Origin: Acetofilamentum sp.
GTDB taxonomy: Bacteria > Hydrothermota > 32-111
Direction: 5' to 3'
Assembly: GCA_020721805.1 (NCBI GenBank)
Contig: DYMB01000005.1
Span: forward strand, 1-64,000
Length of the DNA stretch: 64,000 nt
Positions 1 through 64,000 of this stretch are shown one piece after another (within the stretch, counting starts at the first letter, position 1; every line of letters begins with the position of its first letter). A model generated the notes under the pieces. The model worked only from the letters and a program-made list of their open reading frames with translations, was not told where the DNA came from and did not search any database. A program made the translations under genes and the position numbers.

Positions 1-32
1 AATTACATTCTTGAAAATTCTATATGGAAACT

Positions 33-443
33 TCATTTTGATTCTTTATTCAATCTATAAGCTGTAAACTCCAAATTAAAAATGTTTTTATAGGGGTAGT
101 TTACAAGGTTGTAAACAGTTGCGTAATCAGTCCCATAATAGAAGATAGTATCACATGTTGAATTTGCCATAATGACCCCACTCACAAATGAAATTGCTCC
201 ATTTGTCTCTATCTGATTATAGTAAAGTTTTACCCCATTTCCGACAATCTTTCCAATGTATGCTAGTTTCCCTATTGATACTACACACTCCGTATCATTT
301 CCCTGTGCAATTCTGATAATAGTTCCATTTTCCGTTTCATAAACTCCAAAAATACTTTGTTTCTGTGCGCAATTCAAAAATACAGTTGATAATAATAAAA
401 CAAAAATAATACTAACACCCATTCTATTAAAATTACACTTCAT
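33..443 (-). CDS. Small predicted lipoprotein, function unknown
   Basis: This encodes about 136 residues. The N-terminus has a short basic region, a hydrophobic stretch and the lipobox LNC, which is what is expected for a lipoprotein anchored in a membrane. The rest is polar with many Tyr and Thr residues and no motif that I recognise. A GTG lies six bases upstream of the chosen ATG, but it falls inside the Shine-Dalgarno sequence AAGGAGG at 449-455, so the ATG at 443 with 5-nt spacing is the better start. It stands alone at the left edge, divergent from the decayed mobile-element region. Confidence 0.7.
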   Translation of the reverse strand: MKCNFNRMGVSIIFVLLLSTVFLNCAQKQSIFGVYETENGTIIRIAQGNDTECVVSIGKLAYIGKIVGNGVKLYYNQIETNGAISFVSGVIMANSTCDTIFYYGTDYATVYNLVNYPYKNIFNLEFTAYRLNKESK

Positions 444-586
444 CTTCACCTCCTTATGTTAAATTAATAATATTAAGACCTTGAATTTCGATTCATGCTT
501 GTCCATATTACATTATTTTATCAAAATCAATTTTTTAGTAATCCGAGTTTTTCAGCGATAGTGTCCTCATGATAGGTAAATAATAC

Positions 587-659
587 ACTATAAATGGAGG
601 TTTGTAAAGATACAGGGGGTACCCCCTGTATCTTGAAGTGATTTGGTCGCATTTATAGT
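587..659. repeat. Nested palindrome: 28-bp perfect inner, 10-bp outer arms
   Basis: Positions 607-634 form a perfect 28-bp palindrome with 14-nt arms, AAGATACAGGGGGT followed directly by its complement. It is enclosed by a second perfect inverted repeat, ACTATAAATG at 587-596 and CATTTATAGT at 650-659. No T-run follows it, so it is not a standard intrinsic terminator. It lies about 35 bp upstream of the Shine-Dalgarno of the transposase-like remnant and is much more GC-rich than its surroundings. It could be a terminus, a regulatory hairpin of the lost element, or a site bound by its transposase. Confidence 0.75.
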
Positions 660-694
660 CTTATCAGTTATAATAATCTTACAGGAGGTAAAAA

Positions 695-1084
695 TTGGAC
701 ACTACTTTAAACACAAAGAAAGAGAAGTCAAAGCTGACCCCGGAACAGTTGTTTCAGATTTACACGGAGTGCAATTTGCCGAATGCTCCGGTCAAGCAGA
801 TTCTCGAAAAGTAGAATCTCAAGCCATGGGATCTTGTAGTCATCAGAAAGAAGATGCATTCAGCAACAACGAACCTCATTCCGCTCTCTCTTATGTCTCG
901 CCTCTCTAAGCTCTCCTCGGATTAAAAAACACCATCATCTCTCAAAGAAAATCTAATCTCGCTCTCGCTAAATCTCTAAGATATGGCTCTTGGTTAAATG
1001 TTAAATCCCCTTGCTTTCTCGATCGTTCTTTGATAGTATCTCAATCAACATCTTGAGGTCAATCTCGCCAAATTACTCGGTATG
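695..1084 (+). pseudogene. Decayed transposase-type (helix-turn-helix) reading frame
   Basis: A TTG at 695 preceded by AGGAGG (683-688) opens a frame reading LDTTLNTKKEKSKLTPEQLF, then QIYTECNLPNAPVKQILEK, a TAG at 812, NLKPWDLVVIRKK and so on to a TAA at 923. The same frame then runs through several more stops to LNQHLEVNLAKLLGM at 1040-1084. The composition looks like the helix-turn-helix protein (orfA) of IS3-like elements and the LLGMSR-type start of the second protein, but I cannot run a search. Codon use is richer in G and C than in the neighbours. The frame ends exactly where the GTCATTGCGA repeat begins, suggesting that the repeat inserted into or adjoined the remnant. An 88-residue open frame at 643-909 is out of phase with this and is not real. 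Confidence 0.6.
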
Positions 1085-1214
1085 TCATTGCGAGGAGCAT
1101 AGCGACGAAGCAATCCCCTTACTGCGGTAAATGCTCTTTGTAAAAGAGTGAATAGCCAACAAGGAGATTGCCAGACTTAGTAGTATGGAAGCAAAGCAAG
1201 GCATTCGCAATGAC
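1084..1214. repeat. GTCATTGCGA-bordered inverted repeat (MITE-like)
   Basis: The element starts with GTCATTGCGA (1084-1093) and ends with TCGCAATGAC (1205-1214), a perfect 10-bp terminal inverted repeat. Further inside, GAAGCAATCCCC and GGAGATTGCC extend the symmetry imperfectly. Repeats with these ends (GTCATTGCGAG...GCAATC) occur widely in bacterial genomes as non-coding mobile repeats. It is richer in GC than the flanks and lies just upstream of the thioredoxin-like gene. A shortened copy sits at 9866-9893. Confidence 0.8.
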
Positions 1215-1247
1215 TGAAAAATATTGAAAGAGGAGAAGAAAATTTGT

Positions 1248-1745
1248 ATGAAAGTAAATTTTAAAAATTCATTTAAATTAATTTTTTTCAGAGGATTGAG
1301 TATAATTCTGATAGTTACATTGTTTGCAGGGGCAGTTTTTGGAATATATAAATTTGTTGCAGATAAATATGGGCTTGAGCCTACGAAACTTTTAAAATAT
1401 GAGTATGGAAAGAATGGAATAAGACCTGTTGATGCAGGCGGGATAGAGAGAATCTTTAATGGTAAGAATAAGCACTTTATTGTTGTAGGCTCGGAATGGT
1501 GTGGACCATGCATATTTTCTGCAGGTGAAATTATTTCATTCAAAAATAAACATAAAGATACAAAATTCAATTACCTTGAGTTTGATGACTCTCTTGCATG
1601 TTTTTCGCTTGAAAAATATGTAGGCAAAATAGAAGTCATACCCTTCTATGTTGTTTATCTCTCAAAAACGAATATTCACTTATTCATTGGCAGTAGTGAC
1701 AGTATCTATGCTGAAATAGAAAAACTTCTTAGTGGAGGCAAGTGA
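1248..1745 (+). CDS. Membrane-anchored thioredoxin-like protein
   Basis: About 165 residues. An N-terminal hydrophobic helix (roughly residues 10-35) would anchor the protein with the rest outside the cytoplasm. The active-site motif WCGPC follows at about residues 85-89, in the context VVGSEWCGPC. A Pro before the last strands (EVIPFYVVY) matches the cis-proline of the thioredoxin fold. It would act as a thiol-disulfide oxidoreductase; the partner is unknown. The frame could also begin with TTG at 1224, but AGAGGAG at 1229-1235 better serves the ATG at 1248, with a somewhat long spacing. It lies directly after the GTCATTGCGA repeat, so part of its promoter may be repeat-derived. Confidence 0.75.
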   Translation: MKVNFKNSFKLIFFRGLSIILIVTLFAGAVFGIYKFVADKYGLEPTKLLKYEYGKNGIRPVDAGGIERIFNGKNKHFIVVGSEWCGPCIFSAGEIISFKNKHKDTKFNYLEFDDSLACFSLEKYVGKIEVIPFYVVYLSKTNIHLFIGSSDSIYAEIEKLLSGGK

Positions 1746-2191
1746 GAATAAATTGTTTTAAATTCCCTCTGTAATAGTTTTCAAAGATAGTAAAGAATGC
1801 AAAAAATTTTCAAATCATAACAATATTCATCACATTAAAATCAAATGAGAATATACCTACTGTTTTGAATGGTAGTATTTTTGTTTCACAGATAATATTT
1901 GCTTAAAAAGAAAAATGGTAAAAAACGCTATATATAGTGGGTTTTTTATTTTAAGGTTAAAGCATAAATAAAATATGAAAATTTTTATAAATGAGAACTC
2001 TATTTGATTAAATATCAAAATAGTTTTTGATGGATATGAGAGAATATGAATTATAATTTATCTAATATAATAGAAATGATGTTATAAAAAAATTAGAAAA
2101 AAATTTAAAAATGATCATATTGATTCTTTTCTACTCGATAACTTAAAATTAAAACTTAAATAGTAAATATCTAAAAAAATCCAAAAAATTC
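1746..2191. other. Intergenic, AT-rich; possible thioredoxin-like debris
   Basis: No intact gene is seen. From 1773 to 1905 two frames read IVFKDSKECKKF and then NENIPTVLNGSIFVS before a TAA, loosely like a thioredoxin-family protein broken by a frameshift; this is weak. A short hairpin with CGCTA/TAGTG arms followed by GGGTTTTTTATTTT (about 1925-1951) could be a terminator. The remainder is featureless A+T-rich sequence up to the Pho box. Confidence 0.35.
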
Positions 2192-2245
2192 TTAACAAAA
2201 TATTAACAATTCCTTAATTTTAAATTAACAGGTTATGTTTATATT
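2192..2245 (+). promoter_or_regulatory. Pho box (four TTAACA-like repeats) and -10
   Basis: TTAACA at 2192-2197, TTAACA at 2203-2208, TTAATT at 2214-2219 and TTAACA at 2225-2230 are spaced at exactly 11 bp. This is the layout known for PhoP binding in Bacillus, TT(A/C/T)A(C/T)A repeats separated by about 5 bp. A possible -10, TATATT at 2240-2245, follows 9 bp after the last repeat, the distance expected for an activator that replaces the -35. The downstream genes are porin, pstSCAB, phoB, phoR and phoU, so PhoB encoded in the same cluster is the likely binder. Confidence 0.85.
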
Positions 2246-2272
2246 TTAACAAAACCAAAAAAGGAGGTATTA

Positions 2273-3313
2273 GTGAAAAAAGTAAAATTCTTCTCTTTAT
2301 TTTCACTTCTTTTGATTGTGATTTTTACAAATCTTTATTCGGTTGAAACAAAGTTCTCCGCTGAATTCTGGAGCAGGTATACTGCTGATTTCAGTGAAAA
2401 TCAACTCGTTAAAAGTTATTTTTCCCTGGAAAGAGGCTATATTGGATTACAACCCACCTTTACGGATAAAATTAAAGGAAGATTTACAATCGATTTATTC
2501 TCATCGGATAAATTTGAAGATGGAGCAGGTATAAAACTAAAATATGCTTATGTTGATTTCAAGATGCCAGTGAATGATATGTCTTTGCAGGCTGGACTTA
2601 TAAAAACATATTTTGGAACAATTTATGATTGGAATTATGCTACAATTGAAAAATCTTTTGATGATAAGGAAAAAATAGTTTCATCCGCTGATTACGGTCT
2701 TTCAATGAATGGACTTATTCCATCAGGGTTTGGCGAATATGCTTTGTCAATTTACAATGGAGAGGGTTATAGTAAAACTGGAAGTGATATTGATGGAAAT
2801 CCAGCTCTTTCTTTAAATTTAAGAATAATTCCTATTGTAGGTATAACATTGGGAGGATCTGTTCTTTATGAAAACCATTCTTTGATAGTTAAAGCTGATT
2901 CATCCTTGACAGATACGGTAAGATTATGTTATAGTGGCATGGGAAGAATATCTTTTGGTCTGATAGATATATGGGGTCTTTATGTAGCAAAAAATAAAGA
3001 TCAGGAAACTGGCGCAGGATTTATGATAATGCCAGTTTTAAAACTTTCAAAAATTGCTAATTTTATCGATATGGAGATCGTTGGAAGATACGACATGTTT
3101 GATAAGAATATTGATAGTGCTGAACTAAATGATTCACATAACAGAATAATGGCAGGATTCAACTGGAACATATTAAAAGATTCCAAGAGTGGAAACCCTG
3201 TTATTTTTTTGCAAACCGATTGGGAAAGAACATCATATGAAGATACAACTAAAGCATATGTTGATAATCTATCATTACAACTGAGATATCTTTTCTCAGG
3301 TAAAATAAAATAA
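2273..3313 (+). CDS. Porin-like outer-membrane protein of the phosphate regulon
   Basis: About 346 residues starting with GTG at 2273 behind AAGGAGG. A signal peptide (KKVKFFSLFSLLLIVIFTNLYS) is followed by alternating polar/aromatic strands typical of a beta-barrel, with no transmembrane helices. It resembles phosphate-selective porins of the OprP/OprO type in architecture (for example LQAGLIKTYFG and FLQTDWERTS), although I cannot test this by search. The first gene after the Pho box, 15 bp before pstS, it would let phosphate cross the outer membrane when phosphate is scarce. It ends in LSLQLRYLFSGKIK, not a classical terminal Phe strand. Confidence 0.75.
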   Translation: MKKVKFFSLFSLLLIVIFTNLYSVETKFSAEFWSRYTADFSENQLVKSYFSLERGYIGLQPTFTDKIKGRFTIDLFSSDKFEDGAGIKLKYAYVDFKMPVNDMSLQAGLIKTYFGTIYDWNYATIEKSFDDKEKIVSSADYGLSMNGLIPSGFGEYALSIYNGEGYSKTGSDIDGNPALSLNLRIIPIVGITLGGSVLYENHSLIVKADSSLTDTVRLCYSGMGRISFGLIDIWGLYVAKNKDQETGAGFMIMPVLKLSKIANFIDMEIVGRYDMFDKNIDSAELNDSHNRIMAGFNWNILKDSKSGNPVIFLQTDWERTSYEDTTKAYVDNLSLQLRYLFSGKIK

Positions 3314-3328
3314 GAAAAAGGAGGAAAA

Positions 3329-4132
3329 ATGAAAAAATTAATAGGTATAATTCTTTCAGTATTGACACTTTTTGGATTTATTTTTGCAAAAGATATTACA
3401 ATGTCTGGATCAACAACAGTATTTCCGATAGCACAACTTGCAGCCGAAAAGTTTATGGATAAAAACCCTGATATAAATATTTCAGTTAGAGGTGGAGGTT
3501 CTGGAGTTGGAATTTCAGATCTTATTCTTGGAAGAGTTGACATAGGTGATGCATCAAGAAGGATAAAAAATAAAGAAATAAAAAAGGCAAAAGAGAATGG
3601 AATAAATGTTTTTGAGATACCGGTAGCAAACGATGGTATAGCGATTGTTGTTAATCCTTCAAACGGTGTAAATGATTTAACTGTTGAGCAAGTTAAAAAG
3701 ATTTTTATGGGTGAAATCAATAATTGGAAACAACTTGGTGGCCCAAGTATGCCTATAGTTGTTATATCAAGAGATGTTTCATCTGGAACTTTTGATACTT
3801 TTAAAGAACTTGTTTTGGAAGGTGGAAAAGTGAGAGATGATGCGCTTTTACTTGCCTCAAACAATGCGGTTGCTTCAACTGTAAGCGAAACACCTGGTGC
3901 AATAGGTTATGTCGGACTTGCTTTTGTTAGTGAAAAAATTAAAGCACTTGCGATAGATGGTGTTATACCAAGTGAAAATAGTGTAAAAGATAAGTCCTAT
4001 AAAATTTCAAGAAAACTTTATATGTATACAAATGGTTCACCAAAAGGTGAAATAAAATCATTTATAGATTTTATACTCTCAAAAGAAGGACAGGAGATAG
4101 TTAAACAGGTTGGTTATTTACCAATTAACTAA
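3329..4132 (+). CDS. pstS: Periplasmic phosphate-binding protein PstS
   Basis: 267 residues with a strong AAGGAGG start. The N-terminus is a signal peptide probably cut after IFA; there is no lipobox cysteine, so the protein should be soluble in the periplasm. Phosphate-ligand motifs are visible: SGSTTVFPIA near residue 27, RGGGSGVGISDLILGRVDIG around 55-75, and SRDVSSGTFDTF near 150. PstS binds inorganic phosphate and hands it to the PstC/PstA channel. Its length is close to the short PstS type. It follows the porin and precedes pstC after a 35-bp gap containing a weak hairpin. Confidence 0.95.
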   Translation: MKKLIGIILSVLTLFGFIFAKDITMSGSTTVFPIAQLAAEKFMDKNPDINISVRGGGSGVGISDLILGRVDIGDASRRIKNKEIKKAKENGINVFEIPVANDGIAIVVNPSNGVNDLTVEQVKKIFMGEINNWKQLGGPSMPIVVISRDVSSGTFDTFKELVLEGGKVRDDALLLASNNAVASTVSETPGAIGYVGLAFVSEKIKALAIDGVIPSENSVKDKSYKISRKLYMYTNGSPKGEIKSFIDFILSKEGQEIVKQVGYLPIN

Positions 4133-4138
4133 AAATTT

Positions 4139-4165
4139 AAAAGAGGTCATCGGTAGGATCTTTTT
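4139..4165 (+). terminator. Weak terminator-like hairpin between pstS and pstC
   Basis: AAAAGA at 4139-4144 can pair with TCTTTT at 4159-4164, with an inner TC/GA extension across bulges, and a run of T follows. The stem is weak and A+T-rich. A partial terminator here would make pstS more abundant than the channel genes, as often seen in pst operons. This is a tentative reading. Confidence 0.3.
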
Positions 4166-4167
4166 AA

Positions 4168-5046
4168 ATGAAGACTAAAGAGTTTTTGTTTAAGTATGTA
4201 TCATTTCTTGCGGCATCTTTATCTATCCTTTTTCTTTTAGGAATAATTTTAAGTATATTTAAAGAGGGGATTCCACTTTTCAAAGAAATAAATGTTTTTG
4301 ATTTTATTTTTGGTAGAAGATGGCATCCTACCGATGAACCTCCAGATTTTGGAATCCTTTCACTTATCATAGGTTCAATATCTGTTACGATAGGTGCTTT
4401 AATTGTGGGAGTACCACTTGGTGTTGGTAGCGCTATATATGTATCAGAAATAGCGTCATCAAATGCAAAAGAGATCCTTAAACCTTTTATAGAGATTCTT
4501 GCAGGTATTCCATCCGTTATTTATGGATTATTCGGGATGAACATTTTAGCACCAATTGTAAGAAAAATTTTTAATATTCCTATCGGTCTTAACATATTTT
4601 CAACATCTATAATACTTGGAATAATGATAATTCCATTTGTTTCATCACTTTCCGAAGATGCTTTAAGGAGTGTATCAAAAGATGTCAGAGAGGCATCCTA
4701 TGCCCTTGGAGCAAACAGAATAGAAACCATTTTTAAAGTGATCGTTCCTGCAGCATTACCGGGGATAATTGCAAGTATCATACTTGGGTTTGGAAGAGCG
4801 ATAGGTGAAACGATGGTTGTTTTAATGGTTTCTGGAGGTACAGCAACAATTCCTTCTTCAATATTTTCTCCAGTAAGACCGATGACATCCGCTATAGCAT
4901 CGGAGATGGGAGAAACAGTTAAAGGATCTCTCCACTTTCAAGCACTCTATGGTATAGCCATAGTTCTTTTGATAATAACGCTTCTTTCAAATCTTTTGAT
5001 GCAATGGTTTGTATCCAGAGAAAAAAATGAAAAGAAAATTTATTGA
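4168..5046 (+). CDS. pstC: Phosphate ABC transporter permease PstC
   Basis: 292 residues with about six hydrophobic helices. The cytoplasmic loop carries the permease motif EASYALGANRIETIFKVIVP near residues 171-190, which docks the ATPase, and the PstC-typical GFGRAIGETM follows. It forms the inner-membrane channel with PstA. The Shine-Dalgarno is poor, so translation may depend on coupling to pstS. The last 20 bases overlap pstA. Confidence 0.95.
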   Translation: MKTKEFLFKYVSFLAASLSILFLLGIILSIFKEGIPLFKEINVFDFIFGRRWHPTDEPPDFGILSLIIGSISVTIGALIVGVPLGVGSAIYVSEIASSNAKEILKPFIEILAGIPSVIYGLFGMNILAPIVRKIFNIPIGLNIFSTSIILGIMIIPFVSSLSEDALRSVSKDVREASYALGANRIETIFKVIVPAALPGIIASIILGFGRAIGETMVVLMVSGGTATIPSSIFSPVRPMTSAIASEMGETVKGSLHFQALYGIAIVLLIITLLSNLLMQWFVSREKNEKKIY

Positions 5047-5875
5047 AATTTTAGGAGAAACATTTTTAAGATTATCCATTATAATATCTCTTATCTTTTT
5101 ATTTCTTTTTCTTTTTATGATATTTTCAAAGGGTATCAAAGTGATATCCTGGGAATTTTTAACACGGATGCCAAGAAGTGGGATGACTAAAGGAGGAATT
5201 TATCCTGCTATACTTGGAACATTCTGGATTACTATTGTATCCATATTTATAGCTTTTCCAATAGGTATTTTTTCTGGTATATTTCTTTCTGAATATGGTA
5301 AACCTAAATGGCTTGTTGACATTATAAAAACCTCTATAAATACGCTTTCCGGCACACCATCTATTGTTTTTGGACTTTTTGGTTTATCTGTTTTTGTTAT
5401 CGGTTTAAATTTAAAAGTATCGATTTTGTCTGGAGGATTAACTCTCGCCATTTTGATTCTTCCAACTATTATAAATTCAACAGTTGAAGCGATAAATAGT
5501 GTTCCATTCGATTTCAGGGAGGCAGCATTATCACTCGGAGCAACAAAGAGTCAGGTTATAAGAAATGTTGTTTTGCCCTATGCTATGCCTGGAATACTCA
5601 CTGGGACTATTATTTCGGTGGGAAGAGCTGCCGGTGAGACCGCTCCAATACTTTTTACAGCAGCAACCTTTTATTCAAGAAGACTACCAAAATCTCTTAT
5701 GGATGAGGTTATGGCTATGCCTTACCATATTTATGCCTTGATGACTGAAGGAACTTCCCCTCAATATCAGATACCAATAGCATATGGAACAGCGATAGTT
5801 CTTTTAATTTTAATTCTGTTTATAAATGGCAGTGCAATATTTTTAAGGTACAGAATAAGAAAAAGGAGAGGCTGA
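5027..5875 (+). CDS. pstA: Phosphate ABC transporter permease PstA
   Basis: About 282 residues from the ATG at 5027. A TTG at 5009 in the same frame would add six residues (MYPEKK) but has no supporting ribosome site. Six helices, the [20 protein letters not shown] docking loop and the [16 protein letters not shown] segment are characteristic. Its stop codon shares bases with the pstB start (TGATG), so translational coupling is likely. Confidence 0.93.
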
Positions 5876-6627
5876 TGGAAGAATTGATAAAAGTGAAAAA
5901 TTTAAATCTATTTTTTGGTTCGAAACATATATTGAAATCAATAAACATGAGTATATATAAAAAGAGTGTTACAGCGGTTATAGGCCCATCCGGTTGTGGA
6001 AAATCTACATATCTTAGGTGTTTTAATAGAATGAACGATTATAATGGTGCAAAGATTGATGGTGAGATTATGCTTGATGGTGAAGATATTAATTCTAAAA
6101 ACACTGATGTAACAAAATTGAGAATGAAAGTTGGGATGGTATTCCAGAAACCAAATCCTTTTGCCAAATCCATTTTTGAAAATGTAGCATTTGGATTGAA
6201 AATACATGGGAAGTTAAAAACATATGAAATAGAAAATAGGGTTGAAGAATCTTTAAAAAGTGTCTGGTTATGGGATGAGGTTAAAGATAGATTAAAAGAA
6301 TCGGCTCTTTTACTTTCAGGTGGACAACAACAAAGATTGTGTATGGCAAGAGCACTCGCAACTAATCCTGAAATAGTACTTCTTGACGAACCAACATCCG
6401 CTTTAGATCCAAATTCAACAAGAAAAATTGAAGACCTGTGCCTTGAACTTAAAGGAAAAGTAACAATTTTGATAGTTACACACAATATAGCACAGGCTGC
6501 AAGAATAAGTGATTATACAGCATTTTTATATCTTGGAGAATTGATAGAGTATAATGAAACAAAATTGATATTTACGGTTCCAAAAGATAAAAAAACTGAA
6601 GAGTATATATCAGGAAAATTCGGATGA
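5875..6627 (+). CDS. pstB: Phosphate ABC transporter ATPase PstB
   Basis: 250 residues, the usual PstB size. Walker A is GPSGCGKST at residues 38-46, followed by LRCFNRMND, a PstB hallmark. The signature is LSGGQQQRL, Walker B is [12 protein letters not shown], and the switch His is in VTHN. It powers phosphate import by PstCA on the cytoplasmic face, and with PhoU it is thought to report transport status to PhoR. It overlaps pstA by one base. Confidence 0.97.
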
Positions 6628-6635
6628 TTCTTTTA

Positions 6636-6663
6636 TTGACAGTAAAAATAAAAGATTTAAAAT
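6636..6663 (+). promoter_or_regulatory. Candidate leaderless promoter for phoB
   Basis: TTGACA (6636-6641), 16-bp spacer, TAAAAT (6658-6663), then six bases to the ATG at 6670. No Shine-Dalgarno lies in front of that ATG. Transcription starting about 7 nt after the -10 would produce an mRNA beginning at or next to the start codon. This would give phoBR constitutive expression independent of the Pho box. Confidence 0.6.
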
Positions 6664-6669
6664 AAAAAA

Positions 6670-7380
6670 ATGAATACCAAATTCCAGAATTTAAAAAGAA
6701 CAAATTTGATCGCAGCGGTTGATGATGAGGAAGATATAAGGGAATTACTCTCAATTGGACTTTCAAAGGAAGGATACATAGTTGAAACATTCGAGGATGG
6801 AAAGAATTTCGAAAAATTTTTGGAAAAGGAAATTCCAGATGCTATAATACTTGACATAATGCTTTCGGATAGCGATGGTATAGAAATATTAAAATATTTG
6901 AAATCAAACGAGAGAACAAAAGATATACCTGTGATAATGCTTACAGCAAAAGCTGATGAATCCGATAAAATTGTGGGACTTGAACTGGGTGCAGATGATT
7001 ATATAACAAAACCTTTTTCCTTAAAGGAACTTGCAGCAAGGATAAAGGCTGTTTTGAGAAGAAATGTTATTAAAAAAGATGATAGTAAAATAATAAAACT
7101 TGGGAAAAATGTCATTATAGATCTTTTAAAACATCAGGTTTTGTTGGATGGAAAAGATGTGAAATTCTCATCAACAGAGTTTAATATAATTATAATACTG
7201 ACAGAGCATAAAGGGTGGGTTATAAGTAGAGATAAGTTGATAAGAAGACTATGGGGAAATGAAAAGATAGTTATACCAAGAACTATAGATGTTCATATAA
7301 AAAAGATAAGAGAGAAACTTGGAAAGAGTGGAAATATGATAAAAACATTAAGAGGTGTGGGGTATAAGATAGAAGAATGA
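6670..7380 (+). CDS. phoB: PhoB-type response regulator
   Basis: 236 residues. The receiver domain has the acidic pair in VDDEED near residues 18-19, the phospho-acceptor Asp62 in ILDIM, and the Lys in LTAKADESD. A winged-helix OmpR-type DNA-binding domain follows, with RTIDVHIKKIREKLG and LRGVGYKIEE at the end. When phosphorylated by PhoR it would bind the Pho box at 2192. Its start has no Shine-Dalgarno and carries its own promoter 7 nt upstream, so phoB-phoR-phoU can be expressed apart from pst. Confidence 0.9.
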   Translation: MNTKFQNLKRTNLIAAVDDEEDIRELLSIGLSKEGYIVETFEDGKNFEKFLEKEIPDAIILDIMLSDSDGIEILKYLKSNERTKDIPVIMLTAKADESDKIVGLELGADDYITKPFSLKELAARIKAVLRRNVIKKDDSKIIKLGKNVIIDLLKHQVLLDGKDVKFSSTEFNIIIILTEHKGWVISRDKLIRRLWGNEKIVIPRTIDVHIKKIREKLGKSGNMIKTLRGVGYKIEE

Positions 7381-9095
7381 AAAAAAGATTTTTTTTGCGT
7401 ATTTTTATTTCATTGTTTTTTGTATCGATAATCTCTCTCTTCTCTTTTCTTTTGTTTTCTGTTAAAAATGTTAAAGCATATTCAATTTTAAATGAAGGAA
7501 AACATATTGAAAAAGTTCTTTTATTAGTTTCCTATAATATTTTACCAGATCTTTCAGAGAAAAACTTTGATACCATAGATTCAATTTTTAAATCAATTTC
7601 AAATTCCACAGGTTATCGTATAACTCTTATAGATAAAGAGGGGAAAGTTTTACTTGATACCGATGAGAATCCTAAAAAGATGTCGAATCATTCAGACAGA
7701 CCAGAAATAGAGGATGCATTGTTAAAAGGAAAAGGTAAGAGTGTTAGATTCTCCATAACAAAACAAAAAAATCTGTTATATGTTGCAACACTCTTAAAAA
7801 TTGAAGAAAAAATATTTGTTTTAAGAGTATCTACACCTTTAAGTGACATTGATAAATCTATAAAAGATTTTTACTCTGGTTTTATTCTCATATTTTTTAT
7901 TATTATAAGTTTTATGCTTGTTATTTCATTATTTATAACAAAAAATGTATACCAGCCGATAGATAGATTGGTTCATCTGGCAGGGAGAGTCTCTGAAGGT
8001 GATTTTAGTGTAAGGGCTTTAATATTCAGAAACGATGAAATAAAGAATCTTGCAGAATCGTTTAATCTTATGATAGAAAGGATCGAAGAACTTTTTTCCA
8101 GAACAAGGGAACAGAGAGATGAGATGAATAAAATAATAATGACAATGCAGGAAGGAGTTATGGTTATAGATAAGAATGGGAAAATAGTTCTTTCAAATAG
8201 TGCTTCTGAAAAGATCTTTTTTTCGACAGATCTTAACGGTAAAAATATAAGAGAAGTTATAAAGAATATGGATTTTTTGGAACTCTTCTCAAAAAGTGCT
8301 CTTGAAAAAAAGGATATTAGTGGTGAAATCAAATATAAAGATCAGAATATCGTATTAAATTTTGGATATATAGATAATCTTGATGAAATAGTTGCAACAT
8401 TTTTTGATATTACACAGATAAGAAAAGTTGATAGGTTGAGAAAAGAGTTTATAGTAAATGCATCACATGAATTAAGGACACCATTAACGGCGATGAAAGG
8501 TTTTATCGAGACCATGATGGATACGGTAGATGAAACAAACAAAAAATACCTTAAAATACTTGAAAAGCATACGGATAGACTTATACATATAGTAGAGGAT
8601 CTATTAACATTGTCATATCTTGAAAATCTTGAAACTCTTGAGAAGGAGGAAACAGATCTGGTTGGATTGACTGATAATATAATAAAGATAATGAAACCTA
8701 AAGCTGAAAAAAAAGGATTGAAGTTTTATTTTGAATATGAAAAATTACCAAAGATAAGTGTTGATATTTTTAAAATGGAACAGGTTTTAATCAATCTGAT
8801 AGATAACGCTATAAGGTATACTGAAGAAGGTTATATAAAAGTTCTATTGAAACATTATGAAAAAAATATTTTTATAGAGGTTGAAGATACTGGAATTGGA
8901 ATAAATCAAAAGGATATGGAAAGAATATTTGAAAGATTCTATGTTGTGGATAAATCAAGGTCAAAAAAGAGTGGAGGCACAGGACTTGGTCTTGCCATAG
9001 TTAAACATATAGTTCTTCTCCATGAGGGGAAAATTTATGTTGAATCGGGTGGCGGTAAAACAAAATTCACAGTGGAATTAAAATTAGACAGGTAA
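7377..9095 (+). CDS. phoR: PhoR-type phosphate sensor histidine kinase
   Basis: 572 residues. Two transmembrane helices (about 7-29 and 165-187) flank an extracytoplasmic sensor segment. A HAMP region (about 190-240) and a PAS-like domain (about 255-345) follow. The HisKA box NASHELRTPLTAMKGF places the phosphorylated His at residue 364. The ATPase domain shows NLIDNAIRYT (N box), DTGIGI (G1) and GGTGLGLAIVKHIV (G2). It starts 4 bp inside phoB (ATGA overlap). The larger periplasmic part resembles the Gram-positive and anaerobe PhoR type rather than the short E. coli form. Confidence 0.9.
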   Translation: MKKRFFLRIFISLFFVSIISLFSFLLFSVKNVKAYSILNEGKHIEKVLLLVSYNILPDLSEKNFDTIDSIFKSISNSTGYRITLIDKEGKVLLDTDENPKKMSNHSDRPEIEDALLKGKGKSVRFSITKQKNLLYVATLLKIEEKIFVLRVSTPLSDIDKSIKDFYSGFILIFFIIISFMLVISLFITKNVYQPIDRLVHLAGRVSEGDFSVRALIFRNDEIKNLAESFNLMIERIEELFSRTREQRDEMNKIIMTMQEGVMVIDKNGKIVLSNSASEKIFFSTDLNGKNIREVIKNMDFLELFSKSALEKKDISGEIKYKDQNIVLNFGYIDNLDEIVATFFDITQIRKVDRLRKEFIVNASHELRTPLTAMKGFIETMMDTVDETNKKYLKILEKHTDRLIHIVEDLLTLSYLENLETLEKEETDLVGLTDNIIKIMKPKAEKKGLKFYFEYEKLPKISVDIFKMEQVLINLIDNAIRYTEEGYIKVLLKHYEKNIFIEVEDTGIGINQKDMERIFERFYVVDKSRSKKSGGTGLGLAIVKHIVLLHEGKIYVESGGGKTKFTVELKLDR

Positions 9096-9106
9096 AGGAG
9101 AAAAAT

Positions 9107-9763
9107 ATGATTGTTGAAAAAATCGAACAACTGAACAACGAGATTCTTGATTATGCTTTTTTAATAGAGAAGATGATAGAAAAATCCATGAATGGTTTTC
9201 TTGAGAAGGATAAAATAATACTTGAGGAAGTGCTAAAGGTTGATGAGGAAAATGCTAATAAAATGGAATTAAAATTGGATGAAATGCTTTTTCAATACAT
9301 AGCACAGTTTGAACCAAAAGCAAAAGATTTGAGAAGAATTCTAATGATGTTGAAGATGAATAATGATCTTGAAAGGATTGGTGATCATTGTGTCAACATT
9401 TCAGAGAGTGCACTCTTCCTTATAGATTATCCAAAGATAAAAGAGTTTGATAAGATATTTGAATTGAGTGATATGGTAAAAGATATGTTGGAGAATTCAA
9501 TAGATGCTTTTTTAAAATCTGATACTAAACTTGCTTACAGTGTGTGTGAAAATGATAATCTTGTAGATCATATAAAAAAAGATGTTGTAAATGATCTTAT
9601 TGAAGTAATGATACAGGATTCAAAAACGATACAGAGGGCTATGCATCTAAATAGAATATCCTCAAATCTTGAAAGGATAGCAGATCTTGCAACCAACATA
9701 AGCGAAGATGTTATTTTTATTGAAGAAGGAAAAGTTATAAAACACCATTCAGGCAATATTTAA
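9107..9763 (+). CDS. phoU: Phosphate signalling regulator PhoU
   Basis: 218 residues, all-helical, made of two three-helix repeats. Each carries a PhoU metal-binding style motif: NNDLERIGDHCVNI around residues 84-97 and SSNLERIADLATNI around 185-198. PhoU links PstSCAB transport state to PhoR and damps signalling when phosphate is plentiful. It has a good AAAGGAG start 11 bp after phoR and is the last gene of the cluster. Confidence 0.95.
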   Translation: MIVEKIEQLNNEILDYAFLIEKMIEKSMNGFLEKDKIILEEVLKVDEENANKMELKLDEMLFQYIAQFEPKAKDLRRILMMLKMNNDLERIGDHCVNISESALFLIDYPKIKEFDKIFELSDMVKDMLENSIDAFLKSDTKLAYSVCENDNLVDHIKKDVVNDLIEVMIQDSKTIQRAMHLNRISSNLERIADLATNISEDVIFIEEGKVIKHHSGNI

Positions 9764-9865
9764 AAAGTTTATTTACAAAACCAAAAAAATATCAGAACCT
9801 GTTATTAAAAAATATATTTTTTACATAACTTTTATTATACTGTATAGAATTTTATAACTTATTCA

Positions 9866-9893
9866 CCACAGTAAGGGGATTGCTCACAATGAC
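9866..9893. repeat. Internally deleted second copy of the GTCATTGCGA repeat
   Basis: The reverse strand reads GTCATTGTGAGCAATCCCC and continues TTACTGTGG, matching the first 45 bases of the element at 1084 (GTCATTGCGAG, then GCAATCCCCTTACTGCGG) except that about 16 bases between the two blocks are missing and there are two transitions. The distal half of the element is absent. It lies between phoU and the TM2 gene and may contribute to the ends of both transcripts. Confidence 0.65.
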
Positions 9894-9901
9894 AAAAACA
9901 A

Positions 9902-10243
9902 TTAAATAAATTTATTTCCAGACGCATCAAAATTTACGGTAATAATTTCTATGATAGCCCATATCCAGACTACTGGAATAAGAATCCCAATAGATAAAAG
10001 TGAAATGAGAAGTTGAGAAATACCTCTACCATTATATCCAGCATAAAAATTGTGTATTCCCAGATAGCCTAAAAATATAGCGAGTAAAATATAAACAACT
10101 TTTTGTTTGGCATTAGGATTTGAATCGGTTTCATTCTTTTTCAATCTTACTCCACATTTTGGGCATATTTCCGCTTCTTTTTTTATTATGGCACCACAGG
10201 AAGGACAATACATTTCATCTGGACCTTTTACATTCTCAGTCAT
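9902..10243 (-). CDS. Zinc-ribbon plus TM2-domain membrane protein
   Basis: 113 residues. An N-terminal zinc ribbon has CPSCG and CPKCG pairs (about residues 13-32). A TM2 domain follows, with two helices around KVVYILLAIFLGYLGIHNFY and the C-terminal half, and the typical GIHNFYAG turn. The role of TM2 proteins is not settled. Start ATG is preceded by AAAAGGGGG and by a TTGACA/TATTAT promoter at 10270-10298, so it is probably a one-gene unit. Confidence 0.85.
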   Translation of the reverse strand: MTENVKGPDEMYCPSCGAIIKKEAEICPKCGVRLKKNETDSNPNAKQKVVYILLAIFLGYLGIHNFYAGYNGRGISQLLISLLSIGILIPVVWIWAIIEIITVNFDASGNKFI

Positions 10244-10553
10244 TTTTCCCCCTTTTAATTGTTTCTTTAATAATAGAGAAAATAGAAAAAATTGTCAAGT
10301 TTTATATTATGTTTATTATTTTAATTTTTACATTTTATCAAAGAATCTTTTTTGAATAGAAAATCTTATTAAGAATTTGTATTTTAAAAAAGATAAAAAT
10401 TTGATAAACATAGAATATTCTATTATAAATTATTAAAATTTTATTATTTGTAAATGATGTCTTTTTTAAAGTTAATTAAACATATGTTAAAGCTTATAAA
10501 GGATTTGGCTAAATTTTGACTTTATAATGAAAATTCAACATTATTTAAAAAAT
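10244..10553. other. Intergenic, promoter only
   Basis: A+T-rich stretch between two minus-strand genes. The only feature I can support is the promoter of the TM2 gene at 10270-10298. No conserved coding frame or RNA fold is evident. Confidence 0.6.
10270..10298 (-). promoter_or_regulatory. Promoter of the TM2-domain gene
   Basis: On the minus strand TTGACA (10298-10293), a 17-bp spacer and TATTAT (10275-10270) form a near-consensus vegetative promoter. The leader is about 20 nt and contains the GGGGG Shine-Dalgarno. Confidence 0.7.
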
Positions 10554-10877
10554 TTAAAAATAAAGATAAATGTTGTTATTTTTATCTGTTTTTATTTTTT
10601 TATATTTTCCTTTGTTTTTTATCAAAAACTCTTTTATATGTTTAAATATTACAGGACCATCTTGTGAATGCGTTCCCTTTCCACATATGATTATTAGTTT
10701 TTTCAAATTTTCTTTTGTGGAACTTTTTAAGATCATATCTATTTTTTCTTCAGCCTCTAATTTTGTATGTAGATGAAGATCTATCTTTTTAACATTCCTC
10801 TTTTCCTCTTTTTTTTCTTTGTTAAAAACTGGATAATTCTCAAGTAAATTTAAAAATTTTTCTCTTTCATTTTTCAT
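10554..10877 (-). CDS. Stand-alone Smr-domain protein
   Basis: 107 residues. A charged N-terminal segment is followed by an Smr domain: KIDLHLHTKLEAEEKID near 31-47 (the LDLH-type motif) and IICGKGTHSQDGP near 68-80 (the HGKGTG-type loop). Smr domains found alone or in MutS2 are linked to nucleic-acid cleavage. It is 36 bp downstream of the DUF1028 gene on the same strand and no Shine-Dalgarno is visible, so it may be translated from a shared transcript. Confidence 0.8.
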   Translation of the reverse strand: MKNEREKFLNLLENYPVFNKEKKEEKRNVKKIDLHLHTKLEAEEKIDMILKSSTKENLKKLIIICGKGTHSQDGPVIFKHIKEFLIKNKGKYKKIKTDKNNNIYLYF

Positions 10878-10913
10878 AGTCTAAAATTTTTTTAAAATAT
10901 ATATTATTTTTAG

Positions 10914-11969
10914 TTATTTGGTTTTACTCCATTCTTCTAATTTTTTTCTAAAAATTTCATTATCAGGCATAAGTTTCAATGCTTTCTCTTCATATTCTAT
11001 GGCTTTTTTTATATTTCCAAGTCTATAATATATTTCTCCAGCAGTATCATAAATGTTGCCATCATCATCTTTCAATTTTATCGCTTTTAATATAAGATCA
11101 AGAGCATCTTCCAACTTGTAATCGTTTATAGCCATCTCCCATGCTATGGAATTAAGAGTTTGGTAATCTGCTGGAAATTTATTTATCAGGTGGACAACCC
11201 TTTTAAATGCTTCTTCAGATTTTTTTATTTTTTTTTCTCTGAAAGATTCTATCGCTATTCTTATATATGAAGAGGCAAGAAAACTCTTTTGGTATTCATT
11301 GTATAATCTTTCAAGTTCATCTATTGGGTTTTTACTATCATCTACTCTAATATCAACCAATTTATCATCATAACCTGAATATCCACCATTTTTTGAAACA
11401 ACAAGTAAAGCGGCACTCTGCATTCCCCTTTTATCTCCACCAGCCTTTTGTCCCGATTTTAAACTTTCTATTAATCTTTCTGCAAGGGGTAGTGATGATT
11501 TTTCAAAAGTTTCAGCCATATTTTTTAAAACATCCTCACTGTAAAGAATATTACCTTGAACCGTATAGTTTTTCTTTATTATATGACCCGCATATTGGGT
11601 ACAGAAACTACCTGTAAAGGCATAAGAGAAACCATTTTTATCAACTAAACCAACCTGTCTGAACTGGTAATTTGAATCATCTTTTAAAAGTTCTTCTATT
11701 ACACCTTTTGCATCCAATCCCATTGATAAAAGTTTCATAGATTTTTCTTTAAAAGTTGTATTTCCCCATGCCTGCGTTGCAATGGCACCTAAACCCGCTT
11801 TTGCATAGGGAACAACGGAACCGACAGCAAAAAATTTGGATTGAACCGCAATCCCCCATTCTTCCATCAAAGAATCATATGCAACTATGGAATATGTAGA
11901 TATATTTGGAATGGTGAGAGCAAAAATTAAAATAGGAGTTAGTAAAAAAATTAAAAAGTATCTTTTCAT
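10914..11969 (-). CDS. Secreted DUF1028 protein with C-terminal TPR repeats
   Basis: About 351 residues from the ATG at 11969; a GTG at 11978 has no ribosome site. A signal peptide ends near FALTIPN. Residues about 20-235 match DUF1028, an Ntn-hydrolase-like family of unknown reaction: STYSIVAYD at the mature N-terminus, QSKFFAVGSVVPYAKAGLGA, ATQAWGN and RGMQSAALLVV. The last 110 residues form TPR units, for example GNIYDTAGEIYYRLGNIKKA. A promoter TTGATT, 16 bp, TAGAAT lies upstream at about 12006-12032. Confidence 0.85.
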   Translation of the reverse strand: MKRYFLIFLLTPILIFALTIPNISTYSIVAYDSLMEEWGIAVQSKFFAVGSVVPYAKAGLGAIATQAWGNTTFKEKSMKLLSMGLDAKGVIEELLKDDSNYQFRQVGLVDKNGFSYAFTGSFCTQYAGHIIKKNYTVQGNILYSEDVLKNMAETFEKSSLPLAERLIESLKSGQKAGGDKRGMQSAALLVVSKNGGYSGYDDKLVDIRVDDSKNPIDELERLYNEYQKSFLASSYIRIAIESFREKKIKKSEEAFKRVVHLINKFPADYQTLNSIAWEMAINDYKLEDALDLILKAIKLKDDDGNIYDTAGEIYYRLGNIKKAIEYEEKALKLMPDNEIFRKKLEEWSKTK

Positions 11970-11978
11970 ATTACCCAC

Positions 11979-12295
11979 TTTTTGATTTTATATTATTCTA
12001 TGATCTATCCATAAAAAATCAAGAATTTTTAATAAAATTAACTTAAATTTCAAAAAAATAGATTAAAAGTATCAACCTAAATAGAAAAATTTTATTTTTC
12101 AAAAATTTATACTTTTTTTATAAGATTTGAAAATTTTTTACTATTCTTTTTATTTTTTGAAGATAAGTCGCTTATTTTTTAATACTTATATTAAATTTAA
12201 TAATATTAAAAATATTTTTTTAAAAAACTGCTATTATTTTTTAATTATAATTGATTTTTCTTTTAAATTTTGACTTTTAATCAATTAAATAACAG
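11979..12295. other. Intergenic between divergent units
   Basis: Very A+T-rich. It contains the likely minus-strand promoter of the DUF1028 gene near 12006-12032. I see no coding frame, RNA fold or repeat in the rest. Confidence 0.55.
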
Positions 12296-12323
12296 TTGAT
12301 TTTTACAAAAAAAGGCATATAAT
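12296..12323 (+). promoter_or_regulatory. Promoter of the polysaccharide-to-rqcH run
   Basis: TTGATT (12296-12301), 16-bp spacer, TATAAT (12318-12323). A leader of about 27 nt with AGGAGG at 12341-12346 leads to the ATG at 12357. It heads a run of tightly spaced genes reaching 23989. Confidence 0.75.
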
Positions 12324-12356
12324 CAATTAAATTTACTTTAAGGAGGTTATTCTATT

Positions 12357-13472
12357 ATGATGAATGTTCCTTTTCTTGATCTTAAGGCTCAATATCATTC
12401 AATAAAAGATGAAGTTGATAAAAAACTTGTTGAGGTTTGTGAAAATACAGCTTTTACACTTGGGCCTTATGTCGAAGAGTTTGAAAAAAAGTTTTCTGAA
12501 TATTTGGGAGTGAAACATTTTGTTGCCACAAGCACGGGAACAAGTGCTTTACATTCAGCGTTGTTGGCTTTTGGAATCGGCAACAAGGATGAGGTAATCG
12601 TTCCAGTAAACACCTTTACCGCAACTGCTGAGGCTGTTGTAATGGTTGGTGCAAAACCGGTCTTTGTTGATAATGATCCTGTTACATATAATATGGATAT
12701 ATCGAAGATAGAGAATCTTATTACACATAAAACTAGGGCTATAATACCGGTTCATCTTTACGGTATGCCTGTTGATATGGAAAAACTTGGTGAAATAGCG
12801 AAAAAACATAATCTTATAGTGATAGAAGATTGCGCGCAATCACATGGTGCAAAGTTTAAAGGGAAAATAACTGGAACTTTTGGCCATGCTGCCTGTTTTT
12901 CTTTTTATCCTGGTAAAAACCTTGGCTCATATGGAGAGGGAGGAGGCGTTGCAACGAACTCCACGGAAATAGCTGAAAAGATAGAAAAGATAAGAAATCA
13001 TGGTTCAAAAATAAAATATGTCCACGAGTTTGTGGGATACAATTATCATATGCATGGTTTTCAGGGTGCCATGTTGACTATAAAATTGAAATATCTTGAT
13101 GGTTGGAACAAAAGAAGACTTCAGATTGCAAAAAGGTATAATGAAATGTTAAAAGATGTAAAAGATGTTGTTCCTCCATTTATAGATGATAATTGTGAAC
13201 ATGTTTTCCATCTTTATGTTATAAGAACAAATAAAAGGGAAGAGTTAAAAAATTTTTTAAATGATAATGGGATTGGAACAAACATCCATTATCCTCATCC
13301 TTTACATCTTCAGGAATCTTACAAATTTCTAGGATACAAAAAGGGAAGTTTTCCGATAGCAGAGGGTTATGCCCCAAAACTTCTTTCTTTACCAATCTAT
13401 CCGGAGATAACCGATGAACAGATCGATTATGTTGTTGAAAAGATTAAACAATTTTACAGGGAAAATGGATGA
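12357..13472 (+). CDS. DegT/DnrJ/EryC1/StrS-family sugar aminotransferase
   Basis: 371 residues, usual size for the family. These PLP enzymes transfer an amino group to a keto nucleotide sugar. FSFYPGKNLGSYGEGG places the PLP lysine at residue 187; VIEDCAQSHGA contains the Asp that contacts the pyridine ring, and TSTGTSALHSAL binds the cofactor phosphate. It opens a polysaccharide module: the next genes are a Gfo/Idh/MocA oxidoreductase (4-bp overlap) and a sugar-phosphate transferase, so it probably builds an amino sugar for a surface glycan. Confidence 0.9.
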   Translation: MMNVPFLDLKAQYHSIKDEVDKKLVEVCENTAFTLGPYVEEFEKKFSEYLGVKHFVATSTGTSALHSALLAFGIGNKDEVIVPVNTFTATAEAVVMVGAKPVFVDNDPVTYNMDISKIENLITHKTRAIIPVHLYGMPVDMEKLGEIAKKHNLIVIEDCAQSHGAKFKGKITGTFGHAACFSFYPGKNLGSYGEGGGVATNSTEIAEKIEKIRNHGSKIKYVHEFVGYNYHMHGFQGAMLTIKLKYLDGWNKRRLQIAKRYNEMLKDVKDVVPPFIDDNCEHVFHLYVIRTNKREELKNFLNDNGIGTNIHYPHPLHLQESYKFLGYKKGSFPIAEGYAPKLLSLPIYPEITDEQIDYVVEKIKQFYRENG

Positions 13473-14458
13473 AGAGTTTTGCCTTGATAGGTTATGGATA
13501 TTGGGGACCCAATCTTTTAAGAGTTCTCGATTCTTTGAAAAATGTAAGAGTAAAATATGTATGTGATCTTGATGAGAAAAAACTTAAAGAAGCAAAGGAA
13601 AAATATCCAAACTATATATATACAAAAAATGTAGAAAAGATATTAAAAGATGATGAGGTAAATGCCATTGTAATAGCAACTCCAATAGAATCACACTATC
13701 CTCTGGCAAAAAACGCCTTTCTTGCAAATAAGGATGTTTTCATAGAAAAACCTCTCGCTGGTTCTGTTGAGGAATCCAGAGAACTTGTTGAGTTATCTAA
13801 AAAAAAGAACAGAATACTTATGGTTGGTCATACTTTCCTTTATTCACCACCTGTAAGGAAAATAAAATCGATAATCGAATCAAACGAATTAGGGGATATA
13901 TTCTTTATTACAAGTTCAAGAGTTAATCTTGGATTGCATAGAAAATCTATATCGGTAGTTTGGGATCTTGCTCCCCATGATCTTTCAATAATTTTTTATT
14001 GTCTGGGTGAATATCCTGTATATATAGATGCCATGGGAAGAGATTCTGTGATCAAGGGAATCCCTGATGTCTCTTTTATTAACTTAAAGTTTCCATCAAA
14101 GATAATTGCAAACATTGAACTCTCATGGCTTGCTCCAACAAAGATGAGAAGAACAATAGTTGTTGGATCAAAAAAGATGCTCATTTATGATGATGGTGAA
14201 CCAAACGAAAAGATAAAAATTTATGACAAAGGGATAGATGTAAAAACACCGGAGTCTTTTGGAGAATATCAACTAATATACAGAACGGGAGATATGTTTA
14301 TTCCAAGAATTGAAAATGTAGAACCTTTAAAGATAGAAATGGAAGATTTTGTTGAATGTATAGAAACAAGAAAAAATCCAGTTTCAGATGGAGAATTTGG
14401 TTTAAAGATAGTGGAGACAATACAGGTAGCGGATAGAATTCTTTATAAGAATCTATGA
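13469..14458 (+). CDS. Gfo/Idh/MocA-family NAD(P)-dependent oxidoreductase
   Basis: 329 residues. The N-terminal Rossmann motif is GYGYWGPNLLRVL, and EKPLAGSVEES contains the conserved EKP of the family; VGHTFLYSPPV and WDLAPHDLSII follow in the catalytic part. In company with a DegT aminotransferase this resembles the dehydrogenase/aminotransferase pairs that make 3-amino or N-acetyl uronic sugars (the WlbA/WbpB type). The exact substrate cannot be read from the sequence. It overlaps both neighbours by 4 bp. Confidence 0.85.
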   Translation: MKSFALIGYGYWGPNLLRVLDSLKNVRVKYVCDLDEKKLKEAKEKYPNYIYTKNVEKILKDDEVNAIVIATPIESHYPLAKNAFLANKDVFIEKPLAGSVEESRELVELSKKKNRILMVGHTFLYSPPVRKIKSIIESNELGDIFFITSSRVNLGLHRKSISVVWDLAPHDLSIIFYCLGEYPVYIDAMGRDSVIKGIPDVSFINLKFPSKIIANIELSWLAPTKMRRTIVVGSKKMLIYDDGEPNEKIKIYDKGIDVKTPESFGEYQLIYRTGDMFIPRIENVEPLKIEMEDFVECIETRKNPVSDGEFGLKIVETIQVADRILYKNL

Positions 14459-15855
14459 TTACCAGAACTTCTAAGATAAAAAAATATTTCATCGTTTTTA
14501 CAGATATAACGATAATCATATTATCCTATTTTTTTGCTTTATGGTTTAGGCTGCATTCAGGTCTATTTTCACCGGCAAGCCATTTTGCTTTAACTTTTGA
14601 GCATCTTATTACAATTTTTGTAGTAACCTTTTTTCAAATATATATTCTATACGAAAAAGGATTGTATTCTGAAAAGTATTTTTTAAGAAGAATCAAACAG
14701 ATACCTATAATAATTCAATCATCATTGTTCGCAATAATAATTCTTTTGTTTTTTTCATATGTAACCAAAGAAAATCCTTTTTTAGAAAGAAGATCTGTAA
14801 TAGTTATAGCCTTTTTTCTTGAAATCATTCTGATGATATTTTTTAGAATTTTTGTTTTTAGAAAATTTTTTCATGTACTTTTAAAAAAAGGTATAGGAAA
14901 AGAGAATATACTTATCATTGGAAAGAGGGAAAGAGCAGAAAGATTGAAACTATCGTTACTTGATTTTGACAGATTCAGGTTCGTAATAAAAGATATAATT
15001 TCCGAAAATATAAATGTTGATAAGATTAAAAAAAGAGTTGAGGATAAAGATATAGATACGATTTTTTTGATAGAGGATGGTATAGAGAAAAATAATATTA
15101 TAAATATCATAGCCTTATGCAAAAATAAAAATCTTCAAATATTTCTTCTTTCCAATATGTTCGACCTTGCTGTTTCAAATGTCGACCTAACAACTTTTGA
15201 GGGAATACCGGTTGTTGAGTTGACTCAAAAAAATATGCTTGTCAACATTTTTTTTAAAAGAATGATGGATATTCTTTTATCGTTGATTTTACTAATATTC
15301 CTTTTACCTTTTTTTGTAATTATAGGAATAATGATAAAACTCGATTCCAAAGGTCATATCTTTTTTTTACAGGAAAGGATAGGGAAGAATGGTAAAAAAT
15401 TTAAAATTATAAAGTTTAGAACGATGTATGTTAACAATGATGAAAATGTTCACAAAGAGTATGTTATCAAATTCATAAAAGAAGGGAAAAAGGATGAATC
15501 CGGGATATATAAAATAAAGAATGATCCAAGGATAACTAAAGTAGGGAAATTTTTAAGGAAATTTTCTATAGATGAGTTCCCACAATTGATCAATGTTTTA
15601 AAAGGCGAAATGTCACTTGTTGGACCAAGACCACCGATCCAGTATGAAGTTGAAAACTATGATGAATGGCATAAGAGAAGGTTGAGCGTTAAACCTGGAA
15701 TGACCGGAATGTGGCAAGTTTCAGGAAGAAACAAAATCGGTTTTGAGGATATGGTTCTACTCGATATATATTATGTTGAAAATTTTAATATCTGGCTTGA
15801 TATGGTTATCCTTGTAAAAACTTTCTTCGTTGTTTTAAAAAGAGAAGGCGAATGA
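14455..15855 (+). CDS. Polyprenyl-phosphate sugar-1-phosphate transferase
   Basis: 466 residues. The N-terminal half has four hydrophobic helices (to about residue 140), then a Rossmann-like central part and one further helix near 270-290. The C-terminal transferase domain has KIIKFRTMYVN, DEFPQLINVLKGEMSLVGPR and KPGMTGMWQVSGRN, the WcaJ/WbaP type. It attaches the first sugar phosphate to undecaprenyl phosphate, starting assembly of a surface polysaccharide. Translation is coupled to the upstream oxidoreductase. Confidence 0.92.
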   Translation: MITRTSKIKKYFIVFTDITIIILSYFFALWFRLHSGLFSPASHFALTFEHLITIFVVTFFQIYILYEKGLYSEKYFLRRIKQIPIIIQSSLFAIIILLFFSYVTKENPFLERRSVIVIAFFLEIILMIFFRIFVFRKFFHVLLKKGIGKENILIIGKRERAERLKLSLLDFDRFRFVIKDIISENINVDKIKKRVEDKDIDTIFLIEDGIEKNNIINIIALCKNKNLQIFLLSNMFDLAVSNVDLTTFEGIPVVELTQKNMLVNIFFKRMMDILLSLILLIFLLPFFVIIGIMIKLDSKGHIFFLQERIGKNGKKFKIIKFRTMYVNNDENVHKEYVIKFIKEGKKDESGIYKIKNDPRITKVGKFLRKFSIDEFPQLINVLKGEMSLVGPRPPIQYEVENYDEWHKRRLSVKPGMTGMWQVSGRNKIGFEDMVLLDIYYVENFNIWLDMVILVKTFFVVLKREGE

Positions 15856-16604
15856 ATACTATACTTAATGTAAAAAATTTAAGAAAAAATTATGAAAAGT
15901 TTCTATTGAACGATTTAACCTTCCAAATTTTTGAGAAAGAAATAGTTGGATTTCTTGGACCAAACGGTTCAGGTAAAACCACGACCCTAAAACTTTTGAT
16001 CAACAGTATACCCGCAGATGGTGGAGAAATATTTTTTCTGGGTGAAAAAATTAAGAAATCTCATATAGAGTTTAGAAGATATATAGGTTATATGCCTGAA
16101 ACTGGAACACCTTATGAATTTTTAACGGCAAAAGAATATCTTGAGTTTATGATGGATGTTTATAAGGTTAAAAAGAATGATAAAAAGATTGATGAACTTT
16201 TAAGTATATTTGATCTCAAAGATGTTAAAAAAAGAATTAAAAATTTTTCTAAGGGTATGAAACAGAAATTGCTTTTCATCTCTGCGATAATACATGATCC
16301 AAAATTGTTGATACTTGATGAACCCTTTAATTCGGTTGACCCTCAAACCGTATATTTGATGAAAAAAATACTTATCGGATTAAAAGACGAAAAAACATCT
16401 ATAATCTTTTCATCACACATTCTGGAAATCGTCGAAAAGTTATCGGATAGGATAATCCTTTTGAACAATGGTACCAAAGTATACGAAGGCGAGATAAACA
16501 AAATAAAAAAAGAGGAAAGTGTTGAAGAACTCTTCAACAGATTATCATCTTCAAACGACGCTGATGAAAATTTAAAAAAGGTTATAGAGATTATTAAAGA
16601 ATAA
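15852..16604 (+). CDS. ABC-2 type transporter ATP-binding protein
   Basis: 250 residues. Walker A GPNGSGKTTTLK (about 36-47), the signature NFSKGMKQKL, Walker B KLLILDEPFNSVDP and the switch His in SSHILE are intact. It overlaps the preceding sugar transferase by 4 bp and abuts the permease gene. The cargo is unknown; position after a glycan initiator is suggestive of envelope export but does not show it. Confidence 0.9.
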   Translation: MNTILNVKNLRKNYEKFLLNDLTFQIFEKEIVGFLGPNGSGKTTTLKLLINSIPADGGEIFFLGEKIKKSHIEFRRYIGYMPETGTPYEFLTAKEYLEFMMDVYKVKKNDKKIDELLSIFDLKDVKKRIKNFSKGMKQKLLFISAIIHDPKLLILDEPFNSVDPQTVYLMKKILIGLKDEKTSIIFSSHILEIVEKLSDRIILLNNGTKVYEGEINKIKKEESVEELFNRLSSSNDADENLKKVIEIIKE

Positions 16605-18151
16605 TGTTTTCACTCTTTAAAATCGTATTAAAAGAATATTTTAGAACAGATCCTTTTAAAAAATTTTTGCAGTTCATATTTTTCATCATTTCTCCCATCT
16701 ATCTATTTTTAACAATGACTTTTCAAAACCCATCGATGATCTATGAAAATGAATCCTTCTATTTTTCTGTGGGATATCTTCTAACCATATTGGTTTTTGC
16801 TTTTACCATAATTTATTTTAGTGAGACTGATGAGGAAATATTTTCCGATTTCCCATTAAATTATATTCCTTTAAAAAAATTTTTTCTGGTTTTAAATATT
16901 CTTGTTTTTCTTTTTATTTTACTCTCCATTTCTTTATATTTTACATTTTTCTTAGTTTCCTTTGCATTGTCAAAATTAACTGTTGATGGGAAAAGGATTT
17001 TCTCTTTTTTAGAAAGTTTAAATTTTTTTAAGCCGCTTCTTATAACTTTACCTGTAAACATTCTTTCCTCTATTTTATGGGGTTCCTTTATCGGTTTAGT
17101 TTTAAAAAAATTTTTTTCACTATTTGAAGAGAATTTGAAAAGAATGGTTAGATTTTTTACATATTTTTGTTTACTGATAATACTCAAGCCATATTTTTTA
17201 TCAATTTATTCTTTTATCGAGAAAAAAAATTATAATGATATCTTCATACTTCTTTCCCCATCAGGTTTATTTTCAACTACGATTGATATGGTTATTAAAA
17301 AAAGTTTTAACCTTTTTATTTTTATTCCGCTAACTATTTCAATTTTTATATTTTTTTTGATCAAAATTTTTCTCGATAGAGATTTTCCAGTTAAAGAGTT
17401 TTCATTCTCTTATTTTTCTGATGGAATGAAGAGTGGAGAAATAAAAAATATTCCACCAATTTGGAGGATAGTTTTTAAAAGGGTTTTTTCGCTTCCTTTA
17501 ACCATTTTCTTTTTATTATGGCTTCTTTTATTTTTGATGATCAGGATTTTTCCAGATAAAATCTATTTCCTTTCGTTAATGACGATTATTCTTTATATCT
17601 ATATTTTTTTATTCTTTGATAGAATTTTACCATCATCCGACGAAAATTATAGACATATTCTTGATATGATACCTGTTAAGAACGAGAAATTTGAGGGCGC
17701 TGTATATTTCTTTTACTATATATTTCTTGTATTACCATTATTTTTAAGTGGTAGTCTTTCCCTTTCTGTAAGCAATATATTTAAAAAGCTGCCAATACTC
17801 GATACGGTAGACTATAAAATTTTTCTATCACTCTATCCTCTATCTATGGCAGCGATTTTCCCTTTTATCTATTCTTTTTATCCAGATTTTCTTTCTGAGA
17901 ATATAAAAGGAAAAAAGATATCAAAGATAAGTTTATTTTTAATATTCTTTACTTCAAACTTTATTCTTTCGATTATCGTATCAATAATATCTATATACTA
18001 TTTTTCACCAGAATTCAGAATTCTTTTTAACAATCTTTTCTGGCATAAGGGATATATTGTAGGGAAAAGTATATTTTATTTTTTGTTTATATTCTCTATA
18101 ATTATCCATTTGAAAGCACTCTATAGAATCGTAAAATCTTTTAATGTTTGA
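16604..18151 (+). CDS. Large polytopic ABC permease partner
   Basis: 515 residues with about 12 hydrophobic helices, twice the size of a common ABC-2 permease, and rich in Phe, Ile and Leu. Two similar halves (helices around 20-225 and 285-505) are separated by a charged segment. It shares its first base with the last base of the ATPase gene, which makes it the membrane half of that transporter. I do not recognise a substrate family. Confidence 0.75.
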   Translation: MFSLFKIVLKEYFRTDPFKKFLQFIFFIISPIYLFLTMTFQNPSMIYENESFYFSVGYLLTILVFAFTIIYFSETDEEIFSDFPLNYIPLKKFFLVLNILVFLFILLSISLYFTFFLVSFALSKLTVDGKRIFSFLESLNFFKPLLITLPVNILSSILWGSFIGLVLKKFFSLFEENLKRMVRFFTYFCLLIILKPYFLSIYSFIEKKNYNDIFILLSPSGLFSTTIDMVIKKSFNLFIFIPLTISIFIFFLIKIFLDRDFPVKEFSFSYFSDGMKSGEIKNIPPIWRIVFKRVFSLPLTIFFLLWLLLFLMIRIFPDKIYFLSLMTIILYIYIFLFFDRILPSSDENYRHILDMIPVKNEKFEGAVYFFYYIFLVLPLFLSGSLSLSVSNIFKKLPILDTVDYKIFLSLYPLSMAAIFPFIYSFYPDFLSENIKGKKISKISLFLIFFTSNFILSIIVSIISIYYFSPEFRILFNNLFWHKGYIVGKSIFYFLFIFSIIIHLKALYRIVKSFNV

Positions 18152-18203
18152 TTTTTTCGAAGATTTACCTATAATTTATAATTATAAAAAAGGGGGATCA
18201 GTT

Positions 18204-18929
18204 ATGCTTTTAGGAGTGAACATAGATCATATCGCAACTTTAAGGGAAGCAAGAAAATCTTTTGAACCTGATATAATGACTGCCGCTATATTAGCACAAC
18301 TTGGAGGAGCGGATGGTATTACCGTTCATCTCCGTCAGGATAGAAGGCACATACAGGAACAGGATATTGTCGCTTTGAAGAATGGAATTTCTGTTCCCCT
18401 TAATGTGGAAATTGCGCTTGAAAAATCTACTGTTGAATTTATTAGAACCATAAAACCAGACAAGGTTTGCCTTGTTCCAGAAAATTTAAATGAGATCACA
18501 ACAGAAGGAGGATTAAATCTTTTATCCAAAAAAATCTTTGATAGAACAAAAGAGGTTGTTAGCCTTTTAAAATCAAGGAAAATAGAGATATCGATTTTTA
18601 TTGAACCCGATTTTAAAATGATAGATCTTGCTAAAACTCTTGGAGCCGATGCTGTTGAATTGAATACCAGAAAGTATTCAGAATGTGAGAATGTTGAAGA
18701 TATAGAAAAGGAGTTTAATAGGGTTGCGGATAGTGCCAATTATGCTCATTATAAGAAAAGAATTATCGTTAATGCTGGACATGGGTTGAATTATGAGAAT
18801 GTTTCACCAATTACGCAGATAGATGAAATTACCGAACTGAACATAGGTCATTCCATAGTAGCGAAATCCGTTGTTTATGGAATGGAAAAGGCAGTTAAAA
18901 TGATGAGGGATTTAATTGAAAAAGGTTAA
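18204..18929 (+). CDS. pdxJ: Pyridoxine 5'-phosphate synthase PdxJ
   Basis: 241 residues from the ATG at 18204, behind AAGGGGG; an open frame extends upstream to 18144 but lacks a ribosome site. LGVNIDHIATLREAR is the classic N-terminus; VHLRQDRRHIQ, VCLVPE and VNAGHGLNYENV contain conserved active-site residues. It condenses 1-deoxyxylulose 5-phosphate with 3-amino-2-oxopropyl phosphate to make pyridoxine 5'-phosphate. It may supply PLP for the aminotransferase further upstream, but this is only proximity. Confidence 0.96.
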   Translation: MLLGVNIDHIATLREARKSFEPDIMTAAILAQLGGADGITVHLRQDRRHIQEQDIVALKNGISVPLNVEIALEKSTVEFIRTIKPDKVCLVPENLNEITTEGGLNLLSKKIFDRTKEVVSLLKSRKIEISIFIEPDFKMIDLAKTLGADAVELNTRKYSECENVEDIEKEFNRVADSANYAHYKKRIIVNAGHGLNYENVSPITQIDEITELNIGHSIVAKSVVYGMEKAVKMMRDLIEKG

Positions 18930-20262
18930 AATATTTTTTTTAATTCTTATTTCCTTTACTATTTTTATATCCTGTAATAAAAAGGTTTCTGTTGGAGAGA
19001 AAAAAGGTTTAAAGGTAGAAAAAACTTTAGATTATTATTATCTTATAGTTTCCGATAAGGATATGGAAATCTATGATGAGAAGATAAAACTGAAAAAAGA
19101 ATATCCTTTTGATTTTAAAGTAAAAAAAGTGTTCGTTTACGGTGAAAAGATTTATATTCTTTCTGAAGAAAATAATCTATATCTATTTAACAGAAATCTT
19201 TTTTCGCCTAAATTCTCATTTGTTTTCAAAGAAAAACCAACGATCGATGAATTAGCATTAATTTCAAAAGGATTCTACTATATTTCAAAAAATTCCTTCA
19301 TTTTTAAAGATAAGAACAGAGAAGTCAAAGTGGTTTCTATAGATACCTCCTTTTTAAATTTATGGAAAAATCCGTTTCATAATTTTGTATACCTTCTTGA
19401 TGAGAGGGGGTTCCTCTATTCTATAGATATTGTAAGAAAGATTCTTGTTAGAAGACTTTATATAGGTAATATAAAGGATCTAAAATTTTCAAAATATGGC
19501 ACAAGGTTGATCATCGTTGTAGAAAATGCTCTTTATGTGGTTGATTATGAATCTTTAAACATTATAGATCGGAAAGAGGATGTTTTTACCAATGCGATGA
19601 CATTTCAAACTAATCCTCTGTTTTATCTGTATTCTTCATATGATGGCAGACTTTTGATATTCGATGGTTTGAAATACTCACAACTGGAAAAAATAAATGT
19701 AAAGGATAAAAAATCGATTTTAAACACTTTTCAGGATTCCCTGCTGTTAATATGTTCATCCAATGGGAAAGTGGACATATTTAAAAATGATAGAAGATTA
19801 AAAGAGGTGAATCTGAAAAATAAAGTGACAGGGGAACTTTTCTATGTTAACGATTCGAAGATATTTTTAAAATCCTCTGATGAAATTTTAATTTACGATA
19901 TGTTAAAGGATAGTCTTAAAAGTTTTAAATATCCTAAGAGTATAAAATATTTTGAAATATTTTTAAAAGATACATCTTCACAAAATGAAAAAATCGATAC
20001 CATAAAGAATGATTATTATACCATACAGATCTTCTCGCTTACAAATGAAGTTGCACTCTCGGGTGAAATTGAAAGGTTGAAAGAGAAAAATCCTTTAGAT
20101 ACTCTTTTTGTTACAGATACAATAATTCTGGATAAAAAAATTTTCAGAATTTTTTTAGGAATTTACTCCTCTTTCGATCAGGCTGAAATAAAGAGAGACG
20201 AACTTATTAAAAAAGGTTATGGAAGAGATATTCTCATAAGAAAAATTAAAATAAATGATTGA
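18916..20262 (+). CDS. Lipoprotein with propeller-like repeats and C-terminal SPOR domain
   Basis: 448 residues starting at a TTG 14 bp inside pdxJ, with GAGGGA upstream. The lipobox FISC is at about residues 17-20. The centre has repeated strand pairs (ILSEENNLYLFNRN, LLDERGFLYSIDIV, LYSSYDGRLLIFDG) like a beta-propeller. The last 80 residues (YYTIQIFSLTNEVAL, FRIFLGIYSSFDQAE) look like a SPOR peptidoglycan-binding domain. It would be a cell-envelope protein that may bind denuded septal peptidoglycan; function inferred from domains only. Confidence 0.65.
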   Translation: MKKVKIFFLILISFTIFISCNKKVSVGEKKGLKVEKTLDYYYLIVSDKDMEIYDEKIKLKKEYPFDFKVKKVFVYGEKIYILSEENNLYLFNRNLFSPKFSFVFKEKPTIDELALISKGFYYISKNSFIFKDKNREVKVVSIDTSFLNLWKNPFHNFVYLLDERGFLYSIDIVRKILVRRLYIGNIKDLKFSKYGTRLIIVVENALYVVDYESLNIIDRKEDVFTNAMTFQTNPLFYLYSSYDGRLLIFDGLKYSQLEKINVKDKKSILNTFQDSLLLICSSNGKVDIFKNDRRLKEVNLKNKVTGELFYVNDSKIFLKSSDEILIYDMLKDSLKSFKYPKSIKYFEIFLKDTSSQNEKIDTIKNDYYTIQIFSLTNEVALSGEIERLKEKNPLDTLFVTDTIILDKKIFRIFLGIYSSFDQAEIKRDELIKKGYGRDILIRKIKIND

Positions 20263-21493
20263 ACCTAAACTTTTTAAGACCCTTTATAATCTTGAACATA
20301 AACCGATAAAGACCTATAAATATGATCTGTATCTATATAAAAAGTTCTTAAAGTTATTTTCATCACCTCAGAAAGATATTGGGAAAATAATACATATCGC
20401 CGGAACAAACGGAAAGGGAAGTGTTGCAGGTTTAATTTCTCAGATACTTATAGATTCTGGATACAGGGTTGGAACATATACCTCCCCACATATAAAATAT
20501 GTGAACGAAAGAATTAGAATAAACAACAGGATGATATCAGATTTTCTTTTTAAAAAATATGAAAGTTTAATATATGAAAAAATAAAAGATAAAGGTAAAA
20601 ATTATAGAACCTTTTTTGAAGCCATAACGACTCTCGCATTTCTATTTTTTAAAGATAAAAGAGTAGATTTTTCAGTGATCGAAACTGGACTTGGCGGATT
20701 ACTCGACTCTACGAATGTTGTTGATAGTTCAATTTCAGTTATAACAAAAATTGATTATGATCACACTCATATTTTTGGAAAAAGTTTAAAGGAAATTTCT
20801 TATCAAAAGGCTGGAATAATAAAAAAGAATTCGGTATGTTTTACTTTCGATCAAAAAAAAGATGTTATAGAAGTTTTGAAGAATGTCGCCAAAAAGCAAA
20901 ACAGTGAACTTTTTATAGTTGATATAAAAAAGTTTAAAATGATGAAAAATGGTTTTGAATATAAAAAAGAGTTTTATAGATTCAATCTTTTATATAGGTA
21001 TCAAATTGAAAATGCGATACTCGCGATAGAAGTTTCAAAGTTTTTGAATTTAAAAGATAGAAATATAAAACAGGGTATCGAAAACTTCAAAATAGAAGGT
21101 AGGCTTGAAATTGTGAAGAAAAGACCAACCATCATAATTGATGGTAGTCATAATCCTTCTGCCATAGAAACAACCCTGATCGAGATAAAAAGAGTTTATC
21201 CGAAAAATTTTCTAACCACGATATCAATATTTATGTCGGACAAGAATTATTTAAAATCTATAGAGATTTTAAAAAAATATTCCTCAAAAGTGATACTTAC
21301 CCAGATAGATTTTTTTAGATGTGCCAGGATAAACGATTATGATAAAATTGAGGGTATAAAAAAGTATAAAAGTATAGAAGAGATTTTTAGAATGGAAAAG
21401 TTTGATAAAAATGATGTTATAATTTTTATCGGTTCATTCTATTTTATAGATAAAGTTAAAAATTTTGTGAAAAAATTTTTTTTAAAAAAATGA
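20255..21493 (+). CDS. folC: Folylpolyglutamate / dihydrofolate synthase
   Basis: 412 residues. The P-loop IHIAGTNGKGSVAGL near 43-57, SPHIKYVNERIRIN, the Mur-ligase-like ETGLGGLLDSTNVV, the KAGIIKKN loop and IIDGSHNP are all typical. It adds glutamate to folate and, in many bacteria, also to dihydropteroate. It overlaps the lipoprotein gene by 8 bp and the next gene by 4 bp. Confidence 0.93.
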   Translation: MIEPKLFKTLYNLEHKPIKTYKYDLYLYKKFLKLFSSPQKDIGKIIHIAGTNGKGSVAGLISQILIDSGYRVGTYTSPHIKYVNERIRINNRMISDFLFKKYESLIYEKIKDKGKNYRTFFEAITTLAFLFFKDKRVDFSVIETGLGGLLDSTNVVDSSISVITKIDYDHTHIFGKSLKEISYQKAGIIKKNSVCFTFDQKKDVIEVLKNVAKKQNSELFIVDIKKFKMMKNGFEYKKEFYRFNLLYRYQIENAILAIEVSKFLNLKDRNIKQGIENFKIEGRLEIVKKRPTIIIDGSHNPSAIETTLIEIKRVYPKNFLTTISIFMSDKNYLKSIEILKKYSSKVILTQIDFFRCARINDYDKIEGIKKYKSIEEIFRMEKFDKNDVIIFIGSFYFIDKVKNFVKKFFLKK

Positions 21494-22557
21494 AAAAAAA
21501 CAAATTTTTATTTTTAAACTCATTTCTTCTCTTTTTTTTAATAATCTCCTGTACAACTAATTTTCCAAAGAATGATCTGTTTAAAGAATATTTATATCTT
21601 AAAAAATATGAAAATTTTTCAAACACTTTTATAAATGAAAATCTTCAAAAAGATATTCATCTTGTAATGAAAAACCATAAGGTTCCCTATGGTGTTGTTA
21701 TAATTTCCGATGTAAAGGATGGAAGAATAGTGGCTATCGACGAATATTCACAAAGAGGATATAATTATGGGAAATACATCAACAAACCTCTTCAGGCTGC
21801 AAGTATTTTTAAACTGATCACATTCTATGCTGCTTTATCTTCTAACATATACAATTCAAAAGATTCTATAAAATATTATGATAGAATGTACTCTGAACTA
21901 CGCAATTATCTTGAAAAAAGAAATAAAACCAGATTCTATAACAAAACCAGCATAAAAAATGCTATGGCTTTATCAAATAATGCCGCTTTTGCTGAAATAT
22001 CCTTAAAAATTAAAAAAGAAAATATAATCAAGTCTGCTGAAAGATTCTTTTTCAACAGAACCAATATAAGAGGTATAGAAACAGGTTATATAGATTTTCC
22101 CGAAGATTCTTTGAAACTTATAAAACTCGCTTCAGGACTGGATGATTCGTATATGTCGCCATTACATGCACTTTTGATAACTATGATTATTGGAAACGAG
22201 GGAAAACTCTGTTTACCGATGATAAATAAAAATGATACGAAAAAGGTTCTCGACATAATAGATAAAAAAATGGCAAAGGAAATGTTAAACTCGATCTCCT
22301 TAACAACGAGATTGGGGACTTCAAGAAAAACATTTTCAAAGGATTTGAACATAGCATCGAAAACTTATGCAAAAACAGGGTCCATTTATGCTACCGATCC
22401 AGATGGATATTACAACTGGTTTGTTGGTGTATATGATGGGGAAAAGAGCCGCTATGCGATAGTGGTTTTAACAGTCAATGATCCAGAATGGTCTGTTAAA
22501 GCGAATTATATTGCCTTCAGATCCATAGAACTATTAAATAAATATGAAGAGAATTGA
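21490..22557 (+). CDS. Short penicillin-binding transpeptidase lipoprotein
   Basis: 355 residues. A signal segment ends in the lipobox IISC (Cys21). The serine-acyl motifs are complete: SIFK with Ser105 and Lys108, SNN at 162-164 and KTG at 295-297. There is no dimerisation (pedestal) domain, so it is far shorter than class B PBPs; a carboxypeptidase, a small transpeptidase or a beta-lactamase-like hydrolase are all possible. Lipid anchoring of such an enzyme is less common. It sits in a coupled run between folC and the RqcH-like gene. Confidence 0.75.
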   Translation: MKKNKFLFLNSFLLFFLIISCTTNFPKNDLFKEYLYLKKYENFSNTFINENLQKDIHLVMKNHKVPYGVVIISDVKDGRIVAIDEYSQRGYNYGKYINKPLQAASIFKLITFYAALSSNIYNSKDSIKYYDRMYSELRNYLEKRNKTRFYNKTSIKNAMALSNNAAFAEISLKIKKENIIKSAERFFFNRTNIRGIETGYIDFPEDSLKLIKLASGLDDSYMSPLHALLITMIIGNEGKLCLPMINKNDTKKVLDIIDKKMAKEMLNSISLTTRLGTSRKTFSKDLNIASKTYAKTGSIYATDPDGYYNWFVGVYDGEKSRYAIVVLTVNDPEWSVKANYIAFRSIELLNKYEEN

Positions 22558-23989
22558 TTTCTTTTCCACAAATATAAAAAAGATAGTTAAAGAAGAATTT
22601 AGCCAAATTCTTCCATCCAGAGTTGAAAAAATATTTTTTGAAAAGTTTTTAAATGAAAGATTTCTTGTGATGGAAACTGAAAATTTTTCCATCACTTTTT
22701 TGTGCAACACTAACAATCCACTATTTTTTAAAGGGAAGATTGAAGGGCAAAAAGTGAATGTAAACTTCTGTGATTCTTTGAAACATTATTTTAAAGGGAT
22801 AAAGTTAAAAGAGATAACCCAGTATGGTTTTGAGAGAATTCTTTTTTTTGAGTTTTCAAACAAAAAAAAGATTCTTGTGATTTTTATTCCTTCAAAATTC
22901 AATATTCTAATACTTGATGAGGATTATACCATTTTGAATCTATACTCTTTCAAAAAAAATAAAGATGGTCAACTTATTTACAAAATAGGTGATATTTTTA
23001 GTTTACCGGAGTTGAAGGAGGATGAGTTTTTTTATCTGGACTTGGCAACTAAAAATTTTTTAAAAGAAAAAAATCTTTCTTTAAATGAGTTGATGGGAAT
23101 GGAACATTCCCTTTATGAAACGAATTCAAAATATGTTATTACTCCTTTTGAACTCAAAGATGCGGTTTTTATAAAAAAAGATTCTTCTCTTTCTAACCTT
23201 ATAAAAGAATATTTAAAAGTTGAGAAAGAAAGAAACGAGGGGGAACGGAAAAGAAAAATTCAAGAAAAATTGGATAGAGAATTATCAATATTAAAAAGGG
23301 AAATCGAAAAGATCGACGAGAAAAGAATTTTATCTGAAATAGAAGAACAAAAGAAAATCATTTTGTTTTTAGAAGAAAGAAAAGAAAATATAGGTGAAAA
23401 AAAATTTATAAAAATAGACGATGATCATAAGAAAGGGGAAATCGAAATTGTTATCGATAAAAATCTTTATAATACCATAAACAAATTTTATAATAAAATA
23501 AAGGATTTGAAAAAAGAATATGAATCCGTTAAAGTGTTGAAAGAAAAATTGCAAAGAAAGATTAACGAACTTGAAATTAAAAGGAAAATGGAATACACGA
23601 TATTTTTGCCAGATGTTGACCAAAAGGATAAAAAAAAGATAGGAAGAAGATTTTTTTCACCAAAAGGATTTCTGGTTGTTTGTGGAAGAAATGCGATGGA
23701 GAATGAGAAAATTACTTTTGAACTTGCAACGAAAAATGATTTATTTTTTCATGCAAGGGAGGCAAAAGGTGCACATGTTATATTAAAAAAAGATGGTAAA
23801 GAACCATCCATTGAGGATATATATTATGCTGCATCTATTGCTGCCTACAATTCAAAAGGTAAACATTCAAAAATGGTTTCTGTATCCTATACTGAAAGAA
23901 GGTATGTTATAAAAAGAAAAAAATCTCCACCCGGTGAAGTTATTCTAACAAAAGAAAAAGTTATTTTTGTTGAACCGAAAGAAAGATGA
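22544..23989 (+). CDS. rqcH: RqcH-like NFACT-family protein
   Basis: 481 residues, shorter than the usual 550-570. A divergent NFACT-N domain is followed by a long coiled coil (about 215-350) and NFACT-R (KNDLFFHAREAKGAHVILKK, SKMVSVSYTERRYV, PPGEVILTKE). RqcH binds split 50S subunits with stalled peptidyl-tRNA and directs Ala tailing. The position of the Asp-Arg pair needed for tailing (GNDRRIEL in S. aureus) seems to read GFERILFF here, that is Glu-Arg. Last gene of the run; a new promoter starts right after it. Confidence 0.82.
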   Translation: MKRIDFFSTNIKKIVKEEFSQILPSRVEKIFFEKFLNERFLVMETENFSITFLCNTNNPLFFKGKIEGQKVNVNFCDSLKHYFKGIKLKEITQYGFERILFFEFSNKKKILVIFIPSKFNILILDEDYTILNLYSFKKNKDGQLIYKIGDIFSLPELKEDEFFYLDLATKNFLKEKNLSLNELMGMEHSLYETNSKYVITPFELKDAVFIKKDSSLSNLIKEYLKVEKERNEGERKRKIQEKLDRELSILKREIEKIDEKRILSEIEEQKKIILFLEERKENIGEKKFIKIDDDHKKGEIEIVIDKNLYNTINKFYNKIKDLKKEYESVKVLKEKLQRKINELEIKRKMEYTIFLPDVDQKDKKKIGRRFFSPKGFLVVCGRNAMENEKITFELATKNDLFFHAREAKGAHVILKKDGKEPSIEDIYYAASIAAYNSKGKHSKMVSVSYTERRYVIKRKKSPPGEVILTKEKVIFVEPKER

Positions 23990-24018
23990 TTGAAATGATC
24001 GCGTATATAGATTAAAAT
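23990..24018 (+). promoter_or_regulatory. Promoter of the iorA-iorB unit
   Basis: TTGAAA (23990-23995), 17-bp spacer, TAAAAT (24013-24018). The leader is about 15-22 nt and contains CGGAGG before the ATG at 24041. Confidence 0.65.
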
Positions 24019-24040
24019 TTAAAGAAATACGGAGGTTTAT

Positions 24041-25786
24041 ATGAAAGAGTTACTTTCAGGGAATGAGGCTGTTGCCAGAGGTGCATTCGAAGGAGGTGTT
24101 CATTTTGCGTGCGCCTATCCAGGCACACCTTCAACGGAAATTTTAGAAAATATGTCAAAATATATAGAGGTTAAATCTCAATGGTCCGTTAATGAAAAAA
24201 CAGCACTTGAAACTGCACTTGGAGCGAGTTTTGGTGGTATGAGGGCTCTCGTTGCGATGAAACATGTTGGATTGAATGTTGCATCGGATCCTTTGTTTTC
24301 CGCAGGTTATATTGGGGCGAAGGGTGGACTTGTCATCGTTAGTGCCGATGATCCCGGAATGCATTCTTCACAAAATGAACAGGACAATAGAAATTATGCA
24401 AGAGCTGCAAAGATTCCCATGCTTGAACCATCCGATTCACAGGAGGCTAAAGAGTTTACAAAGATCGCTTTTGCCATAAGTGAGGAGTTTGATACACCTG
24501 TTCTTTTAAGATTAACCACAAGAATATCCCATTCAAAATCTATAGTTGAACTTAAAGAAAGAGAGATGGTACCTATAAAAGGTTATGAAAAGGACATAAA
24601 AAAGAATCTTATTCTTCCAGCACATGCAAGATTGTTGCACAAAAAGGTTGAGGAGAGATTTAAAAAATTAAAAGAACTCTCAAACGATTTTAAATATAAC
24701 TATATAGAATATAATGATAAAAAGGTTGGAATAATAACCTCAGGGATTTCATATCAGTATGCTAAAGAGGCTATGCCTGATGCTTCTTTTCTAAAAATAT
24801 CTTTAACCTGGCCACTACCCGATCTTCTTATAAAAGAATTTGCAAAAAATGTTGATGTTATATATATTGTTGAAGAAAACGACCCATTTCTTGAAACTGA
24901 AATTAAGAGTATGGGAATCGATGTTACAGGTAAAGAACTGATACCTATCGTTGGAGAGTTGAACCCATATATAGTGAAAGTTTCACTTGGTGTTCTAAAA
25001 CCGTATACTCCCAAAAACATTGAAGTGAAAGCACCACCAAGACCACCAGCGCTATGTCCTGGATGTCCACACACATCTGTTTTTTATGTTATAAACAAAA
25101 ATAGATTGATCGCAACAGGTGATATCGGATGTTATACTCTTGGTGCTCTACCTCCACTCAACGCTATGGATACATGTGTTGATATGGGAGCATCAATTAC
25201 TAACGCTATCGGTCTTGAATATGCTTTAAAGAAGAATGATGATAAAAGAAAAATTGTGGCTGTTATAGGTGATTCAACTTTTTATCATTCTGGAATAACA
25301 GGTTTGATAGATATGATATACAATGGTTCGAAAGCAACCGTGATCATTCTTGATAATTCCATAACAGCGATGACTGGACATCAGGATAATCCAGGAACAG
25401 GAAAAACATTGATGGGAGAAGAGACTCAAAAAGTTGATATAGAAAATGTTGTTAAAGGTCTTGGAGTAAAAAATGTAAAAGTTGTTGATACATACGATCT
25501 TGAAGAGGTTGATAGAACCATAAAAGAAGAATCTAAAAAAGATGAACTTTCCGTAATAATCGCCAGAAGACCTTGTATGCTTATTCCAGAGATGAAAAAA
25601 AAGAAATTTGATAAATATCAGGTGGATGAAACAAAATGCACTGGATGTCAGATGTGTGTAAAACTCGGTTGTCCAGCAATATCCTTTGATAAAACCGAAA
25701 AAAAAGCAAAAATAGATTATGATCTATGTGTTGGATGCTCACTCTGTTTTCAGGTATGTAAATTTAACGCTATAAATAAAATTTAA
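24041..25786 (+). CDS. iorA: Indolepyruvate:ferredoxin oxidoreductase, alpha subunit
   Basis: 581 residues. The N-terminal pyrimidine-binding domain has AYPGTPSTEIL, and the TPP domain has CPGCPHTSVFYVI, IGCYTLGALPPL and VIGDSTFYHSG. The C-terminus carries two 4Fe-4S clusters, CTGCQMCVKLGCP and CVGCSLCFQVCKF. The complex oxidatively decarboxylates aryl pyruvates made from aromatic amino acids to aryl acetyl-CoA with ferredoxin as acceptor. This fits an anaerobic peptide or amino-acid fermenter, in line with the secreted peptidases nearby. Confidence 0.96.
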   Translation: MKELLSGNEAVARGAFEGGVHFACAYPGTPSTEILENMSKYIEVKSQWSVNEKTALETALGASFGGMRALVAMKHVGLNVASDPLFSAGYIGAKGGLVIVSADDPGMHSSQNEQDNRNYARAAKIPMLEPSDSQEAKEFTKIAFAISEEFDTPVLLRLTTRISHSKSIVELKEREMVPIKGYEKDIKKNLILPAHARLLHKKVEERFKKLKELSNDFKYNYIEYNDKKVGIITSGISYQYAKEAMPDASFLKISLTWPLPDLLIKEFAKNVDVIYIVEENDPFLETEIKSMGIDVTGKELIPIVGELNPYIVKVSLGVLKPYTPKNIEVKAPPRPPALCPGCPHTSVFYVINKNRLIATGDIGCYTLGALPPLNAMDTCVDMGASITNAIGLEYALKKNDDKRKIVAVIGDSTFYHSGITGLIDMIYNGSKATVIILDNSITAMTGHQDNPGTGKTLMGEETQKVDIENVVKGLGVKNVKVVDTYDLEEVDRTIKEESKKDELSVIIARRPCMLIPEMKKKKFDKYQVDETKCTGCQMCVKLGCPAISFDKTEKKAKIDYDLCVGCSLCFQVCKFNAINKI

Positions 25787-25796
25787 GGAGATAACT

Positions 25797-26375
25797 ATGG
25801 ATACCATAAAAATAATAATCGCTGGAGTCGGTGGACAGGGGATAATTCTTGCATCAGACCTTCTTTCGGATGCCGCCATGAACGCTGGATATGATGTAAA
25901 AAAATCTGAAGTGCATGGTATGAGTCAAAGAGGTGGGGATGTTGTCAGCCATATTGTGATTGGAAAAAAAGTTTATTCTCCACTCATATCCTTCAACGAG
26001 GCGGATTTTATCGTTTCTTTTGAAAAGATAGAGGCTCTTAGAAACATTGATTATATTAAGGATGATGGAACTATGATAATAAATAATATGCAAATACTCC
26101 CACTTCCCGTTGCATCGGGATCGATGGATTACCCAAAAAATTCAATAGAAGAGATAAAGAAAATTGTTAAAAAAACTTTTATTATAAATGCTGAAGAAGA
26201 GGCAAAAAAATTGGGGAACATAAAAGTTATGAATATAGTGATACTCGGTTTTCTTTCCAAACACATTAAGGTGATAGAAAGAAAGTATTGGGATAAAACA
26301 TTAAAAGAGAAACTTCCCCAAAAGATTTTTGATATAAATTATAAGGCTTTCGAGAAAGGATATACCTTAGAATAG
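25797..26375 (+). CDS. iorB: Indolepyruvate:ferredoxin oxidoreductase, beta subunit
   Basis: 192 residues with AGVGGQGIILASDLL at the N-terminus and KSEVHGMSQRGGDVVSHI, the gamma-type domain of 2-oxoacid oxidoreductases. It pairs with IorA; AAGGAG lies 10 bp after the iorA stop. Confidence 0.95.
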   Translation: MDTIKIIIAGVGGQGIILASDLLSDAAMNAGYDVKKSEVHGMSQRGGDVVSHIVIGKKVYSPLISFNEADFIVSFEKIEALRNIDYIKDDGTMIINNMQILPLPVASGSMDYPKNSIEEIKKIVKKTFIINAEEEAKKLGNIKVMNIVILGFLSKHIKVIERKYWDKTLKEKLPQKIFDINYKAFEKGYTLE

Positions 26376-26386
26376 GTTAAAAGATA

Positions 26387-27598
26387 ATGAAAATAGTATA
26401 TGGTGTTTCTGGGCATGGAAATGGGCATATAACGAGAAGCACATATGTAATAGACCTGCTGGAAAGTAGGGGACATATAGTAAAGATTCTTACATATGGA
26501 CAGGGTATAAGATATTTAAAAGTCGTAAAGAAAAATGCAGATTTTCATGATATATCAGGATTTGATATATATTATAAAGATGGAATCGTTACGAATTATA
26601 AAACCTTCTATGAATTTTTAAAAAGGTTACCGATAAATTCAACAAAACAGTTTCTTTATTTCTTTAAAATGTTATACCAGTATAAACCCGATCTGGTAAT
26701 ATCCGATTTTGAACCTTTTACACAAATTTTTGCAAAAACCGTTGGTATTCCTTTAATAAACATAGATAACAATATCGTTGTAAACATTTTAAAAGATGTT
26801 CCAGATGAAGCATCTTTCAATGAGAAATTTTTTACGCGGTTGGTTGTAAATCTCTTTGAAAGAAAAGCGAATTACCATTTTATACTTTCATTCGCTCCAG
26901 AAACGATGAAGATCCCTTCATATCCTAAATACAAAGTTATCACCGTTCCACCGATAATAAGAAAAGAGGTTATTAAAATCGCAAAGGAAAAAAGTTATGA
27001 GGATTTTATTCTTATCTATCAGACATCGAAAAGTATGGTTCAAAAAATAAACTATATTGTGGAAAGTTTTCCTGATACCAAATTTGTTTCCTATGGTTTG
27101 GAACTTAAAAATTCTACAAATTTACGAAAGGAAGATTTTTCAAAGGAAAAATTTTTACACGATCTTGCAAAATGTAAAGGAGTCATAACAAACGGTGGTT
27201 TTTCTCTTATATGCGAATCCATTTATTTAAAAAAACCTATTTTTTCTGTACCAATAAGAGGTCAGTATGAGCAGATGGTTAACAGTTTTCTTGTTCAAAA
27301 AAAAGGTTATGGAATTTCAAGTCTCGATTTTGATAAAGAAAAATTTAAAAATTTTCTTGATAATCTAAATGAGTATAAAAAGAATCTTGAAAATTATAAT
27401 CAGGATGGTAACAGGTATTTTGAAGAAAAATTGTTTAAAATTATTTCAAGAATAAAGCAGGGAACTATAAATAGATTTTATGAAACAATATTCATAACCG
27501 TGATTCCCATAGTTCAATTGAATCTTTTAAAAGTTATATTCTCAAGGATCATTCCAATTTATAAACAACAAATAAAAAGAATAAGGAATATGATCTGA
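26387..27598 (+). CDS. MJ1255/VC2487-like glycosyltransferase
   Basis: 403 residues. GVSGHGNGHITRSTYV at the N-terminus and GVITNGGFSLICESIYLKKP near 265-285 are the donor-site parts of a GT-B fold of the MurG/UGT kind, in the family named after MJ1255 and VC2487. The last 50 residues hold a hydrophobic, basic stretch that may bind membranes. It comes 11 bp after iorB, but there is no obvious functional link. Confidence 0.75.
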   Translation: MKIVYGVSGHGNGHITRSTYVIDLLESRGHIVKILTYGQGIRYLKVVKKNADFHDISGFDIYYKDGIVTNYKTFYEFLKRLPINSTKQFLYFFKMLYQYKPDLVISDFEPFTQIFAKTVGIPLINIDNNIVVNILKDVPDEASFNEKFFTRLVVNLFERKANYHFILSFAPETMKIPSYPKYKVITVPPIIRKEVIKIAKEKSYEDFILIYQTSKSMVQKINYIVESFPDTKFVSYGLELKNSTNLRKEDFSKEKFLHDLAKCKGVITNGGFSLICESIYLKKPIFSVPIRGQYEQMVNSFLVQKKGYGISSLDFDKEKFKNFLDNLNEYKKNLENYNQDGNRYFEEKLFKIISRIKQGTINRFYETIFITVIPIVQLNLLKVIFSRIIPIYKQQIKRIRNMI

Positions 27599-27982
27599 TC
27601 AGTCTTTCAGTTTTTCTTTAAGTTTTTCAATTTTTTTGTTATACCAGAACATCGCATTTTCATAATCTTCGATCATCTCATAAACTTTTGCTATTTCATC
27701 TTCAGTATATTCTGAAAAGGATTGATCTTTTGTTTCATTTTTTTTGTTTTTAACTCTTTCGATCAGATTAAAACAATCTTCTTTAAAACGATCGAGTTGC
27801 ACGAGTCTTTCACATATTTTTACAGCTTTTTCATCTAAACCGATACCTTCATATGAAATAGCTTTATAAAATAGTATCTCAAAGTTATTATCATTTTTAT
27901 CAAGATGGTTGAGAATTTCAAGAGCCTCTTTATAGAATCCCTGCTTTATGTATATTTTAGCGGCAGTCATTGTTTTAAACAT
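27599..27982 (-). CDS. Small TPR protein
   Basis: 127 residues made of helical pairs: AAKIYIKQGFYKEALEILNH, then FYKAISYEGIGLDEKAVKIC, and a last YEMIEDYENAMFWYNKK unit. There is no signal peptide, so it is probably a cytoplasmic protein-protein adaptor. Its stop codon directly abuts the stop of the convergent glycosyltransferase. It follows the cysteine-rich gene by 2 bp. Confidence 0.7.
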   Translation of the reverse strand: MFKTMTAAKIYIKQGFYKEALEILNHLDKNDNNFEILFYKAISYEGIGLDEKAVKICERLVQLDRFKEDCFNLIERVKNKKNETKDQSFSEYTEDEIAKVYEMIEDYENAMFWYNKKIEKLKEKLKD

Positions 27983-27984
27983 TT

Positions 27985-28197
27985 TTACATTTCAGATTGT
28001 TTTTCCTCAGTACCAAAATGACAATAGAGTTTGAATTTAAATTGATTAAGTTTATGAAATGAGCATTTCTCACAGAGACACTTTGTTGAATCAACTTCCA
28101 GAGGAGAATCGATAAATTGCCTGCAAAAAAAATTTGTCTTCAGATCGGTTTTGTAATTTGAACATTTAAAACATAAACAATTATTTTTTTTGTTCAT
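27985..28197 (-). CDS. Cysteine-rich small protein (DUF2769-like)
   Basis: 70 residues with eight cysteines grouped as CLCFKC, FFC, KCLCEKC and YC. The arrangement resembles DUF2769 and probably binds a metal. A ribosome site AAGGGGA precedes the ATG, and a TTGTTT/TATAAT pair lies at 28212-28240. Likely cotranscribed with the TPR gene. Confidence 0.6.
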   Translation of the reverse strand: MNKKNNCLCFKCSNYKTDLKTNFFCRQFIDSPLEVDSTKCLCEKCSFHKLNQFKFKLYCHFGTEEKQSEM

Positions 28198-28211
28198 AAA
28201 ATCCCCTTTTT

Positions 28212-28240
28212 ATTATAAAGTTTTTATGAAAAAAAAACAA
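28212..28240 (-). promoter_or_regulatory. Promoter of the cysteine-rich / TPR unit
   Basis: On the minus strand TTGTTT (28240-28235), 17-bp spacer, TATAAT (28217-28212), then 14 nt including AAGGGGA to the ATG at 28197. It is divergent from the promoter at 28254. Confidence 0.5.
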
Positions 28241-28253
28241 TAAAAAAAAACTC

Positions 28254-28281
28254 TTGAAAAATTTTTATTTTGTGTTATAAA
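28254..28281 (+). promoter_or_regulatory. Promoter of the Lys/Ala/Pro mini-gene
   Basis: TTGAAA (28254-28259), 16-bp spacer, TATAAA (28276-28281), leader of about 27 nt with TTGGAGGG before the ATG at 28315. Confidence 0.65.
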
Positions 28282-28314
28282 CTTTTATAGGAAACCTTTA
28301 ACATTGGAGGGACA

Positions 28315-28383
28315 ATGCCAGCAAAGAAAACCGCAAAGAAACCAGCAAAAAAGACAGCAAAGAAACCAGCAAAAAAGAAGTAA
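28315..28383 (+). CDS. 22-residue Lys/Ala/Pro peptide resembling a histone H1 tail
   Basis: The frame reads MPAKKTAKKPAKKTAKKPAK plus KK, then TAA. It consists of two and a half copies of PAKKTAKK. Lysine makes up half of the residues. Such PAKK/TAKK repeats are known from the tails of histone H1-like proteins and bacterial Hc1/HctB or HU-tail proteins that bind DNA; here the tail stands alone. The gene has its own promoter, a strong GGAGGG ribosome site and a perfect terminator, which together argue that it is expressed and not an accident. Alternatively the RNA itself is the product. Confidence 0.65.
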   Translation: MPAKKTAKKPAKKTAKKPAKKK

Positions 28384-28398
28384 GCAGCGGGAAAGAGT

Positions 28399-28428
28399 AG
28401 AGCCGGTCAACTGACCGGCTCTTTTTTT
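28399..28428 (+). terminator. Strong intrinsic terminator after the mini-gene
   Basis: AGAGCCGGTCA (28399-28409) and TGACCGGCTCT (28412-28422) are perfect complements, followed by seven T. It ends the 22-codon transcript before the next gene's ribosome site at 28432, isolating the unit. Confidence 0.93.
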
Positions 28429-28444
28429 ATCAGGAGGGAAGATG

Positions 28445-29473
28445 ATGGAAACAGTTATTCTTTACAGGAAAAAAAATTTGGAAAGATTTTTTGGAAAAGG
28501 TTCAACAGTTAAGATTCAAGATTTTTTTGTCTCCTTTAAAAAAAATGATACTCTTTTTGTAGATGTTGAGGAAGGAAAAGAAAAAAAAGTAAAAGAATAT
28601 ATTTTTAAAGAGTTGAAAAATTCGATACTGATAATTGTTGGGAATGATAACCTTTTTCCATTTCACAGAATAAAATCACCAATAGATGATGGTGACGATA
28701 TTATCTTAACAGATAATTTTTTTATTTGCACCGACAGAGATCTACTATTCCCAGAAGTTGAGATAACAAGGATTCCAAACAGTATGGATGATGATTTGAA
28801 AAGTTTTATAAAAAAACTTGAAAATATTTTTTCAACAGAGAAAATAAATATCAACGAAAAGAACGGTATTACAGCCCAGATATGGGAGAAAGCATCCTTT
28901 GATGTGTTTGATGATATTTCAGGACAGGGTGATATGTTGATCTCTCCACCTTTTGATATAAACCAAAAATATGATTTTGAAAATTTTTCTGGTTCTTTCT
29001 ATTTTAATCTTCACGGAAACGATAAACTTCCGGGCTGGTATGGCCAGAGATCAAAAAATTCAAATTATAGAGAAGAGTATCCTCTCGCTATTTTACCAAA
29101 GAGTTTTAAAAAAGGGATAAAGAATTCGTTTTGTTTTTCAGAGGCTTGTTTTGGAGGATATGTTCTTAATAAAAAAGAAAAAGATTCCATCGTTCTAACA
29201 GCTTTAAAACGATCTTTTATTTTTTGTGTGGCTTCCACAGCCACAGCCTATGGACCACTGTTCCCACCATCGAGTGAAGCGGATCTGCTTGCTAGATTAT
29301 TTTTTGAAAATATAAAAAAAGGGAAAAGAGCATCACTTTCCGTAATTAACGCCAAAAAAAAATTTATCGAATATAACTTAAAAAAGAATGGTTTTCTTGA
29401 CGATGATGACAAAAAAACTATCATAGAATTCACTCTCTATGGGAATCCTTTAGTGGAGGTTTCATATGGATAA
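28445..29473 (+). CDS. Intracellular C25-like (clan CD) cysteine peptidase
   Basis: About 342 residues, with no signal peptide. Motifs follow those of the secreted C25 enzyme at 45509 in order: ILIIVGNDNLFPFHRI (LLLGGDRAIIPVRRL there), LLFPEVEITRIP (LVPEVIVGRI), the catalytic-His strand YFNLHGND (His190) and the catalytic-Cys strand FCFSEACFGGY (Cys235), then FTLYGNPLVEV (LNYFGDPEISI). It should be a caspase/gingipain-like protease acting in the cytoplasm. A second ATG at 28445 has a better distance (7 nt) from GGAGG than the one at 28442. It overlaps a small unknown gene by 8 bp. Confidence 0.65.
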   Translation: METVILYRKKNLERFFGKGSTVKIQDFFVSFKKNDTLFVDVEEGKEKKVKEYIFKELKNSILIIVGNDNLFPFHRIKSPIDDGDDIILTDNFFICTDRDLLFPEVEITRIPNSMDDDLKSFIKKLENIFSTEKININEKNGITAQIWEKASFDVFDDISGQGDMLISPPFDINQKYDFENFSGSFYFNLHGNDKLPGWYGQRSKNSNYREEYPLAILPKSFKKGIKNSFCFSEACFGGYVLNKKEKDSIVLTALKRSFIFCVASTATAYGPLFPPSSEADLLARLFFENIKKGKRASLSVINAKKKFIEYNLKKNGFLDDDDKKTIIEFTLYGNPLVEVSYG

Positions 29474-29726
29474 AAAAGTGTTAAAAGATAGTGTTGAAAA
29501 ATATGTAAAAGAAAATTTTTCAGAATTTTATGGAATAGACCCAACTCTAAAGGAGATAAAAACAGATAGTAGAATATTCGAAAAAAAACTAAAGATTAAG
29601 ATTCAACCTCTTGAAAAAAAGATTTTTTCTTTTGTTTATGTTAAGGATATAAACGGTTTCAAAAAAGTTTTAAAGATTACCGTTGATGGGGAAGGGAAAA
29701 TATTAAAAATCGTCCATAACAGATGA
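29466..29726 (+). CDS. 86-residue unknown partner of the C25-like peptidase
   Basis: Starts inside the peptidase gene behind AGTGGAGG. Highly charged (KVLKDSVEKYVKENFSEFYG...), with predicted helix then two or three strands (FSFVYVKD, KVLKITVDG, ILKIVHNR). It resembles a small cystatin-like or swapped-hairpin fold in outline, which would make it a candidate inhibitor or substrate, but I do not recognise a family. Confidence 0.5.
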   Translation: MDKKVLKDSVEKYVKENFSEFYGIDPTLKEIKTDSRIFEKKLKIKIQPLEKKIFSFVYVKDINGFKKVLKITVDGEGKILKIVHNR

Positions 29727-29742
29727 TATCACAAAATCTGTA

Positions 29743-29771
29743 TTGATTTTATCCGTGCCAATACATAGAAT
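29743..29771 (+). promoter_or_regulatory. Candidate leaderless promoter of first TauE gene
   Basis: TTGATT (29743-29748), 17-bp spacer, TAGAAT (29766-29771), six bases, then ATG at 29778. No Shine-Dalgarno is present. Confidence 0.6.
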
Positions 29772-29777
29772 AAAGAA

Positions 29778-30563
29778 ATGTTTTTAGATGATTATCTTTA
29801 TAAACTCATTTTGATTTTACCAGCTATATTTATCGCCGGATTTGTGGATTCGATTTCCGGTGGCGGTGGTTTGATATCAATACCCGCTTATATCGCGGCA
29901 GGTTTACCACCACATTACGCTTTGGGAACAAATAAATTTTCATCCTCTTTTGGAACATTGTTTGCAACAATAACCTATAAAAAAAATAGAATGATAGATT
30001 TGAAAGTAGCTCTGATATCTTCCTTTTTCGCATTGATAGGTTCATTCTTTGGTACAAAAACTGTTCTTTTTATCGATCAAATTATTTTGAAATCTCTCAT
30101 ACTCTTTCTCATACCAATAATTATGATTTTTGTTTTATTAAATAAAAATTTTGGTATGCAGGATTCTTCAGAAAAAATCGGTAAAAAAAAGATAATGTTT
30201 TATTCATCGATTGCAGGATTAACCATAGGTTTTTATGATGGTTTTTTTGGTCCCGGAACTGGAATCTTTTTAATTTTTTTCTATTCGGTATTCTTAAAAT
30301 ATGATTTAAGAATAAGTAACGGTAATACAAAAATAGTAAACCTTTCCTCAAACATAATGGCTCTTATAACTTTTATGCTTAATGGAAAGGTCATTCTTTT
30401 TATAGGTATTCCAGCTGCCATAGCCGGTATTCTGGGAAATATTTTAGGTTCGATTATAACTGTTAAAAAGGGAAACAAACTTATAAGATTCTTTTTCGTT
30501 TCCACATTAATGTTTCTTTTTTTTAAAATATTATATGATATTTTTATAAAATCGTTACTTTAA
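29778..30563 (+). CDS. TauE/SafE-family (sulfite/sulfonate) permease
   Basis: 261 residues, seven to eight helices. The family motif FVDSISGGGGLISIPAYIAAG is followed by the ALGTNKFSSSFGT turn and the repeat copy FYDGFFGPGTGIF...SNGNTKIVNL. Proteins of this group export sulfite or organosulfur acids, and the substrate here is unknown. It has its own promoter only 6 bases before the ATG. A related protein is coded at 43142-43948. Confidence 0.88.
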   Translation: MFLDDYLYKLILILPAIFIAGFVDSISGGGGLISIPAYIAAGLPPHYALGTNKFSSSFGTLFATITYKKNRMIDLKVALISSFFALIGSFFGTKTVLFIDQIILKSLILFLIPIIMIFVLLNKNFGMQDSSEKIGKKKIMFYSSIAGLTIGFYDGFFGPGTGIFLIFFYSVFLKYDLRISNGNTKIVNLSSNIMALITFMLNGKVILFIGIPAAIAGILGNILGSIITVKKGNKLIRFFFVSTLMFLFFKILYDIFIKSLL

Positions 30564-30647
30564 AATTAAAAATTTATTTTTCAAATTTTTTACCACAAAA
30601 GGTTAAAAAATATTTTACAGAAGTAGAAAATTTAAAAGGATAACAGT
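30564..30647. other. Short intergenic after first TauE gene
   Basis: A+T-rich spacer with no feature that I can support; the pseudogene begins just beyond it. Confidence 0.5.
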
Positions 30648-31020
30648 TTACCTGACCCGGATAGTTACTATTTGATTAATCATAGGAAACGCAATTATAA
30701 ATGTTGTATCAATTTTTATTAAATAATATAAATCATAAACTCTTAAAATTGAATCAACAAAAAACAAAATGGTTGAAATGGGTTGCCATTCCCTTGCATT
30801 ATATTTCCCATCAAAAGAAAATTGTATCTAATAAGAGAAGTCTCTGGATTTAACCTTTTTATTTTAATTATAACGAGTGGCATGTTTTGATATGTTGTTT
30901 TTAGAGTTTCAATATCAACAAGATTTAGTATCCGATTACAGGTTGATTAATGAAATTTTAAACTTTGGCAGTTGAAGGATACGAATCTTTTAAAAATCTT
31001 TGTTAACTATAAAATATTTT
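30648..31020 (-). pseudogene. Decayed M14 zinc carboxypeptidase fragment
   Basis: The minus strand from 30913 reads ETLKTTYQNMPLVIIKI then FLLM; the intact carboxypeptidase at 61004 reads ETLGFTYNNNPLVIIKI then FLLM. After an 11-nt link where 12 are expected (one base lost near 30800), another frame reads NAREWQPISTILFFVDS, against HAREWQTTVTALFFAES, and then FIIAFPMIN against FIIIYPIVN, ending at a stop at 30650. The zinc-ligand His is now Asn. A weak trace (VKYFIVNKDF) lies near 31020. The rest of the gene is missing. It covers residues about 105-187 of the intact enzyme. Confidence 0.85.
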
Positions 31021-31233
31021 ACATTATTTTTCTCAAGGATCACTCTCTGCTATTTAATCACTATATCCAGATGATTTTGACCGGAATTTCAACAAATAAA
31101 TATATTTATAAAGAATTTGAAATTTTTTGAAAATCTTGCAGATTTATTCTGATAATCTATTTAGAAAAGGTTTTTATAGTAAAAATAAATGATATAATAA
31201 ATATTGTTACTTTCCTTTTTGTAAGATAAAACA
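31021..31233. other. Intergenic upstream part of the M14 remnant
   Basis: A+T-rich. It may hold the lost 5' end of the M14 pseudogene but I cannot align it. No other feature is seen. Confidence 0.4.
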
Positions 31234-31860
31234 TTATTCTTCCTTTAAAAAGAATATTGTTGGATCATAATATTTTTCAAATAATTCCGATTTTGATCTT
31301 ATGTCTATCGAATAGGGATAAAATAAAGAATCATTTTTTTCAAAACCTATAAACTTTGGTGGAACCTTTAACATTTCAAAATGGAGATGGTTTAAATATT
31401 CACCCCATTTATCAAGTTTTGTATGATCTATAAAGGTTCCGATTATACTCTTTTCGCTAACCGTATCGTTGATATTAACGGTTATATCCATTATATGCAA
31501 ATATACTGAATAAAGTTTTTTGTTGTTTCTAAGGGTATGTTCTATTATAACACATGATGATGGACCATTTTTTATAACCGATTTTACGATCCCGATACCT
31601 GATGAAAAAACAGGTTCTATCTGTCCAACTTTTTTTCCTGGATTTTTAAAATCTATACCTGTATGGTAATGGCTTCTTATGTTCTTATAAGATTTTCTCC
31701 AGATTCCAAACTCTCCCTTTTGTGTAATATAAGATTTTTTTAGGACTCTTCTGTTTGGAATATCTATTGGAAGATAAAAAATATCAGTTATCAAATTTGG
31801 ATAAGTTTTTATAAAAAAAAGAAAAAAGATAAGAAAAAAAAGTACTTTATTTTTTTTCAT
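31234..31860 (-). CDS. Secreted M23-like (LytM) metallopeptidase
   Basis: 208 residues with a signal peptide (KVLFFLIFFLFFIKTYPN). HYHTGIDF gives the HxxxD zinc pair and HLHFEM the second ligand set, as in LytM/M23 endopeptidases; the intermediate region (VYLHIMDITV, IIGTFIDHT) fits the family fold. It may cut peptidoglycan cross-links or act as a non-catalytic envelope factor. TATAAT occurs just upstream of the ATG, so a nearly leaderless transcript is possible, but the -35 is poor. Confidence 0.75.
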   Translation of the reverse strand: MKKNKVLFFLIFFLFFIKTYPNLITDIFYLPIDIPNRRVLKKSYITQKGEFGIWRKSYKNIRSHYHTGIDFKNPGKKVGQIEPVFSSGIGIVKSVIKNGPSSCVIIEHTLRNNKKLYSVYLHIMDITVNINDTVSEKSIIGTFIDHTKLDKWGEYLNHLHFEMLKVPPKFIGFEKNDSLFYPYSIDIRSKSELFEKYYDPTIFFLKEE

Positions 31861-31894
31861 TATAAATTATAATCACTACTTAAGGATAAATTAT

Positions 31895-33088
31895 ATGTAC
31901 AAAAAGATAGAAGTCAATAAAAATGCAAGAAATGCCATACTTTCAGGTCATCCCTGGATATTTTCAGGAAAGGTGGAATCAGATTTAAAAGGGTATGAAA
32001 ATGGCGAACCTGTTTACATTTTTTGTGAAAAAAAATTTCTTGGAACAGGTTTCGTTTCACCCAAAAACTCCATAGCTGTAAGGATGATTTCAAGATCAAA
32101 GGTATTGATAGATAAAGATTTTTTTATCCAAAAATTTTTACAACTGCAAAAATTTAAAAAAAAGTTTCTTGCTTTGAATACGAATATGTATAGACTTGTC
32201 TTTTCGGAAGCGGATTTTATTCCCGGACTTATCGTTGATGTTTATAACAAATATATAGTTATTCAAACCAACTCTGCTGGAGTGATTAAAAAAAGAGAAC
32301 AGATAGTTAGTGCGCTTGTAAAAGTTTTCAATCCACTGGCAATAATTGATAGAACTACGCCGGACACATATAACCTTGAACATTCTCCCGAATATAGAAT
32401 AACGGATAAAAACAGGGTTTTGTATGGAAAATATCCCGGGGAAAAATTACAGGTGATGAGTGAAAATGGAATACTTTTTTATGTTGATCTCCTTTATGGT
32501 CATAAAACAGGTTTTTATCTTGATCAAAGGGAAAATAGAGAACTTGTTGGTAGATTTTCATTTCAAAATAGAGTATTAAATCTCTGTTCGTATTCTGGGG
32601 GGTTTACACTTTACGCTATTGCCAATGGAGCAAAGGAAACTGTTTCCGTTGATATTTCCAAGACTGCCCTGGACCTTATAGATGAAAATATGGAACTCAA
32701 CAGATTTCAAAAAACAAAAAATAAAAACATCGCTGCCGATATTTTTGATTTTGTTTCCAATGAGAACCTTTCAAACTATGATATCATAGTGGTCGATCCT
32801 CCATCTTTTGCAAAACATGTGAGCGAGATTGAAAATGGACTGAAAGCTTATAAATTCATAAACTCTACGATATTAAAAAAAGCAAAAAGTGAGAGTATAA
32901 TTTTCACATCATCATGCACTTCCGTGGTTAACGAGATGATGTTTAAGGAGGTTATAGAAAAAGCGATAAGAGATTCTAAAAGGGATGTTAAGGTTTTAAA
33001 GAGAACATTCTTACCTTTGGATCATTCATCTCTTTTAAATTTTAAAGAGACTGAATATTTAAAATCGTTTTTTCTTTTCGTTTTATGA
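31895..33088 (+). CDS. RlmI-like 23S rRNA cytosine-5 methyltransferase
   Basis: 397 residues. The N-terminal PUA domain has AILSGHPWIFSGKVE; the SAM-binding Rossmann domain has HKTGFYLDQRENR, VLNLCSYSGGFTLYA and IIVVDPPSFAK. TSSCTSVVN contains the cysteine found in this m5C family. RlmI modifies C1962 of 23S rRNA in E. coli; the same target here is inference. SD AAGGAT precedes the ATG and a TATAAT lies at 31868-31873. Confidence 0.88.
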   Translation: MYKKIEVNKNARNAILSGHPWIFSGKVESDLKGYENGEPVYIFCEKKFLGTGFVSPKNSIAVRMISRSKVLIDKDFFIQKFLQLQKFKKKFLALNTNMYRLVFSEADFIPGLIVDVYNKYIVIQTNSAGVIKKREQIVSALVKVFNPLAIIDRTTPDTYNLEHSPEYRITDKNRVLYGKYPGEKLQVMSENGILFYVDLLYGHKTGFYLDQRENRELVGRFSFQNRVLNLCSYSGGFTLYAIANGAKETVSVDISKTALDLIDENMELNRFQKTKNKNIAADIFDFVSNENLSNYDIIVVDPPSFAKHVSEIENGLKAYKFINSTILKKAKSESIIFTSSCTSVVNEMMFKEVIEKAIRDSKRDVKVLKRTFLPLDHSSLLNFKETEYLKSFFLFVL

Positions 33089-34218
33089 AAACCAACCTGA
33101 TGGTGATATCAACCAATAGATCCGATTTTTCACATTTGAAACTCATAGTTGAAAGATTGAGGACCTGTGAAAATATGAATGTTTTCTTTGTTGCCGCAGG
33201 TGCCCATTTTGATAAAAAGAGAGGATATTCTTATGATGAAATCATCGAGGAGAAGATCAGGGTGGATTTTAAAATAAAAACCGAAATAAATTGGAGATCG
33301 GATTCAAAACTTTCTAATTCTTTAATCTCCCTTCAAAAAAAATTAAGGACACTTATCAGGATGGCTAAAATCGATTACATTATGGTTCTTGGTGATAGGA
33401 TAGAACTACTGCCTGTAATAAATCTGTCTATCATTATGGGGAAAAAATTGATTCATATTTCTGGAGGGGAAAGAACAAAAGGATCGATTGATGATAATAT
33501 AAGGATGATGTTATCCTTGAATTCATATATACATTTTGTTTCAGGTGAGATTTTTAAAAGAAACCTTATTGAATTTTTAAAAACCGAGGATAGGATCTAT
33601 AATGTTGGTGATCCTATTTTAGAATATATAGATAATATACATATCGAACCTTTACAGAATATAGCAAACGAACTGAAAATAGATTTAAGAGAGAACGGAT
33701 TCATACTTTTCACTTTTCATCCTGAAACTAAGAGTAAATATCTGGTTAAGGATCAATTTAAAGGTATTGAAAAATTTTTAACGAGTGTGGATATTCCTGT
33801 TATTGCAACTGCACCTAATCCCGATAAAGGTGAGGAATACATATTTAAAAAGTTAAAACATTTTGCATCTATGAAAAAAAATTTTATTCTTATACCTCAC
33901 CTTGGATTCAGAAAATATGTTTCACTCCTTAAAAATTCACTTATGGTTATGGGGAATTCATCATCACTTCTTATCGAAGCACCATATTTGAAAGTTCCAT
34001 CAGTACTTATAGGTGAAAGACAGGAGGGAAGACCACTTGCTGATTCGGTTTTTAAATCTGGATATTCTTTTGAAGAGATCCAAAGCATATACAGAAAGAT
34101 TAGAGATATAAAATCCACAGATGAAAAATTTTTTAAAGAAATAAAGAATATCTTCTATGAAAGAAAAGAAACATCCCTGTTGATTTTAGAATACTTAAAA
34201 GATCTGATCTGTATTTAA
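33085..34218 (+). CDS. UDP-GlcNAc 2-epimerase (hydrolysing, NeuC-like)
   Basis: 377 residues, typical for NeuC/WecB. Motifs: STNRSDFSHLKLIVERL, VLGDRIELLPV (GDR-E), GGERTKGSIDDNIRMM, VGDPILE, and HLGFRKYVSLLKNSLMVMGN with the donor-binding GNSSSLLIEAP. NeuC-type enzymes release ManNAc from UDP-GlcNAc for sialic or legionaminic acid. No synthase or CMP-sugar gene is seen here, so the pathway is elsewhere or different. It overlaps the methyltransferase by 4 bp. Confidence 0.85.
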   Translation: MKTNLMVISTNRSDFSHLKLIVERLRTCENMNVFFVAAGAHFDKKRGYSYDEIIEEKIRVDFKIKTEINWRSDSKLSNSLISLQKKLRTLIRMAKIDYIMVLGDRIELLPVINLSIIMGKKLIHISGGERTKGSIDDNIRMMLSLNSYIHFVSGEIFKRNLIEFLKTEDRIYNVGDPILEYIDNIHIEPLQNIANELKIDLRENGFILFTFHPETKSKYLVKDQFKGIEKFLTSVDIPVIATAPNPDKGEEYIFKKLKHFASMKKNFILIPHLGFRKYVSLLKNSLMVMGNSSSLLIEAPYLKVPSVLIGERQEGRPLADSVFKSGYSFEEIQSIYRKIRDIKSTDEKFFKEIKNIFYERKETSLLILEYLKDLICI

Positions 34219-34220
34219 TA

Positions 34221-34249
34221 TTGACACTTTATATACTTTTTGATATAAG
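34221..34249 (+). promoter_or_regulatory. Consensus promoter of smc-ftsY
   Basis: TTGACA (34221-34226), 17-bp spacer, TATAAG (34244-34249). The TTG that could be taken as the smc start is the -35 itself. A leader of about 17 nt then carries GGAGG at 34263-34267. Confidence 0.85.
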
Positions 34250-34271
34250 AAAAGCGTTAAATGGAGGAAAA

Positions 34272-37200
34272 TTGTATTTAAGTGAATTGAGAACATATGG
34301 GTTTAAATCTTTTGCGGAACCTATTACTCTTAAACTTGAAAGGGGAATAACTGGATTCGTTGGGCCAAATGGAAGTGGTAAGTCAAATGTTGTTGATGCT
34401 ATAAGATGGGCTTTGGGAGAACAATCCGCAAAAGAGTTGAGAGCTACTCTACATGAGGATCTTATTTTTGATGGAACAGCGAAAAGACCTCCTTCCAATC
34501 TTGCCTCGGTTTCGATAAGATTTACAAATGATGGCGAACTTCCGTTGAATTTTACAGAGATCGAAATAGAAAGAAAAATATATAAATCTGGTGAATCGCA
34601 ATATCTTATAAACAAAGAAAATGTAAGGTTAAAAGATGTCCAGCACCTTCTTGCGGAAATAGGAATGGGAACAAAAACCTATTCACTTTTCAAACAGAGT
34701 TTGATAGAGGACATAGTCAACGATAAAGTGGATGCTTTAAGAAATCTTCTCGAGGAGTCTGCTGGTATAACCATATATAAAAATTCAAAAAAAGAGACAC
34801 TCAGAAAACTTATAGCCTCTCAGGAAAATTTGAATCGTATAAACGATCTTATAATGGAAATTGAAAAAAATGAAAAAGAGTTGAAAAAGCAAGCCAACAG
34901 AACAAAAAAGTTTTTCGAACTAAAAAATATCTATCAGAACCTTTCTCAAAATTTTTTCAGTAAAAGAGTGACCATTCTTGATAAAACTATTTCTGAACTG
35001 GATTTTAAAATAAAGGAAAAGGATGAGACTGTAAAAGGTTTTCATGAAACCATCAGGGATATTAAAAAGGTTATTGAAGAAAAGAGGGAAGAGAAAAATC
35101 AAATAGATGACGAAATAGAATTGAAATCCGGAAAAAAGGAAGAATTAAAACAAAAACTTTATGAATATAAAGAATCTATTTCCGTCTGGAAAGAAAGGAT
35201 TTCTGGATTGCAGAAGCAGATAGAGGATAAGAACGAATTTAAAAAAAGGATAACCGAAGAATTACCTTTAAAAAATGAAAAACTGGCACAGATAAGGTCA
35301 AAAAAAGAAAATTTAACAACAAGGATAGAAAAAATAAAAAAAGAAAAAGAAGCAGAATTTTTTGGATACATAGAACAAGTTTACAGGGATAGTGAAAACA
35401 CTTATTTTGAGATTTCAGGAAAAGCAAAAAAAATAGATAATGAACTGATTCTACTTAAATCACGAATGAATACAACGAAAACAGGTATAGAATATGAGGA
35501 CAAAATTTTTGATGAAAAAAATAAAGAACTTGAACTTGAAACTGAAAAGTATGATAAGAGTTTAAAAGATTTAAAAGAGCTTGATGATGGGAAAAATAGA
35601 CTTGAAAATATTCTCGAAAATCTCAAAAGAGAACTGGATTCGATAGAAAAAGAAAAAGAAAAAATTAGCGATGAAGAAAAAGAGTTGAACAAATTAAAAG
35701 AAAAACTAAACAGGGAAAGAATCATAGAGTTTACCAAACTTCAGCAGTTGGAGGAAAGGGAGAGAGAAACCAGGGAGAGTTTTAAGGATATTGTTAATCT
35801 TCTTGAAACGGATGTTGAAATTGTAAGAAATCTTGTTAAACCACATAAGGGTTTTGAAAAACTTGTTGAAACAGCTCTATCTTTGATTTTAAACAGTATC
35901 GTGTTAAACAGAGAACAGCTTGAAAAGATTAAAAATAAAAACACTCCTTATGTTCAAATAGTTTTAAATGATTTTGATCATATTAACAACGGATCCGAAA
36001 ATACACTTGAAAAATTTCTTGATGCACCCGATTTTTTAAAAAATTATTTTTCAAATTTCAAAGTTGTTGATTTTTATGAGGATAAACTTTTAAGTGAAAA
36101 TGGATACATAGTTACAAAAGATGGGTTTTTAATAACCCCCGATAAGATATTTGTTAAATCTGGAGAGATTAAAATATTGAATTTTGTTCAAGAGATAAAC
36201 AATTTAAAAGATGTTATAGAAAAGTTGGATCAAGAATTAAGTGATGTGGAAAAGAAACTTGAAATTTCAAGAAAAAATTTAAAAGATGTTGAACTGATTT
36301 ATGAAGCAAAAAAAATTGAAAATAGCGATCATCAGAATAGATACAATTTTTTAATTGAAAACATAAAGGCTGTAAAAAGGAATATCGAAGCAAAAGATTC
36401 ATATATAAAAAAACTTAAAGAAAAGATGGATGAAACTTTAAAACGAAAGAAATCTCTGGAAAATGAAATTACTGAATTACAGGGGAAAATAGATCTTCTT
36501 GAGAAAGAAAAGGAAACTTCCGTGGAGGATCTGAAGAGAGTGGAAAGTGATTTTTACTCAAAGAAGGAAGAGTATATTATCTATAAGAATAAAAAGGATG
36601 AAATGGAGAATATTTTAAAAGATCTGTTAAAAGAGGAGGATAATTTTAACCAGGAAGAGAATGAGTTGATAAAAACGATAAATCTGTATTCAAATGAAAT
36701 CACAAATTATGATACATTTTATAAAAATATTCTTAATGAAATAAACAAATATGAAAATCAGATAAATTCAAAAGAGAGTATAATACTCGATATCGAAAAA
36801 GAGATTGAAAAAATGGACGAAGAGATCTCACAACTTCTTGAAAAGAAAGATTTCTACGAGGAACTCATAAAAGAGAATGAGGAAAAGGAGGAGGAACTTA
36901 GAAACCTTATAGAACAGATAAATAGAGAAAATGAAGAGTTGAAGATAGAAAAAGAAAGGATGGTCATAGAAAAGAATAATTTTGAAGAAAAAATAGATAG
37001 ATCTTTCGAAATAGATAACGAATTGATTGAAAAATATAAGGAAACCGAAGAGGAGGAGATAAAATATCTTGAGGAAAAAATTAAAAATTTTGGACCGGTA
37101 AATGAACTTGCTTTTCAAGAGTATACGGAAACATCCCGGAGGCTTGAAGAGATTTTAAAACAGAAGGAAGATATTTTGCAATCTAAGGAGAATCTTGAAA

Positions 37201-37718
37201 AGACCATAAAGACTCTTGATGCTAAAGCGAAATTGCTCTTTTCACAATATTTTGATACTATAAGGGTTTCATTTAAAGAGTTGTTCTCTGAAATATACAA
37301 ACAGGGAAAAGCCGATATAGTTCTTCAGGATGAGGAACATCCGCTTGAAAGTGAGATAAACATTATCTTTGAACCTGGTGAAAAGAAGATAGGAAAACTT
37401 ATAAAATTATCTGAAGGTGAAAGATGTATGATGGTAATAATTCTTCTTTTTGCAATGTATCTTGTTAAACCCACACCTGTTTGTATAATGGATGAAATAG
37501 ATAGGGCACTCGATGATGCGAATGTGGAAAATTTTATAAATCTTTTGAAAAGGTTTAGAGAAAAAACACAGTTTATTCTTATAACACATAACAAAAGAAC
37601 AATGGAATTTTGCGATTTTCTTTTTGGTGTAACGATGGAAGAGAGTGGTGTTACAAATATTTTCTCGTTGAATTTACAAACCATATCTGAAAGATTTTTA
37701 AAAGATGCTATTAAATAA
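34272..37718 (+). CDS. smc: Chromosome segregation protein SMC
   Basis: About 1148 residues from the TTG at 34272 (TGGAGG spacing 5). YLSELRTYGFKSF is the standard N-terminus. Walker A is FVGPNGSGKSN near 30-40. Two long coiled coils flank a hinge around 515-640. The C-terminal head has LSEGERCMM, in which the second Gly of LSGGE is Glu, and MDEIDRALDDANV (Walker B and D loop). SMC dimers compact and segregate DNA. It is followed by ftsY with 14-bp overlap. Confidence 0.96.
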   Translation: MYLSELRTYGFKSFAEPITLKLERGITGFVGPNGSGKSNVVDAIRWALGEQSAKELRATLHEDLIFDGTAKRPPSNLASVSIRFTNDGELPLNFTEIEIERKIYKSGESQYLINKENVRLKDVQHLLAEIGMGTKTYSLFKQSLIEDIVNDKVDALRNLLEESAGITIYKNSKKETLRKLIASQENLNRINDLIMEIEKNEKELKKQANRTKKFFELKNIYQNLSQNFFSKRVTILDKTISELDFKIKEKDETVKGFHETIRDIKKVIEEKREEKNQIDDEIELKSGKKEELKQKLYEYKESISVWKERISGLQKQIEDKNEFKKRITEELPLKNEKLAQIRSKKENLTTRIEKIKKEKEAEFFGYIEQVYRDSENTYFEISGKAKKIDNELILLKSRMNTTKTGIEYEDKIFDEKNKELELETEKYDKSLKDLKELDDGKNRLENILENLKRELDSIEKEKEKISDEEKELNKLKEKLNRERIIEFTKLQQLEERERETRESFKDIVNLLETDVEIVRNLVKPHKGFEKLVETALSLILNSIVLNREQLEKIKNKNTPYVQIVLNDFDHINNGSENTLEKFLDAPDFLKNYFSNFKVVDFYEDKLLSENGYIVTKDGFLITPDKIFVKSGEIKILNFVQEINNLKDVIEKLDQELSDVEKKLEISRKNLKDVELIYEAKKIENSDHQNRYNFLIENIKAVKRNIEAKDSYIKKLKEKMDETLKRKKSLENEITELQGKIDLLEKEKETSVEDLKRVESDFYSKKEEYIIYKNKKDEMENILKDLLKEEDNFNQEENELIKTINLYSNEITNYDTFYKNILNEINKYENQINSKESIILDIEKEIEKMDEEISQLLEKKDFYEELIKENEEKEEELRNLIEQINRENEELKIEKERMVIEKNNFEEKIDRSFEIDNELIEKYKETEEEEIKYLEEKIKNFGPVNELAFQEYTETSRRLEEILKQKEDILQSKENLEKTIKTLDAKAKLLFSQYFDTIRVSFKELFSEIYKQGKADIVLQDEEHPLESEINIIFEPGEKKIGKLIKLSEGERCMMVIILLFAMYLVKPTPVCIMDEIDRALDDANVENFINLLKRFREKTQFILITHNKRTMEFCDFLFGVTMEESGVTNIFSLNLQTISERFLKDAIK

Positions 37719-38592
37719 ATTAAAAAATATTTTTCAAAAGTCAAAATTACCATTAAAAGATATTTTTCAATCCGCCCTCTTTGGGGGGAAAAAAGAGGAT
37801 TATGATTTTATAGAAGAACAGTTGATACTTTCAGATATAGGTTTGAATACTACCGAAAAGATCATAAAAAGACTTAAAGAGAGAGTTAAAAATAATATTA
37901 TAGTTGAAAGAGAGAAGATAATAGAAGAGTTAAAGATCATTTTGAAAGATATTTTAAAGGAGACTCTTCTTCCAGATTTTGATAAAAACAGGATAATACT
38001 TGTAAGTGGAGTAAACGGTTCTGGAAAAACTACATCTATAGGGAAACTGGCAAATCTTGTTATAAAATCGAATAAAAAGGTTTTACTTGGTGCCTGTGAT
38101 ACATTCAGATCTGCAGCTATGGAACAACTCGCGATATGGGGAGATAGAACAAAATCCTTTGTTTATATTCCCGAGAACCAAAAAGATCCTGCTGCTGTTG
38201 CTTTTCAATCTGTAAAATATGGCATAGAGAATTCTTTTGATATCATTATTATAGATACCGCTGGAAGAATGCATACAAACAAAAACCTTATGGTTGAAAT
38301 GAAAAAAATATATGATGTACTTTATTCAAAGTATAATTTTATGGGGATATTTTCAATACTCGTTATAGATGCAACGAATGGAAAGAATACCCTTTCCCAG
38401 GCAAAATATTTCAAAGAATCTTCAAGGGTGGATGCTATATTTCTAACAAAAATGGATGGGACAGCAAAGGGTGGTTCTATAATTACAATTGCCGATGAAC
38501 TTGATCTTCCAATCAGTTATATAGGAACCGGGGAAAATATGGAAGATATAGATATTTTTGATAAGGATATCTTTATAGATTCAATATTGTAA
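37705..38592 (+). CDS. ftsY: Signal recognition particle receptor FtsY
   Basis: 295 residues with a short N-domain and no long acidic A-domain. G1 GVNGSGKTTSIGKLA, DTFRSAAMEQL (G2), DTAGRMHTNKNLM (G3), TKMDGTAKGG (G4) and YIGTGENMEDIDIF (G5). It docks SRP-ribosome complexes at the membrane. The pairing smc-ftsY is widespread. A bidirectional terminator lies directly after it. Confidence 0.97.
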   Translation: MLLNKLKNIFQKSKLPLKDIFQSALFGGKKEDYDFIEEQLILSDIGLNTTEKIIKRLKERVKNNIIVEREKIIEELKIILKDILKETLLPDFDKNRIILVSGVNGSGKTTSIGKLANLVIKSNKKVLLGACDTFRSAAMEQLAIWGDRTKSFVYIPENQKDPAAVAFQSVKYGIENSFDIIIIDTAGRMHTNKNLMVEMKKIYDVLYSKYNFMGIFSILVIDATNGKNTLSQAKYFKESSRVDAIFLTKMDGTAKGGSIITIADELDLPISYIGTGENMEDIDIFDKDIFIDSIL

Positions 38593-38596
38593 AATA

Positions 38597-38626
38597 AAAA
38601 CTCCCTCTTTTTCAAGAGGGAGTTTT
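38597..38626 (+). terminator. Bidirectional terminator between convergent units
   Basis: AACTCCCTCTT (38599-38609) pairs with AAGAGGGAGTT (38614-38624), a perfect 11-bp stem and 4-nt loop. T-runs on each strand can end ftsY from the left and the LTD gene from the right. Confidence 0.9.
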
Positions 38627-38643
38627 CAGCGGGATTGGGAATT

Positions 38644-41442
38644 TTATTTTACGATTTCAAATTTATAAAATTCTTTATGATCCTTTTCCTTTACAAAGTA
38701 TATACCTGAAGGCAGTTTGTTTAATTTGATAGATAATCTTGTATAACCTTTTTCTATTATACCAGAAAATAGATTTTTTACAAGAGTCCCTGTAAAGTTG
38801 TATAAATTTAAATTTATCTTTTGAGTTTCAGGATTCTCAATGTCAAAATTTATGATTTTAGAAGTTAAATTATAATTTATAGAAAACTTAAATGTTTTGA
38901 TGGATGTTTTGGGAGTTATGGAAACTTTGCCGATTTGAAGAGTTTTTCCATCAACTGTTATTCCGATAACGGTATACTCTCTTCTTTTGTTTGATAAAAG
39001 TTTATCTTTAAAACTTCTTTCTTCAGGTTTCAGTTCTGCTATGATTTTATAAAAATCCTCATCCTCATACTTTCTTTGTATCCTTATCATATTTATTTTG
39101 TCATTTCCTGTGTAATTCCATCTAATCAAAACTCCATCTTTATGAAGTGTAGCAGTTATTGATGATTCATTTAAAGAGATTGTAGAAGAGAGATCATTAA
39201 AAGATCTCGGGTATACCTCATAAGTCGACCAATAAGGTGCTAATGTATCATATTGTGTTAAAATTCCGATTATCTGTTTAGGCCAGGTAGGTTCAACGGT
39301 TCCATCTATATCAGTATCTGAATCGATCCAGACAAGAAAAGTATCTATCGCTTTTGTATTATTTTTTGTAATTACTGTATCTTTGAAAACGAGTAGACTA
39401 TTTTGATCTGCTTCGGGCCATGTTCCTCCTATCCTTGTTTTTGCATTAATTTTTAAAAGTAGAGCATCATATGTTTCTCCAATGGTATCTCTTAAATTGT
39501 CTGCTGTTAATAGTATCGTATCGATAAAATGGCCAGCACTTATCTTTGTGAGTTTTGAGTATGGGTTTTGTATCCTTGTTTGTCCTCTATAAAAACCTAT
39601 GGTTCCTTCAACAATAACAGAATCACCCTCTATAACACTCTCTTCTGAAATTATAGAATCGTTTTTCCAAACTGTTCCAAGTATATAGTTTTGCTGTAAA
39701 TTTATTATATTTGAAAAAGTATTAAAGGCACCAGTGGAGACAGTAACAACACCTGTGGTTCTTACCTGATAATCAAGATATTTCGGGCTTCCAAGTGTAT
39801 CGTTAACTTTGTATGATGGTATAGGAGTTATTCCCCAGAAAAATTTTTGAGGTGTGGAACGTGTTATTCTATCAAGTGAATCAACAACTTCAACATAGAA
39901 TTCAAACCTGCAACCATCTCCTCTTGGATTTAAAATATATCTGTATAATGTATCGGAAGAGATGTTAACCATATTATATGTATCTATATAAGAACTATCA
40001 TAACTACTTGCAATAAGTAAAACTTTTTTTAAAGGACAATAATGTTGGATATTTGCGATAATTGTATCAGATTGATTGGAATAGGGAATAATGGGATTTC
40101 TCACAACATTTTTTATTGTCGTTTGTTTGATACCTATCGTATCGTTGTAAAGTTCTATGTATTCGTAAAGATAATTTGAAGTGTTATCAACAACTTCAGT
40201 TATAATTATTCCTCTTCCATTGTTTATTTGAGTTGTTGGAACGGTCCCCGGAGTTGCATTTGAAGTTGAAAATGATGTATAGGAAAAAGTGTTTGTATTG
40301 GTTGAATCCCTGTAATATATTCTTCCCGTTGTCAAAGACATATATGTTGTATCTATTTTTTGATTTAGACTGTCATAAAGAGAAAATGTTTCCGAACCGT
40401 TCAGTTGAGGTAAAGTTCCAACAGAGTCTATAAAAATAACATTTGAAGGTAAAGTTATACCATAATGTGTTTCAAAATCAGTTTTATTTTTACCCCTGCA
40501 AAGGATAACAGTATATCCTCCCGGAACTGATAGATCATTAAAAGTATAAGTATAGGAAGAATTATACTGTTTTAATTGCCATCCTTTTAAATTAAAAGTT
40601 TGAGTGGTTTTTTGTTTTATAACAACTGTTAAGGTTTCCGAATAAGAGATAGCATTTAAATTATCGGTTGCTTTAACAAAGAATGATAAGGTATCATTAT
40701 AGTTGAATTGTCCAAGGGTATATGTGTAAATCGAATCTGGTGATATAGAAGTTTTTTGTATTTTGTCCCAACTGCCACCGTTGATTTTGAAAAATAGCGT
40801 ATCGGATGAAACGGTACTATCATCTGTTATTTTACATGTCACAAGAACATTGTCTTCTTCAAATGGGACAGCGGGCTCATGCTTCAGGTTTAATATGGAT
40901 GGAGGTAAATTAACATAAACTCCAGTATCATTATATATTTCAACATATTCATACAAATAGCTTGAAGCATCAACAACCTCGGTTATCACAAGTCCCTTGT
41001 TTCTATTATAAACAGTTGATCCAATGCTTCCCGGAGTTGCATTTGAAGTTGAAAATGATGTATAGGAAAAAGTGTTTGTATTGGTTGAATCCCTGTAATA
41101 TATTCTTCCCGTTGTCAAAGACATATATGTTGTATCTATTTTTTGATTTAGACTGTCATAAAGAGAAAATGTTTCCGAACCGTTCAGTTGAGGTAAAGTT
41201 CCAGCAGAGTCTATAAAAATAACATTTGAAGGTAAAGTTATACCATAATATGTTTCAAAATCAGTTTTATTTTTACCCCTGCAAATTATTATAAAATATC
41301 CACCCGGAACTACAGTATCTCCAAAAGTATAAGTTTTGGAAGAATTATACTGTTTTAATTGCCAGTTATTGATGTTGTAATCGGTAGCGAAAATAATTAA
41401 AATTGATAATGTTAGAAATATCAACAAAAAAAATTTTTTCAT
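38644..41442 (-). CDS. Secreted protein with duplicated LTD-like repeats and T9SS-type C-terminus
   Basis: About 932 residues from the ATG at 41442 behind TTGGAGGG; an upstream frame extension lacks support. A signal peptide ends near IFATD. Two almost identical 130-residue units (WQLKQYNSS, TVVPGGYFIIICRGKNKTDF, SLYDSLNQKIDTTYM) are 261 residues apart and look like lamin-tail (LTD) folds, each followed by Ig-like strands. A central OB-fold-like part has RTTGVVTVSTGAFNTFS. The end (NLNLYNFTGTLVKNLFSG, SGIYFVKEKD) resembles a type A sorting domain, so export by a type IX-like system is inferred. Confidence 0.75.
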   Translation of the reverse strand: MKKFFLLIFLTLSILIIFATDYNINNWQLKQYNSSKTYTFGDTVVPGGYFIIICRGKNKTDFETYYGITLPSNVIFIDSAGTLPQLNGSETFSLYDSLNQKIDTTYMSLTTGRIYYRDSTNTNTFSYTSFSTSNATPGSIGSTVYNRNKGLVITEVVDASSYLYEYVEIYNDTGVYVNLPPSILNLKHEPAVPFEEDNVLVTCKITDDSTVSSDTLFFKINGGSWDKIQKTSISPDSIYTYTLGQFNYNDTLSFFVKATDNLNAISYSETLTVVIKQKTTQTFNLKGWQLKQYNSSYTYTFNDLSVPGGYTVILCRGKNKTDFETHYGITLPSNVIFIDSVGTLPQLNGSETFSLYDSLNQKIDTTYMSLTTGRIYYRDSTNTNTFSYTSFSTSNATPGTVPTTQINNGRGIIITEVVDNTSNYLYEYIELYNDTIGIKQTTIKNVVRNPIIPYSNQSDTIIANIQHYCPLKKVLLIASSYDSSYIDTYNMVNISSDTLYRYILNPRGDGCRFEFYVEVVDSLDRITRSTPQKFFWGITPIPSYKVNDTLGSPKYLDYQVRTTGVVTVSTGAFNTFSNIINLQQNYILGTVWKNDSIISEESVIEGDSVIVEGTIGFYRGQTRIQNPYSKLTKISAGHFIDTILLTADNLRDTIGETYDALLLKINAKTRIGGTWPEADQNSLLVFKDTVITKNNTKAIDTFLVWIDSDTDIDGTVEPTWPKQIIGILTQYDTLAPYWSTYEVYPRSFNDLSSTISLNESSITATLHKDGVLIRWNYTGNDKINMIRIQRKYEDEDFYKIIAELKPEERSFKDKLLSNKRREYTVIGITVDGKTLQIGKVSITPKTSIKTFKFSINYNLTSKIINFDIENPETQKINLNLYNFTGTLVKNLFSGIIEKGYTRLSIKLNKLPSGIYFVKEKDHKEFYKFEIVK
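40247..40501. repeat. Direct repeat copy A inside LTD gene
   Basis: About 255 bp starting CCCGGAGTTGCATTTGAAGT, nearly base-for-base identical to 41030-41284, 783 bp away (261 codons, in frame). Only isolated substitutions were seen, for example AACAGAGT versus AGCAGAGT. Confidence 0.9.
41030..41284. repeat. Direct repeat copy B inside LTD gene
   Basis: Partner of 40247-40501. The flanking coding sequence (Ig-like part) has diverged much more, so this block was copied or homogenised recently. Confidence 0.9.
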
Positions 41443-41461
41443 AATACCCTCCAAAATATTT

Positions 41462-41803
41462 CTATCTATTAAAGGTTTTATAAAACTCAAAGTTCAATGA
41501 AAATTTTTCATTATGATAGTTCAACCCAAAGTTTGTAAAAAGAGCGTTATTTTTAGTACTGTAATTTAAATATCCAAAACCATAGTTAAAAAAGAGATTA
41601 TCATTAATTTTTGAAATATAATTAGCATTGAATAACGAGTAGTTTATAGAACCAAGATCGTTAAAAAGAAGACCAGTTGTAAAGGAATAATCCTGTGAAA
41701 GAGGTTTAAAGATGGATGTAAAATTATTTATACTCTTATTATCTATAAGAGTTTTGGAAAATATATTTAAGGATAAAACTAAAATTATTATAATTTTTTT
41801 CAT
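41462..41803 (-). CDS. Small secreted protein, likely beta-rich
   Basis: 114 residues with a signal peptide (KKIIIILVLSLNIFSKT) and alternating aromatic strands (NLFFNYGFGYLNYSTKN, FSLNFEFYKTFNR), possibly a partial outer-membrane barrel. It is upstream of the LTD gene on the same strand, with a 19-bp gap. Start at the ATG 41803; no ribosome site, but a promoter 7 nt upstream. Confidence 0.6.
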   Translation of the reverse strand: MKKIIIILVLSLNIFSKTLIDNKSINNFTSIFKPLSQDYSFTTGLLFNDLGSINYSLFNANYISKINDNLFFNYGFGYLNYSTKNNALFTNFGLNYHNEKFSLNFEFYKTFNR

Positions 41804-41810
41804 CAATTAA

Positions 41811-41838
41811 ATTTTAAATTGAGAATAATAAAAGTCAA
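41811..41838 (-). promoter_or_regulatory. Candidate leaderless promoter of 41803 gene
   Basis: On the minus strand TTGACT (41838-41833), 16-bp spacer, TAAAAT (41816-41811), seven bases, then the ATG at 41803 with no Shine-Dalgarno. Confidence 0.6.
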
Positions 41839-41926
41839 GGGAAGTAATAATTTTTAACCAAATTTTAACAATATGGTTTTGAATAGAAAAATAAGGTTAA
41901 ATATAATAATATATACAGGAGATCTT

Positions 41927-43145
41927 ATGGAAGTTAAAGATCTAAATATAAAAATGGTTTAATCTTTTTTAGACAAATTTAAGAGATTGAATCTTAAGTT
42001 GCCTGATAGAAATGTTGTTGATGCTTTTTTAAATGTTTACAGACACTATTTTACTCCATATGTTTACAAAGAAAAGAATGGAATTTTGAACAGATACCAA
42101 CTGAATTATGCATTTTTAAAAGATGAACTTTTAAAAGAGATATATGTTGATGCTTCTCTTGTTGTCTTGCGGATAAAGAAAGAGTGATTTCAACATCTTC
42201 CCAGCCTTTTATAACGGCAATAATGATAAGGGATGCTGGAGTATCTTATGGAGGAAAGATACTTGAAATTGGAACAGGCTCAGGATACAATGCCGCCATA
42301 CTTGCATATATTCCGGGAAAAGAGGAAAAAGTTATAAGTATCGAAATAGATAAAAGAGTTTCAGAGTTTGCCATTGAGAATCTGAAAGGGGCTAATTTTA
42401 CAAAAGTCAGAGTTATCAATGCTGATGGTGGTATGGGTTATTTGAAAGAATCGCTATTTGATTCGATTATAGCGACAAGTGGATGCCCAGAGATTCCATT
42501 TTTTGATCAATTGAAAGATGGAGGATATCTTTCAATTCCTCTCCTTACAAATGGAATGGAGACTTTAGTTTCATTCAGGAAAGAAAAAGAAAAACTTGTT
42601 GGTTAAATGACACTTTTTGTTAAATTTTTACATTTTGAGGGAATTTTCTCTGACAAAAGACAATTTTCCAAAAATATTGTATCATTGAAAAGAATCGTTG
42701 AAACATATTGTAAAATCAGAGATGATCTAAAAAATGAATTATCTGAAATAATAGAAAAAGAAGATGATGATGAAAAAATAATCTTTGAAAAAAGACAAAA
42801 AAGAGCAAACTTTAATCTTTATCTTGCGATATCTGAAAATTATGCGATTATGTATGAATCGGATGTTAAGGGAAGTGAGAATGGATACGGATTATGGAAT
42901 ACTGATTTAAAGGATCCAGAGAATGGACTTATCTTGGTTTTCCCAAAAGAGATTATAAGTTGGGGAAGTGAAAAACTGGTTAAAGATACCTGAACTCATA
43001 TAAAAAATGGAAAGATCTGGGAATGTTAAAACTTGATGATTATACAATAGAATATTATCCAGATATAAATAAGAAAATTGAAGGTGAAGGTAAAATTTTT
43101 ACGGTTGATAGAAGGTATGGGAAGACATTCTTTAAAATAGATTAA
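41927..43145 (+). pseudogene. Pcm-like protein methyltransferase broken by stops and frameshifts
   Basis: An ATG behind AGGAGAT opens a frame that stops at TAA 41960 but continues (SFLDKFKRLNLKLPDRNVV...) to IYVDASLVVL. A frameshift near 42168 leads into ADKERVISTSSQPFITAIM, ILEIGTGSGYNAAILAY (the SAM motif) and the region to LVG, where a second in-frame TAA (42604) precedes MTLFVKFLHFEGIFSD. A further frameshift near 42987 leads into LNSYKKWKDLGMLKL and an end at 43145. The order matches protein-L-isoaspartate methyltransferase relatives. At least four lesions make it dead. Its end overlaps the minus-strand TauE gene. Confidence 0.85.
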
Positions 43146-43948
43146 ACTTTCAAAAAAATTATTCTTATTGCAACGAACAATAATGCCATCGATACTATAT
43201 AGAGTATATGTTCTCCTTTAACTTTATTTGATAATTTTGCACCTAACCATGCTCCAGGAATAACACCAATTATAAGAAAAAATGATATTGATAGAATTGA
43301 TATGTCAGGTTTCATAGAAAAATGAACGATAACACTCAGCAAACTTGATACCATTAAAACAAAATGTGATGTTGCGGTTGCTATGTGTGGAGGAAAAGAG
43401 AGTAATCTTATCATCAATGGAACATGAATTATGCCTCCTCCTATACCAAATATTGGTGAAAAAAATCCTGTTAAAAAAGTGATGAAACTACCAAGAGGTA
43501 GATTGTAAGAGAAACGATATTCATTCTGGTTTGAATCCTTTATATAACATTTTTTTTGAAATTTCAAAGAATTTCCAGTAATATTTACTTTTTTAAATGT
43601 TAAAATAAAAATCACTATGAGTATCAAAGAAATTCCAAAAAGATGGTTGTATTTTGACCTATCTATATATGCTGTAATGATTGTTCCAGCTATCGACCCG
43701 GGAACTATTATCAACGAAAAAATTATCGCTGTTTGGATTTCAACCCTTTTCATCAAAAGATATAATACACTTCCTGAAAGAGAGTTAAAAAAAATGGTTA
43801 ACATTGAAATGAAGGTAAGATCCAGTGGAGATTCGTTTTTAAAAAGTAATAAAAGAAAAGGCATCAGAAGAAATCCTCCACCAGCCCCGATGAGTGTCCC
43901 TATAGCTCCTATAAAAAAACCTATTGGAATAAAATATAAATTATTCAT
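43142..43948 (-). CDS. Second TauE/SafE-family permease
   Basis: 268 residues with about eight helices. FFIGAIGTLIGAGGGFLLMP and the second-half repeat FFSPIFGIGGGIIHVPLMI are the family's GxGGG motifs. It resembles the gene at 29778 in size and layout but is clearly diverged. It has its own promoter 8 bp before the ATG and divides the intergenic space with the divergent gene at 44034. Confidence 0.87.
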   Translation of the reverse strand: MNNLYFIPIGFFIGAIGTLIGAGGGFLLMPFLLLLFKNESPLDLTFISMLTIFFNSLSGSVLYLLMKRVEIQTAIIFSLIIVPGSIAGTIITAYIDRSKYNHLFGISLILIVIFILTFKKVNITGNSLKFQKKCYIKDSNQNEYRFSYNLPLGSFITFLTGFFSPIFGIGGGIIHVPLMIRLLSFPPHIATATSHFVLMVSSLLSVIVHFSMKPDISILSISFFLIIGVIPGAWLGAKLSNKVKGEHILYIVSMALLFVAIRIIFLKV

Positions 43949-43956
43949 AAAAATAA

Positions 43957-43984
43957 ATTATACTCATTTTAAGGATAAAATCAA
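43957..43984 (-). promoter_or_regulatory. Candidate leaderless promoter of second TauE gene
   Basis: On the minus strand TTGATT (43984-43979), 16-bp spacer, TATAAT (43962-43957), then eight bases to the ATG at 43948; no Shine-Dalgarno. Confidence 0.65.
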
Positions 43985-43997
43985 ATCTTGTTTAACA

Positions 43998-44025
43998 TTG
44001 ACTAATTTTATTGATAAATTATAAT
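43998..44025 (+). promoter_or_regulatory. Candidate leaderless promoter of 44034 gene
   Basis: TTGACT (43998-44003), 16-bp spacer, TATAAT (44020-44025), then eight bases to the ATG at 44034; no Shine-Dalgarno. Back to back with the previous promoter. Confidence 0.65.
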
Positions 44026-44033
44026 ATTCTACT

Positions 44034-45452
44034 ATGAAATTTATCTATTTTTTATCCCTTTTTTCCATAATAAAATTTTTAATTTCAGATACACTATTTC
44101 TTTCCGATTACGATTATAAAACGATAGAATCTGGAGAAAGAGTTTACCTTAATGGCATTTATAATGTTGATAGTTATTCCATAGATTACAATAAACAACT
44201 TTTCGTAGATGATGGTGTATTGAGAAGAATAAACGATAGGCTTCTTATAGGTAATTTAAGGGATGATTTTTTACCTGGAACCATAGATACAATAATATTT
44301 TCAACAAAAAATCAGGTTGAATACCTGGAACTCAAAATTTCACCAAAATATTTTGATTTAACTATAGATTCCATTAACGATAAAGTTTATGGTAAGGTTG
44401 TTTTTATCCATAACAACAGGTTCATAAAAAACGGGATAGATTCCCTTTTTCTTTTGATAGAATCAGATGATAATTTTTTACCTATAAAATTCTATTCATA
44501 TTTAGACGATAGTTTAAAAGAAGGATACGAGTTTCCATTTATTTTTAAAAGGCCCCAAAAGGAATCGGATTATTCTATTTCTCTTGTAAAATTTACAGGA
44601 TCGTTATCCGATACTTTTTATTTCATTTCCGGTTTCACATCTTTCAAGATTGAAAATTTTGTCCAATATCCAGTTTTGTTAGATTCACGAAGTAAGATAA
44701 ACACAGATGAAATTGTTTTTTATTTTAATGATATCAATTTTAATTTTTTAAAAACTTTTTACAGGTACAATATTCCAGATGATTCATTTATAATGGAGAA
44801 TGCAAAATTTTTTGTCTATATAAATTTTGAAGGTGGTGAACTTTTAAAGGATACAAAATTTTTATCATTTTTGAAAGAAATATCTCAAAAGGTTCCGGTT
44901 ATTGTCTTTACAAGAAACATCTCTAATTTTTTATCACTTAAGGAAAATCAAAATGTAAAAGATTTTTTTGAAATGATTTTTGATATCCAGTTGAAAGATC
45001 CTCTGGATTCTATACCTTCCAATTTAATTATAGATCCTATGGAAGAATTGGATATAGAGTATTTTTATGATAAAAATTCAAATAAATTTTCTTCTAATAT
45101 TATAACCGATTCCTTATCTTTATTTTTTTATCTTCCGAAGCAGTTAAACTTGGATGTTATTTTACAGATACTGGATTATGGAAAAGTTTCAAAAAAGGAA
45201 AGAGTCTTTAAAAATCTTTCATCTATAGTTGATTTGGAAAATGTAAAAAAAGAGGAAACCTCCATATTGTTTTATGATATATCTGGCAATTTTCTTGTTG
45301 AGGTTTTCTTTGAGACTTATTATCTTAATGTGTTAAAAATTGATCTTGAAGATGTGTTTAAAAAAAATTTTAAGGCTAAAAAAGGAGCATACATATATAA
45401 AATAAAAAGCTCGAATGAAAATATAAAAACCGGAGTATTTTTTTCCTTTTAA
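44034..45452 (+). CDS. Large secreted protein, unknown, with sorting-domain-like end
   Basis: 472 residues with a signal peptide (KFIYFLSLFSIIKFLIS) and mostly predicted strands. The last 60 residues (ILFYDISGNFLVEVFF, KKGAYIYKIKSSNENIKTG) follow the type A sorting-domain pattern: YDxxG, then GxYxYxI. No other known domain is recognised. It lies 56 bp upstream of the C25 peptidase on the same strand, and each has its own promoter. Confidence 0.55.
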   Translation: MKFIYFLSLFSIIKFLISDTLFLSDYDYKTIESGERVYLNGIYNVDSYSIDYNKQLFVDDGVLRRINDRLLIGNLRDDFLPGTIDTIIFSTKNQVEYLELKISPKYFDLTIDSINDKVYGKVVFIHNNRFIKNGIDSLFLLIESDDNFLPIKFYSYLDDSLKEGYEFPFIFKRPQKESDYSISLVKFTGSLSDTFYFISGFTSFKIENFVQYPVLLDSRSKINTDEIVFYFNDINFNFLKTFYRYNIPDDSFIMENAKFFVYINFEGGELLKDTKFLSFLKEISQKVPVIVFTRNISNFLSLKENQNVKDFFEMIFDIQLKDPLDSIPSNLIIDPMEELDIEYFYDKNSNKFSSNIITDSLSLFFYLPKQLNLDVILQILDYGKVSKKERVFKNLSSIVDLENVKKEETSILFYDISGNFLVEVFFETYYLNVLKIDLEDVFKKNFKAKKGAYIYKIKSSNENIKTGVFFSF

Positions 45453-45465
45453 CTAAAATTTAAAG

Positions 45466-45493
45466 TTGATATTTTTATTATGAAAATTATAAT
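45466..45493 (+). promoter_or_regulatory. Promoter of the C25 peptidase gene
   Basis: TTGATA (45466-45471), 16-bp spacer, TATAAT (45488-45493), then a 15-nt region with GAGGAT before the ATG at 45509. Confidence 0.65.
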
Positions 45494-45508
45494 ATAAAAG
45501 AGGATCGT

Positions 45509-48500
45509 ATGAAAAAAATATTTTATATTTTAGTATTTTTTATTCTGTGGAATAGATTATTTTCTGAAAAAATAACGATAAATTTTCAGGATGGAAAATT
45601 TCTAAAGGAAAAAAATCTTTTAAAAATAATGGAAAACAGATATGGCATAAACTTACCCTCATATCTATATATTTTAAAAGATAATGGAATAAAAATTAAA
45701 GAATCTTTTTTTTCAAATCCAGTTGAGGTTAAAGGTTATTATTTGAAAACATTTTCACAAAAACCTCTTTCAATTTTGTTATCCAGTGATGAGACAACCT
45801 ATAAGGGAGAAATAAAAGATTATATAATATTTTTAAAAACCGGTAATTCCGTGAATTTTTTCCCTTATTTTCATAAAGATGGTAAACTTTATTCTTATAC
45901 GAGTATAACCATAGAATACGAGAAAAGAGTTTTTGAAAAAAAAGATGAATCGGTTTACGATTATTTGATAATAACAAGTTTGAAATATGATACCGTGTTT
46001 CAAAGGTTGAAAGATTGGAAGATAAAAAAAGGTTATAAAACAAGGATAAGTTTTATCGAATCCATCATCCCATATTATTCTGGTATAGATAGTGCTGAAA
46101 AAATAAGAAATTTTATAAAGGACCAATACAATTCCAATAGGTTCAAGTATCTGCTTCTTGGAGGTGATAGAGCTATTATCCCTGTAAGAAGACTCTATGC
46201 TATGGATTGTAATGCTGATTATTATGATGATGAGGATTCGATACCCGCGGATATCTATTATTCAAACCTTGATGGTAATTTTAATCTGGATGGGGATCAA
46301 ATCTGGGGAGAGGTTGAAGATTCCGTTGATCTTGTTCCAGAAGTTATAGTTGGAAGGATACTTTTTGATACAATATATTATGGTCCCTCTCCAATCGTAT
46401 CAAGGATGATAGATTACGATCAATGTAAGAATATAGATCATCTTTCAAGGGGAATATTTCTTGGAATGATCTTATGGAATCAGCCTTTAACATCTGGTGG
46501 AATATCCAAGGATATGATTCAAAATGATATAATCCCTTCCAGTTTTCATATTTTAAAATTTTATGAGGATCAGGGGCATATTGGAAAAACTGACATACTC
46601 GATTCTTTTGATATCGGTTATAACATAGTGAATCATAACGGTCATGGATCTTTCAAAGGAATATGGGTAGATTCTCTAACCGCTATTACGAGAGGGGATG
46701 CGACATCAATGAACAATGGAAGTAAAACCGGGCTCTTTTATTCGATAGGTTGCTGGGTTGGTGCTTTTGATAGAGACAATACAACATACCTTTTACATTC
46801 CATAACTGAAAATATGCAGAGTTCACCAACGGGTGGTTACATATCTCTTATCACAAATTCAAGGTATGGCTGGGGAGCTCCTGGATATTCTGGCTATGGT
46901 ATCTCTGAAGTTCTAGATTATAGATTTTTTCAGATACTTTTTAATGAGAGTATATATAAAAGACCAGCAGAGATTTTGAATCAGGTAAAGGAGGAGATAA
47001 GACCTTTTGGTAACGATGAGAATCTTTATAGATGGCATATATACCAGTTGAACTATTTCGGTGATCCGGAAATATCGATTTTTACAGAAGAACCAGAATC
47101 GTTGATAATAAATTTAAAAAAGGATACTGATATACTTGAACTATCAGCGAAGAACAAAAATGGTCTACCTGTTGGTAATTTGAATGTTTCTTTTTCAAAA
47201 AATGATTCAATAATTTATAGGGGAATCACATCCCCAGATGGTTATATGAGAGTTCCCCTTTCAGGAATCGTTGATAGCGAATATATATATATCGTTGCAA
47301 GTAAAGTTAACTTTATAACATATTTTGATTCATTGAAACCAAGTGATCTGGAAAGAAAAAATATATTCATTTATTCTGATTCCATTTTCATCGGAGGAAA
47401 AAATTATTTAAAAATTCAAAATGAAGATAATATTTCTCACAAGATTTATTTAAAATCCAGGTTTATAGAAGAGGTTTTGAATTTAAATGGTAAATCGATC
47501 GATTCTTTAATTTATATTCCGGTCGGTTCAAAGGATATACTTGATACCTTTGAAATAGATGTTGATGATACCTATTATGATTCGATTATTATGAGTTCAA
47601 AAAAAATAGATTTTGTGGTTGAATCACTCTATTTTTCAAATTCAAACCTCAATTTAAAAATCAGAAACGGATCCAAAAGATTGGTAGAAGGGTCAACGAT
47701 CAGAATAGTTCTGGATGGAACCGAAAGATATCTGGATACAACATTCATAAGTAATTTGGATTCAACCTGTAGTTTCAGTTTCTTCTGTGGAGTTCCAACC
47801 TCTCAGGAATATTTGAAGGTTTCAACATACATTTATAAATTTGATACCCTAATTGGAAATTTAAATGAATACCTTAACAGGGGAGAATACTCCTTTTATG
47901 ATGATTTTACAACGGATCTTTCAAAATGGGAAACTGGCAGTTCGAACTGGATCATAACAGACAATTCATTTTTACACGCTGGTAGTGATTATGGCTATTA
48001 TAACAATATGTCTGATACAATCAGAACAAAGGAATTTTACATATATCCCCAAGCAGTATGTTCGATTTATCTTTATACCAGATTACCTATTTTGGAATTT
48101 TATAATTCCGAACCTGTTTTTGATGTTGATGGATTTTTTATAAGATTGCTAAAACAGGATAGTGTTAAAATATTGGATTTTATATCTTCAGGTGGAGCCT
48201 TAAGGAAAGATTCTTCACTTATAGTCGAGGGTTGGAAAACATATATTTTTAATGAACCGTATCCTCAAAAAGCAAAAATTGAATTCATTTTCAGATCGGA
48301 TTCGGTTATCGTTGATAGTGGTATTTATATTAAGGATGTAAGGGTAAAACCAAAATTTTTCTTTTCAGAAACCACGGGTATCGTAAGAACTGATACGAAT
48401 ATCATAAACAGAGATAATATCACATACTATTTTAAAGGATTAACTGGTATATGGCGAGTAAAGATCATATCACTCGATGGAAGAGTTGTAAAAGATTTTA

Positions 48501-48619
48501 TTTTTGAAAATAGAAACAGGTTTACTTTTGATTTGAAAAATTTTTCAAATGGTGTATATTTTGTTATATTTGAAAATGATAAAATATTTTTTAAAGATAA
48601 ACTTTTGCTTTTAAGATAA
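45509..48619 (+). CDS. Secreted gingipain-type C25 cysteine peptidase
   Basis: 1036 residues. Signal peptide; N-terminal prodomain-like strands; catalytic part from about 148 (DYLIITSLKY, RFKYLLLGGDRAIIPVRRL, DLVPEVIVGRI). The dyad is His379 in NHNGHGSF and Cys415 in LFYSIGCWVG. The C-terminal half has Ig-like parts, then a carbohydrate- or jelly-roll-like domain (about 795-950), and an end (VKIISLDGRVVKDF, SNGVYFVIFEND) resembling a type A sorting domain. It would be an outer-surface protease; PorU, the T9SS sortase, is also a C25 peptidase and is an alternative. Confidence 0.88.
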   Translation: MKKIFYILVFFILWNRLFSEKITINFQDGKFLKEKNLLKIMENRYGINLPSYLYILKDNGIKIKESFFSNPVEVKGYYLKTFSQKPLSILLSSDETTYKGEIKDYIIFLKTGNSVNFFPYFHKDGKLYSYTSITIEYEKRVFEKKDESVYDYLIITSLKYDTVFQRLKDWKIKKGYKTRISFIESIIPYYSGIDSAEKIRNFIKDQYNSNRFKYLLLGGDRAIIPVRRLYAMDCNADYYDDEDSIPADIYYSNLDGNFNLDGDQIWGEVEDSVDLVPEVIVGRILFDTIYYGPSPIVSRMIDYDQCKNIDHLSRGIFLGMILWNQPLTSGGISKDMIQNDIIPSSFHILKFYEDQGHIGKTDILDSFDIGYNIVNHNGHGSFKGIWVDSLTAITRGDATSMNNGSKTGLFYSIGCWVGAFDRDNTTYLLHSITENMQSSPTGGYISLITNSRYGWGAPGYSGYGISEVLDYRFFQILFNESIYKRPAEILNQVKEEIRPFGNDENLYRWHIYQLNYFGDPEISIFTEEPESLIINLKKDTDILELSAKNKNGLPVGNLNVSFSKNDSIIYRGITSPDGYMRVPLSGIVDSEYIYIVASKVNFITYFDSLKPSDLERKNIFIYSDSIFIGGKNYLKIQNEDNISHKIYLKSRFIEEVLNLNGKSIDSLIYIPVGSKDILDTFEIDVDDTYYDSIIMSSKKIDFVVESLYFSNSNLNLKIRNGSKRLVEGSTIRIVLDGTERYLDTTFISNLDSTCSFSFFCGVPTSQEYLKVSTYIYKFDTLIGNLNEYLNRGEYSFYDDFTTDLSKWETGSSNWIITDNSFLHAGSDYGYYNNMSDTIRTKEFYIYPQAVCSIYLYTRLPILEFYNSEPVFDVDGFFIRLLKQDSVKILDFISSGGALRKDSSLIVEGWKTYIFNEPYPQKAKIEFIFRSDSVIVDSGIYIKDVRVKPKFFFSETTGIVRTDTNIINRDNITYYFKGLTGIWRVKIISLDGRVVKDFIFENRNRFTFDLKNFSNGVYFVIFENDKIFFKDKLLLLR

Positions 48620-48623
48620 AATT

Positions 48624-49256
48624 ATGAAAAATAAAATCAAACAACTTTTTATATCAGGTATTCTTGTTATAGTTCCACTATTCATTACAATATTTTTGAT
48701 TTCCTTTGTTGTTTCAAAACTTGGTGGAATATGGAGATTCATCTTTATAAATATTCCATTTTTCAATATACTTCCAAATATAGTTATGAACATAATTGGA
48801 TTCATTTTTTCAATATTTTTGATTTTGTTTCTTGGTTATATCGGGCAGCTTTACATCGGAAGATTTTTTATTTCCATTTTTGAAACAATTTTTTCATCAA
48901 CACCTATACTTAAAAATATTTATATGCCTACCAGAGAGATAATGAGACAACTGTTTCAGCAAAAAAAGGATTCTTTTAAAAGGGTTGTTCTTGTGAAAAT
49001 TTTCAATGATAACCTTTACACCTTTGCTTTTGTAACAAATGATGAGAAATGGATCATAGATGGTGAAGATGCTTTATCGTTGTTTATGCCAACCTCTCCA
49101 AATCCTACCAGTGGATTTTTTACCGTGGTCAAAAAAAAGGATACAATAGAAACAGATTTTACTATCGAAGAAGCTTTCAATCTAATAGTGACAAGCGGAC
49201 TCTATATTAATAGAATCGGGGAAATAGATGGAAGGAAAATTAAAAGAGATAATTAA
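48624..49256 (+). CDS. DUF502 membrane protein
   Basis: 210 residues. Two to three hydrophobic helices in the first 80 residues (ISGILVIVPLFITIFL, IIGFIFSIFLILFLGYIGQ), TPILKNIYMPTREIMRQ and MPTSPNPTSGFFTVV are typical of DUF502. The function is unknown. The next gene starts 29 bp inside it. Confidence 0.88.
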   Translation: MKNKIKQLFISGILVIVPLFITIFLISFVVSKLGGIWRFIFINIPFFNILPNIVMNIIGFIFSIFLILFLGYIGQLYIGRFFISIFETIFSSTPILKNIYMPTREIMRQLFQQKKDSFKRVVLVKIFNDNLYTFAFVTNDEKWIIDGEDALSLFMPTSPNPTSGFFTVVKKKDTIETDFTIEEAFNLIVTSGLYINRIGEIDGRKIKRDN

Positions 49257-50049
49257 AATTATTTTTGGAAAGAATACTCCATCAAAGGAAGAGTTGATCA
49301 AAGAGATAATTGAAGAATCCGGTGAAAAAAAGATAATCTCCAATGATGAAAAGGTTCTTGTTGAAGGGATATTTGAACTTGAGGAAACACTTATCGGTGA
49401 AATAATGGTGCCAAGAGTTGATGTTAAAGCCGTTTCTTTTGATGATAGTTTAGATGATGTTGTTGATCTTATAAACAGAACTGGAAAATCAAGGATAGTT
49501 GTCTATCAAAATAGTATAGATAATATAGTTGGAATAATATACTCTAAAGATATACTTAAATTTTTTAACAGTGATATTAAACTTAACGCGGCCGAAATAG
49601 TAAGACCACCATATTTTGTCCCTGAAACGATGACCGTATTATCCGCTTTAAGAGAGTTTCAAAAGAATCGTATCTCAATCGCTGTGGTTATTGATGAATA
49701 CGGTGGTGTTGCGGGAATAGTAACGATGGAGGATGTTATAGAGGAGATAGTTGGCGAAATTCAGGATGAACTGGAAAAAGAAGAATCTGATTGCAAAGAA
49801 CTGGAAAAGGGGACATACCTTGTTTCCGGAAGAATGAATCTTGATGATTTTAATGAAAAGTTGGGTTCCAATTTTGTTTCAGAGGATGTTAACTCAATCG
49901 GTGGGTTTGTTGTTTCAAAACTTGAACATCTTCCTAAAAAAGGTGAAACACTTACCATCGATGGATATGAGATAAAGATTCTTGATGTGTATAAATACAG
50001 TATAAATAGACTCATCGTTAAAGATATAAGGAATAAAAAAGATAAATGA
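49228..50049 (+). CDS. CorC/HlyC-type CBS-domain protein
   Basis: 273 residues. Two CBS domains (about 62-180, with TLIGEIMVPRVDVKAV, VVIDEYGGVAGIVTMEDVIE) and a CorC_HlyC domain at the end (VSGRMNLDDFNEKLG, NSIGGFVVSKLEHLPKKGE). There is no DUF21 membrane part, so it resembles E. coli CorC, which affects Mg/Co efflux. It overlaps dnaE by 4 bp. Confidence 0.88.
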   Translation: MEGKLKEIIKIIFGKNTPSKEELIKEIIEESGEKKIISNDEKVLVEGIFELEETLIGEIMVPRVDVKAVSFDDSLDDVVDLINRTGKSRIVVYQNSIDNIVGIIYSKDILKFFNSDIKLNAAEIVRPPYFVPETMTVLSALREFQKNRISIAVVIDEYGGVAGIVTMEDVIEEIVGEIQDELEKEESDCKELEKGTYLVSGRMNLDDFNEKLGSNFVSEDVNSIGGFVVSKLEHLPKKGETLTIDGYEIKILDVYKYSINRLIVKDIRNKKDK

Positions 50050-53000
50050 AAGATTTTGTTCATCTACATTTACATACCGAATACTCATTGCTCGATGGTG
50101 CGATAAATATAGATAAACTTATTAAAAAGGCTGTAGAATACGATTTTAAATCACTTGCCATAACGGATCATGGAAACCTTTTCGGTATAATAGAATTTTA
50201 TGATAGATGCATAAAAAATGGTATAAAACCTTTAATAGGAGAGGAATTTTACATAGTCAGGGATCTGGGAAAAAATGAACCGAATAATGATATCAATTAC
50301 CACATTATACTCATCGCTGAAAATGAAGCTGGATATAAAAACCTTATAAAACTCTCCTCGGAAGCATACTTAAAAGGATTCAGGTATAAGCCCAGAATAG
50401 ATTATAAACTGTTGAAAAAATATTCAAAAGGGATAATAGGCCTTTCGGCATGCAGGAAAGGTGAGGTTCAATATCATATAGTTGAAAATAGATTTGATGA
50501 TGCTTTGAGATCTGCTGAAAACTATATCGATATCCTTGGGGAAAATAATTTTTTCCTTGAACTTATGAGAGTAAATATGGCTGATGATAATTATATAATA
50601 GATAATCAGTTAAAAATTGCAGAAAAACTAAAAATCGGATATGTGGCAACAAATGATGTTCATTATCTTGAAGAAGATGATTTTGAAATACATGATGTCC
50701 TCCTCTGTTTGCAAACTGGAACTCAAATCTCTGATGAAAAAAGGTTAAAATTCTCATCCAATGAATTCTATCTGAAATCAAAAGAAAAGATGATGGAACT
50801 CTTTAAAGATCTACCTGAAGCCATAGATAATACTGTAGTTATAGCGAATAGATGTAATCTTTTTATAGATACTTCAGGTAAAAATATAAAAATGCCCAGA
50901 ATAGATATTCCACCTGAGTTTGAAAATGAAAAGATTTATCTTGAATTTCTTGTGAATGAAGGTTTAAAAAAACATTTCAAGGATAACATTACGACAAAAA
51001 TTCAGGAGAGGATAAACTTTGAACTTAAAGTTATAGATAGGATGAACTATGCTGGATATTTTATCATAATCTACAATCTTGTAAAAAAAGCGAGAGAAAA
51101 CAATATACCCGTTGGACCCGGAAGAGGATCCGCGGCTGGTTCCCTTGTTCTTTATCTACTTGATGTAACAAGGGTTAACCCCCTTGAATATGATCTTTAT
51201 TTTGAAAGATTTTTAAACCCAGATAGGATTTCAATGCCAGATGTTGATATAGATATTTCAGATAAAGATAGAGAAAAACTTATAAATATTCTTGTTGAAG
51301 AATATGGTACTGATAATGTTGCCCAGATTGCCGCTTTCAACAATTTAAAATCAAGACAGGTATTTACCGATGTATCGAGAGTTTTTGGACTTGCTCCCGG
51401 AGAAGTAAAAAATATAACAAAGAGATTACCAGCCGATCTTTCACTTGAGGAGGGTGTTAAAGAGTTAACAAACTGGAAAGAGATAATCGGTGGAAACAAG
51501 ATATATGAAAAGGTGTTAAAACTCTCTATAGGATTGGAAAAAAACAAAAGGCATGTTTCAAAACATGCTGCAGGTATAGTGATCACACCTGGACCTGTAA
51601 CAGATTTTGTACCTGTCTGGAAACAATCTTCGGATGAGAAAGTTATAATAACTCAGTTTGAAAAAAACTCCATAGAGAAAATAGGTTTGATAAAGATAGA
51701 TGTTCTTGGCTTAACAACACTTACGGTTATACAGTATACTTTAGATCTTTTGAAGGAAAAAGGTAACAACATAGATCTTTACTCTTTGCCTCTTGATGAT
51801 AATCAAACCTATGAACTTTTACAGAGTGGCAAAACTACTGGAATATTTCAACTTGAAAGTTCAGGTATGAAGGATCTTTTAAAAAAATATAAACCCACCC
51901 ATTTTAAAGATATTATAAACATAATAGCATTTTATAGACCGGGTCCCCTTGGTCCAGAACAGAAGGAGAGTATAATTAAAAGGAAGAATGGAAAAGAGGA
52001 GGTGACATATAAACATCCATTATTGAAAGATATTTTAAAGGATACATACGGACATACACTCTTTCAAGAACAGGTTATGCAGATGGCACATGTTATAGGG
52101 GGATTTACCTTTGCTGAGGCTGATACTTTAAGAAAAGCTATGAGTAAAAAGGATGCTTCGATAATGGATAGTTATACTAAAAAATTTATCGATGGAGCAA
52201 AAAAACATAAAATAGATGAAAATCTGGCATATGAAATCTTTGATACTATGGCAAAGTTTGCAGGGTATGGATTCAACAAATCACATGCAACAGTTTATGC
52301 TTTACTTGCATATTTTACAGCATACCTGAAATCTCATTATCCAATAGAATATATGTGTTCTTTGATCAATTCCTATATCAATGATATAAAAGATATCGTA
52401 TTTTACATCTCCGAAGTTAAGGATATGGGTATCCCAATTCTTCCACCTGATATAAACAGATCAGATTTTCTTATAAAAGTTGAAAACGATTCTTTAAGAC
52501 TTGGTATCGGAGTTATAAAAAATGTTGGTGAAAATGTTGTCGGAGAAATTTTAACTGTTAGAAAAGAAGGCTTATTTGAAGGTTTTATGGATTTCCTTTT
52601 AAGGGTAAATCTCTCAGTTGTTAATCAAAAGGCTATAGAATCTCTTATAAAAGCGGGTGTTTTTGATTCTCTTGGATGTGAAAGGGATAGACTCTTTGAG
52701 AACCTTCAACATTTGCTTTCTATGGCTTCGACTAAAAAAAAGGAAAGAGAAAATGGAATTATAAACCTTTTCGATTCAGATACCGTTATCGATAAAAAAG
52801 ATGAATGGAAGAAAATGCTGGTGAACGATAAAAAATGGGATAAAGAAAAAATTCTTGTATTTGAAAGAGAGGTTTTGGGATTCTATCTCTCTGGACATCC
52901 GCTTGAGAAGGAAAGAGAAATATACAGATCGATAGTAAGTCTTTCCAATGAAGAGTTGAAAGAACTTTCAAATGATAGTGAAGTTGTTTTAATGGGGATA

Positions 53001-53480
53001 ATAACGGATCTTTCAAAGAAAAAAGCAAAATCTGGTTCATATTTCGCTTCTTTTAAAATTTTTACACTTGAGGGATATGTGGATTGTATGATATTTTCAA
53101 ATAAGCTTGAAGAGTATTCAAAGATTCTTGAAAATGACAGAAAAGTTGTTATAAATGGAAGAGTTAGAAAAACTGATAGGGATAGTGAAGAAAAAATTTT
53201 TGTGGAAAAAATTTATACGGTTGAACAGATAAAAGATATGATAGATGGAATAGAGATAAGTTTAAAACTCGATTCCTACAATAACGGAGAATTCGAAGAG
53301 TTGGAGAATATTTTACAAAATTTTAAGGGTGAAAAAAATCTTTATTTCAGGTTATATGATGATACTCAAGATATAAAGATAAGATCAAGAAAGTATAATA
53401 TAAACCCTTCCCTTCAGTTATTTTTTAAAATTCAAACAATATTTGAGCAGGAAAATGTCAAATTTATTTTTAGGAGGTAG
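50046..53480 (+). CDS. dnaE: DNA polymerase III alpha subunit
   Basis: 1144 residues, the DnaE type (not PolC). N-terminal PHP domain with VHLHLHTEYSLLDGA and AITDHGNLFG; polymerase core with GPGRGSAAGSLVLYLL and MPDVDIDISDKDR near 398 carrying two catalytic Asp; HTLFQEQVMQMAHVIGGF further on; an OB fold near the C-terminus. Its PHP His residues look intact, so proofreading from PHP is possible. It ends directly before the next ribosome site. Confidence 0.97.
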   Translation: MKDFVHLHLHTEYSLLDGAINIDKLIKKAVEYDFKSLAITDHGNLFGIIEFYDRCIKNGIKPLIGEEFYIVRDLGKNEPNNDINYHIILIAENEAGYKNLIKLSSEAYLKGFRYKPRIDYKLLKKYSKGIIGLSACRKGEVQYHIVENRFDDALRSAENYIDILGENNFFLELMRVNMADDNYIIDNQLKIAEKLKIGYVATNDVHYLEEDDFEIHDVLLCLQTGTQISDEKRLKFSSNEFYLKSKEKMMELFKDLPEAIDNTVVIANRCNLFIDTSGKNIKMPRIDIPPEFENEKIYLEFLVNEGLKKHFKDNITTKIQERINFELKVIDRMNYAGYFIIIYNLVKKARENNIPVGPGRGSAAGSLVLYLLDVTRVNPLEYDLYFERFLNPDRISMPDVDIDISDKDREKLINILVEEYGTDNVAQIAAFNNLKSRQVFTDVSRVFGLAPGEVKNITKRLPADLSLEEGVKELTNWKEIIGGNKIYEKVLKLSIGLEKNKRHVSKHAAGIVITPGPVTDFVPVWKQSSDEKVIITQFEKNSIEKIGLIKIDVLGLTTLTVIQYTLDLLKEKGNNIDLYSLPLDDNQTYELLQSGKTTGIFQLESSGMKDLLKKYKPTHFKDIINIIAFYRPGPLGPEQKESIIKRKNGKEEVTYKHPLLKDILKDTYGHTLFQEQVMQMAHVIGGFTFAEADTLRKAMSKKDASIMDSYTKKFIDGAKKHKIDENLAYEIFDTMAKFAGYGFNKSHATVYALLAYFTAYLKSHYPIEYMCSLINSYINDIKDIVFYISEVKDMGIPILPPDINRSDFLIKVENDSLRLGIGVIKNVGENVVGEILTVRKEGLFEGFMDFLLRVNLSVVNQKAIESLIKAGVFDSLGCERDRLFENLQHLLSMASTKKKERENGIINLFDSDTVIDKKDEWKKMLVNDKKWDKEKILVFEREVLGFYLSGHPLEKEREIYRSIVSLSNEELKELSNDSEVVLMGIITDLSKKKAKSGSYFASFKIFTLEGYVDCMIFSNKLEEYSKILENDRKVVINGRVRKTDRDSEEKIFVEKIYTVEQIKDMIDGIEISLKLDSYNNGEFEELENILQNFKGEKNLYFRLYDDTQDIKIRSRKYNINPSLQLFFKIQTIFEQENVKFIFRR

Positions 53481-53481
53481 A

Positions 53482-56913
<3,432 letters not shown>

Positions 56914-56917
<4 letters not shown>

Positions 56918-58212
56918 ATTCTATCATTGTTGGTTTTGGAAGGGTTATATATTCAATTGTTATTTTTCTTTTAACAGTCTATTGTTCAAGGTTCTTTTCT
57001 ATAGATTTTTACATAAATTTCAGAGAATTTATACTTTACTTTCTTATGGGAATAAATATCTCTGCCATTCCAGCAACAAACTCTATATATTTTTTTAGAA
57101 ATAGGGATTATAGAAATTTATCCCATATATACTTTTTTTCTTTTATGTTTCAATCTATATCATTTTTACTTCTTTTTATTTTTTCCAGATCTTTTATAAT
57201 CCCTTTTTCATTTATAGTCTCAACTGGTTCGATTTTTTTTCTTGTCTTGGAATCCATATCCTTATCAAGAAGAAATCCTTTTATTTCGTTGATTTTAAAT
57301 TTTTTTGAATCCTTGTCCTATTTCATACCTGTTGTTCTTGTAAAAATTTTTAAGATGAATGAATACTATTTTTTTTATTATCTGATCTTTTTAACTTTCA
57401 TAAAAATAATTTTTTACTATATCGTTGCTGTTATCTTAAATAAAGGTAAAAAGAATTACGATTTTAAAGAGATGGTTAAATTCACAACTCCACTTTATCT
57501 GACCGGTATTCTTGGAAGTATTTCAAAACAGATCGATAAGTTTATCGTATCACTATTCTATTATGGAAAAAGTTTTGCGGATTATTCTACCGGTACTTTT
57601 GAGATCCCGTTAATAGCAAGGTTCTTTTCCGGTGTATTTCATGAAAGGGCTGATATAATAAAGGAGATGATAGAGAAAGATGAAAAGATCAGTTTAAAAG
57701 AAAACTTTTTTAAACTTTTAAAGTATTCGTTTATGGTTCTTGGAATTATAACGATACTTTTTTTTATAAACGCGAAAGATATTATGGGTTTTCTTTTTTC
57801 AAAGACCTATGAAAATTCTTATAAATATTTTATGGTTTATCTAACGGTTCTTCCTTTAAGAAATATTCCTTTCGGATTCCTTTTATCTTTGAAGGGAAAT
57901 ACTTTTAAATTATTTTTTATTTCTTCGTTCGATTCATTTTTAACTCTTTTTCTTTCTTTATTTTTTGCAAAAGTTTTCAACACTTTTTTTGTTTCCTTTT
58001 CTTTTGTTATAGCAACCGTAGTTTCGGTCTTTATTACTATTTATTTTATTAGAGATATTTTCCCATCAGAAAAATTTATAAAAAGGTATATACTCGTATT
58101 ATCTTTTCTGGCTATCTCGATTGCTTTTATAAACAGGTTTGATCATATTCTGTTGACATTTGTTCTTATTGTGGGATATATTCTTAGTGATATAATATTT
58201 TTTTGGAGATAG
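56914..58212 (+). CDS. Wzx-like polysaccharide flippase
   Basis: 432 residues with about 12 hydrophobic helices. The loop FTTPLYLTGILGSISKQIDKF near 190-210 is the polysaccharide biosynthesis/MOP family motif in which Asp and Lys/Arg matter for translocation. It would flip undecaprenyl-linked oligosaccharides across the inner membrane, possibly those begun by the sugar transferase at 14455. No polymerase gene is nearby. Confidence 0.78.
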
Positions 58213-58213
58213 A

Positions 58214-58975
58214 ATGAAAATTATAATTCTTGGATCAGGAACCTCTACCGGGGTACCAATTCTGGGATGTGACTGTCCTGTTTGTAATTCGATGGAACCT
58301 GAAGATAAAAGATCTCGACCTGGAATAATGATAATAAAAGATAATTTTAATCTTCTTGTGGATGCCTCTCAGGATCTCAGGGAACAGTTGTTAAAAAATA
58401 AGATAGAAAGAATAGATGGAATACTTATAACGCATGCTCATGCTGATCACATATTTGGATTGGATGATACCAGAATGATAACAAAAAAATATAAAAAGGA
58501 TATGGAGATATACACATCAGTTGATGTCGAAAAACAAATAAGAAGGGTTTACGATTATGTTTTTAACGATTCACAAGAGGGTGGTGGAAAACCAAAATTC
58601 ATATTCAGAGATGTTGAAAAAGTTAAAAACATAGGTCCGTTCGAGTTAAAACTTTTTGAATACTATCATGGAAAACTTAAATTGAAAGGTTATATTCTTG
58701 ATAAACTGGTTATAGTTATGGATGGCTCATACATAGATATGAACAATTACAAATTGATAAAAGATAATGGAGAGTATATCATTATAAACGGTTTAAGGAC
58801 AAGACCACATCCAACACATTTTTCTATTCCTGAAACTCTCTTTTTTGTTAAATCCTTAAATTATAAAAAGGGTTTTGTTATCCATCTTTCAGATTCTTTA
58901 ACACATAAGGATCTTTTAAAAATCTTTCCTGACAACATCATACCAACCTATGATAATCTTCAGGTAACCATATGA
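58214..58975 (+). CDS. MBL-fold hydrolase, PhnP-like
   Basis: 253 residues. The first metal motif is THAHADHIFGLDD; GTSTGVPILGCDCPVCNS at the N-terminus, with its cysteines, and PTHFSIPETL near the end are characteristic of the PhnP/YycJ-like group that cleaves cyclic phosphodiesters. The substrate is not known. AGGAGA-type site TGGAGATAG before the start, and 4-bp overlap with uvrB. Confidence 0.85.
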   Translation: MKIIILGSGTSTGVPILGCDCPVCNSMEPEDKRSRPGIMIIKDNFNLLVDASQDLREQLLKNKIERIDGILITHAHADHIFGLDDTRMITKKYKKDMEIYTSVDVEKQIRRVYDYVFNDSQEGGGKPKFIFRDVEKVKNIGPFELKLFEYYHGKLKLKGYILDKLVIVMDGSYIDMNNYKLIKDNGEYIIINGLRTRPHPTHFSIPETLFFVKSLNYKKGFVIHLSDSLTHKDLLKIFPDNIIPTYDNLQVTI

Positions 58976-60957
58976 ACGGATTCAAAATTTTTTCCAGATA
59001 TTCTTTAACCGATGAACAAAGAAGAGCGGTTGATAAACTTGTTGAAGGTGTTCTTTCAAGAAAAAAGTATCAGGTACTACTTGGGATAACAGGTTCTGGA
59101 AAAACTTTTACCATAGCGAATGTTATAGAAAAACTTAACAGACCAACTCTTATACTATCACATAACAAAACACTTGCCGCGCAACTTTACGGTGAATTGA
59201 AAACACTTTTTCCAGAGAATGCTATTGAATATTTTATATCCTATTATGATTATTATCAGCCAGAAGCTTATCTTCCCGATAGGGATATCTATATTGAGAA
59301 AGAGGTTGATATAAACGAATATATAGATAAGATGAGGTTGAAAGCGACAGTTTCTCTTTATGAAAGAAGGGATGTTATAATCGTTGCATCCGTCTCCTGT
59401 ATATATACACTCGGTTCTCCTTATGATTATTATGAACAGATCTTTTCTATAAAAAGTGGAGATTTTTTTGAAATGGAAAGGTTGGTAGATAAACTGGTTA
59501 GTATGCAGTATACAAGAAACGACATAGATTTTTCTCGTGGGAGGTTCAGGATAATTGGAAACAATGTTGATATTTTCCCATCGCATTTAGATACACCTGT
59601 AAGGATCGTTTATAATGATCAGAATATAGAAGAATTATACACTTTTGATCCGTTAAATAATTCAAAAATAAATGAACTTGAAATCTTTTCATTCTTTCCC
59701 GCAAAACATTTCATTACATCCGATTCAAAGATAAAAATGGCGGTATCTTCCATAAGAAAGGAATTGAGAGAAAGGGAAAGGGAGTTAAAAAAAGAGAAAA
59801 AATTTCTTGAGGCGAACAGATTGGTTTCAAGAACCAACTATGATCTTGAACTACTCAAAGAGGTCGGTTACTGCAATGGAATAGAAAACTATTCAAGACA
59901 CATAGATGGGAGAAAAGAGAATCAGAGGCCCTATACTTTGATAGATTATTTTAAAGAGGATTTTTTAACCGTTATAGATGAATCACATGTTACCATACCA
60001 CAGATAAGGGGAATGTATGCTGGTGATAGAGCAAGAAAGATGAATCTTATAGAATATGGATTCAGATTAAAATCTGCACTTGATAATAGACCATTAACTC
60101 TTGAAGAGTTTGAAAATATAACTGGTAATATAATATGTATGTCTGCAACACCTGCTGAATATGAAATTGAACGAGCAAAAGAAGTTGTAGAACTCGTCAT
60201 AAGACCAACAGGTCTTGTCGATCCTGAGATAATTTTGAAAAAAACTGAAAATCAGGTTGATGATCTTATTGAAACCATAAAAGAAGTTGTAAAAAGAAAC
60301 GAAAGGGTTCTTGTAACCACCCTTACAAAAAAGATGGCAGAGTCTCTTGCAAAATATCTTGAAGAGAAAGGTATCAGAGTTAAATATATGCACTCTGAAA
60401 TCGATTCCATAGAAAGAGTCAGTATCATAAGAGGCTTGAGACTGAAAGAGTTTGATGTTCTGGTTGGAATAAATCTTTTAAGGGAAGGGCTGGATCTACC
60501 TGAAGTTTCACTGGTGGCGATACTGGATGCCGATAAGGAAGGCTTTTTAAGATCCGAAACATCTCTGATCCAGACGATGGGAAGAGCTGCGAGAAATGTT
60601 AATGGTAAGGTGATACTTTATGCTGATATGATAACCGATAGTATGAGAAAGGCTATCGATATAACAAGAAAAAGAAGAGAAAAACAACTCGAATACAATA
60701 GAAAAAATAATATAATTCCCAAAACAATTTCAAAAAATGTTGATGAGATATTGGTGGTGACGGATATAGCATCGTCCTTCACAAAGGATATTGAAGAAGA
60801 GATGGATGAAGAAATTCTTAAACTTTCAAATATAGAAAAAATCGATCTGATAGAAAAATTGACAGAGAGTATGCATAGATACGCTGCCCAACTCGAATTT
60901 GAAAAGGCAGCCAAATTGAGAGATAAGATCAAAGAAATAAAAAAGAGTATCGGTTAA
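58972..60957 (+). CDS. uvrB: Excinuclease ABC subunit B
   Basis: 661 residues. Walker A GITGSGKTFT near 43-52; the beta-hairpin and DNA-contact segment YYDYYQPEAYLPDRDIYIEK; VIDESHVTIPQIRGMY (DEAD-like box); VGINLLREGLDLPEVSLV and QTMGRAARNVNG (motifs V and VI); C-terminal UVR motif YAAQLEFEKAAKLRDKIKE. Damage recognition in nucleotide excision repair with UvrA and UvrC. Confidence 0.97.
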   Translation: MNGFKIFSRYSLTDEQRRAVDKLVEGVLSRKKYQVLLGITGSGKTFTIANVIEKLNRPTLILSHNKTLAAQLYGELKTLFPENAIEYFISYYDYYQPEAYLPDRDIYIEKEVDINEYIDKMRLKATVSLYERRDVIIVASVSCIYTLGSPYDYYEQIFSIKSGDFFEMERLVDKLVSMQYTRNDIDFSRGRFRIIGNNVDIFPSHLDTPVRIVYNDQNIEELYTFDPLNNSKINELEIFSFFPAKHFITSDSKIKMAVSSIRKELRERERELKKEKKFLEANRLVSRTNYDLELLKEVGYCNGIENYSRHIDGRKENQRPYTLIDYFKEDFLTVIDESHVTIPQIRGMYAGDRARKMNLIEYGFRLKSALDNRPLTLEEFENITGNIICMSATPAEYEIERAKEVVELVIRPTGLVDPEIILKKTENQVDDLIETIKEVVKRNERVLVTTLTKKMAESLAKYLEEKGIRVKYMHSEIDSIERVSIIRGLRLKEFDVLVGINLLREGLDLPEVSLVAILDADKEGFLRSETSLIQTMGRAARNVNGKVILYADMITDSMRKAIDITRKRREKQLEYNRKNNIIPKTISKNVDEILVVTDIASSFTKDIEEEMDEEILKLSNIEKIDLIEKLTESMHRYAAQLEFEKAAKLRDKIKEIKKSIG

Positions 60958-60968
60958 AATTGGATTAC

Positions 60969-60997
60969 TTGATTTTTTATCCATCAGGTATTATCAT
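60969..60997 (+). promoter_or_regulatory. Candidate leaderless promoter of M14 peptidase gene
   Basis: TTGATT (60969-60974), 17-bp spacer, TATCAT (60992-60997), then six bases to the ATG at 61004; no Shine-Dalgarno. Confidence 0.55.
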
Positions 60998-61003
60998 AAA
61001 AAT

Positions 61004-63169
61004 ATGAAAAAAATTATCCTATCTTTTATGATTCTTTTTACAATCTCTTTTTGTTATTCACAGGTGATGATTTATGTGGATAAAGAAAATTTTAAAGTCT
61101 TAAAGGATAATTTTAAATCAATCGACTTGGTTGGATTCGTTAAAGATAAAGAATATCTTTTAAACTTTTCTCCAAAAGATTTTTTGAAGGTAAAAGAGTT
61201 AAAAGTTGATTATAAAATTTTTGTTAGAAGGGAAACAAAAACTGATTATAAAACACTCTCTCAATACTATAGTTATATCGATTCACTCGTGATGAAGTAT
61301 AACGGTATTACCGTTCTTGAGACCCTTGGTTTTACATATAACAACAATCCACTTGTTATTATAAAAATTAACGGCAAAGATCCGCAACATTATTCTAAAG
61401 AAAAGACTTTTCTTCTTATGGCTTTACATCACGCGAGAGAATGGCAAACGACAGTCACCGCATTATTTTTTGCCGAATCACTACTTGCTTCGTATGGAAA
61501 TGATAGTCTTATAACTTCACTGATCGATAAAAATTTTATAATAATTTACCCTATTGTGAATCCTGATGGATACTATTATTCACATGATGATCCATCAGGT
61601 AACAGTTACTGGAGAAAAAATAGGTCATATAGAAACGGTTATTATGGAGTGGATCTCAACAGAAATTATGGAGGGGGATGTAACAGAATAGTTCAGAGTG
61701 ATTGGGGTTATCCTTCGGGAATAACACATAATCCAGCTGATGATTGGACATATTGCGGTCCATATCCTTCAAGTGAAAGGGAGGTGCAATCGGTTGAAAA
61801 CCTTATTAAATCTTATGATGTAAAAATATCACTCTCCCTGCATTCCTATGGTCAGGTTGTTCTTTATCCGTGGGCTTCAGTTTACAATTTAACTCTTGAT
61901 GAGGACATTATTAGAAATTTTGCTTTTAAAATAGCTTCATCTATGAGAAAAAATGATTCCTCGCCCTATGATACTCTAAGATCTGTTGCTTTATATGCTA
62001 CAACTGGAGATGCCGATGATTGGATCTATGGTTATTCAAAATTTGTTAAAGGAAAAACAACTATTCCTTTTACCATAGAGATGGATGAAGATTTCCAGCC
62101 ACCATCATCTACACTCGATTCATTATGTAGAAAAGTCTTTCCAGGATTTTTACAGGGGCTTATACTTGTGGATGGTCTTGATGGAAATTTGAATGAAATT
62201 CCTTTAAAACCTGATCCAGCGATAATAAACGATACACTTGTCTGGAGTCTCACAAATAAAGAATATGCGGAATATTATAAAGTAAAACTCTATTCCGATG
62301 GTAAATCCTTTATCGATACTTTAAGTTCAATGAAGAATTACAGAATAACAAATGTCCATCTTGATTCTTTAGATTATCTTTCCCCAAATTTCTCTTTCCA
62401 TCCAGAGAATATGAACAATTCATTTTCAATAATAGAAACGAATTATAAGAGAATGTATGGTCAGGATGATACTTTCTTCATATCGTTGAAGTATGATCTT
62501 GAAAAAGATCATGATGTTTTGCTTTTAGAATACACAAAGGATCTTCTTGAATATCTACCCATCGATACCCTTTATTATAAATTTACTGGAACAGATTTTA
62601 TATGGAGAAATTTAAAAATTCCGTTTAAAGGTGATTCGGGTTTTATAAACATTAGAATAAGAACTCTTTTTGATCCTTCAACACTTGCAAATGGTGTATG
62701 GATAGATGATATTGGATATATTACAAGTTTTTTCGAGGATACATTATACAAAGATTCGATTCTGGATACTTTTATGTTTATAGAAATTCCACCTGTTTTA
62801 AGTTCAAAAAATAAATTCTTCGAGATAACACCTTACGATGAAAATTTTGGATATACGATATCATCCGATTATATTGAATATCTTTTCCCTCTTTCGATAC
62901 CACCCATTTTCTATGATACTGTAAGATTGTTTGATTATTCCATAAGTTTTGATTTTACAAAAAAGGATCTTATATTTAAATCTTTTTATCCATCGAATAA
63001 AAAAATAGAATTAAAAATTTTTAATATTCTCGGTAGTATCGTCTATAGAAAAGAATTTCTTTTATCCGATCTTGAAATCATAAATCTGGGGTTTTTGAAA
63101 AGTGGAAAATATTTTTTGGTAACATCTGATGATGGGAAGAAAAGAAATGGTCTTCTTATTTTAAAATGA
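61004..63169 (+). CDS. Secreted M14 zinc carboxypeptidase with sorting-domain-like end
   Basis: 721 residues. A signal peptide is followed by a prosegment and the M14 domain (about 85-390). Zinc ligands His143 and Glu146 lie in HHAREW, His280 in SLHSYGQ, and the catalytic Glu359 in TIEMDEDF; YPIVNPDGY and VDLNRNYGG are substrate-side motifs. The C-terminal half has a strand-rich domain and ends IKIFNILGSIVYRKEF-like (ELKIFNILGSIVY) with SGKYFLVTSDDG, a type A sorting pattern. It would trim peptides outside the cell. A decayed relative is at 30648-31020. Confidence 0.92.
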   Translation: MKKIILSFMILFTISFCYSQVMIYVDKENFKVLKDNFKSIDLVGFVKDKEYLLNFSPKDFLKVKELKVDYKIFVRRETKTDYKTLSQYYSYIDSLVMKYNGITVLETLGFTYNNNPLVIIKINGKDPQHYSKEKTFLLMALHHAREWQTTVTALFFAESLLASYGNDSLITSLIDKNFIIIYPIVNPDGYYYSHDDPSGNSYWRKNRSYRNGYYGVDLNRNYGGGCNRIVQSDWGYPSGITHNPADDWTYCGPYPSSEREVQSVENLIKSYDVKISLSLHSYGQVVLYPWASVYNLTLDEDIIRNFAFKIASSMRKNDSSPYDTLRSVALYATTGDADDWIYGYSKFVKGKTTIPFTIEMDEDFQPPSSTLDSLCRKVFPGFLQGLILVDGLDGNLNEIPLKPDPAIINDTLVWSLTNKEYAEYYKVKLYSDGKSFIDTLSSMKNYRITNVHLDSLDYLSPNFSFHPENMNNSFSIIETNYKRMYGQDDTFFISLKYDLEKDHDVLLLEYTKDLLEYLPIDTLYYKFTGTDFIWRNLKIPFKGDSGFINIRIRTLFDPSTLANGVWIDDIGYITSFFEDTLYKDSILDTFMFIEIPPVLSSKNKFFEITPYDENFGYTISSDYIEYLFPLSIPPIFYDTVRLFDYSISFDFTKKDLIFKSFYPSNKKIELKIFNILGSIVYRKEFLLSDLEIINLGFLKSGKYFLVTSDDGKKRNGLLILK

Positions 63170-64000
63170 ACCAGACAATTTCAGATTTTTTATTTTACCT
63201 GAAAAATAACAGAGGTTTTTCTGAAAATACTCTTAAATCTTATGAGGATGATCTAAAACAGTTTGAGTTGTTTTTAAAGAAAATCGATATAAGCGAATTT
63301 TCTCTTGTTAAAAGAGAAAATATAAGGGATTTTATTGGATATCTGATGGGAAATAGCATCTCTAAAAGATCGATAACGAGAAAAATTTCAACACTTAAAA
63401 CATTCTTTAAATTTCTCAAGTATAAAGAACTTATAACCGATAACCCGATCAGTTTTGCTAAAGGATTAAAATTTGAAAAAAAATTACCTCAAACTCTTTC
63501 CGTTGCTGTTATAAACAGATTCCTTGATTCTTTCGATGAAAAAGATTTTCTTGGTATAAGAGATCACCTTATATTTGAAATACTCTATGGGACAGGGTTA
63601 AGGTCTAATGAACTCATAAATCTTGAAGATAAGGATATTGATGTTGAAAACAGAATACTCAAAATAACTAAAGGTAAAGGGAAAAAGGAAAGAATAGTTC
63701 CATTCAGTCAAAAAGTGAAAGATTTACTCATAAGGTATATCGAAATCAGAGATTCAAGAATAAAAAAAGTTTCTAAAAATCTTATCGTTTCCAAAAATGG
63801 TAGACAACTTGATAACAGAATGGTAAGAAGGATAGTTAAAAAGAGAATAAAAGATTTTGCTGAAATGTCCGATATTTCTCCACACACTCTAAGACACTCT
63901 TTTGCAACCCATATGCTAAACAGCGGGGCTGATATAAGATTTGTTCAAGAACTACTTGGTCATTCTTCAATATCTACAACTCAGATTTATACACACACAT
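63166..64000 (+). CDS. XerC/XerD-type tyrosine recombinase (cut by window edge)
   Basis: About 278 residues are present with no stop. The N-terminal SAM-like domain (NRGFSENTLKSYEDDLKQF) is followed by the catalytic domain: Arg in YGTGLRSNELINL, Lys in TKGKGKKERIVPF, HTLRHSFATHML, LLGHSSISTTQIYTH with the nucleophile Tyr just before the edge. It starts 4 bp inside the M14 gene. It fits a housekeeping Xer dimer-resolution recombinase; an integrase is possible but nothing mobile adjoins. Confidence 0.93.
   Translation, partial: MNQTISDFLFYLKNNRGFSENTLKSYEDDLKQFELFLKKIDISEFSLVKRENIRDFIGYLMGNSISKRSITRKISTLKTFFKFLKYKELITDNPISFAKGLKFEKKLPQTLSVAVINRFLDSFDEKDFLGIRDHLIFEILYGTGLRSNELINLEDKDIDVENRILKITKGKGKKERIVPFSQKVKDLLIRYIEIRDSRIKKVSKNLIVSKNGRQLDNRMVRRIVKKRIKDFAEMSDISPHTLRHSFATHMLNSGADIRFVQELLGHSSISTTQIYTHT

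Follow-up and report, generated by a model that had tools for sequence, protein, structure and literature searches.

The closest described systems are the bacterial H1-like lysine-rich proteins. In chlamydial Hc2 (HctB) the repeats consist of arginine and lysine, mainly with alanine and also with valine, threonine and proline; the protein measures 165-237 aa, is made of pentamers arranged in 36-aa units, and varies in size by in-frame repeats (PMC2848022). AlgP of Pseudomonas, a protein of 352 aa, joins a helical N-terminal domain to an H1-like Lys/Ala/Pro tail. Peptides with the KPAA repeats of this tail bind DNA in vitro, and AlgP associates with polyphosphate granules, the spacing of which needs the tail (PMC9239181). 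In actinobacterial topoisomerase I, H1-like lysine repeats stabilise the enzyme-DNA complex (PMC7398561).

At positions 28254-28429 of the window, which is the whole 64,000-nucleotide stretch of DNA that was analysed, such a tail is encoded on its own, as a peptide of 22 aa (MPAKKTAKKPAKKTAKKPAKKK) built of 4-residue [PT]AKK units. The C-terminal tail of eukaryotic linker histone H1 is similar in composition and disorder and carries AKK/PAKK motifs, but H1 also has a globular winged-helix domain, which the peptide does not. The traits of H1-like sequences are all found, that is, richness in Lys, Ala, Pro and Thr, repeats, and the absence of acidic residues and of a folded domain; judged by its primary structure, the peptide is a miniature free-standing variant of the bacterial H1-like lysine-rich proteins. 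The sequence-only reading had called it a tail of the H1/Hc1 type. Composition and the missing folded domain agree with this, but the likeness is one of resemblance and not of membership, since no family match was obtained: the Hc1 and Hc2 families proper gave no profile match in Pfam or NCBIfam. The peptide shares with Hc2 and Bordetella BpH1 basic repeats, which in those proteins combine Lys/Arg with Ala, Thr, Val and Pro (PMC2848022), but its length and short units do not fit the 36-aa elements of the much longer Hc2. AlgP and PhaF resemble it in their disordered H1-like C-terminal domain; both require a helical N-terminal domain followed by a KPAA tail, whereas the peptide is nothing but tail, with a lysine density roughly double that of the AlgP tail. 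The lysine repeats of topoisomerase I are an extension of an enzyme, whereas the window peptide is a free gene product. Cationic antimicrobial peptides and type I toxins would have a hydrophobic or amphipathic stretch or a signal or transmembrane segment; the peptide does not fit them, as no large hydrophobic residue follows Met1.

Organization of the peptide gene

The unit lies on the forward strand and is compact, with an RNA of about 140 nt. A sigma-70-like promoter at 28254-28281 consists of a -35 box TTGAAA (28254-28259), a 16-nt spacer and a -10 box TATAAA (28276-28281), and both boxes and their spacing are identical in the sister genome of the same genus. It is followed by a Shine-Dalgarno sequence GGAGGG at 28306-28311, for which GGAGGGACAATGCC is identical in four family members, and by the reading frame at 28315-28383 (ATG at 28315, TAA at 28381-28383, 22 codons), in which 11 of the 22 residues are lysine. 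The intrinsic terminator at 28399-28429 is a GC-rich stem-loop, AGAGCCGGTC-AACT-GACCGGCTCT (28399-28422), with a perfect 10-bp stem, a 4-nt loop and a T-run to about 28429; it folds alone. The G+C content of the window is 30%. The upstream border is marked by a divergent gene on the reverse strand (27985-28197) for a Cys-rich DUF2769 protein of 70 aa (PF10967, E 2.6e-5, above cut-off). Every element named in the sequence-only reading, from the TTGAAA/TATAAA promoter through GGAGGG and the 22 codons to the perfect GC-rich terminator, is thus present at 28254-28429. That reading had also described a unit with its own promoter and terminator; both are there, but the unit is not isolated, as its terminator is internal and the next gene starts at 28442.

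The frame is the only one of such composition in the window, and an order-2 Markov simulation of 300 sequences of 64 kb gave no equivalent, so that a low-complexity ORF arising by chance was rejected. Promoters of the TTGAAA/TATAAA type number two in the window against 0.9 expected by shuffling, and the window promoter taken alone is weak evidence.

Conservation and selection

The window lies on contig C69 of a metagenome-assembled genome (MAG) of the candidate phylum WOR-3 (G000, 1.70 Mb, 99.8% complete), which was examined by pattern search. Orthologous frames occupy the same place in three relatives: G001, the sister genome of the same genus, where the frame has 21 aa, and G003 and G004, which belong to another genus of the family and have frames of 25 aa. 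Indels among the four frames comprise whole codons, the Shine-Dalgarno sequence and start codon are conserved, and the terminator stem in G003 and G004 is preserved through compensating changes. Synonymous and non-synonymous codon differences number 4 and 3 between G000 and G001, 7 and 1 between G000 and G003, and 2 and 0 between G003 and G004. Ten disjoint pairs of close relatives, drawn from across the phylum, together show 37 synonymous and 8 non-synonymous differences, in protein-guided alignments that favour synonymous calls in gapped regions, although several pairs are gap-free. Random single-base change would give a synonymous fraction of 0.20-0.29 (P at most about 2e-13), and dN/dS for these pairs is about 0.05-0.09. 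In one pair (G127/G033) 9 of 18 codons differ, all silently.

This synonymous excess indicates selection on the peptide and not merely on its RNA. Lysine codons AAA and AAG are swapped freely between relatives, and MPAKKTAKKPAKKTAKKPAKKK contains no AAA-AAA lysine pair, as compared to 61% of the Lys-Lys pairs in long window ORFs, which we take as a sign that the sequence is translated and that slippery runs of A are avoided. A conserved frame, favoured synonymous changes and whole-codon indels are all found, and the locus is a genuine gene whose peptide product is under purifying selection. The sequence-only reading would have been refuted by loss of the frame in relatives, or by conservation of the RNA alone; both the frame and the amino acids are kept.

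A family of lysine-repeat peptides in the phylum

The search of related genomes for short AKK-repeat frames that had been proposed as a check turned out positive. A pattern of Shine-Dalgarno sequence, ATG and Lys-repeat matched 59 of 147 WOR-3 genomes, and after reading of the matches stand-alone Lys-repeat ORFs were retained in about 42 (~29%), whereas the remaining matches were due to chance or belonged to the tails of larger proteins. A weaker Shine-Dalgarno pattern (AGGA), used for missed copies, added no new positive genome among the matches listed. The peptides have 17-93 aa, mostly 17-39 with a few of 54-93, and consist of 56% Lys, 15% Ala, 10% Thr, 7% Val and 4% Pro, a make-up close to that of the Hc2 repeats and of the AlgP and H1 tails. 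A hairpin with T-run lies within 90 nt past the stop in 41 of 45 units examined, as compared to 7 of the 89 ends of long ORFs in these loci, and promoter-like -35/-10 boxes score a mean of 10.3 out of 12 against 8.4 in shuffles (sd 0.11). The N termini differ by group: MPAKK in the window family (f1) and f10; MACMKRG, MPCMKRG or MACAKK in f13, f18, f25 and f4; and MKACGAKK in f36. The tail-only members tested had no Pfam, NCBIfam or PHROGs family match; for seven of them there was no Pfam match at E up to 1 and only one, chance-level match in NCBIfam. The open-access literature yielded no paper about H1-tail micropeptides that exist on their own, and none about nucleoid proteins of WOR-3.

Bacterial histone-tail-like sequences thus exist as free peptides of 17-40 residues, below the usual limits of gene finding. 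They are under strong selection and spread through a whole candidate phylum, and make up a gene family that has been overlooked.

Several observations concern copies at other loci or in other contexts. Two contigs of one genome (the end of G051:C11, L318, and the start of G051:C13, L319) break off within a Lys-repeat coding region, so assemblies may fail at these repeats and copies may be missed. The window genus has a second Lys-tail ORF of 42 aa, MFDFVDKFFVQKIKITKGKKVTTKKAGCAKKSSPKTKKSTKK (G000:C18 from ~20316; L176 from 1501), with a 46-aa counterpart in G001 (C1, ~212466; L151). Both have an N-terminal MFDF-D--FV stretch and an AGCAKK tail and are followed by a terminator; no Pfam match was found for ORFs of this type. 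Behind the terminator comes a gene that, judging from its start, may encode a class III nucleotide cyclase. L055 (G016) and L166 (G102), of 92-93 aa, are fusions of a Lys-rich N-terminal tail with a winged helix of the HARE-HTH type (PF05066, E 2.5e-10 and 1.3e-8, respectively); by sequence this is an H1-like layout of winged helix and basic tail in a bacterium. In family f4, three proteins of 65-68 aa (L070, L072 and L074) carry the Lys-repeat tail on a desulforedoxin-like domain (PF06397, E 2e-5 for L070, the member tested).

Neighbouring genes and alternatives to a functional peptide

The gene downstream of the peptide (28442-29473, forward strand) encodes a protein of 343 aa that resembles the C25/clan-CD cysteine peptidases. 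The match to PF01364 (E 2.3e-4) falls just short of the Pfam cut-off, but the LHG and SEAC motifs are conserved in the alignment and the gene follows the Lys peptide in four family genomes (G000, G001, G003 and G004). Gingipain K cuts after lysine. The C25-like gene has its own Shine-Dalgarno sequence and starts 58 nt past the peptide stop and about 12 nt past the T-run, which leaves no room for a separate promoter, so it is apparently reached only via read-through of the terminator. Elsewhere in the phylum the neighbours are different. In f13, f4 and f18 the corresponding downstream position is held by mfd, assigned from its UvrB-interaction and CarD/RID domains, and in f25 and some f13 genera mfd lies at greater distance. 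The peptides upstream of mfd in these four families are of the Cys-bearing MACxK/MPCxK type and co-directional with it, with a hairpin in between (for example at L028, L071, L076 and L066), and this order is conserved across the four. In f10 and f36 the downstream gene is HepT-like, and f10 has a divergent gene that reads as NfeD-like.

Under two explanations the peptide itself would be without function. The compact size of the unit would suit a small RNA that is transcribed and terminated independently, the frame being incidental, and the RNA indeed folds better than shuffled sequences (z -3.05). The difference is owing to the terminator, however; the coding part is nearly unstructured, and no Rfam match was found for the unit. 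Together with the synonymous excess, the whole-codon indels and the conserved Shine-Dalgarno sequence and start, this largely refutes a small RNA, which we consider barely credible. A leader peptide, which would itself be inert but whose translation would govern how much transcription passes the terminator into the downstream gene, has the gene order in its favour: as in amino-acid attenuators, a short ORF biased to one amino acid is followed by a terminator and, within 27-63 nt, by a gene that lacks room for a promoter. This layout is found at the window unit and is conserved in f1 (with the C25-like gene) and in f13, f4 and f18 (with mfd). Such attenuation is nevertheless improbable. An antiterminator is missing, as the upstream RNA has no complement to a terminator arm longer than 4-5 nt, a length that shuffled sequences also reach, and the coding part has almost no structure. 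The amino acids are under selection while lysine codons are exchanged freely, versions of 54-93 aa exist, and similar peptides precede unrelated genes in which no theme of lysine metabolism is seen.

Possible functions of the peptide

The promoter and Shine-Dalgarno sequence appear strong and would yield much of a short, disordered polycation. The terminator directly past the stop would keep the ratio of peptide to downstream enzyme high, since the gene behind it lacks a separate promoter; both the expression level and the read-through ratio are predicted from these elements. In the cytoplasm the peptide could act as a free tail of the H1/Hc2 type that binds DNA and/or RNA non-specifically by charge, and from its composition we infer nucleic-acid binding, with Hc2, BpH1, the AlgP tail and the topoisomerase I repeats as precedents. 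Two HU genes are present in the window genome and HU was found in all 20 relatives searched, which rules out a substitute for HU and means that the peptide would add to it. An abundant polycation that binds nucleic acids alongside HU is the reading we favour, with modest confidence. The position of the peptide upstream of mfd, a DNA-repair/transcription gene, in four other families was counted in its support. If nucleic acids are bound, the peptides would be among the smallest dedicated binders. Still, the affinity of a 22-residue peptide for DNA may be low at physiological salt, and the lysine-rich composition would suit RNA, polyphosphate or anionic lipid equally well as a target. A copy was detected in only about 29% of the phylum's genomes, so that the nucleoid does not generally depend on the peptide, and since its length and exact sequence drift, charge may be all that is selected.

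A peptide that binds polyphosphate or organises granules, comparable to the C-terminal tails of AlgP and PhaF on granules, could be considered in view of the granule association of AlgP and the role of its H1-like tail in spacing (PMC9239181). The N-terminal helical domain of AlgP is absent here and no neighbouring gene points to polyphosphate or PHA, and we regard this function as quite improbable. A role as gene-encoded substitute for or supplement to polyamines deserves more attention, although it too is unlikely. Here the peptide would be a diffusible multivalent cation that neutralises the charge of RNA and DNA in ribosomes, tRNA and the nucleoid, and not a nucleoid architect. AdoMetDC is needed for spermidine synthesis, and a search of the 147 WOR-3 genomes with PF02675 revealed an anti-correlation with the peptide: both occur in 8 genomes and neither in 35, while 34 have the peptide alone and 70 AdoMetDC alone (Fisher P 1.6e-7; P 8.5e-4 at genus level). 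On an RpoB tree of 127 rows, one gene tree from which G047, G073 and G130 were left out, phi is -0.41 (P 0.002-0.003 with either trait re-simulated along the tree). For the carboxyspermidine route, no genome reached the cut-off for carboxyspermidine decarboxylase (NspC). Full-length, high-score spermidine-synthase matches go largely with AdoMetDC, and many genomes that lack AdoMetDC have just low-score relatives of 700-790 aa. In the window family, the sole member without AdoMetDC (G002) has a Lys-repeat ORF of 93 aa, which lies at another locus and replaces the version of 21-25 aa.

Other results weaken this link. Both AdoMetDC and spermidine synthase are encoded in the window genome, where the peptide can thus be at most a supplement, and the 35 genomes with neither trait do without both. 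The independent-pair test was not significant (19 pairs, few of them informative; 0.0 going the same way against 4.3 the opposite way, median p 0.125), within-family permutation gave P 0.08, and the statistics depend on one gene tree, on incomplete MAGs and on peptide calls made with a Shine-Dalgarno pattern. The broader proposal, that ribosomally made polyamine-like micropeptides replace spermidine throughout the phylum in lineages without its synthesis and supplement it elsewhere, as in that of the window, is accordingly held to be more doubtful still. We do not conclude that the polyamine link holds, but of the live hypotheses it is the most interesting one. The association with absent spermidine synthesis and the fixed adjacency to mfd in several families provide two testable routes to the function. 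Among the AdoMetDC-bearing genomes, G016, G104, G108-G111, G121 and G122 of family f10 have AdoMetDC and spermidine-synthase matches that adjoin in frames of equal length (about 330-370 aa), and these are apparent SpeD-SpeE fusions.
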